From the IMG/VR virus record IMGVR_UViG_3300034375_004218, positions 1-28,166 of that record: 28,166 nt of DNA, one strand, 5' to 3'. The position numbers and the translations under genes are program-made. The notes beneath the pieces were generated by a model. The model ran no database searches and was not told the DNA's origin. It worked only from the letters and a program-made list of their open reading frames with translations. The stretch comes from a virus. Positions 1-28,166 of the stretch are shown one piece after another (positions within the stretch are counted from its first letter, which is position 1; the number at the start of each line of letters is the position of its first letter).

Positions 1-42
1 TTGCCGTATCCCCAACAAATTCGACTCTGTAAGTACTTTCAT
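1..42 (-). CDS. 5' end of an unidentified gene, cut by the left edge
   Basis: A minus-strand reading frame opens with ATG at 42 and runs off the window after 14 codons (MKVLTESNLLGIRQ). It begins 11 bases after the stop codon of the 325-aa gene and continues the leftward operon, which is the main support. No clear Shine-Dalgarno sequence precedes it: the upstream bases are ACTACCCCCAG. The fragment is too short to identify. It could be a real downstream gene or a chance frame. Confidence 0.4.
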   Translation of the reverse strand, partial: MKVLTESNLLGIRQ

Positions 43-53
43 CTGGGGGTAGT

Positions 54-1031
54 TTAGTAACCGACAATAGCTTCTACCTCTGCCATAGCCGCGTCGCTAA
101 CGTACACACACATCGCAGTATCCATAAACCCAAGATTTTCACAGTCACTCACCGCCCCGATACTACTAAGTACACGGCACTCTGAATAACTATAACCAAC
201 GCTATCCATAGCATCCCTACCTGTGGTCTGTAACACTGCGGCTTTAGCAAGAACTTCTTGGGGTAACTTGTTCACGTCGTCCACATGTTTGATGCGCTGC
301 ATCTCCCCTGCGGTAGTGTCTCTGTAATGAAAGAATACTTTGTCGTTACCTTCAATCTTAAATAGAGAGAGTACCTGTAGTCCTTCACTAGCAGTAATAG
401 ATTCACCTAAGTCTTTCTTCTTTTCTAGGTAGTCACGCACCGCGCCTTCAACGTCGTTCCGTACGTCACCACGCACTGGGCGTTGCTCCATATCAGCTAG
501 GCAGTACTCCAGTAGCATATCGTTACGTAAGTTATCTCTGAATCCGAAGAACACACGGCTTTGTAGGTCGGATAACTTCGCCTGTGCGTGCCGTAGTCCT
601 TTGTCGAAGTTCACTAGTGATTGTTGCATAGCTCTCTCTAACACCCGCTCGCCTGTAATACTGCGCGTCTCGTTGATTATCTTCATCACTCGGTTGATGT
701 TAGTGGTTATGTTTACAAACTTCGTATCTCCGTATGCGACTCCATATCTCATTCTGTCGTCGTAAGATATGTCTCGATCACGCGTCGTACTTACGGTATT
801 AACTATATAGCCTTCCGATTGGAACTTTACAATCACGTCCCAACACATACTGGCAGGGGTGAGCTGTATCGCTAGCGAATTGTGGCTAGGGCGTGCGAAC
901 TTAGCGAACGTATACTTTCTCTTAACACGTTTGCGTATCGTGGCTAGTGCTTCGGGTTCTTCGTGGTACTCGCCGACGCTGCTAACATTGTCGAAACCGA
1001 ACTGTTTTTGAATGACTCTGAATTCGTACAT
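54..1031 (-). CDS. Uncharacterised 325-aa phage protein downstream of the VWA gene
   Basis: I do not recognise a family. The frame is open further upstream to 1133, but the start at 1031 is preferred: GGAG lies 8 bases upstream (TAACGGAGATAAAAGC-ATG), and this start removes a long overlap with the VWA gene ending at 1049. The protein begins MYEFRVIQKQFGFDNV, is rich in charged residues, and has a basic stretch (RKRVKRKYTF) near residue 32. There is no signal peptide, membrane segment or catalytic motif I can name. Its place right after the AAA+ and VWA genes, with the same kind of ribosome-binding leader, suggests it is expressed with them and may be a client or accessory of that system. That functional link is inference only. 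Confidence 0.8.
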   Translation of the reverse strand: MYEFRVIQKQFGFDNVSSVGEYHEEPEALATIRKRVKRKYTFAKFARPSHNSLAIQLTPASMCWDVIVKFQSEGYIVNTVSTTRDRDISYDDRMRYGVAYGDTKFVNITTNINRVMKIINETRSITGERVLERAMQQSLVNFDKGLRHAQAKLSDLQSRVFFGFRDNLRNDMLLEYCLADMEQRPVRGDVRNDVEGAVRDYLEKKKDLGESITASEGLQVLSLFKIEGNDKVFFHYRDTTAGEMQRIKHVDDVNKLPQEVLAKAAVLQTTGRDAMDSVGYSYSECRVLSSIGAVSDCENLGFMDTAMCVYVSDAAMAEVEAIVGY

Positions 1032-1048
1032 GCTTTTATCTCCGTTAG

Positions 1049-2257
1049 TTATAGTGATATATGTAAGGTCTTGCCGATTGTGGGTCGGGCACTCTTGTTG
1101 TCTAGGATTCCCCACAGTAGAGGCATAGTCCAAGCACCCCAGTCACCACCTAGATAACCATCAGTCAGCACGATTATTGCCTGTGCGTTGATGTTGTTTT
1201 GTTGTATGTAGTCAGGCACACACTGCACCATCGTACCGCCGCCACCTGCGGGCTTGGTTGTTTGTGTAAGTTGTTCGAGAGAAGCCTTGGCACCTACCAC
1301 ATCACCGTACACCTCATCAGCACACACCTTGGTATCCCAGTACAGTATGCGTACGGATTCGGGCTTCACTGTATCGCAGACACCCTTGATCTCACTGAGA
1401 CACTTGGTTAACTCGTGCTGTCCAATACTTCCCGATGTATCGATTGCAATAACTAGCTCGCCCACTCGCTCGGTAATACCGCTTGGTCTGAGTATACCCA
1501 TTGCTAGGTGTCGTCTGCTTGGTTGCCTCCACGTGCTGTCGTCACTACCTCGACAAGTTTCTGTAATGAACTCACGCAACACCTCGCGCCAGTTAACCTC
1601 GGGTTGTAGCAGTTGGTCGATAGCTCGGTTGCCCCCACTACCTACCTTACCTGCGGTCAGCGCACCTTGGCGTATAGCTTGGTCAATCTCTTGTGCTAGC
1701 TCACGCTGTTCGTCTGCGCTCATCTCCTGCGCACCTTCCCAGTCGTGCTCGTCTAGCCCTGCACCGTTACCTTCACCCTCACCTTGGTCGCCATCGTCTG
1801 GGTTATCTTCCTGTTCTTGTTTCAGTATCTTGTAGACCTGCGCCGCACTCATGTTGGCAAATCGCTCATCGAGTAGTGCGCCCTTGGGTAAGACTGCAAA
1901 GCCATCGCGGTTCTCAAGATAGATAATCAGGTTGATTACATAGTCGCACGCCATGTTGGCTAGCTTAGGATTCTCCTTAAACATCCACGCCCACGTAATC
2001 AAGTGTCTCAACAGCTTGTGGTAGTTCTCATGTAGGATAAGCCCACGGAACTCAGGGTCAGTCAGGTCACCGACAAACGCACGTCCGTAGTATTCATCGC
2101 GTCCATTAGTGTAGGCAGTAGGGCAGTCGTCCTTGATAGCACTAATACCAATCATCATTACAGGTGCGAAAGCTATGTATCTCTCGTGCCCCATGATCGC
2201 TGTGATGTTTTTAGATAGCCGTTGCTCGGCTGTGAGTTGCGTGTTGATTGCTAGCAT
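1049..2257 (-). CDS. VWA-like protein with N-terminal putative metallopeptidase domain (DUF2201/CobT-like)
   Basis: The 402-aa protein has two recognisable parts. Near residues 76-80 is an HExxH motif (HENYHKLLRH), as in the putative zinc metallopeptidase domain that accompanies VWA-like DUF2201 proteins. An acidic, glycine-rich low-complexity linker follows at about 148-180. The C-terminal half is a von Willebrand factor A-like domain with a MIDAS metal-site signature DTSGSIG at residues 273-279 and a later LTDGYLGGDWG segment. Family members typically work with a MoxR/CobS-type AAA+ ATPase, and such a gene lies directly upstream, 12 bases away. GGGAG lies just before the ATG. The likely role is an adaptor or co-factor that delivers a target to the ATPase. 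Whether the HExxH site is catalytic cannot be told from sequence. The target is unknown, and cobalt chelation is not implied. Confidence 0.85.
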   Translation of the reverse strand: MLAINTQLTAEQRLSKNITAIMGHERYIAFAPVMMIGISAIKDDCPTAYTNGRDEYYGRAFVGDLTDPEFRGLILHENYHKLLRHLITWAWMFKENPKLANMACDYVINLIIYLENRDGFAVLPKGALLDERFANMSAAQVYKILKQEQEDNPDDGDQGEGEGNGAGLDEHDWEGAQEMSADEQRELAQEIDQAIRQGALTAGKVGSGGNRAIDQLLQPEVNWREVLREFITETCRGSDDSTWRQPSRRHLAMGILRPSGITERVGELVIAIDTSGSIGQHELTKCLSEIKGVCDTVKPESVRILYWDTKVCADEVYGDVVGAKASLEQLTQTTKPAGGGGTMVQCVPDYIQQNNINAQAIIVLTDGYLGGDWGAWTMPLLWGILDNKSARPTIGKTLHISL

Positions 2258-2269
2258 GATTTGTCTCCC

Positions 2270-3352
2270 TTACTTGTCAGCACTAAACATATAGTTGTTA
2301 GCCAAGCACCAGTCTTGGAAGCCCTTGTGCTGTACCACATAGTCGCGGCGACTATAGTTGGTAGCGCGTACACCGTTAACGAACAAGCCCTGTGCCTCCT
2401 TGGATAACCTGTTCATGTAAGTCAGCCACTCCCCTACCCACTTGCGCTCGATAGTTGCCAGTGCTCGATACACCACCATACACACAGCGGCAGGGCTGTC
2501 AGGCACAGGCGCACTCATCGGGTCGGTCTCTATCTGTTCGCGGGTTGGTAGCTTGTCAGCCAGTGCAATAAAGGCAGCTAGGTCTAGCGCAGCGCGGTCA
2601 CCAATCGTACCAATAAGGGCAGCGGTAAGCTGTGTGTCGTCTAGCAGCGGTCGCTGTTTCATTATGTGGCTCGCCTTCTCAAGTGAGCGTGGGGTAACGA
2701 AAGCGGCACGGGTGCTACGCGGGTGATATATGTAGGGGTTCTCGTCGGGGTTCTCGTACTGCTCGAAGCTGTGGAATAGCTCGGGGTGCTCTTTACAGAA
2801 ACCAAGTAGTGCAGGGTCAATATCGTTGTCGATACCCCACTCAATCCACTCCATGTTGTCTGGCTTGCGCATGGTCACTACGGTCAAGCGGTTACGGGCA
2901 TGTGCAGGTAACAGGTCGCCCACTCCCTCCGCACCCAAGTTAGTAGTGCTGAACACAATGCTGTCGGGGTGTAGCTCCATCTTCCCATGCTTGCGTTCCA
3001 GTTGCAGGCGTAGCGTAGCTAGCTGGGCAGACCTACTCATTTTGCCTAGCTCGTCGATCATCAGGATAACGGGACAGTCGGGGATGTGCAGTCCGAGGTC
3101 TTCCAGTGGTATGGTTCTGAACGTCTCGCCGTCTTCCGAATACTTCACCATGAACATATCAGCCGAGTCGATCAGCGTTGTGCCATCTAGGTAAACAGGT
3201 TTATGTGTGGGCAGGCGGGCAGCTAGTATGTAGAGCAGTGAGGTCTTGCCTGTGCCCATGTTGCCTTGTACCAGTGTAGAGTTGGTCTTACCGATTGCCT
3301 GAATGAGGTCGGCGGTCTGTTCGATAGATACTGCGTAAAGTGAGGTTTTCAT
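2270..3352 (-). CDS. MoxR/CobS-like AAA+ ATPase
   Basis: The 360-aa protein carries a Walker A loop GNMGTGKT at residues 30-37, Walker B ILMIDE ending at residue 101, and a sensor-1-like FSTTN at about 134-138. Sequence after about residue 170 fits the C-terminal helical part of AAA+ proteins. The compact size and the VWA partner just downstream point to the MoxR/CobS group, ATP-driven remodelling machines that form hexameric rings. It should act in the cytoplasm with the VWA protein and the DUF3150-like protein encoded upstream. The leader is notable: a candidate promoter at 3483-3454, the 18-bp palindrome at 3374-3391, and then AACGGAGCAACAAAGC-ATG, a leader shared with two distant small genes. 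Confidence 0.9.
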   Translation of the reverse strand: MKTSLYAVSIEQTADLIQAIGKTNSTLVQGNMGTGKTSLLYILAARLPTHKPVYLDGTTLIDSADMFMVKYSEDGETFRTIPLEDLGLHIPDCPVILMIDELGKMSRSAQLATLRLQLERKHGKMELHPDSIVFSTTNLGAEGVGDLLPAHARNRLTVVTMRKPDNMEWIEWGIDNDIDPALLGFCKEHPELFHSFEQYENPDENPYIYHPRSTRAAFVTPRSLEKASHIMKQRPLLDDTQLTAALIGTIGDRAALDLAAFIALADKLPTREQIETDPMSAPVPDSPAAVCMVVYRALATIERKWVGEWLTYMNRLSKEAQGLFVNGVRATNYSRRDYVVQHKGFQDWCLANNYMFSADK

Positions 3353-3373
3353 GCTTTGTTGCTCCGTTAGTTT

Positions 3374-3391
3374 GTTATCTAATTAGATAAC
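3374..3391. repeat. Palindrome copy 1 (GTTATCTAATTAGATAAC)
   Basis: Perfect 18-bp palindrome, 21 bases upstream of the AAA+ ATPase start and about 55 bases downstream of its candidate transcription start. It is one of five copies in the left arm. It could be a dimeric repressor operator, or in RNA a 7-bp hairpin with an AAUU loop. Confidence 0.9.
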
Positions 3392-3453
3392 TTGGTTTGG
3401 GTTAGTGTTGCTTGTCGTGCGTTTCTATTCGGTCTTGCGTTGTTTCATTTATA

Positions 3454-3483
3454 ATTATCCACGGTTTGCCACCGCAGAGTCAA
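3454..3483 (-). promoter_or_regulatory. Candidate sigma70 promoter for the AAA+/VWA operon
   Basis: On the minus strand, TTGACT (3483-3478) and GATAAT (3459-3454) are separated by 18 bases. Each box matches the consensus at 5 of 6 positions. The promoter lies between the DUF3150-like gene and the AAA+ gene, so it can drive AAA+, VWA and the genes beyond independently. The first transcribed base would be near 3447, placing the palindrome inside the 5' leader. Confidence 0.55.
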
Positions 3484-3490
3484 GGTTTTG

Positions 3491-3512
3491 GGGGCTTGGG
3501 TAGCCAAGCCCC
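3491..3512 (-). other. Strong stem-loop after the DUF3150-like gene
   Basis: A perfect 9-bp stem (GGGGCTTGG with CCAAGCCCC) and a 4-base loop, 18 bases beyond the stop codon of the gene ending at 3530. On the minus strand it is followed by CAAAACC rather than a run of T, so it does not fit an intrinsic terminator. A role in mRNA 3'-end protection or factor-assisted termination is possible. Confidence 0.6.
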
Positions 3513-3529
3513 TACTACTTACCCACCTA

Positions 3530-4468
3530 CTAGAAGCCCAGCGATGGCAGGGAGTCGATTATAGAGTCCACATCACGCTTGGTTCTGGCTCGCATGTGCG
3601 GGTCTCTACGCAGCCCATCGGGCGTTACACCTGTCAGGGTTTGGCGTAGTTGTTTCTGTATGCCAGTGATTCGCGGGTCGTTACCCAAGTTACAGGTACG
3701 CATCAGGTCTACGATAGCCAGCACATTATCCACCAGCGTATCCCTGAATCCGGTAGGCTTCTCACCTTCGCCGTAGTCCAGCCCCTTACTCATACGTTGC
3801 AGCGGTTCCAGTAATCGCTCTGCCAAGTCTTGGCGCACGGCGCTAATCCGATCTTCCAAAACTTGTTTGTACTGTTCCTGCATCTCCGCAGCGGCTTGGT
3901 TACCAATGTCCACGCGGAAGTCCCCAACGTCCGGCACCGCTTCGAACACTAGCGAGAACTTAAACTTGCGCCGCAGTTGCTCCACCGATGGGTACTCATT
4001 CTCATTGAACATGTAACCCAGTCCCGTTTGTTGCAGTTGGGCTTGGGCTACCGCCTGTGGGTACTCGTCTAGGGTTCGTTGCGCTAAGTCCCAGAATTCA
4101 TCTTCTAGCTGTGCCATGTTGTTTTTGTAGTCGATTAGGGCTTGGTTCGATATTAGCCTGTCGCCCAGATCACCCCACGGGACGGTGCTATCTCTGTGGA
4201 ATGCCCGTATCTGCGCCACTAGCTTGGTAAGATCATCGTGCGCGTTAGACATAATTAGCTTTTTACTCACGTTCGCCGCACCCTTGCGGGCATTGTTTTG
4301 CGAAATCACTTGGCTAGTCGCCCGCTTATCCTGCTTGCGCATAGCTGGCATACTGATCGATAGCCCCACACGCAGCGCGCTTGATGAAATTGTAGGTACT
4401 ACCGGTGTCGGTAGGGGGGCTGTTTCTGGTGTTTCTGGTGTTGCTGTTAGTGCTATTTGATGGTTCAT
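3530..4468 (-). CDS. DUF3150-like protein of the AAA+/VWA cassette
   Basis: The 312-aa protein has a proline/threonine-rich N-terminus (residues 8-28), a mostly helical, charged middle (about 70-160), a conserved-looking patch near 160-195 (FNENEYPSVEQLRRKFKFSL, then VPDVGDFR) and a helical C-terminus. Overall it resembles the phage DUF3150 family, whose members are commonly found beside MoxR-like ATPases and VWA proteins. I assign it from pattern memory and gene order, not from a search. It is the first gene of the triad, and its start codon overlaps the stop of the preceding 57-aa gene (ATGA). AACGGAG precedes the start. No enzymatic motif was seen; a scaffold or target-recognition role in the complex is inferred. 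Confidence 0.65.
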   Translation of the reverse strand: MNHQIALTATPETPETAPLPTPVVPTISSSALRVGLSISMPAMRKQDKRATSQVISQNNARKGAANVSKKLIMSNAHDDLTKLVAQIRAFHRDSTVPWGDLGDRLISNQALIDYKNNMAQLEDEFWDLAQRTLDEYPQAVAQAQLQQTGLGYMFNENEYPSVEQLRRKFKFSLVFEAVPDVGDFRVDIGNQAAAEMQEQYKQVLEDRISAVRQDLAERLLEPLQRMSKGLDYGEGEKPTGFRDTLVDNVLAIVDLMRTCNLGNDPRITGIQKQLRQTLTGVTPDGLRRDPHMRARTKRDVDSIIDSLPSLGF

Positions 4469-4638
4469 GCTTGCTTCTCCGTTATGTCGTTAATGGTTCG
4501 GTCTATCAGGTCGTTTAGGGCCACGCTGTGTGGCAGGTTTTCGGTCGCGCCAAACAGGACATGCCTGTACATGCCGTCCGTTAAAAGTTTACCTTCGTCT
4601 ACCCAGTCGATGGTTTGCACGTCGTTTTCATCTTTCAT
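4465..4638 (-). CDS. Small acidic protein (57 aa)
   Basis: A short frame beginning MKDENDVQTIDWVDEGKLL and ending EKQA. It is supported by a clear Shine-Dalgarno (AGGAG, 7-8 bases before ATG) and by translational coupling: its TGA stop overlaps the ATG of the DUF3150-like gene by one base at each side (ATGA). No family is recognised. The protein is acidic and probably soluble. Its fixed position just before the AAA+/VWA cassette suggests co-expression with it. Confidence 0.75.
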   Translation of the reverse strand: MKDENDVQTIDWVDEGKLLTDGMYRHVLFGATENLPHSVALNDLIDRTINDITEKQA

Positions 4639-4662
4639 ACTTATCTCCTGTTTTGTTTCTGG

Positions 4663-4872
4663 TTAGTTTGTTTTTTGCTTTCTTTTTTCTGGTACTGCTT
4701 GGTCGCGCTCTGCCTGTTCTTGCTGCTCTAGCCACAGGCGCAGCAAATGGGGGTCATACTCCATTGCCAGCTCTTCCAGCAGGTCGCGCAGCTCCACACG
4801 CTCGGGGTGTGCCTCTCGCGGGTTCTCGTCTATCAGCACCGCGCTTTCTTCGCTCCACTTTTTATCTACCAT
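4663..4872 (-). CDS. Small charged helical protein (69 aa)
   Basis: Sequence MVDKKWSEESAVLIDENPRE followed by a helical, leucine- and glutamate-rich half and a basic tail (PEKRKQKTN). AAGGAGG lies 8 bases before the ATG, inside the end of the upstream 59-aa gene, which it overlaps by 11 bases. This is the tight packing typical of phage early operons. No family recognised and no metal or membrane motif seen. Confidence 0.75.
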   Translation of the reverse strand: MVDKKWSEESAVLIDENPREAHPERVELRDLLEELAMEYDPHLLRLWLEQQEQAERDQAVPEKRKQKTN

Positions 4873-5041
4873 CGGTCGCCCTCCTTACGGCGTCGTTAGC
4901 GTCGCGGGCTTTGCCCACCCACTGTAGTTCCCACGGAACCGGATGAAACCCACACGTACCCAGCGTACCAGCGGGTCGCACGTACCATTGCCCGCGTAGG
5001 CATACTGCTTCTAGTTTCTTAACTTTGTTTGTCCAGCTCAT
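4862..5041 (-). CDS. Small basic tryptophan-rich protein (59 aa)
   Basis: A frame starting MSWTNKVKKLEAVCLRGQWY, 59 residues, with four tryptophans and a basic net charge. It is short but has a good Shine-Dalgarno (AAGGAG, 8 bases before ATG). It fills the gap between its neighbours, overlapping the next gene by 11 bases and starting 12 bases after the previous one. Function unknown. Confidence 0.7.
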   Translation of the reverse strand: MSWTNKVKKLEAVCLRGQWYVRPAGTLGTCGFHPVPWELQWVGKARDANDAVRRATDGR

Positions 5042-5053
5042 TCTAGGTTCTCC

Positions 5054-5266
5054 TTACAGAACAAACACAAGTGTTGTTATTACCCAGAACAGGGTAAACA
5101 TACTCACCGCTCCGGCCACCACGCCCAGCACTTGCAGGGTCTTGAGCCACACTGGCTCAGCATCGGCCCACACGTACTGGTTATGGGGGTCGTGGATGTT
5201 ACGGGTTCTTGGGTCGCCCGCGTTGGTGCGGTAGCACTCGCCTACTGCCCAATTACTTTTCTTCAT
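5054..5266 (-). CDS. Small single-pass membrane protein (70 aa)
   Basis: The start at 5266 (MKKSNWAVGECYRTNAGDPR) is chosen because GGAGG lies 6 bases upstream; the open frame extends ten codons further but lacks such a site. The C-terminal third (TLQVLGVVAGAVSMFTLFW and on to the end) is one long hydrophobic helix, so a C-terminal membrane anchor with the N-terminal part in the cytoplasm is likely. It overlaps the upstream gene by 14 bases. A phage-encoded inner-membrane protein could affect lysis, exclusion or host physiology; nothing here decides which. Confidence 0.75.
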   Translation of the reverse strand: MKKSNWAVGECYRTNAGDPRTRNIHDPHNQYVWADAEPVWLKTLQVLGVVAGAVSMFTLFWVITTLVFVL

Positions 5267-5483
5267 CGTTGGCCTCCATATTGATCCAGTAGTCACGCGC
5301 CACGTTCCCCACTACTTCCCCCCGCTTCATTAACTCCACAGCGTGCAAGGCTTCGTGCTTCGCCGCTGCCGCTAGAAGTTTGAAAAACTTAAACCTACGG
5401 AGCGGGTCTTCAATATCCGCAGACTTCTTGTTGATAAAGTCCTCTATCTGTCGCTCCCAAGGTTTCTTCACTTCTTTAGTCAT
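5253..5483 (-). CDS. Hypothetical protein (76 aa)
   Basis: Begins MTKEVKKPWERQIEDFINKK. It is helical and charged, with an alanine-rich centre (LLAAAAKHEALHAVELM). The ATG follows AAGGGG by 8 bases, and the upstream gene's stop is 5 bases away. No family recognised. It belongs to the run of small co-transcribed genes. Confidence 0.75.
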   Translation of the reverse strand: MTKEVKKPWERQIEDFINKKSADIEDPLRRFKFFKLLAAAAKHEALHAVELMKRGEVVGNVARDYWINMEANDEEK

Positions 5484-5488
5484 TGTTG

Positions 5489-5905
5489 TTACCCCTTCAT
5501 GTAGTGGGCTGGGCTTTCGTATGGGTTGCTGGCTCTAACTACTTCGCCACGCTTGCGCATACGGTCAAGTTCCAGACTCACCGCTTTCCGGTTCCGCTTC
5601 GTGCAGTACAGGTTCAGTTTGCGGCATATCTTGTTCACGGTGAACAGGGTATCGGTCGGGAGTTGAGCCACCGCCACGCGGGTTTTGGCCGCGATGCTTT
5701 CATCTTTCGGCCCCACATGGCCCGTACGCCGCTTTTTGGTTTTGGTTTTTGCCGTTGTTTTTGCCGTTGTTTTTGCCGTTGGCTTTGCTGGGGGTGCGGT
5801 TGGGGTTGCTGTTTCTGCCGTTGGTTTTGGTGCGTCCCCCAGTAACAGGTTTATCGCGTCCAGCTTGGCTTCCAGTTCTTTTTTCATGGTTAATAGGTCT
5901 TTCAT
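5489..5905 (-). CDS. Putative DNA-binding protein with coiled N-terminus, Lys/Thr/Ala linker and winged-helix-like C-terminus
   Basis: The 138-aa protein has three visible parts. Residues 1-25 form a short amphipathic helix (LLTMKKELEAKLDAINLLLG). Residues 26-60 are a linker of A/K/T/P with AKTT repeats, ending in a basic cluster (KTKTKKRR). Residues 75-130 look like a helix-turn-helix/winged-helix unit, with FTVNKICRKLNLY then a helix AVSLELDRMRKRGEVVRAS typical of a recognition helix followed by a wing. Dimerising helix, flexible linker and DNA-binding domain is the layout of small nucleoid-type or regulatory proteins. AAAGGAG lies 8 bases before this ATG, which favours it over a nearby ATG in another frame at 5912. 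Regulator identity is inferred. Confidence 0.75.
   Translation of the reverse strand: MKDLLTMKKELEAKLDAINLLLGDAPKPTAETATPTAPPAKPTAKTTAKTTAKTKTKKRRTGHVGPKDESIAAKTRVAVAQLPTDTLFTVNKICRKLNLYCTKRNRKAVSLELDRMRKRGEVVRASNPYESPAHYMKG
5746..5781. repeat. Three perfect 12-bp tandem repeats (TTTTTGCCGTTG)
   Basis: Three exact, adjacent copies of TTTTTGCCGTTG, coding on the minus strand for the AKTT repeats of the linker in the 138-aa protein. A unit of 12 bases keeps the frame, so copy-number change would alter only linker length. Confidence 0.95.
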
Positions 5906-5924
5906 CTTTCATTCTCCTTTGGCG

Positions 5925-6155
5925 TTATTGCCGTTTTGGGTTGGTTTGCTTGAGTGTAGCAAAGTTTGTTACTACTTGATAAGGGCCTTTCGAGTACTCC
6001 TGCACAATAGTGTGCTTTGTTTTTCTAGCTAGTGCATCTCCGCATTGCATACAGGTTTGGTAGCCTAGCGCAGCGCGACGCGAATCAAACAAGACGTCGC
6101 ACTCGGGGTTGGCGCATGGGTATTCTGTGAGCAGTTCGCTTTTTACTTTGCCCAT
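5925..6155 (-). CDS. Small zinc-finger-like protein (76 aa)
   Basis: Contains CANPEC and, 20 residues later, CMQC, a Cys4 arrangement (C-x4-C ... C-x2-C) suited to binding one zinc ion. The C-terminal half (EYSKGPYQVVTNFATLKQTN) has no cysteine. GGAGG lies 10 bases before the ATG, within the end of the gene upstream, only two bases away. Small zinc ribbons in phage early regions usually bind nucleic acid or modulate host transcription; here that is inference. Confidence 0.78.
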   Translation of the reverse strand: MGKVKSELLTEYPCANPECDVLFDSRRAALGYQTCMQCGDALARKTKHTIVQEYSKGPYQVVTNFATLKQTNPKRQ

Positions 6156-6157
6156 GG

Positions 6158-6358
6158 CTATTCAACCTCCGCGTCAGTTACGTGGTAGCCGTAGTTCTCT
6201 GCCCAGCTCTTTTGCGCACGGGTCATACCCTTCCAGTTCTCAACCCAGTAACCACGGTGTGGGTGATTGTGGGCCGGTGTTACAGGCGTACCTTTTGGGA
6301 TAGTAGCTAGTGCACCATACGGCATGCTGTTGTAAACGATCTTGTGTTTGGTTTTCAT
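6158..6358 (-). CDS. Hypothetical protein (66 aa) with the shared palindrome leader
   Basis: Sequence MKTKHKIVYNSMPYGALATI followed by a His/Pro/Trp-containing middle (HNHPHRGYWVENWKG). No family recognised. Its upstream region is the notable feature: palindrome copy 2 (6392-6409), a 33-base spacer, and AACGGAGCAACAAAGC-ATG, the same leader as the AAA+ ATPase gene and the 99-aa gene. It is followed almost directly by the zinc-finger gene. Confidence 0.78.
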   Translation of the reverse strand: MKTKHKIVYNSMPYGALATIPKGTPVTPAHNHPHRGYWVENWKGMTRAQKSWAENYGYHVTDAEVE

Positions 6359-6391
6359 GCTTTGTTGCTCCGTTATTGTTGGGTTTGATTT

Positions 6392-6409
6392 GTTATCTAA
6401 TTAGATAAC
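6392..6409. repeat. Palindrome copy 2 (GTTATCTAATTAGATAAC)
   Basis: Perfect copy located 33 bases upstream of the 66-aa gene. It supplies the last two codons and the TAA stop of the upstream 99-aa gene (GTT ATC TAA), so it overlaps coding sequence. Confidence 0.9.
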
Positions 6410-6700
6410 TTGTCCGTCTATGCAGGCTTGGTAGTTCTTAATCGACGCGTTTACACCCAGTGCACGCAGTCGGCTTCGGGTTGTTGTAGTTGGCCAGTTG
6501 CGGAAGGTTTCACGGTTCGGGTTGGCGTATGGGTATCTATCCCACGTCCTTGGTGTTGCTGTGGCTATGTGGTTACCGTGCAGGTAAATGTTTGCGTAGA
6601 AGACGCCGTTGTCGATTGAGTGCAGCACCTCGGTGTTACCGCTTTTCCAGTTGTCGCCTGAGCGGATGGCTTTGATCATTTGTTGTTCAATTTTTCTCAT
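6401..6700 (-). CDS. Hypothetical protein (99 aa) with the shared palindrome leader
   Basis: Begins MRKIEQQMIKAIRSGDNWKS and contains the pattern NTEVLHSIDNGVFYANIYLHG followed by basic residues, compatible with a small mixed alpha/beta protein. I have a weak impression that similar proteins (a helix, then a 'GN..V......V.L.GN.IA' strand pair) are widespread in phages, but no function is known to me. A candidate promoter at 6834-6805 and palindrome copy 3 (6734-6751) lie upstream, and AACGGAGCAACAAAGC precedes the ATG. It is the first gene of the leftward small-gene operon after the AT-rich region. Confidence 0.8.
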   Translation of the reverse strand: MRKIEQQMIKAIRSGDNWKSGNTEVLHSIDNGVFYANIYLHGNHIATATPRTWDRYPYANPNRETFRNWPTTTTRSRLRALGVNASIKNYQACIDGQVI

Positions 6701-6733
6701 GCTTTGTTGCTCCGTTATTGCTTAGTTTGGTTT

Positions 6734-6751
6734 GTTATCTAATTAGATAAC
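6734..6751. repeat. Palindrome copy 3 (GTTATCTAATTAGATAAC)
   Basis: Perfect copy 33 bases upstream of the 99-aa gene, about 47 bases downstream of its candidate transcription start. Confidence 0.9.
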
Positions 6752-6804
6752 TTTTTCTGTGTTGGTGCGGTGATGTTTCGTGCATAGTTCCGACCAACAA
6801 AACC

Positions 6805-6834
6805 ATGATATGCCTAGTTTGACCTAAAAGTCAA
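6805..6834 (-). promoter_or_regulatory. Candidate sigma70 promoter for the small-gene operon
   Basis: On the minus strand, TTGACT (6834-6829) and TATCAT (6810-6805) are separated by 18 bases. The -35 box and its flank (CCTTGACT) are identical to those of the candidate promoter at 3483, and both sit at a similar distance before a palindrome copy. Confidence 0.5.
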
Positions 6835-6869
6835 GGTTCTGGAACATGTTTATTTTAAGTTGGGGTATT

Positions 6870-6883
6870 GTTACTAACGTAAC
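6870..6883. repeat. Iteron variant (GTTACTAACGTAAC)
   Basis: A one-base variant of the GTTACCAACGTAAC element, at the left side of the iteron cluster. Confidence 0.7.
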
Positions 6884-6953
6884 TTTTTGGTTTTGAAAAA
6901 AGTAACAATATAAAAAATCTGAAACGCAGTAACCACGCGGCCTGTAGAGAAAC

Positions 6954-6976
6954 GTTACCAACGTAACCAATGTAAC
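6954..6976. repeat. Left arm of a 23-bp perfect inverted repeat (iteron)
   Basis: Begins GTTACCAACGTAAC and continues with CAATGTAAC. The whole 23 bases are the exact reverse complement of 7224-7246, with about 250 bp between the arms. It contains two overlapping GTAACCAA-type units. Confidence 0.9.
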
Positions 6977-6989
6977 CAATGAAATGGAC

Positions 6990-7018
6990 ACCCCCGACTT
7001 TTTTCGCAAAAAGGGGGT
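6990..7018. other. Bulged stem-loop
   Basis: ACCCCC pairs with GGGGGT and TTTTT with AAAAA around a CGC loop, with a 4-base bulge on the 5' side. It lies inside the iteron region, between the left inverted-repeat arm and the central iterons. Role unknown. Confidence 0.5.
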
Positions 7019-7077
7019 CGAGGTCGGAGAAGTATCTCCCCATAGCGTAGCGGAAAAAATGGTAAGCAAAATCCTTG

Positions 7078-7100
7078 GTTACGTTGGTAACGTTGGTAAC
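7078..7100. repeat. Central iterons (GTTACGTTGGTAAC plus overlapping GTTGGTAAC)
   Basis: One full GTTACGTTGGTAAC at 7078-7091 overlapped by another ending at 7100, so the unit GTTGGTAAC occurs twice in tandem. It lies directly beside the AT-rich stretch that starts at 7101. Confidence 0.9.
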
Positions 7101-7180
7101 GAAATAAAATAAAAAAATAAAATATATATATATATAAATAATAATAAATAATACTAAGTAAAACTAAAATCATAAACCCA
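7101..7180. other. AT-rich stretch with TA run, possible DNA-unwinding element
   Basis: About 80 bases almost free of G and C, including an alternating TA run at about 7122-7135, bounded by iterons at 7078-7100 and 7224-7246. In replication origins such a stretch next to initiator-binding repeats is where strands open. Inference from position and composition. Confidence 0.5.
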
Positions 7181-7223
7181 AAAAACCGGCTTTCTATTGT
7201 TACTTTTTTGCGATTCCCAAAAA

Positions 7224-7246
7224 GTTACATTGGTTACGTTGGTAAC
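7224..7246. repeat. Right arm of the 23-bp perfect inverted repeat (iteron)
   Basis: Exact reverse complement of 6954-6976; it ends with GTTACGTTGGTAAC at 7233-7246. Confidence 0.9.
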
Positions 7247-7276
7247 AATACCACGAAGTAAACGGGGGCCTAAAAA

Positions 7277-7294
7277 GTTATCTAATTAGATAAC
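7277..7294. repeat. Palindrome copy 4 (GTTATCTAATTAGATAAC), flanks in the opposite direction
   Basis: Perfect copy. Its flanking bases (AAAAAG on the left, CAAATC on the right) read on the plus strand as those of the other copies read on the minus strand, so this copy faces the other way. No gene follows closely on the plus strand. Confidence 0.9.
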
Positions 7295-7307
7295 AAATCA
7301 GGCTCGT

Positions 7308-7379
7308 GCGGCTCGCCGTGAGGGAACTGGTATCAGCAGCGCGCCGCTAGTGCAGCCCGCCATGAGAGAACTGGTATCA
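7308..7379. repeat. Two 28-bp direct repeats, period 44 bp
   Basis: 7308-7335 and 7352-7379 match at 24 of 28 positions and share the exact core GAACTGGTATCA. They lie between palindrome copy 4 and the terminator of the 175-aa gene. Function unknown; a protein-binding pair near the putative origin is possible. Confidence 0.85.
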
Positions 7380-7387
7380 AAGGGCAC

Positions 7388-7411
7388 AAAAAAGGGGGCC
7401 TCTCGGCCCCC
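7388..7411 (-). terminator. Intrinsic terminator of the 175-aa gene
   Basis: On the minus strand: GGGGGCC, loop GAGA, GGCCCCC, then six T. A perfect 7-bp GC stem with a U-tract, 7 bases beyond the stop codon of the gene at 7418-7945. It separates that gene from the putative origin region. Confidence 0.92.
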
Positions 7412-7417
7412 TCGTGG

Positions 7418-7945
7418 TTACTTCTTGTTAGCTAGCGTCTTGAGCGCCGCGTTGATGTGCTTGTTGAAGGTGACCACATCGAATTTCGGTTCCTTCATTT
7501 TCTGGGCCTTCTTGGCTATCGCCGCGAGGCGCTCGAAGATTTTTGCTTCCTCCGTCGTCGGAGTCTGTGCCCCGTTGCCTTCGTCGCGGTGTAGTGCTGC
7601 CTTCATCGCATTGCGTATGTTGCCTACCTCGCGGCCCTTATTGCGGCCCCACTTAGACTTGAGGGCCTTCTCTGCTTCGCTCAGCTCCTTCGCTGGGATA
7701 CGGAGCACCCTTTGCGCCTCGGCGGGAAATCCCTTCACTACGTAGTTGAGCAGTGATTCGTAGAAGGTGCGATCTTCGCCCTTGGCCGGGGCGCGGTATG
7801 CCGCTAGATCGGTGTGGCCGTCTGCTATCAAGGCATCACATACGGCGGTCAATTTGCCGTATCCGCTGACACTGTGATTAACAAGAGCGGTAATAGTCGC
7901 GCCGGTAGTCTTGCTGATTTTCTTGGTCATAGAAATAGTAGTCAT
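7418..7945 (-). CDS. Uncharacterised 175-aa basic protein, single-gene transcription unit
   Basis: Begins MTTISMTKKISKTTGATITA. The body is lysine- and alanine-rich and helical (KELSEAEKALKSKWGRNKGR; EAKIFERLAAIAKKAQKMKE), suggesting a nucleic-acid-binding protein, though no named domain is recognised. The first ATG (7945) is chosen because GGAG lies 8 bases upstream; a second ATG five codons in lacks its own site. It has a candidate promoter upstream (8042-8014) and a strong terminator directly downstream, so it is transcribed alone. A stand-alone gene at the head of the early arm, next to the putative origin, would suit an early regulator or replication protein, but this is inference. Confidence 0.82.
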   Translation of the reverse strand: MTTISMTKKISKTTGATITALVNHSVSGYGKLTAVCDALIADGHTDLAAYRAPAKGEDRTFYESLLNYVVKGFPAEAQRVLRIPAKELSEAEKALKSKWGRNKGREVGNIRNAMKAALHRDEGNGAQTPTTEEAKIFERLAAIAKKAQKMKEPKFDVVTFNKHINAALKTLANKK

Positions 7946-8013
7946 GCTAATTACTCCAAAAAGTAGTTATGTCATCCCGCGAAGGCGGTAGTGCCGTTGC
8001 GTTGACGGTTTTT

Positions 8014-8042
8014 AAAGTAGCAAAACAAGTTTCAGTAGTCAA
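8014..8042 (-). promoter_or_regulatory. Candidate promoter for the 175-aa gene
   Basis: On the minus strand, TTGACT (8042-8037), 17 bases, then TACTTT (8019-8014). The -35 box is good and the -10 box weak, though TG precedes it as in an extended -10 (TGC-TACTTT). A directly repeated AGTAGTC at 8034-8048 overlaps the -35 region and could be an operator. Confidence 0.4.
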
Positions 8043-8080
8043 GTAGTCTTGTAAGTGACTGATTTATATCGGGAATTTTC

Positions 8081-8097
8081 TTATCTAATTAGATAAC
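8081..8097. repeat. Palindrome copy 5 (TTATCTAATTAGATAA core)
   Basis: The 16-bp core is perfect, but the outermost base on the left is C instead of G. It lies 39 bases upstream of the -35 box of the candidate leftward promoter. Confidence 0.85.
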
Positions 8098-8183
8098 TTT
8101 TCGGGTTTTGCCCGGTTTTGTTTGCGCTGTGCGCGATGCAATCGCATGGGGGCCTTGTTTTTCTGGACGCGTAGCAGGCGCGA

Positions 8184-8204
8184 CCCACCCCGCCCCCACC
8201 CCCC
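8184..8204 (-). other. Potential G-quadruplex sequence (minus strand)
   Basis: On the minus strand four G runs (6, 5, 4 and 3 G) are separated by single bases T, C and T. This fits a tight G-quadruplex motif in the divergent promoter region. Formation is not shown. Confidence 0.55.
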
Positions 8205-8378
8205 TTTGCCGCTCGCTTGGTGCCACCCGCGCGTAGTAATACTATTTTGCACAAATGCCCACGTCCCCAAAGCAAAACCAAGCCACTACCCCACCCCCTC
8301 TTTTTACTATGCCGCCAGATTCGGACCCCACCCCCTCCTTATACAGAACACCCCCCCGTCATGGGACCCAAGTCATTG

Positions 8379-8407
8379 TTGTAAAAAAATTTTTTGTACC
8401 ATATACT
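8379..8407 (+). promoter_or_regulatory. Candidate promoter of the structural arm
   Basis: TTGTAA (8379-8384), a 17-base AT-rich spacer, then TATACT (8402-8407). The -10 box matches at 5 of 6 and the -35 at 4 of 6. It lies about 45 bases before the terminase start and is the only well-placed plus-strand promoter I see for the packaging genes. Confidence 0.5.
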
Positions 8408-8452
8408 GCTCCGCATCAGCTTAACCGCTTGCAATAAACGAGAACTACCTAG

Positions 8453-9013
8453 ATGGCGTTAGCCCTCGAACCCGAGTTTGGTATCGAAATACCTGACGAT
8501 GTGGACTACATGGACCTGAAGGCCCGTGTGGAAGCGGCTTGCCGTACTATAAATGAGTTACAGGAGCACGGCCTCGATACTACTCCTGACGATGTGGACA
8601 ACGACGTAGCTGCCGCATTAGTTACGGCCTACGCCGAGGACGAGGTACACACCTCCAAAATAGTAAACGCCAAGCGCTTCGACTCCCTTACCCCCGCTGC
8701 CATCCTCCAGACCCACGAAATTGTCAAAGAATTCGGCCAACTTGTTGCAGCACATTCCGCCGAGATAAGAAACACCGTAATAAACAAACTCATACTGGAA
8801 ACCGAGAACAACGACGCGAGAATTCGCATACGGGCACTGGAGCTATTGGGGAAAATAACCGACGTAGGGCTATTTACGGAGCGTAAAGAAATTACAGTAA
8901 CCCATCAAAACGCCGCTGAAGTGCGCGAAAAACTGCGCGAGAAGCTAACGCTACTGAAACAAAACGCTGAAGGTGTGTATGAAGCGGTAGAAGAGGGCGG
9001 CAACGGTGAGTGA
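8453..9013 (+). CDS. terS: Terminase small subunit
   Basis: The 186-aa protein lies directly before the large terminase, overlapping it by 8 bases. Its C-terminal half (RIRALELLGKITDVGLFTER followed by KEITVTH) is the pattern seen in small terminase subunits, where helices form the ring core and a short beta strand follows. The N-terminal part is acidic and helical. It would recognise the packaging site in phage DNA and hand it to TerL at the portal. Size is in the usual range. The ATG at 8453 is preceded only by a weak GAGA, so translation initiation may be poor or depend on the leader. The assignment rests on position plus C-terminal similarity. Confidence 0.8.
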   Translation: MALALEPEFGIEIPDDVDYMDLKARVEAACRTINELQEHGLDTTPDDVDNDVAAALVTAYAEDEVHTSKIVNAKRFDSLTPAAILQTHEIVKEFGQLVAAHSAEIRNTVINKLILETENNDARIRIRALELLGKITDVGLFTERKEITVTHQNAAEVREKLREKLTLLKQNAEGVYEAVEEGGNGE

Positions 9014-10757
9014 GGCCAAGAAAAAGCCCACCAAGGCGGCCAAGCGCAAGCGCCCCAAGGTAAAACCGCTAAATACCAAGGAGGAGATGGCTAAATCCAT
9101 CAACACCAGAACGGAGCTGCTGCCGACAGCCTCCTCTACTACGCTCGCGCCGAATATATTCTTCACTCCGCACGAAATTGACCTCCTCCTAAAGAATATC
9201 AACTCCTACACCCCCGAGGAACAGGAAGAGATACTGCTACTTGTTGAGGAACTGGAGACCAAGCAGCGCGCCGAGGCGGCGTATAACGACCTGATTGAAT
9301 TTTGCAAGCAAATGCAGCCCGACTACAAGGTTGGGAAACACCATCGCATCCTCGCTAACATGTTGATGGACATCGAGCGCGGCAAAGAGTACGACGACGA
9401 TGGGGAGGAAGTGGACGGAACGGGCAAAGATCGAATTTGTGTGAATATGCCCCCACGTCACGGTAAATCCCAACTCATCTCAATATACTTCCCGGCGTGG
9501 TTTTTGGGGCGGAATCCGGAAAAGAAGGTGCTGATGGTGTCCCACACTACAGACCTCGCGGTGGACTTTGGCCGGAAGGTGCGAAACTTAATCTCCACCC
9601 CCGAGTATCAGGCCATATTCCCTACTGTACAGTTGGCGTCGGACTCGAAAAGCGCGGGGCGCTGGAACACTAATGCTGGCGGGGAGTATTTCGCGTGTGG
9701 TGTAGGTTCTGCGTTGGCCGGTCGTGGTGCGCACTTGTTGTTGGTCGATGACCCACATAATGAGCAGGATATTATCAACGGGAACTTGGATGTTTTCGAT
9801 AAGGCGTACGAGTGGTTCACGTTCGGTGCCCGTACGCGTTTGATGCCCGGGGGCAGAATAGCGATTGTCCAGACCAGATGGCATTTGGACGACCTTACAG
9901 GCCGGGTTGTACGGGATATGGCGCAGAACGAGCTGGCCGATAAGTACGAAGTTGTTGAATTTCCTGCAATTTTGGAAGTTGAGTCGGACGTTCCCGACCC
10001 TAAAAACCGCCTCGTTACCATACATAAAACCATCGAAAAACCCCTCTGGCCGGAGTTTTTTGGCCTCGACGCGCTATATCGTACCAAAGCGTCCATGCCG
10101 CTGTTTCAGTGGAATGCCCAGTACCAGCAGAGTCCTACAGCGGAAGAAGCCGCCCTCATCAAGCGCGAGTGGTGGAAGATGTGGCCTAACGAAGACCCGC
10201 CACAGTGTGAATATATAATAATGACCCTCGACGCCGCTGCCGAAAAGAACAATAGGGCTGACTACACGGCGTTGACTACGTGGGGCGTCTTCTTTAATGA
10301 AGAGGAAAACTGTTACGGTATCATCCTGCTGAACTCCATCAAGAAGCGGCTTGAGTTCCCGGAGCTGAAAGAGCTGGCTATGGAGCAGTACAAAGAGTGG
10401 CAGCCCGATGCGTTTATTGTGGAAAAGAAAAGTAGCGGCACGCCGCTATACCAAGAAATGCGTAGGTCTGGGCTACTGGTCCAAGAATATACGCCACACA
10501 GAGGGTCAGGCGACAAAACCGCGCGTTTGAACTCCGTTGCTGATATAGTACGTTCAGGGCTTGTGTGGGTACCCCAAACACGTTGGGCGGAAGAGCTGGT
10601 AGAAGAAGTAGCCGGGTTCCCGTTCATGTCGCACGACGACTTGGTGGATACTACTATAATGGCATTGATGCGGTTTAGGCAAGGCGGGTTCATATCTCTA
10701 CCGACTGACGAAGCGGAGAGCGAATCTCTATATAGACGGCGCGGCGCGTACTACTAA
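9006..10757 (+). CDS. terL: Terminase large subunit (ATPase and nuclease)
   Basis: The 583-aa protein has a packaging ATPase with Walker A PPRHGKS (residues 149-155) and Walker B LLLVDD (about 244-249). The RNase H-like nuclease domain follows, with acidic residues D409 (MTLDAA), E473 (FIVEKKSSG) and D544/D545/D548 (SHDDLVD). These pull DNA into the procapsid and cut the concatemer. The N-terminus (residues 1-35) is a very basic lysine-rich extension. The start is GTG at 9006, inside the end of the small subunit gene. Length and domain order match full-length terminases, and all key residues are present. Confidence 0.95.
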   Translation: MSEAKKKPTKAAKRKRPKVKPLNTKEEMAKSINTRTELLPTASSTTLAPNIFFTPHEIDLLLKNINSYTPEEQEEILLLVEELETKQRAEAAYNDLIEFCKQMQPDYKVGKHHRILANMLMDIERGKEYDDDGEEVDGTGKDRICVNMPPRHGKSQLISIYFPAWFLGRNPEKKVLMVSHTTDLAVDFGRKVRNLISTPEYQAIFPTVQLASDSKSAGRWNTNAGGEYFACGVGSALAGRGAHLLLVDDPHNEQDIINGNLDVFDKAYEWFTFGARTRLMPGGRIAIVQTRWHLDDLTGRVVRDMAQNELADKYEVVEFPAILEVESDVPDPKNRLVTIHKTIEKPLWPEFFGLDALYRTKASMPLFQWNAQYQQSPTAEEAALIKREWWKMWPNEDPPQCEYIIMTLDAAAEKNNRADYTALTTWGVFFNEEENCYGIILLNSIKKRLEFPELKELAMEQYKEWQPDAFIVEKKSSGTPLYQEMRRSGLLVQEYTPHRGSGDKTARLNSVADIVRSGLVWVPQTRWAEELVEEVAGFPFMSHDDLVDTTIMALMRFRQGGFISLPTDEAESESLYRRRGAYY

Positions 10758-10769
10758 AGGATAACTAAA

Positions 10770-13250
10770 ATGGCAATCGAGAAAGGTTTGTACCAAACAC
10801 CCCCCGGTGTTGAGGATTTTGAGCAGGATTTGGCGCAAATGGAAGGCATGGGGCAACCAGATGCTATGATAGGCATCGAGGTTGTGTCCCAAGAAGACCT
10901 CCCTGTGATGGTTGAACTTGAGGATGGCAGCGTTGAGATTAGCTTTGGCGAAGAGGAAACAGACCTTGAATCTGCCCCGTTTGATGCGAACCTTGCCGAG
11001 TACATGGACGACCGGGATTTGGCGTCCTTGGCCAGCGACCTTACCGAAGCCGTCGAAGCGGATATAGCCTCACGCCGAGAGTGGGCGGATACCTACGTGA
11101 AGGGCCTAGAAGTTGTCGGGTTCAACTACGAGGAAAGGGTAGAGCCTTGGGAAAACGCCTGCGGCGTGTATAGTAACGTGCTGGCTGAAGCCGCTATCCG
11201 CTTCCAAGCCGAGGCTATGAGTGAGACTTTCCCCGCTGCCGGTCCTGTTAAGACCAAGATTCTTGGCGAGATTACCAAAGAGAAGGAAGACGCCGCCCTC
11301 CGTGTGAAAACGGATATGAACTACGAGCTGACTGAGGTGATGGTCGAGTACCGCCCCGAGCACGAAAGGATGCTGTATAGCCTTGGATTGGCCGGTTCAG
11401 CGTTCAAAAAGGTGTATTTCGACCCAAATGTTGGCCGCCAAGTATCTTTGTATATCCCAGCCGAAGATGTAATTGTGCCTTATGGAGCCTCTAATATTGA
11501 GTCCGCAGAGCGCGTTACACACGTAATGCGTAAGACCAAGAACGAGCTGGTCAAACTACAGGCTGCTGGGTTTTACCGAGAGATAGAGCTGGGCGACCCG
11601 GTGTCGTTTTTCAGCGATATTGAGGAGGCAAAAGCCGAGCAATCTGGCGTGTCCATTACTTCAGACGACCGCTACGCGATACTTGAGGTCCATGCTGACC
11701 TGATTATTGACGGTGTTGATGGAGCGGAAGAGGGTGAGCTTAGTATCGCTAAACCCTACGTGGTTACTATTGAGAAGGGCACTGGGGAAGTTTTGGCCAT
11801 CCGCCGCAACTGGAACCCTGACGACTCTCTGACATTAAAACGCCAACATTTTGTACATTATGTTTATGTTCCCGGCTTTGGATTCTATGGGCTTGGACTC
11901 ATCCACATTATTGGCGGCTATGCTAAAGCTGGTACTTCTCTCATTCGTCAGCTCGTTGATGCTGGAAGCCTATCTAACCTCCCGGGTGGACTTAAGTCTC
12001 GCGGTCTGCGAGTTAAGGGCGACGATACCCCCATCGGCCCCGGTGAATTCCGTGATGTAGATGTGCCGTCCGGCAGCATCCGCGACAACATTATGCCCCT
12101 CCCGTACAAGGAGCCGAGCCAGACACTTCTTGCATTATTGAAGCAGATCACCGAAGAAGGCCGACGTTTGGGGGCGATTTCGGATATGAACATCTCTGAC
12201 ATGAGCGCTAATGCGCCTGTCGGAACAACGCTTGCTCTTCTTGAGCGTACGCTCAAGCCAATGGCTGCTGTGCAGTCCAGAGTACATTATGCGATGAAGC
12301 AGGAGTTCAAACTCCTGCGGGCTATCATTGCTGAGTACGCTCCAGAAGAGTACATGTACGTGCCTGACCGTGGTGAACCCCGCGCCCGCCGCGCCGACTA
12401 CGCCATGGTGGAAGTAATTCCCGTCAGCGACCCCAACAGCAGCACGATGGCCCAGCGTGTGGTCCAGTACCAAACCGTGTTGCAAATGGCGCAGGCCACC
12501 CCACAAATCTACGACCTCCCGCAGCTCCATCGTCAGATGATCGAGGTCTTGGGTATCAAGAACGCTGACAAGCTCGTACCGACTACGGACGACATAAAAC
12601 CTGCGGACCCGGTGAGCGAGAATATGAACGCGCTGGTAGGCAAGCCGATGAAAGCCTTTATCTATCAAGACCACGAGGCCCACATCGCCACTCACCAAGC
12701 GTTCATGCAAGACCCACAGATTGCGGCAATGATCGGGCAGAATCCGGCAGCGCAGCAGATTATGGGGGCGTTGCAGGCTCACCTCGCTGAACACATGGGC
12801 TTCCTTTATAGGCAGCAGATGGAGCAGAAGCTGGGCGCACCACTGCCAGCACCAAACGAAGAGCTTCCCAAAGAGGCAGAAGTGCTTCTTGCCCAGACCA
12901 TGGCGCAGGCGGGTATCCAGCTTACTCAACAGAAACAAGCCGCCGCAGCTCAGCAAGCCGCGCAGCAACAGGCTCAAGACCCGGTTGTCCAGATGCAACA
13001 GCAAGAGTTGCAGCTTAAAGTGGCCGAACAACAGCGCAAAGCCCAGAAAGACCAAGCAGATGCGGCGCTTGACGCGGCTAAACTCCAGTTGGATGCCCAG
13101 AAAGCGGAGCGAACAGCGACCATTGAGGCTGCGCGCATAGCTGCTCAAACAGAGCAGGCACAGGCCAAAAACGATCTGGATGAGGCTAAAGCAATCCTAG
13201 ACCTAGCTAAATCTCAGCAAACACAACAGCGAGGCCCGCAAGGTGGCTAA
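10770..13250 (+). CDS. Portal protein (826 aa)
   Basis: Directly follows TerL with AAAGGA before the ATG. The acidic N-terminus (1-75) is followed by the portal-type body, with segments such as RREWADTYVKGLEVVGF, VYSNVLAEAAIRFQAEA and GLAGSAFKKVYFDPNVG (about residues 90-230). After about residue 690 it becomes a Gln/Ala-rich coiled coil (VVQMQQQELQLKVAEQQRK). Portals form the dodecameric ring through which DNA enters and to which the tail attaches. A large portal with a long C-terminal helical barrel is what short-tailed P22-like phages have, which supports, but does not prove, that morphology. The antisense strand here is open for 337 codons only because of CAG/CTG-rich coding. Confidence 0.92.
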   Translation: MAIEKGLYQTPPGVEDFEQDLAQMEGMGQPDAMIGIEVVSQEDLPVMVELEDGSVEISFGEEETDLESAPFDANLAEYMDDRDLASLASDLTEAVEADIASRREWADTYVKGLEVVGFNYEERVEPWENACGVYSNVLAEAAIRFQAEAMSETFPAAGPVKTKILGEITKEKEDAALRVKTDMNYELTEVMVEYRPEHERMLYSLGLAGSAFKKVYFDPNVGRQVSLYIPAEDVIVPYGASNIESAERVTHVMRKTKNELVKLQAAGFYREIELGDPVSFFSDIEEAKAEQSGVSITSDDRYAILEVHADLIIDGVDGAEEGELSIAKPYVVTIEKGTGEVLAIRRNWNPDDSLTLKRQHFVHYVYVPGFGFYGLGLIHIIGGYAKAGTSLIRQLVDAGSLSNLPGGLKSRGLRVKGDDTPIGPGEFRDVDVPSGSIRDNIMPLPYKEPSQTLLALLKQITEEGRRLGAISDMNISDMSANAPVGTTLALLERTLKPMAAVQSRVHYAMKQEFKLLRAIIAEYAPEEYMYVPDRGEPRARRADYAMVEVIPVSDPNSSTMAQRVVQYQTVLQMAQATPQIYDLPQLHRQMIEVLGIKNADKLVPTTDDIKPADPVSENMNALVGKPMKAFIYQDHEAHIATHQAFMQDPQIAAMIGQNPAAQQIMGALQAHLAEHMGFLYRQQMEQKLGAPLPAPNEELPKEAEVLLAQTMAQAGIQLTQQKQAAAAQQAAQQQAQDPVVQMQQQELQLKVAEQQRKAQKDQADAALDAAKLQLDAQKAERTATIEAARIAAQTEQAQAKNDLDEAKAILDLAKSQQTQQRGPQGG

Positions 13251-13392
13251 AAAGACCCTAGAAGCAGCACAGGCGCTACGCCTGCACAAAGCCAAGAAAG
13301 GTACCAGCATCGGTAATGGCGAGATAAAGCTAGCTTCGATGAACAAACATCAAAAAAGAAACTATAAACCCTACAGGGGGCAAGGTAGATAA
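13243..13392 (+). CDS. Small basic protein (49 aa), GTG start
   Basis: Starts with GTG at 13243, eight bases inside the end of the portal gene, and ends in TAATG, overlapping the start of the next gene. Sequence: VAKKTLEAAQALRLHKAKKG, a middle with TSIGNGEIKLA, and a basic tail NYKPYRGQGR. AGCGAGG precedes the start. It is small and lysine-rich with no known fold. Coupling on both sides and exact filling of the gap support it as a real gene. Role unknown. Confidence 0.7.
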   Translation: MAKKTLEAAQALRLHKAKKGTSIGNGEIKLASMNKHQKRNYKPYRGQGR

Positions 13393-13589
13393 TGGCAAAA
13401 ACCGTCTTTGACGTGCTAAATCAAAAACTTACAGAGTTGAAAAGCTCTAGCGAAGAATTCTTATACTCAGGCGGAGCTAAAGACTTTGCCGGGTACAAGG
13501 AAGTGTGTGGCGTGATACGGGGCCTAGACGCTGCACTCCGAGAAGTAAATGACCTGTCCCGCAACTATATGGAAGATGACGATGACTGA
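13392..13589 (+). CDS. Small conserved-type phage protein (65 aa)
   Basis: Sequence MAKTVFDVLNQKLTELKSSS, then a helix GYKEVCGVIRGLDAALREVN and an acidic tail EDDDD. It is predicted to be two helices. I have the impression that similar proteins are common between portal and scaffold genes of related phages, but know no function. It overlaps the gene before by one base and the co-chaperonin gene after it by 8 bases. Confidence 0.8.
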   Translation: MAKTVFDVLNQKLTELKSSSEEFLYSGGAKDFAGYKEVCGVIRGLDAALREVNDLSRNYMEDDDD

Positions 13590-14001
13590 AGCACTTGAGC
13601 TTACCCCGCTTGAAGTAAAAAGGGCGGAGCAAATAGCTAAGCAGGAGCAAGAGCAGAAAGAACTAGAGGAGGCGATACCCAAACCAACGGGCTACCACGT
13701 CCTTATAGCACTACCTAATGTAGAGGAAACATACGGGGATTCGGGGTTGGTTAAGTCCAGTCAGACGCTTCGTGATGAGCATATCCTTTCTACTATTGGG
13801 CTAGTTCTCGATATGGGCGATCAAGCCTATAACGATAAAGACCGGTTCCCCACAGGGCCTTGGTGTAAAACCGGGGATTATGTGATGTTCCGAGCAAACA
13901 CCGGCACTCGATTTAAGTTAGGCAGGCAAGAGTACCGGCTAATGAACGACGATTCGATACAAGCGGTCGTCCCAAACCCGAGAGCTATATCTCGCGCATA
14001 A
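13582..14001 (+). CDS. GroES-like co-chaperonin
   Basis: The 139-aa protein aligns by eye with GroES (Cpn10). It has an entry strand PTGYHVLIALP (residues 35-45), a mobile-loop-like segment with EETYGDSGLV (48-57), a strand TIGLVLDMG (71-79), then KTGDYVMFRANTGTRFKLGR (96-115) and DDSIQAVV at the end, equivalent to GroES 'GD.V.F....G.......' and 'DILA.V'. It has about 34 extra charged residues at the N-terminus and an insertion at about 80-94. A start at 13582 is chosen because GGAAG lies 6 bases upstream; the frame opens earlier at 13549. Phage co-chaperonins such as T4 gp31 pair with host GroEL to fold the capsid protein. The place between portal and scaffold fits that role. Confidence 0.82.
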   Translation: MTEALELTPLEVKRAEQIAKQEQEQKELEEAIPKPTGYHVLIALPNVEETYGDSGLVKSSQTLRDEHILSTIGLVLDMGDQAYNDKDRFPTGPWCKTGDYVMFRANTGTRFKLGRQEYRLMNDDSIQAVVPNPRAISRA

Positions 14002-14011
14002 GGAGTAAACA

Positions 14012-15079
14012 ATGCCTAGGCAACAAGTAGAGTTTGATTTCCCAGACCCAGATGAAGAAGCAAGAGCAGCCGCCGAAATTGAGGTAGCGCTTGATGAAGA
14101 AGATAACGACACCCTAGAAGTAGAAGCGGCTGTGGGTCGGGAAGCAATGAAGAAACCCGGCAAAGATGATAAGACCATCAAGGCGGGTGATGTAGAAATC
14201 GAGGTAGAGGACGATACACCTCCTGAAGACCGGGGGCGTGAGCCGTCTGAGCCGCCCAAAGAAGTAACTGACGAGGAGCTGGAAAACTACTCCGAGAAAG
14301 TTAAGAACCGGATTAAGCATTTCAGCAAGGGGTACCATGACGAGCGTAGGGCCAAAGAAGCGGCCTTGCGTGAACGGGAAGCCCTTGAGGCGTATGCAAA
14401 ACAGCTTGTTGAAGAAAATAAGCAGCTAAAAGGGAAGTCGGACCAAAGCCATAACGCGTTGATTGAGTCTGCCAAAAAGCAGGTTGAGTCTGAGCTAAAC
14501 ATGGCGAAGCGGCAGTACAAGGAAGCGTACGAGTCTGGCGAGCCGGACGCGCTGCTGGAAGCCCAACAAGCACTGAATACTGCGCAAATCCGTATGGATA
14601 AGGTAAATGCGCTGAAACCGCGTGTAGTTAAGGAAGAGGGAACTTCTTTACAATCAACAAGTAATGCTGTAGAAAGAGAAGTATCTGTACCCCGACCGCA
14701 AGAAGTTCAGCGGGACGAGAAGGCTGAAGCATGGCGCGACGATAACCCATGGTTCGGTTCTGACGACGAGATGACCGCGTTTGCGTTAGGGTTACACAAC
14801 AAACTTACGAAAGACGGGGTTGACCCCCGTTCGGACGAATACTACGAGAAAATCAACACTCGTATGCGACAAGTATTCCCCGATCAGTTTGATGACGGAA
14901 TAGAAGACGAACCAGAAGTACCGGCCAAGAAATCGAGCAACGTGGTTGCACCCGCTACGCGGAGCACAGCGCCTAAGAAGATTAGGCTCACCCAATCACA
15001 GATTGCTATTGCGAAAAAACTTGGGGTACCGTTGGAGGATTACGCCAAACAACAGGCTGCACTGATGAGGAAACAATAA
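14012..15079 (+). CDS. Capsid scaffolding protein
   Basis: The 355-aa protein is strongly acidic in its first 100 residues, then helical and coiled (about 100-200, EERRAK/EAYAKQLVEENKQL type sequence). It ends in a basic segment with the pattern RLTQSQIAIAKKLGVPLEDY near the C-terminus. A helical, charged protein between portal and capsid with a small basic C-terminal helix-turn-helix is how P22-type scaffolds look; the tail contacts the coat protein and the scaffold leaves before DNA packaging. AAGGAG lies before the ATG. Its stop overlaps the next start (TAATG). The call is from composition, position and the C-terminal motif. Confidence 0.82.
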   Translation: MPRQQVEFDFPDPDEEARAAAEIEVALDEEDNDTLEVEAAVGREAMKKPGKDDKTIKAGDVEIEVEDDTPPEDRGREPSEPPKEVTDEELENYSEKVKNRIKHFSKGYHDERRAKEAALREREALEAYAKQLVEENKQLKGKSDQSHNALIESAKKQVESELNMAKRQYKEAYESGEPDALLEAQQALNTAQIRMDKVNALKPRVVKEEGTSLQSTSNAVEREVSVPRPQEVQRDEKAEAWRDDNPWFGSDDEMTAFALGLHNKLTKDGVDPRSDEYYEKINTRMRQVFPDQFDDGIEDEPEVPAKKSSNVVAPATRSTAPKKIRLTQSQIAIAKKLGVPLEDYAKQQAALMRKQ

Positions 15080-15531
15080 TGGCCCAGAATAGACTTGATA
15101 GAGAACTGGAAACCCGCGAGCGCAAAGACGTTCGTAAGAAGGCTTGGACGCGACCTGAAGTGTTGCCAAACCCCACGCCGGAAGACGGTTATGTATACCG
15201 TTGGGTTCGTATATCGACTAACGGTCAGTCTGACGCTACTAATGTGTCCTCGAAAATACGCGAAGGCTGGGAGCCAGTAAAAGCGGCGGACCACCCCGAG
15301 ATATTTACCGATGCCGTAACTGACGCACGGTTTAAGGATAATATTATTGTGGGCGGCTTGATGCTGTGTAAGGCCCCAGAAGAGCTTGTCCAAGAGCGTA
15401 GCGAGTATTATCAGCAACTGACTGAATCGCAGATGCGCTCCGTGGACAATAACTTGATGCGCGAGAATGACCCTCGTATGCCCTTGTTTCACGAGAGAAA
15501 AACGAAGGTTACTTTCGGCTCTGGAAACTAA
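15079..15531 (+). CDS. Putative virion protein between scaffold and capsid genes (150 aa)
   Basis: Begins MAQNRLDRELETRERKDVRK. It is highly charged, with a middle pattern GYVYRWVRISTNGQSDATNV followed by REGWEPVKAADHPEI and a C-terminal helix ELVQERSEYYQQLTESQM. Proteins with a 'YRWVR....D..N...R..EGWEPV' core occur in this position in other phages, and I believe they are annotated only as hypothetical or structural. It is translationally coupled to the scaffold gene (TAATG). Function unknown; an accessory assembly factor is possible. Confidence 0.8.
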   Translation: MAQNRLDRELETRERKDVRKKAWTRPEVLPNPTPEDGYVYRWVRISTNGQSDATNVSSKIREGWEPVKAADHPEIFTDAVTDARFKDNIIVGGLMLCKAPEELVQERSEYYQQLTESQMRSVDNNLMRENDPRMPLFHERKTKVTFGSGN

Positions 15532-15549
15532 ATTTTAGGAGCTATTACA

Positions 15550-16161
15550 ATGGCTACATCTGCAACCCCTTACGGGCTTAAGCCTGTAAAACGTGCTGAC
15601 GGTATGCCCTATGCTGGCGCTACCTCTCAGTACCTGATCGACCCTGCGGGTGAAGCGACTAACCTGTTCTATGGCCAAGTCGTTATCATCGGTGCGGACG
15701 GTTATATTGCCCTTGCTACTGGTACAGGTGCTGACCTGACCTCTAATTCTATTAGTGGTACCAGTGGTGTGGGCGCAATCGGCGTTTTCGTCGGCTGTGA
15801 ATATGTCAATGCCCAAGGCCAGACTATCTTCGCCCAGTATTACCCCAGTGGTACTGCTAACGGCGGAGCTATCAAAGCCTATGTTGTTGACGACCCCAAC
15901 GTGCTGTTCCAGTGCCAAGCTAACGCTGCTATGGACCAGTCTGATATTGGTGCGAATGTGTACTTCACTACCGCTCAAACCACAGCTACTGGGGACACAG
16001 CTACCGGTAACTCAACTTCTGCTGTCGTTGGCGCGACTGTAACCACTGCTGCCGCATTCCGTGTTGTAGCGGCGGTATCTGATTTGACCGAGTCAAACCC
16101 AGATATTCTGGTTAAGTTCAACCCCGGCGCACATCAGATGACTAACAACGTCGGTATATAA
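15550..16161 (+). CDS. Putative capsid decoration/stabilisation protein
   Basis: The 203-aa protein is rich in Ala, Thr, Gly and Val, with beta-strand-like segments (YGQVVIIGADGYIALATG; GAIGVFVGCEYVNAQGQTIF; AAFRVVAAVSDL). AGGAG lies before the ATG, and the major capsid gene begins 13 bases after its stop. Beta-rich proteins encoded just before a major capsid gene usually bind the outside of the capsid and stabilise it. This assignment is by position and composition, not by a specific motif. Its high codon regularity suggests strong expression, like the capsid gene. Confidence 0.65.
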   Translation: MATSATPYGLKPVKRADGMPYAGATSQYLIDPAGEATNLFYGQVVIIGADGYIALATGTGADLTSNSISGTSGVGAIGVFVGCEYVNAQGQTIFAQYYPSGTANGGAIKAYVVDDPNVLFQCQANAAMDQSDIGANVYFTTAQTTATGDTATGNSTSAVVGATVTTAAAFRVVAAVSDLTESNPDILVKFNPGAHQMTNNVGI

Positions 16162-16174
16162 GGAGTATTGACTA

Positions 16175-17089
16175 ATGGCTATTTCAAGAGCGCAACTCCT
16201 TAAGGAGCTATTACCGGGTCTTAACGCCCTCTTTGGTCTCGAATATGAGAAGTATGGTGACGAGGCTGCTGAAATCTTCGAGACCGAGTCTTCTGACCGT
16301 TCTTTCGAGGAAGAAACCAAGTTGTCCGGCTTTGGCGCTGCGCCTGTTAAGGGTGAAGGTTCCGCCATCGACTACGACAACGCCCAAGAAGCGTGGACTG
16401 CTCGATACACCCACGAAACAATCGCGATGGGCTTTTCGCTGACTGAAGAAGCAATCGAAGATAACCTCTACGATTCTCTGTCTTCTCGTTATACGAAGGC
16501 TCTGGCCCGTGCAATGGCGTACACTAAGCAAGTTAAGGGTGCTAGCATCCTCAACAACGCATTTACTGGTTCAGGCGTAACTTACGGCGACGGTAAAGTA
16601 TTGTGTGCGACTGACCACCCGCTTGTTTCTGGTGGTACCAACTCAAACCGTCCTACTACCGGCGCCGATCTGAACGAGACTTCTCTGGAAGCTGCTGTAA
16701 TTCAGATTGCTGGTTGGACTGATGAGCGCGGTCTGCTTATCGCTGCCAAGCCTCGTAAGCTGGTTATCCCACCTGCGCTGCAATTCGTTGCTACCCGCCT
16801 GTTGGATACTGAGCTGCGTGTGGCTACAGCCGATAACGACATCAACGCAATCAAGTCAAACGGTTCAATTCCAGAAGGTTACACTGTTAACCACTATCTG
16901 ACTGATACCAACGCTTGGTTCTTGATGACCGACGTACCTAACGGTCTGAAGCACTTCGTGCGCACTCCGATGCAAACCTCAATGGATGCCGATTTCGATA
17001 CCGGAAACAGCCGGTACAAGGCCCGTGAGCGTTACAGCTTCGGTGTATCTGACCCGCTGGGCATCTTCGGTTCGCCCGGTTCTTCTTAA
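16175..17089 (+). CDS. Major capsid protein
   Basis: The 304-aa protein resembles the Mu gpT-type branch of HK97-fold capsid proteins: an N-terminal helical segment (ISRAQLLKELLPGLNALFGL), the EAWTARYTHETIAMGFSLTE strand region, helix SLSSRYTKALARAMAYTKQ, then GKVLCATDHPLVSGGT and LEAAVIQIAGWTDERG. The C-terminus ends RERYSFGVSDPLGIFGSPGS. It forms the icosahedral shell. AGGAG precedes the ATG. The gene ends the head block, with an intrinsic terminator 22 bases after its stop codon. Confidence 0.88.
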   Translation: MAISRAQLLKELLPGLNALFGLEYEKYGDEAAEIFETESSDRSFEEETKLSGFGAAPVKGEGSAIDYDNAQEAWTARYTHETIAMGFSLTEEAIEDNLYDSLSSRYTKALARAMAYTKQVKGASILNNAFTGSGVTYGDGKVLCATDHPLVSGGTNSNRPTTGADLNETSLEAAVIQIAGWTDERGLLIAAKPRKLVIPPALQFVATRLLDTELRVATADNDINAIKSNGSIPEGYTVNHYLTDTNAWFLMTDVPNGLKHFVRTPMQTSMDADFDTGNSRYKARERYSFGVSDPLGIFGSPGSS

Positions 17090-17111
17090 GAAGAAAAGCA
17101 GTACTAGGATT

Positions 17112-17136
17112 GGGGGCTTCGGCCCCCTTTCTTTTT
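17112..17136 (+). terminator. Intrinsic terminator after the major capsid gene
   Basis: GGGGGC, loop TTCG, GCCCCC, then TTTCTTTTT. A stem with an unusually stable UUCG tetraloop, followed by a U-tract. Confidence 0.93.
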
Positions 17137-17154
17137 GGTTAGTAGGAGGTGTAT

Positions 17155-17649
17155 ATGCCTAAAGCCAAATCTGAACCCACCCGCACTTGCATCGACTGTG
17201 GTGAAACTAAATCTACAGCCGAATTTGAATATACATCACGGGGGACACGGCGCGTTTGTATACCCTGCATAAATGCTAAACGGGCGAAAAAAGCCTCCGC
17301 CAGCCCCGAATCCTACCTCCACATTTTAAACGTTCAACTACGGTCCCAGCGAATTAAGCAGGGCGTCCAGTACGATCTAACCACAGAAGACGTTGTAGCC
17401 CTATGGCACGAGCAAGGGGGGCGATGCGCTATATCGGGCGTGATTATGACCCACCAAAGGAACGGGGCCTACGGGGATGGCAAGAAGCGAGACTTTAACG
17501 CTTCCATAGACAGAATTACTGCTAGCGGCCCGTATGTACGGAAAAACGTACAGTTAGTGGCGAACCGCGTGAATACCATGAAACACACCCTAGGGGACGA
17601 CATGTTTATGTGGTGGATTAAAACCATTTACCAACACAACGTTGAGTGA
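17155..17649 (+). CDS. Free-standing HNH endonuclease
   Basis: The 164-aa protein has an N-terminal Cys4 zinc ribbon (CIDC at about 12-15 and CIPC about 20 residues later). After a basic linker comes an HNH-like core: GRCAISGVIM, then DFNASIDRITASGPYVRKNV followed by QLVANRVNTMK. Phage homing-type HNH enzymes have this 'SIDRI....GY...N.Q.V....N..K' pattern. They cut related DNA at a specific site and so spread their own gene. The start ATG at 17155 follows AGGAGG by 5 bases. The gene sits between two intrinsic terminators within otherwise continuous structural genes, which suggests it was inserted there. Confidence 0.85.
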   Translation: MPKAKSEPTRTCIDCGETKSTAEFEYTSRGTRRVCIPCINAKRAKKASASPESYLHILNVQLRSQRIKQGVQYDLTTEDVVALWHEQGGRCAISGVIMTHQRNGAYGDGKKRDFNASIDRITASGPYVRKNVQLVANRVNTMKHTLGDDMFMWWIKTIYQHNVE

Positions 17650-17667
17650 TATGGTAGTACCGGATAT

Positions 17668-17705
17668 TTGTTTCATATCATTTATCTTGTTTCATATAAT
17701 TTATC
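17668..17705. repeat. Two tandem 19-bp repeats (TTGTTTCATATCATTTATC)
   Basis: 17668-17686 and 17687-17705 are adjacent and differ at one position (C to A). They are AT-rich and lie just beyond the HNH gene. They may be a protein-binding site or a scar of the insertion. Confidence 0.9.
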
Positions 17706-17722
17706 TCCTTTGAAGATTGTGG

Positions 17723-17750
17723 CCCGCCCGCTACCGGCGGGTCTTTTTTT
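17723..17750 (+). terminator. Intrinsic terminator after the HNH gene
   Basis: CCCGCC, a 7-base loop, GGCGGG, then TCTTTTTTT. It closes the HNH transcription unit. Confidence 0.88.
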
Positions 17751-17759
17751 GCTTAAGTC

Positions 17760-17790
17760 TTGCACACTTACGTCCGAAATAGTGTATAGT
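17760..17790 (+). promoter_or_regulatory. Candidate promoter for the downstream structural genes
   Basis: TTGCAC (17760-17765) and TATAGT (17785-17790, 5 of 6 matches) are separated by 19 bases, longer than ideal. The position, just after a terminator and before a 90-base structured leader, makes a promoter here likely. Confidence 0.5.
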
Positions 17791-17796
17791 AACAAT

Positions 17797-17884
17797 ACCG
17801 GGGTCATCCGGTGTATCTGACAGTCCCGGCTGACGACATGCAGACAGATACACCCTAAATTAACTCGCATGTGAGGATTTTCAA
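17797..17884 (+). promoter_or_regulatory. Structured 5' leader with two competing hairpins
   Basis: GGTGTATCTG (17810-17819) pairs perfectly with CAGATACACC (17845-17854), a 10-bp stem around 25 bases. An upstream hairpin ACCGG/CCGGT (17797-17801 with 17808-17812) shares bases with the long stem, so both cannot form at once. The leader ends with GAGG 8 bases before the ATG at 17885. This is a plausible regulatory or mRNA-stabilising RNA; no known riboswitch class is recognised. Confidence 0.6.
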
Positions 17885-18160
17885 ATGGCGAATACTACTT
17901 TTACAGGCCCAGTCATCTCGACTAACGGCTTTCAAGGCAATACTACTGGCGGCATCGACGCTAGAACTGGTTACGTGATCCTCTATAGCACGACCGCCGC
18001 TGCAATCGCTGACATTACTGACGCTGTAAACACCTCCGACAAAGAAGTTGGCACCATCGTCTTTGACACAACAAATAGCAAGCTGAAAATCGCAACTGGC
18101 GATGCAGCCGCTGACACTTGGGTTGACGCCGACGGCACTAATGCTGTAACTCCATCATAA
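17885..18160 (+). CDS. Small putative virion protein (91 aa)
   Basis: Begins MANTTFTGPVISTNGFQGNT, continues with GYVILYSTTAAAIADITDAV and ends with a beta-rich segment (VGTIVFDTTNSKLKIATGDA; TWVDADGT). The 'G.IVFDTT..KLKIATG...W' pattern is typical of short phage head or tail fibre-type repeats that display a single beta domain. It has its own promoter and structured leader, which implies high expression. Probably a virion surface component. Confidence 0.7.
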   Translation: MANTTFTGPVISTNGFQGNTTGGIDARTGYVILYSTTAAAIADITDAVNTSDKEVGTIVFDTTNSKLKIATGDAAADTWVDADGTNAVTPS

Positions 18161-18171
18161 GGTGAATACTT

Positions 18172-18456
18172 ATGTCTAGTTCAGATATTAGAACCAAACG
18201 GGTTGCTGCCGGAGGTACCGGTAGCTTGGGCGTAGGCCCCGCTCGTATACGTCAGGTCCAAGTGCTTACTAGTGATGTTGGTGCCGGTCGGTTAACTATT
18301 ACTGACGGTTCCGGTGGAGCTACAGTATTGGATATTGATTTTGCCGTAGAAGATTCGCACTCAATTAACATCCCAGATTATGGTATTCGTTGTGAAAATG
18401 ACGTGGTTATTACTGCGCTCACGAATATTACTGCGATGACGGTGTTCTACAGCTAA
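18172..18456 (+). CDS. Small beta-rich virion-type protein (94 aa)
   Basis: Sequence begins MSSSDIRTKRVAAGGTGSLG. It contains alternating hydrophobic strands (RIRQVQVLTSDVGAGRLTIT; DIDFAVEDSHSINIPDYGIR; DVVITALTNITAMTVFY), as in a compact beta-sandwich. Similar small proteins with a 'R....V......G.L.I.DG.GG' core occur next to structural genes of other phages. It overlaps the next gene by one base (TAATG). Structural role inferred. Confidence 0.72.
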   Translation: MSSSDIRTKRVAAGGTGSLGVGPARIRQVQVLTSDVGAGRLTITDGSGGATVLDIDFAVEDSHSINIPDYGIRCENDVVITALTNITAMTVFYS

Positions 18457-18731
18457 TGGCTAAGCAAGTAGATAAAAAGGCAATGGCTTGTAACAAGCCT
18501 AAGAGAACTCCTTCTCACCCCAAAAAGTCCCACATTGTGAAGGCTTGCGAGGGCGGGAAGGAGAAGATCATTCGGTTTGGTGAGCAAGGTGCTTCTACTG
18601 CGGGTAAGCCCAAAAAGGGCGAGTCTGCACGGATGAAGGCTAAGCGCAAATCGTTCAAAGCCCGACATGGCAAGAACATTGCCAAGGGTAAGATGAGCGC
18701 AGCTTACTGGGCCGACAAGGTAAAATGGTAA
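18456..18731 (+). CDS. Small very basic phage protein (91 aa; DUF6321-like)
   Basis: Begins MAKQVDKKAMACNKPKRTPS and ends with SFKARHGKNIAKGKMSAAYW followed by ADKVKW. The C-terminal block is one I associate with small conserved proteins in marine phages and cyanophages (a DUF6321-type domain). Roughly a third of residues are Lys, Arg or His, and it contains a VKACEGGKEKIIRFGEQGA segment. Such a protein would bind nucleic acid or pack with DNA; function is not known to me. It is coupled to the previous gene (TAATG). Confidence 0.75.
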   Translation: MAKQVDKKAMACNKPKRTPSHPKKSHIVKACEGGKEKIIRFGEQGASTAGKPKKGESARMKAKRKSFKARHGKNIAKGKMSAAYWADKVKW

Positions 18732-18750
18732 TAAAATCAAGGACTTAGGT

Positions 18751-18978
18751 ATGGACGAGCTTGACGAAATTAGCGATTTTGTCGATTGGCTTGATGAAGA
18801 TGAGGCGGAAGCCACTATCCCTATACCTTTACTTTTTCTATCCATTTTACAGGCTTCGCAAGGCACCTATTCGCCCGCAGAGGTAGAAGAATTGTATTTG
18901 ATAATACAGGCTTACATGGAAGAAGCCCCCTCTGGACAAATAGTGGCCCTAAAAGGCGGTAAGAACGATGCCGAGTAA
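18751..18978 (+). CDS. Small acidic protein (75 aa)
   Basis: Begins MDELDEISDFVDWLDEDEAE, has a hydrophobic stretch IPIPLLFLSILQA (about 24-36) and a helix PAEVEELYLIIQAYMEEA. It is strongly acidic, in contrast to the very basic proteins on both sides, and could pair with one of them. AAGGA lies before the ATG, and its end overlaps the next gene by 11 bases. The hydrophobic stretch is short for a membrane helix. No family recognised. Confidence 0.7.
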   Translation: MDELDEISDFVDWLDEDEAEATIPIPLLFLSILQASQGTYSPAEVEELYLIIQAYMEEAPSGQIVALKGGKNDAE

Positions 18979-19198
18979 GTCCAAGAAACAGCACAACTTG
19001 ATGGCGGCAGTGGCTAATAATCCCGAATTTGCCAGCCAAGTGGGAATCCCACAAAGTGTAGGAGAAGACTACGTGAAAGCGGATAAAGCAAAAGGCAGGT
19101 ATAGTTGTGGCGGTGGTGTCCACAAAATGAAGAAAGGCGGGAAAGTCCGTGGTTGTGGTATCGCACGTAAGGGTCTGACCCGGGGCACAATGCGATGA
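18968..19198 (+). CDS. Small basic protein (76 aa) with Gly/Cys/Lys tail
   Basis: Two parts. The first is MPSKSKKQHNLMAAVANNPE followed by a helix with VGIPQSVGEDYVKADK, a pattern I recall from DUF3008-like small phage proteins. The second is a glycine-rich basic tail, KKGGKVRGCGIARKGLTRGT, with the RGxGxAxKG motif that recurs in the 61-aa protein at 20682. These tails are frequent in small proteins of marine phages and have no assigned role. Its stop TGA overlaps the ATG of the next gene. Confidence 0.75.
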   Translation: MPSKSKKQHNLMAAVANNPEFASQVGIPQSVGEDYVKADKAKGRYSCGGGVHKMKKGGKVRGCGIARKGLTRGTMR

Positions 19199-19365
19199 TG
19201 AAATGCCGAGGCATGGGTAAAATGAAGCCCATGGCCCTTAAAGAAGGCGGCACGGTGAAAGACGACTGCTACCGCAAGGTGAAGGCTTCGTACAAAGTTT
19301 TTCCCTCTGCTTACGCCTCGGGTGCCATAGCCAAATGTAGGAAGAAGAAAGCTCGTGGCGGTTAG
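19195..19365 (+). CDS. Small Cys/Lys-rich protein (56 aa; DUF5872-like)
   Basis: A short gene starting MMKCRGMGKMKPMALKEGGT and continuing DDCYRKVKASYKVFPSAYAS, ending AIAKCRKKKARGG. The 'CY.KVK..YKV.PSAYASGA..KCRKK' core is a pattern I associate with DUF5872-type small proteins of aquatic phages. The ATG overlaps the previous stop, and the GTG of the next gene lies inside its end (11-base overlap), so all three are coupled. Four cysteines and many lysines suggest a small metal- or nucleic-acid-binding protein. Function unknown. Confidence 0.75.
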   Translation: MMKCRGMGKMKPMALKEGGTVKDDCYRKVKASYKVFPSAYASGAIAKCRKKKARGG

Positions 19366-19630
19366 GAAGACAAAGAAAGGGGCCGCCCTGAAGCGGTGGT
19401 TCAAGGAAGATTGGAAGGATGTCCGCACCGGCAAGGAATGTGGGCGCCAGAAAGGCGAGAAGCGGGGAACTCCGTACTGTAGGCCGACAAAGCGTGTCTC
19501 CAGTAAAACGCCAAAGACAGCAGGCGAGATGACTGCGGCGGAGAAAAAATCCCGCATAGCGCAGAAGAAAAGGCTAGGCCAACCAGCAGGTGCACCCAAG
19601 AGGGTTAAACCGCTGAAGAGGAAGAAATAA
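19355..19630 (+). CDS. Small basic protein (91 aa; DUF5872-like), GTG start
   Basis: Starts with GTG at 19355, inside the preceding gene; AGGAAG lies 12 bases upstream. Sequence: AVRKTKKGAALKRWFKEDWK, DVRTGKECGRQKGEKRGTPY, CRPTKRVSSKTPKTAGEMTA, then AEKKSRIAQKKRLG. The order 'WF.E.W.D.......CGR.......Y..C.P..R....PKTAGEM...EK..R' is recognisable from small phage proteins in the same setting. It is extremely basic with two cysteines. It overlaps the adaptor gene by one base (TAATG). Role unknown; nucleic-acid binding is likely from charge. Confidence 0.78.
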   Translation: MAVRKTKKGAALKRWFKEDWKDVRTGKECGRQKGEKRGTPYCRPTKRVSSKTPKTAGEMTAAEKKSRIAQKKRLGQPAGAPKRVKPLKRKK

Positions 19631-20322
19631 TGGCTACATCCGGTACTACAGCGTTCAACCTAGACTTCACCGAGATTGCGGAAGAAGCGTGGGAGCGTGC
19701 CGGTCGTGAAATGCGTTCTGGCTATGACCTGCGTACGGCTCGCCGTTCCATGAACCTGCTGACTATTGAGTGGCAGAATCGCGGCATTAACATGTGGACC
19801 ATCGAGGAAGGAACGGTAAATTTAGTAGGGGGAACAGCCACTTACGCTCTCCCTGCCGACACTATTGACCTTCTTGAACACGTTGTGCGTACTGGCGATG
19901 GGAACATCACTACGCAGTCGGACCTGAATATCACCCGAATCAGCGTCTCTACCTACTCTAGTATCCCCAACAAACTGAGCCAAGGACGCCCAATACAGAT
20001 TTATGTAGACCGAGGGCAAGCAAATCCGTCGGTAACTGTCTGGCCTGTGCCGGATGCCTCTAGTACCTATGTTTTAAAATATTGGCGTATGCGCCGTATA
20101 CAGGATGCTGGGGCGGGCGTACAGACCCCTGATATTAACTTCCGTTTCCTGCCCTGCCTTGTTGCAGGGCTTGCGTATTACATAGCGCAAAAAGACCCAG
20201 AATTGATGCCTAGAATTCCTATGCTACAAACAGAATATGAACGGCAGTTTGATTTGGCTGCCCAAGAGGATAGGGAAAAAGCGTCGCTTAGTTTGGCGCC
20301 GCGTATTTTTGGAGTTAGATAA
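19630..20322 (+). CDS. Head-tail adaptor (P22 gp4-like)
   Basis: The 230-aa protein begins MATSGTTAFNLDFTEIAEEA and has the helical N-terminus WERAGREMRSGYDLRTARRS followed by MNLLTIEWQNRGINMWTIE, then beta strands (TYALPADTIDLLEHVV; IQIYVDRGQANPSVTVWPVP; YVLKYWRMRRIQDAG). The 'A.RSLN.L..EW...G...W' N-terminus and 'Y.LP.D.ID....' strand are characteristic of the P22 gp4/tail accessory factor group, which seals the portal and joins the tail. It overlaps the next gene by one base. This is the main evidence for a short-tailed architecture. Confidence 0.78.
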   Translation: MATSGTTAFNLDFTEIAEEAWERAGREMRSGYDLRTARRSMNLLTIEWQNRGINMWTIEEGTVNLVGGTATYALPADTIDLLEHVVRTGDGNITTQSDLNITRISVSTYSSIPNKLSQGRPIQIYVDRGQANPSVTVWPVPDASSTYVLKYWRMRRIQDAGAGVQTPDINFRFLPCLVAGLAYYIAQKDPELMPRIPMLQTEYERQFDLAAQEDREKASLSLAPRIFGVR

Positions 20323-20672
20323 TGGCGTACAAGTATGCGTCAGGTCAAAATGCGTTAGCTATATGCGATGTCTGTGGGTTTCAGTATAAACTTAGGGAAC
20401 TCAAAGAGTTAGTAGTAAAGGACAAGCGCACCAACATTAAAGCTTGCCCCGAGTGTTGGAACCCAGATCAGCCGCAAAACAGACTAGGGGAGTTTCCAGT
20501 TGACGACCCCCAAGCTATACGGGACCCCAGACCGGATTCTTCGGAACTTACGGCCAGTAGGGATATTCAGTGGGGGTGGGACCCAGTAGGGCTTAACGAC
20601 CCGTTAGGGCTTACACCAGACAATTTAGAAGGCGTAGGTGCTGTAGGCACGGTCACGGTAACTACAAGCTAG
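20322..20672 (+). CDS. Zinc-ribbon virion-associated protein (116 aa)
   Basis: Starts MAYKYASGQNALAICDVCGF, with CDVCGF and later CPEC about 27 residues on, a Cys4 zinc ribbon. A conserved-looking QNRLGEFPVDDPQAIRDPRP stretch follows, then a Gly/Asp/Val-rich C-terminus ending VGTVTVTTS. Proteins with this 'CDVCGF..KL.EL......T....C..C....P.......' layout are common beside adaptor genes, but I know no experimental function. It is probably part of the connector or tail. Confidence 0.78.
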   Translation: MAYKYASGQNALAICDVCGFQYKLRELKELVVKDKRTNIKACPECWNPDQPQNRLGEFPVDDPQAIRDPRPDSSELTASRDIQWGWDPVGLNDPLGLTPDNLEGVGAVGTVTVTTS

Positions 20673-20681
20673 GAGACAGAA

Positions 20682-20867
20682 ATGAAAATGAAGTCACGAT
20701 CAAATGTAAAAGCTCCGAAGATCGTCGAGCATCCAAATCAGCCAGTAAAGTATAGCGTTGCGGATTGCTGCAACCAGCCGCCCAAAGACATGAAAACTAC
20801 CGGCGTTAAGATACGTGGTGTTGGCGCAGCGACTAAGGGCACTATGGCCCGAGGCCCAATGGCATAA
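20682..20867 (+). CDS. Small basic protein (61 aa) with RGxGxAxKG tail
   Basis: Begins MKMKSRSNVKAPKIVEHPNQ. It has a CC pair (VADCCNQPP) and ends GVKIRGVGAATKGTMARGPM. The final RGVGAATKG block matches the tail of the protein at 18968 (RGCGIARKG). AGGAGA precedes the ATG; a second ATG two codons in is also possible. No function known. Confidence 0.75.
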   Translation: MKMKSRSNVKAPKIVEHPNQPVKYSVADCCNQPPKDMKTTGVKIRGVGAATKGTMARGPMA

Positions 20868-20877
20868 GGAGTAGGGT

Positions 20878-21507
20878 GTGAATTACACCGAGCTGAAGAC
20901 CAATATTGAAGACATTTGCGAGCAGTCGTTTACGGACGCGCAGCTTGCTATGTTTACCGATCAGGCTGAGCAGAAGATATACAACACTGTTCAGATACCT
21001 GCGCTTCGGCGTAACCAGACAGGTAACCTGACGACTGATAACAAGTATTTAGTATACCCAACGGATTTCTTGTACCCGTTCTCTTTGGCGGTTATTGACG
21101 GCGATGGAAACTACGAATACTTGTTGAATAAGGACGTGAACTTTATCCGAGAAGCATACCCCGGCCCTACAGCTACTGGGATGCCTAAGCACTATGCGGT
21201 TTTTGACGATACATCGTTCATCGTTGGGCCTACACCCGACACTGGTTATGAGGTAGAGCTACATTATGGCTACTACCCAGAGTCTATTGTGACTGCTGGA
21301 ACTACATGGCTTGGTGACGAGTTTGACTCTGCCCTACTCAATGGGGCGCTAGTTGAGGCTATACGTTTCCAAAAAGGTGAGCCGGATATGGTCCAGCTAT
21401 ACCAAAAGATGTATGTAGACGCGATTGCGCTACTCAAGAATCTCGGTGACGGCAAGTTGCGAGAAGACATGTACCGTTCTGGCCAGCTCAGAATAGAACC
21501 GCGTTAA
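20878..21507 (+). CDS. Second adaptor/connector-type protein (209 aa), GTG start
   Basis: The start is GTG at 20878 with AAGGAG 6 bases upstream. The protein begins MNYTELKTNIEDICEQSFTD, with helix QLAMFTDQAEQKIYNTVQIP and strands such as NKYLVYPTDFLYPFSLAVID; its C-terminal helices include ALVEAIRFQKGEPDMVQLYQ. The arrangement (short helical N-terminus with 'F...Q......I......P..R', then 'Y..P.D......' and a terminal helix pair) is that of phage adaptor proteins near the connector. It is a likely structural partner of the gp4-like protein. Exact ring position unknown. Confidence 0.75.
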   Translation: MNYTELKTNIEDICEQSFTDAQLAMFTDQAEQKIYNTVQIPALRRNQTGNLTTDNKYLVYPTDFLYPFSLAVIDGDGNYEYLLNKDVNFIREAYPGPTATGMPKHYAVFDDTSFIVGPTPDTGYEVELHYGYYPESIVTAGTTWLGDEFDSALLNGALVEAIRFQKGEPDMVQLYQKMYVDAIALLKNLGDGKLREDMYRSGQLRIEPR

Positions 21508-21524
21508 TTTAAGAGGAACACCAA

Positions 21525-21944
21525 ATGGCTATCACTCAAGCAATGTGCACCAGCTTTAAAGAAGAACTTCTTGGCGGTGTACACGATTTAGACACAGACA
21601 CCATTAAGATTGCGCTGTTTACCAGTTCAGCAACCCTTGGTGCAACCACTACTGCTTACAGCACTACTAATGAAGTGTCTGGCACAGGATATTCTGCTGG
21701 CGGTAATACGCTAACAAGCCCAGTAATTGCTACTGATGGCACTACGGCCTACTTCGATTGTGCGGACACTACGTGGTCCACTGCTACCATCACAGCCAAC
21801 GGCGCTTTGATCTATAACAGTTCTAAAGCTAACCGTGCTATTGCTGTACTGGCCTTTGGTGGTGACAAAACTTCAACTGCTGGTGACTTTACCATCATCT
21901 TCCCTGCTCCGGGTGCAAGCACTGCTATTATTCGCATAGCTTAA
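21525..21944 (+). CDS. Beta-rich tail/virion structural protein (139 aa)
   Basis: Begins MAITQAMCTSFKEELLGGVH, then repeated Thr/Ser/Ala-rich strands (DTIKIALFTSSATLGATTTA; TYFDCADTTWSTATIT type; RAIAVLAFGGDKTSTAGDFT) ending PGASTAIIRIA. Phage proteins opening 'M.I..A.C.SFK..LL.G.H......IK.ALYTS.A.L...T..Y' are widespread next to fibre genes and annotated as structural. AGAGGA lies before the ATG, and the giant fibre gene starts 28 bases after its stop. Probably a tail or fibre-base component. Confidence 0.78.
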   Translation: MAITQAMCTSFKEELLGGVHDLDTDTIKIALFTSSATLGATTTAYSTTNEVSGTGYSAGGNTLTSPVIATDGTTAYFDCADTTWSTATITANGALIYNSSKANRAIAVLAFGGDKTSTAGDFTIIFPAPGASTAIIRIA

Positions 21945-21971
21945 TTGTGTTTTTCACGGGAGATATAGCGC

Positions 21972-24900
21972 ATGGTAAAGATGGTAAACCGCGCCAAGAT
22001 GACCACCGCTACGACGGGCACAGGCACTATTACGCTTGGCTCCGCCGCATCTGGTTATCAGACGTTTGCAGCCGCTGGGGTATCTAATGGCGATACCGTT
22101 CGATATACAATCGAAGACGGCACTGCGTGGGAAATAGGTACTGGCACTTACACTGCCACAGGTACTTTACTCGCTCGCTCCCTTGAAAGTAGCTCGACAG
22201 GTTCCCTGCTTAACCTGTCGGGTAGTGCGTTTGTATTCCTAACTGCTGCTGCGTCAGACCTCCAAAGTGATACAGCCAACACAGCTTCTACACTAGTTGC
22301 TAGGGATGCCTCTGGTAACTTTAGTGCGGGAGCTATTACTGGTACTAGCTTTGTTTCCTCTGGAAACATGACCTTTGGTGATAATGACAAGGCTATCTTT
22401 GGTGCTGGGTCAGACCTACAGATTTACCATGACGGGTCTAATAATTGGGTGGATGGTGTTTCTGGGGCTGTTTTTGTTCGCGGTAGTCGCGTTGACCTTC
22501 GCGGTGCTAATAACGAGATGCTTCTTGTTGGCAACCAAAATGGAAACATTGCTCTTTATTACGACAACTCAACAAAACTCGCCACAACCTCCACAGGCAT
22601 AGACGTTACTGGCACAGCCACAATGGATGGGCTGACTGTTGATGGGACTACAGGTGTGTCTGTTAATGGCATCTACGCAAGCGTAGACCTGATGGAAACT
22701 GACGTTACGGATGACAACACTCGCCTTATTAGTTCTGGCGGTGACTTCCGCATCGACACATTAAACGATGCAAAGAACGTATCGACCAAGCGACTGACTA
22801 TTGACCACGGCACAGGCGACATCTCCTTCTACGAAGACACTGGCACAACGCCTAAGTTCTTCTGGGATGCTTCTGCTGAGCGATTAGGTGTGGGTACTAG
22901 TAGTCCTAGCGCAGTTATCCACGCAGTAAACAGCCCGTCTTCTGGTGAAAGCATTGCTATTTTTGAGGCTGCCGCAGAAAAGAACGGCTATGTATATATA
23001 AATGGCGATGCAAACAGACGCAAATCATTAGTTTTCCAATCGGCAGGCGTTAATAAATTTAGCATGGGCGTTGGAGATAGTGACGAGCTTTCAGAAAACA
23101 CCTTCTTTATAGGCTCTGGCATAACAGGCGGTAGCGGGGCTGATTTAGTTATTGACAGCAGTGGCAATGTCGGTATTGGTACTAGTAGTCCTTCTGCTAA
23201 GTTACATATAGAAGCATCTACTCCAATATTGAGATTAAAAGCAACGGCAGATACTGAAGATTGTTTAATACACTTTGCTGATACATCAAGTAACTTTGCG
23301 GGAGTAATTGCGTACTCACACAATGTCAATGACATGAAATTCTTTACTAACCAATTAGAACGCCTCCGCATTGACTCCTCTGGCAATGTCGGTATTGGCG
23401 TTACTTCTGCCGTAGAAAAACTTCATGTTAAATCAAATGATGGATTGATAGCAGTCCAATCCGAAAATGTTAATACAGTAGATGCAATTCAAGGCGGTTA
23501 CGTTATTTATTCTGGCGATGGCTCTGGCCCCGGTGCTGGAAATCGCGCTGGCATGGCTTCGTACATACAAGATATTTACGGAACTGAGTATGATTTAAGA
23601 TTTTATACATCAGATGGAACAACAAATTTTAATGAGGCCATGCGTATTGACCCTGACGGCAATGTCGGTATTGGTACAGACAGTCCCATCTATACAGCGG
23701 CCTCACGAACTACTACAACAATAAATGGCGCTTCAAGTGCTAACTTATCATTTGGTATTGGTGGCACAGGATACGCAAATCTTTTTGTAGATGCGTCAAG
23801 CGTTGAGTTTGGTTCGCAAACCTCAGCAAATCCCGTCAAGTTTACAATTGGCGGTACGGAAAAAATGCGCATAGACAGCAGTGGCAAGGTCGGTATTGGT
23901 ACGAGTACAGTTCAGGCTGATCTTCATCTTGGTGCTGCAAGTCCACACATAGACATTGGCCCCTCAGCGGGAAACCGTGGCAAGGTCGGTTTTGATAGCA
24001 ACAATGTCTATATCGGCTCTACGTCTAGCACTGGTGAAATACACTTCAAAAACAACATAGGCTCAACCGATGCTCCGCAGGATTCTGGTGATACCAAGAT
24101 GGTTATTGCTGATTCTGGCGTCGGTATTGGTACTACGAGTCCGCAAGATATTTTGCATCTTTATGCCTCTAGCCCTACGCTAAGAATCGAAAACACAAGC
24201 ACTTCTGGTGTAGGTGCTATTGAGTTTTGGGACGCTCAGGCTGGCACTAGTCAAGCAGCTTCTATTAGGTACGATGATGTAAGTAATATATTTTCTATTC
24301 AAGGTAACTCTAACGGCACTGTCTTTTCTACACCAAGCAACACGTTCCCCAGTGGATCAGAAGCAATGCGCATCGACAGCAGTGGCAACTTGCTTGTTGG
24401 TAAGACTTCTACTGCAATAGGTACTGCGGGAACAACACTTTGGTCTGACGGATTAACAGACCATACTCGCTCTGGCGAAGTAGTGCGAATAAACCGTTTA
24501 TCTACAGACGGTGATATTGTTACATTCCGCAAAGACGGCACAACAGTCGGTAGTATTGGTGTTAATACTAATGTTTTATACATAGGCGGCACTGAAGGAA
24601 CAGATGCTTTTATAGGTTTTGGTAACGACATTGTTAGACCAGTAACTTCAACAGGCGCATATCGTGATAACGCTATTGATCTTGGCTACACTGGAATGCG
24701 CTTCAAAGACCTCTACCTATCAGGCGGTTTACGCGCAGATACGTTGACGTTTAGCACTCTTGCTGGCACAGAACGTATGCGCATCGACAGCAGCGGCACT
24801 CTAATCCACAAAGGCGCTGCCATATTCAATGAGGATGGTGGTGATAGTGACTTCCGCGTCGAGTCTGACACCAACACTCACGCGCTGTTTGTGGATGCTG

Positions 24901-27866
24901 CAAATAGTCGGGTAGGCATTAACCAGAGTTCACCTAGTGTTGATTTGCATATTAGCTTCTCAAATAACACGACTACCAATCTCGCCGCTGGCTCTGGTTT
25001 GTTTGTTAATAACATTGATGTTACGACTGGAACATTAGCACCTATTCTTTTTTCTACCGATAGTGGCAAGCGTATCCGTTCTGCTATAGCTCATGTTGAT
25101 ACAGGTGCTTACGGTAAAGGCGACCTAGTTTTTTACACTATGTCGGATGGGGAAATTAGTTCCGCAACTTTGGACACTGGCGATGAAAAAATGCGCATCG
25201 ACAGCAGCGGCAACTTGCTTGTTGGTACTACTGATAATAATGTTTCTAGCAATTCTGGTGCTTCTAATAGCGGCATTAATATCGGAACTGCGGGGATTAA
25301 GGGTGTTATTTCTGCCGCCGCAGCACAGGTAGTAACTTACCTAAACCGCTTAGGAACAGACGGCGACATTGCTTTGTTCCGAAAAGACGGCACAACAGTC
25401 GGTAGTATTGGTGTTGCTGGTGGTTCTACTTACATTGATGGTGGTGCGTCTAACTACTCTTTGATGCTTGCTTCTGACTTTAGACCACGCACAGCAAACG
25501 GCGCAGCCAATAATGATGGAAACGTTGACTTAGGTGACGCATCGGCGCGCTTCAAAGACCTCTACCTATCAGGCAGCGCTCGTGCATCAATCTTCTATGA
25601 CACAGACAACACGGCTTACTACGTAGACCCAGCAAGCACTAGTAATCTAAATGCGATTGACGTTAATACGATCCTCACAGGAACGAGTCAAACCAGAGGC
25701 AAAATATCTGTTTGGAGTAATAATACCTACGGTATAGGTATGGGAACAACTTATACCTATGGTGGTCTTAACGATTACGCTATGACCTTCCAAATGAGCG
25801 ATACAGCGGCTCGTGGTTACTGGTGGGGCGATAGTGCTCACACAAACGCTCAAGGTGCAATGTCTTTAACTACTGAAGGCTTACTTGCTGTTGCTGGCGG
25901 TATGCGCTTGGGTTACGGACAGTCAGATACTACTGCACCCACATCAGGACAGCTTGATGTAAATGGAACAGTCAATGCCACTACATTCTCCGGTGCTCTA
26001 TCTGGTAACGCAACAACTGCAACTACAGCGACAAACCAATCCGGCGGCACAGTCTCTGCTACTACTGGTACATTTAGCACTTCTGCAACTATTGACGGTC
26101 ATCTCCTACAAGACAGCTCTGATCGCAGTGGCCTCTTGGAAATATCAACGGCTCTTGGTACTTGGAAAGGTATCCAGATAAAGCCAACGAGCACATCGTT
26201 TTGGTCAATCATGGGTGACCAAGACGATTTTGGGCTTTACGATGATGCCAACAATGAATGGATACTTCTATACAACGAAAACAGCACTCTTCAGTTACAC
26301 GCTAATGGAAGCAATACCGTAACGGTTACCACATCTGGGTTAAGTGTCACAGGAAGTATTACAGTCTCTGGTACAGTAGATGGTCGTGATGTAGCTGCTG
26401 ACGGAACTAAGCTCGACGGTATTGCCGCTGGCGCTCAAACAGGAACAGTAACGAGCGTTACTGGCGGTACTTACTTAACGGGCGGCACAATAACAACTAC
26501 TGGAACTCTAGCTGTTGACGCTACAAGTGCTAACACAGCAAGCAAGGTTGTAGCTCGTGACGCTAGTGGTAATTTCTCTGCGGGTACTATAACTGCGGCT
26601 CTATCTGGAAATGCTACAACTGCCACAACACTTCAGACTGCTCGCACAATCAACGGCGTGTCGTTCGACGGCTCTGCCAATATCACTGTAGCAGACTCCA
26701 CTAAACTGCCTTTAGCTGGTGGTACCATGAGTGGAGACTTAGTAATTAGCAAAGCTGATGCTAAAGTAAGGCTTTACGATTCAACAGGTACTAATGGAAA
26801 CAATCCATTTATTGAATTTGATACAACATCAAACCAAGGGATTGCTGTAGAGCTAAACATATATGATGTGGACCTTCCAGTAGCGGGATATGGTCTTGTA
26901 GTAGGCCCATCAACAACTAATACTCAGTTTCCTACAACAGGAACTTTAACCTTTAATGTTCTTGGCGAGATGTATGCCGGTGGGACAACGCTGTCTTCGT
27001 TGAACAAAGTCTTTCACGACGGCTACCATCCCAACGCTGACAAGCTAACCACTGCTCGTACAATAAACGGTGTGTCGTTTGACGGAACTGCCAACATCAC
27101 GGTAGCTGACGCGACCAAACTGCCTCTTACTGGCGGTACGCTGTCAGGTAATCTAGCACTAGGTAACAACAACATTACCGGCGTCAACGAGTTAGTCTTT
27201 AATGACAACGTGAAGTTTTTAGAAGAAGGCAACAATCAATACTTGCGGTATCAATGGGGTGGTTCTGGTGCGGGTGGTATCATCTTATACGATGGGGACG
27301 GGACAAGACACGGAACTTTCTACGGCAGTGGTGCTGGTGAAACAGGGATATTAGACAACGATGGTTCTTGGGCAGTCAGAATAAGAACTGGCACAAGTGC
27401 AAATATATTGTACTGCAACAACAACGCAGAGTTCTACATATACACTACTTATACCTACTCGCCCGGTTCCTCCCGTGCGCCGATATTCTATGATTCCAAC
27501 AATACTTCCTATTACGTAAACCCACATAGCACCACGACATCAGCAAACTTTGCAGGCAAGGTTATTTGCACGAATGTTGATGAAGCATTTTATCTTAACA
27601 CTGGTACAACTTTAGACCCCAACAACGGCGCAATTCAATTTAAGTCTATTACTGCCAATACAACATTTACTGATAACGTTGATGCTGGCGAATCAATGAC
27701 GCTGAGGTTAACCGGAGGTGCAACATACACAGTTACTTGGCCGACTATAACGTGGATAACTTCTGGTGGAAACGTAGCGCCAACATTAAATGGTACCAGT
27801 GACGTATTTGTGTTTTGGAAGGAAAGTGCAACTCTTTATGGGGCGTATGTAGGCTACGGAGCGTAA
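21972..27866 (+). CDS. Giant modular tail fibre-type protein (1964 aa)
   Basis: Residues 1-80 form an N-terminal domain ([38 protein letters not shown]) likely to attach the fibre to the virion. Next is [14 protein letters not shown] (about 150-165), then about ten copies of an [14 protein letters not shown]-type motif between nt 22880 and 25230. Repeated [13 protein letters not shown] and RFKDLYLSG modules occur at nt 24530-24725 and 25380-25575, FYDxxNTxYYVxP at about 25593 and 27487, and [12 protein letters not shown]-type 'collar' repeats at 26638 and 27053. The last 100 residues form a beta domain with [20 protein letters not shown] and [16 protein letters not shown]. No peptidase S74 auto-cleavage ending is present. 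It is a host-recognition fibre, and the alternative is a head or tail appendage. Confidence 0.85.
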
Positions 27867-27875
27867 GGAGGGGGT

Positions 27876-28166
27876 ATGCTAGGCTTTGCACCATTAGCAA
27901 CGCTACCTCTAGCTGATGATGGGGTCAGCGTCTCCGTAAGTGTTTCCGGTGTAGTCGGAACCACGGCGCTCGGCACGGCTTCAGTAACTGCCGGTACCAA
28001 CGTATACCCAACAGGTGTTCAGGCTACTGGTGCAACCGGTACTGTATCTATTACAGCAGATGCTAACGTCTATCCTACAGGCGTAGCGGGCACTACAGCA
28101 CTTGGCACTGCTACCACAACAGCAGACGCTAATGTCTCCGTAACGGGTGTCTCTGCTACCGGTCAG
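27876..28166 (+). CDS. Repeat-rich tail protein, 3' end beyond the window
   Basis: Starts ATG at 27876 after GGAGGGGGT, 9 bases beyond the fibre stop; 97 codons are visible and the frame is still open at the edge. After MLGFAPLATLPLADDG the sequence is made of repeats: TALGTASVTAGTNVYPTGV, then TVSITADANVYPTGV, TALGTATTTADANVSVTGV. These roughly 20-residue Thr/Val/Gly/Ala units alternate beta strands, as in phage tail or bacterial-surface-like beta repeats. It follows the fibre in the same transcription unit. Probably a tail or fibre accessory protein; total length unknown. Confidence 0.75.
   Translation, partial: MLGFAPLATLPLADDGVSVSVSVSGVVGTTALGTASVTAGTNVYPTGVQATGATGTVSITADANVYPTGVAGTTALGTATTTADANVSVTGVSATGQ

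Follow-up and report, generated by a model that had tools for sequence, protein, structure and literature searches.

The palindromes repeated in the early region of this phage probably belong to a regulon, the operators of which are exchanged as a set along with a regulator of unrecognised type; direct binding of the regulator to the repeats is inferred. The window, that is, the whole stretch of DNA analysed, is a complete IMG/VR record of 28,166 bp. A pattern search over its entire length found exact copies of GTTATCTAATTAGATAAC at positions 3374-3391, 6392-6409, 6734-6751 and 7277-7294, and a fifth copy, CTTATCTAATTAGATAAC, at 8080-8097, with a single mismatch in an outer base. The arms of this dyad, GTTATCT and AGATAAC, flank an AATT centre. 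No further match with up to 3 mismatches occurs in the 28,166 bp, the right arm being empty, and the expectation from 100 dinucleotide shuffles is 0. The five palindromes are genuine, occur in the left arm only and far exceed chance expectation. Elsewhere in IMG/VR, the exact 18-mer is present only in one 6,080-bp contig, which differs from the window by 1 base.

The genes concerned are all on the minus strand. The first copy (3374-3391) lies in the leader of the AAA ATPase gene (2270-3352), 21 bp from the start codon, with a sigma-70-like promoter (TTGACT-18-GATAAT, 3454-3483, minus strand) 62 bp upstream. Downstream of the ATPase gene is a gene for a VWA/DUF2201 protein (1049-2257), which has a palindrome of its own ahead of it in some relatives (L010, L022, L033). 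The 6392 copy separates two early genes, overlapping the stop codon of the upstream one (6401-6700, Kyano_Gp96-like, PF23790) and lying 33 bp from the start codon of the other (6158-6358, function unknown). The gene at 6401-6700 is itself preceded at 33 bp by the 6734 copy, 53 bp upstream of which is a second sigma-70-like promoter (TTGACT-18-TATCAT, 6805-6834, minus strand). The 7277 copy is in the non-coding stretch between the early operon and the gene of the proposed regulator; its flanks run the opposite way from those of the other four copies and no start is nearby. This 175-aa protein (7418-7945, minus strand, gene cluster c10) is encoded by the gene that opens the leftward early region. 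Its gene ends at a probable intrinsic terminator, recognised by inspection (GGGGGCCgagaGGCCCCC plus a T run, leftward, 7388-7411, minus strand), and has a sigma-70-like promoter (TTGACT-17-TACTTT, 8014-8042, minus strand). The altered copy at 8080-8097 is 37 bp upstream of that promoter, between divergent gene blocks. The initial annotation had claimed five copies in the left arm and none in the right, three of them 21-33 bases before gene starts and another upstream of a candidate promoter. All of this held (21, 33 and 33 bp for the three starts), except that the fifth copy had been placed at 8081, one base off.

A search of IMG/VR with the AAA ATPase, used as the anchor for comparison, gathered 60 related loci. 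In nearly all of those where upstream sequence is present, a perfect or near-perfect inverted repeat is found directly ahead of the ribosome-binding site of the ATPase gene, with a sequence other than that of the window; the position of the 3374 copy is held by a different palindrome. In phages carrying the ATPase gene or the 175-aa gene, a dyad of 16-20 bp recurs 3-11 times within the same early region. Each repeats its own version, usually 3-9 times where enough sequence is available and 11 times at most. At least two copies of one inverted repeat with 7-nt arms are present in 109 of 150 related loci and in 0 of 150 randomised ones; 447 copies are perfect, compared with 37 that have 1-2 mismatches. 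In records of 59-66 kb the copies occupy one segment only, for instance 8 copies between 32.0 and 42.6 kb of a 62.4-kb record, or 9 copies at 53.7-65.8 kb of a 65.9-kb one. It had been proposed that lack of conservation in relatives would refute a regulatory site. The relatives scanned keep the positions and the dyad form, not the sequence, and the sequence differs across all copies of one genome together. Both the repetition and this concerted divergence are directly observed.

The versions fall into two classes. In class one the arms start with GTTA and the centre is 3 or 4 bp long. The arms found are GTTATCT, GTTATGG, GTTATCG, GTTATAG, GTTATGC, GTTAGTG, GTTAGTC and GTTAGGG, to which the L018 arm, TTATCGC preceded by a G, can be added. 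Most members of class two share an inner CA-nn-TG with variable outer bases, as in GCGGACA-nn-TGTCCGC; the arms are GCGGACA, GCAGACA, GTGGACA, GCCAACA, TACGTACA, GTCCTCA, GCCATCA and TGACAACA. The version found in L021 is GTTATGGAATTCCATAAC. A palindrome site other than the window's GTTATCTAATTAGATAAC is GCGGACACGTGTCCGC.

The class of the palindrome is linked to the family of the regulator. Gene clustering placed c10 at the head of the early region, divergent from the small terminase gene, in class one, whereas in class two that place is taken by an unrelated gene, c38: c10 goes with GTTA-type palindromes and c38, at the same position, with mostly CA-nn-TG-type ones. Within the close ATPase group, c10 is present in 5/5 GTTA loci and 0/6 others, and c38 shows the reverse. 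Further searches brought 105 encoded c10 relatives, 80 of which were kept, and 13 c38 loci; in two loci, L031 and L060, c10 seemed absent at first and was recovered by profile search. A class-two palindrome directly precedes the start of c38 itself in 13/13 loci, a few with a mismatch. When the class is placed on the ATPase tree, 5 changes are required, of which well-supported branches impose at least 4. At each change the regulator changes too, wherever it is visible; it is unread in seven truncated close relatives, namely L006, L007, L009, L011, L014, L015 and L023. The tree neighbours L018 (c10) and L019 (c38) share about 94% DNA identity across several kb, including the ATPase gene, and nonetheless differ in palindrome and regulator. 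Similarly, L022 (c10) and L016 (c38) are about 89% identical across the ATPase block. Alignment of the ATPase leaders shows that the promoter and a GGAGCAACA-type ribosome-binding site are kept, while the palindrome between them is replaced; in the leaders of L018 and L019 the palindrome segment is cleanly absent and the promoter remains.

This linkage between palindrome class and regulator family is an observation at the level of classes. Fine-scale covariation of c10 with the arms was not shown: a partial Mantel test of c10 against arm sequence within the c10 class, given the ATPase, yielded r = 0.13 and p = 0.16, and arm sequence follows relatedness of the ATPase no less closely than that of c10. 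The case rests mainly on the class-level linkage and its repeated switches.

The 175-aa protein is confidently predicted to be all-helical (mean pLDDT 87), and a long helix, residues 90-123, holds the best conserved stretch of the family, KRYWQQQIGARRNDF in many relatives. No convincing Pfam family was found across 42 aligned c10 homologues, nor any confident fold match to the 175-aa protein among solved structures. The c38 model is weaker (mean pLDDT 71.5), without fold match or recognised DNA-binding domain. The only high-probability viral hit in the fold searches was to an uncharacterised protein of a phage, and its E-value was weak. Profile comparison revealed no overall relation between c10 and c38. 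In pairwise comparison, the C-terminal tails of the L010 and L022 c10 proteins resemble those of c38 (E 2e-5 and 5e-5), which hints that an N-terminal part may have been exchanged on a common tail; this is a lead only. The initial annotation had proposed two binders. The 175-aa protein fits, its family tracking the palindrome class. The other, a 138-aa winged-helix-like protein (5489-5905), does not, having no homologue in the related loci compared.

Sites are often associated with promoter-like sequences and gene starts, and these positions are matters of observation. Near-consensus sigma-70-like promoters (score of at least 11) precede 49 of 320 sites as against 11 of 320 control positions, the -10 element lying mostly 40-69 bp before the palindrome. 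By a crude test, a clear start codon follows within 75 bp in 126 of 321 cases, with a peak at 15-24 bp; random positions gave 17% and no peak. The c10 gene departs from this pattern: here the palindrome starts about 85-170 bp ahead of the start codon. In c10 loci with a good promoter, window included, that promoter usually separates the palindrome from the gene. Since the site occurs on either side of promoters, a DNA operator fits better than an RNA element.

We consider it likely that the palindromes are operators of the 175-aa regulator, which would probably block transcription. There are no binding or expression data, so that direct binding, the dimer, repression rather than activation, and timing are all inferred. 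According to this model, a homodimer of the regulator would sit on the palindrome as double-stranded DNA. Host RNA polymerase would initiate at the strong sigma-70-like promoters and, some 40-60 bp downstream, meet the bound regulator just ahead of the ribosome-binding site, so that transcription of individual early genes would be stopped or slowed in the manner of an operator or stoperator. The 8080 copy, upstream of the regulator's promoter, would tune the level of the regulator and could influence the divergent late block. Several points speak against the model, among them the following: no DNA-binding domain has been recognised in either regulator family, and neither has a fold match; the flanks are asymmetric, with an A after the palindrome in 93% and a T before it in 64% of sites with a 3-bp centre; and a clear start codon follows just 126 of the 321 sites. 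A regulator binding site, as initially proposed, remains the best reading, with the binding itself inferred.

An alternative, also raised at the outset, is that the repeats act as RNA hairpins in mRNA leaders, with a 7-8 bp stem and a 3-4 nt loop, and control translation or stability, the binder being the 175-aa protein or a ribosome- or RNase-related factor. In its favour, many sites lie between promoter and ribosome-binding site, with the peak 15-24 nt before the start, and in the GTTAGTG group the 3 nt at the centre vary almost freely, as in a loop. Against it, both in the window and in most relatives with a good promoter the c10-gene copy is upstream of the predicted promoter, and the 7277 copy is not close to a start. 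Arm mispairs in imperfect copies are mainly T-C and G-A (29/42) and seldom G-U (5/42); related phages contribute to these non-independent counts. In several classes with an even centre the dyad continues through the middle (AATT, AGCT, CTAG), something a loop would not call for, and the stem sequence is constant within a genome, which an element recognised by structure only would not require. The hairpin reading is disfavoured and appears unlikely, without being excluded.

It also seems improbable that the regulator, instead of blocking, works as an activator or within an early-to-late switch that activates or antiterminates. The 8080 copy is centred about 80 bp upstream of the likely start site of the regulator transcript, a distance compatible with activation, and the flank asymmetry follows gene direction. 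However, many copies lie downstream of near-consensus promoters, which should need no activator, and the ATPase promoter of L018 and L019 is kept without a site.

A third possibility is that another phage protein or a host factor binds the sites, c10 and c38 being merely co-exchanged in the same segment. Within the close group, another small gene, of cluster c35, is distributed in the same way and remains a minor alternative, and in the c10 class the arms do not diverge independently of the ATPase. Yet c35 occurs in only 7 loci overall, whereas c10 is present throughout the GTTA classes, L031 and L060 included, and a host factor hardly explains different sites in near-identical phages, unless the hosts differ. 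We think this explanation improbable. Mobile or REP-like repeats spreading without regulatory role, as several near-identical copies per genome might suggest, are very unlikely, because the copies are restricted to the early region and lie at similar points of gene leaders in all phages, where one sequence has been substituted for another.

Taking the palindromes as operators, the closest analogue is found in the Cluster A mycobacteriophages (L5, Bxb1), with their operators and stoperators. In these phages, many copies of one short site are distributed over promoters and short intergenic spaces, a site is located near the regulator's own gene, and site and repressor diverge together between phages (PMC6550527, PMC9283540). 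The present group resembles them in repeating one short site, mostly intergenic and in transcribed regions. The differences are these: Cluster A phages are temperate and have 20-30 copies of a 13-bp asymmetric site bound by a helix-turn-helix monomer, a repressor that also has a stoperator domain and halts transcription elongation, whereas the present group has 3-11 copies of 16-20 bp, mostly perfect dyads, with regulators that lack a recognised domain and belong to unrelated, exchanged families, and no tyrosine integrase was found in the 9 records searched. The system would resemble Cluster A stoperator control in its working; it is not a member, given that Cluster A sites lack symmetry and that no repressor domain of known type was recognised here. 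In phage phiC31, a single repressor acts on multiple conserved inverted repeats in early intergenic spaces, a likeness that extends to the early-region location and the one phage repressor; the entire phiC31 operator set is not known to be replaced by another class. The hairpin promoters of N4-type virion RNA polymerases are short inverted repeats with a 3-nt centre ahead of early genes, a form also present in this group, and the AAA ATPase is a distant relative of the N4 gp24 type. The present group differs in having sigma-70-like promoters upstream of many sites and a centre that is not conserved. Single-subunit RNA polymerase (PF00940) gave no match in 9 records, but the controls were also silent. 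We found no description of this palindrome/regulator system in the literature searched.

The lifestyle is likely, though not shown, to be lytic. No tyrosine integrase was detected in 9 records, 7 of them of 59-66 kb, while the control was detected, and 84,980 cellular genomes contained no relative of the ATPase or c10 protein; no prophage relative was found. A bolder reading, for which the case is nearly balanced, is that in these probably lytic, uncultivated phages two unrelated, unrecognised families of DNA-binding regulators swap at one locus, the 3-11 early operators being exchanged in place to match each time. Perhaps this exchange is driven by escape from cross-repression between co-infecting relatives. 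It is a standing question how a regulator and all its scattered sites can acquire a new specificity jointly without passing through a non-functional intermediate, and the phages described here offer a natural series of more than 10 operator versions with linked regulators, including pairs of near-identical genomes of different class. If binding is real, c10 and c38 would be two new DNA-binding families without recognised domains and would supply a set of orthogonal operator-regulator pairs. It would also have to be asked why apparently lytic phages diversify their operators, the usual explanation being lysogenic immunity.

Among phage isolates, there was no direct DNA similarity to the window and no match to c10 (L040 member), and the first 50 kb of the Pelagibacter phages HTVC027P and HTVC023P, and of 023Pt_psg01 and DSL-LC04, contained no repeated palindrome. 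Judged by terminase, these four isolates come closest, Pelagibacter phages and others matching at about 45% identity. The relatives gathered here are aquatic or marine viruses and represent an uncultivated phage group.

Positions 5925-6155 of the window encode a 76-aa protein with CxxC pairs, which gives a weak match to DksA-like zinc fingers. Within the close group, defined by relatedness of the AAA ATPase, this protein is found only where c10, the cluster of the 175-aa proposed regulator, is present. In loci carrying c38, the unrelated protein encoded at the same place in class-two phages, a well conserved stretch in the leader of the c38 gene itself, with TTTAATAGCNCCATCGTTTC and a GCGCACTTTCGCGC hairpin, lies upstream of the palindrome, the proposed operator (for instance, L016:5540-5610).

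Between the regulator gene and the early operon (6951-7247), 9-bp GTTAC/GTAAC repeats (AACGTAACC / TTGGTAACG) are arranged in inverted layout, flanking an A+T-rich stretch, and the whole may possibly represent a replication origin. A pair of 34-nt direct repeats, 85% alike with a spacing of 44 bp (7302-7379), adjoins palindrome 7277, ahead of the regulator's probable terminator. Some palindrome copies in phages of the GTTAGTG group (L037, L039, L044, L120 and others) are chimeric, joining GTTAGTG to CCCTAAC, the latter being the half-site that belongs to the GTTAGGG group.

The AAA ATPase and VWA/DUF2201 genes form a pair at 1049-3352. The ATPase is distantly similar to the N4 gp24-type enzyme (identity about 24-26%); the phages carrying it do not otherwise appear N4-like. 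In two related loci (L018:9870-9997 and L019:3424-3551), the AAA leader has a near-perfect promoter (TTGACT, TATAAT) and lacks the palindrome segment.
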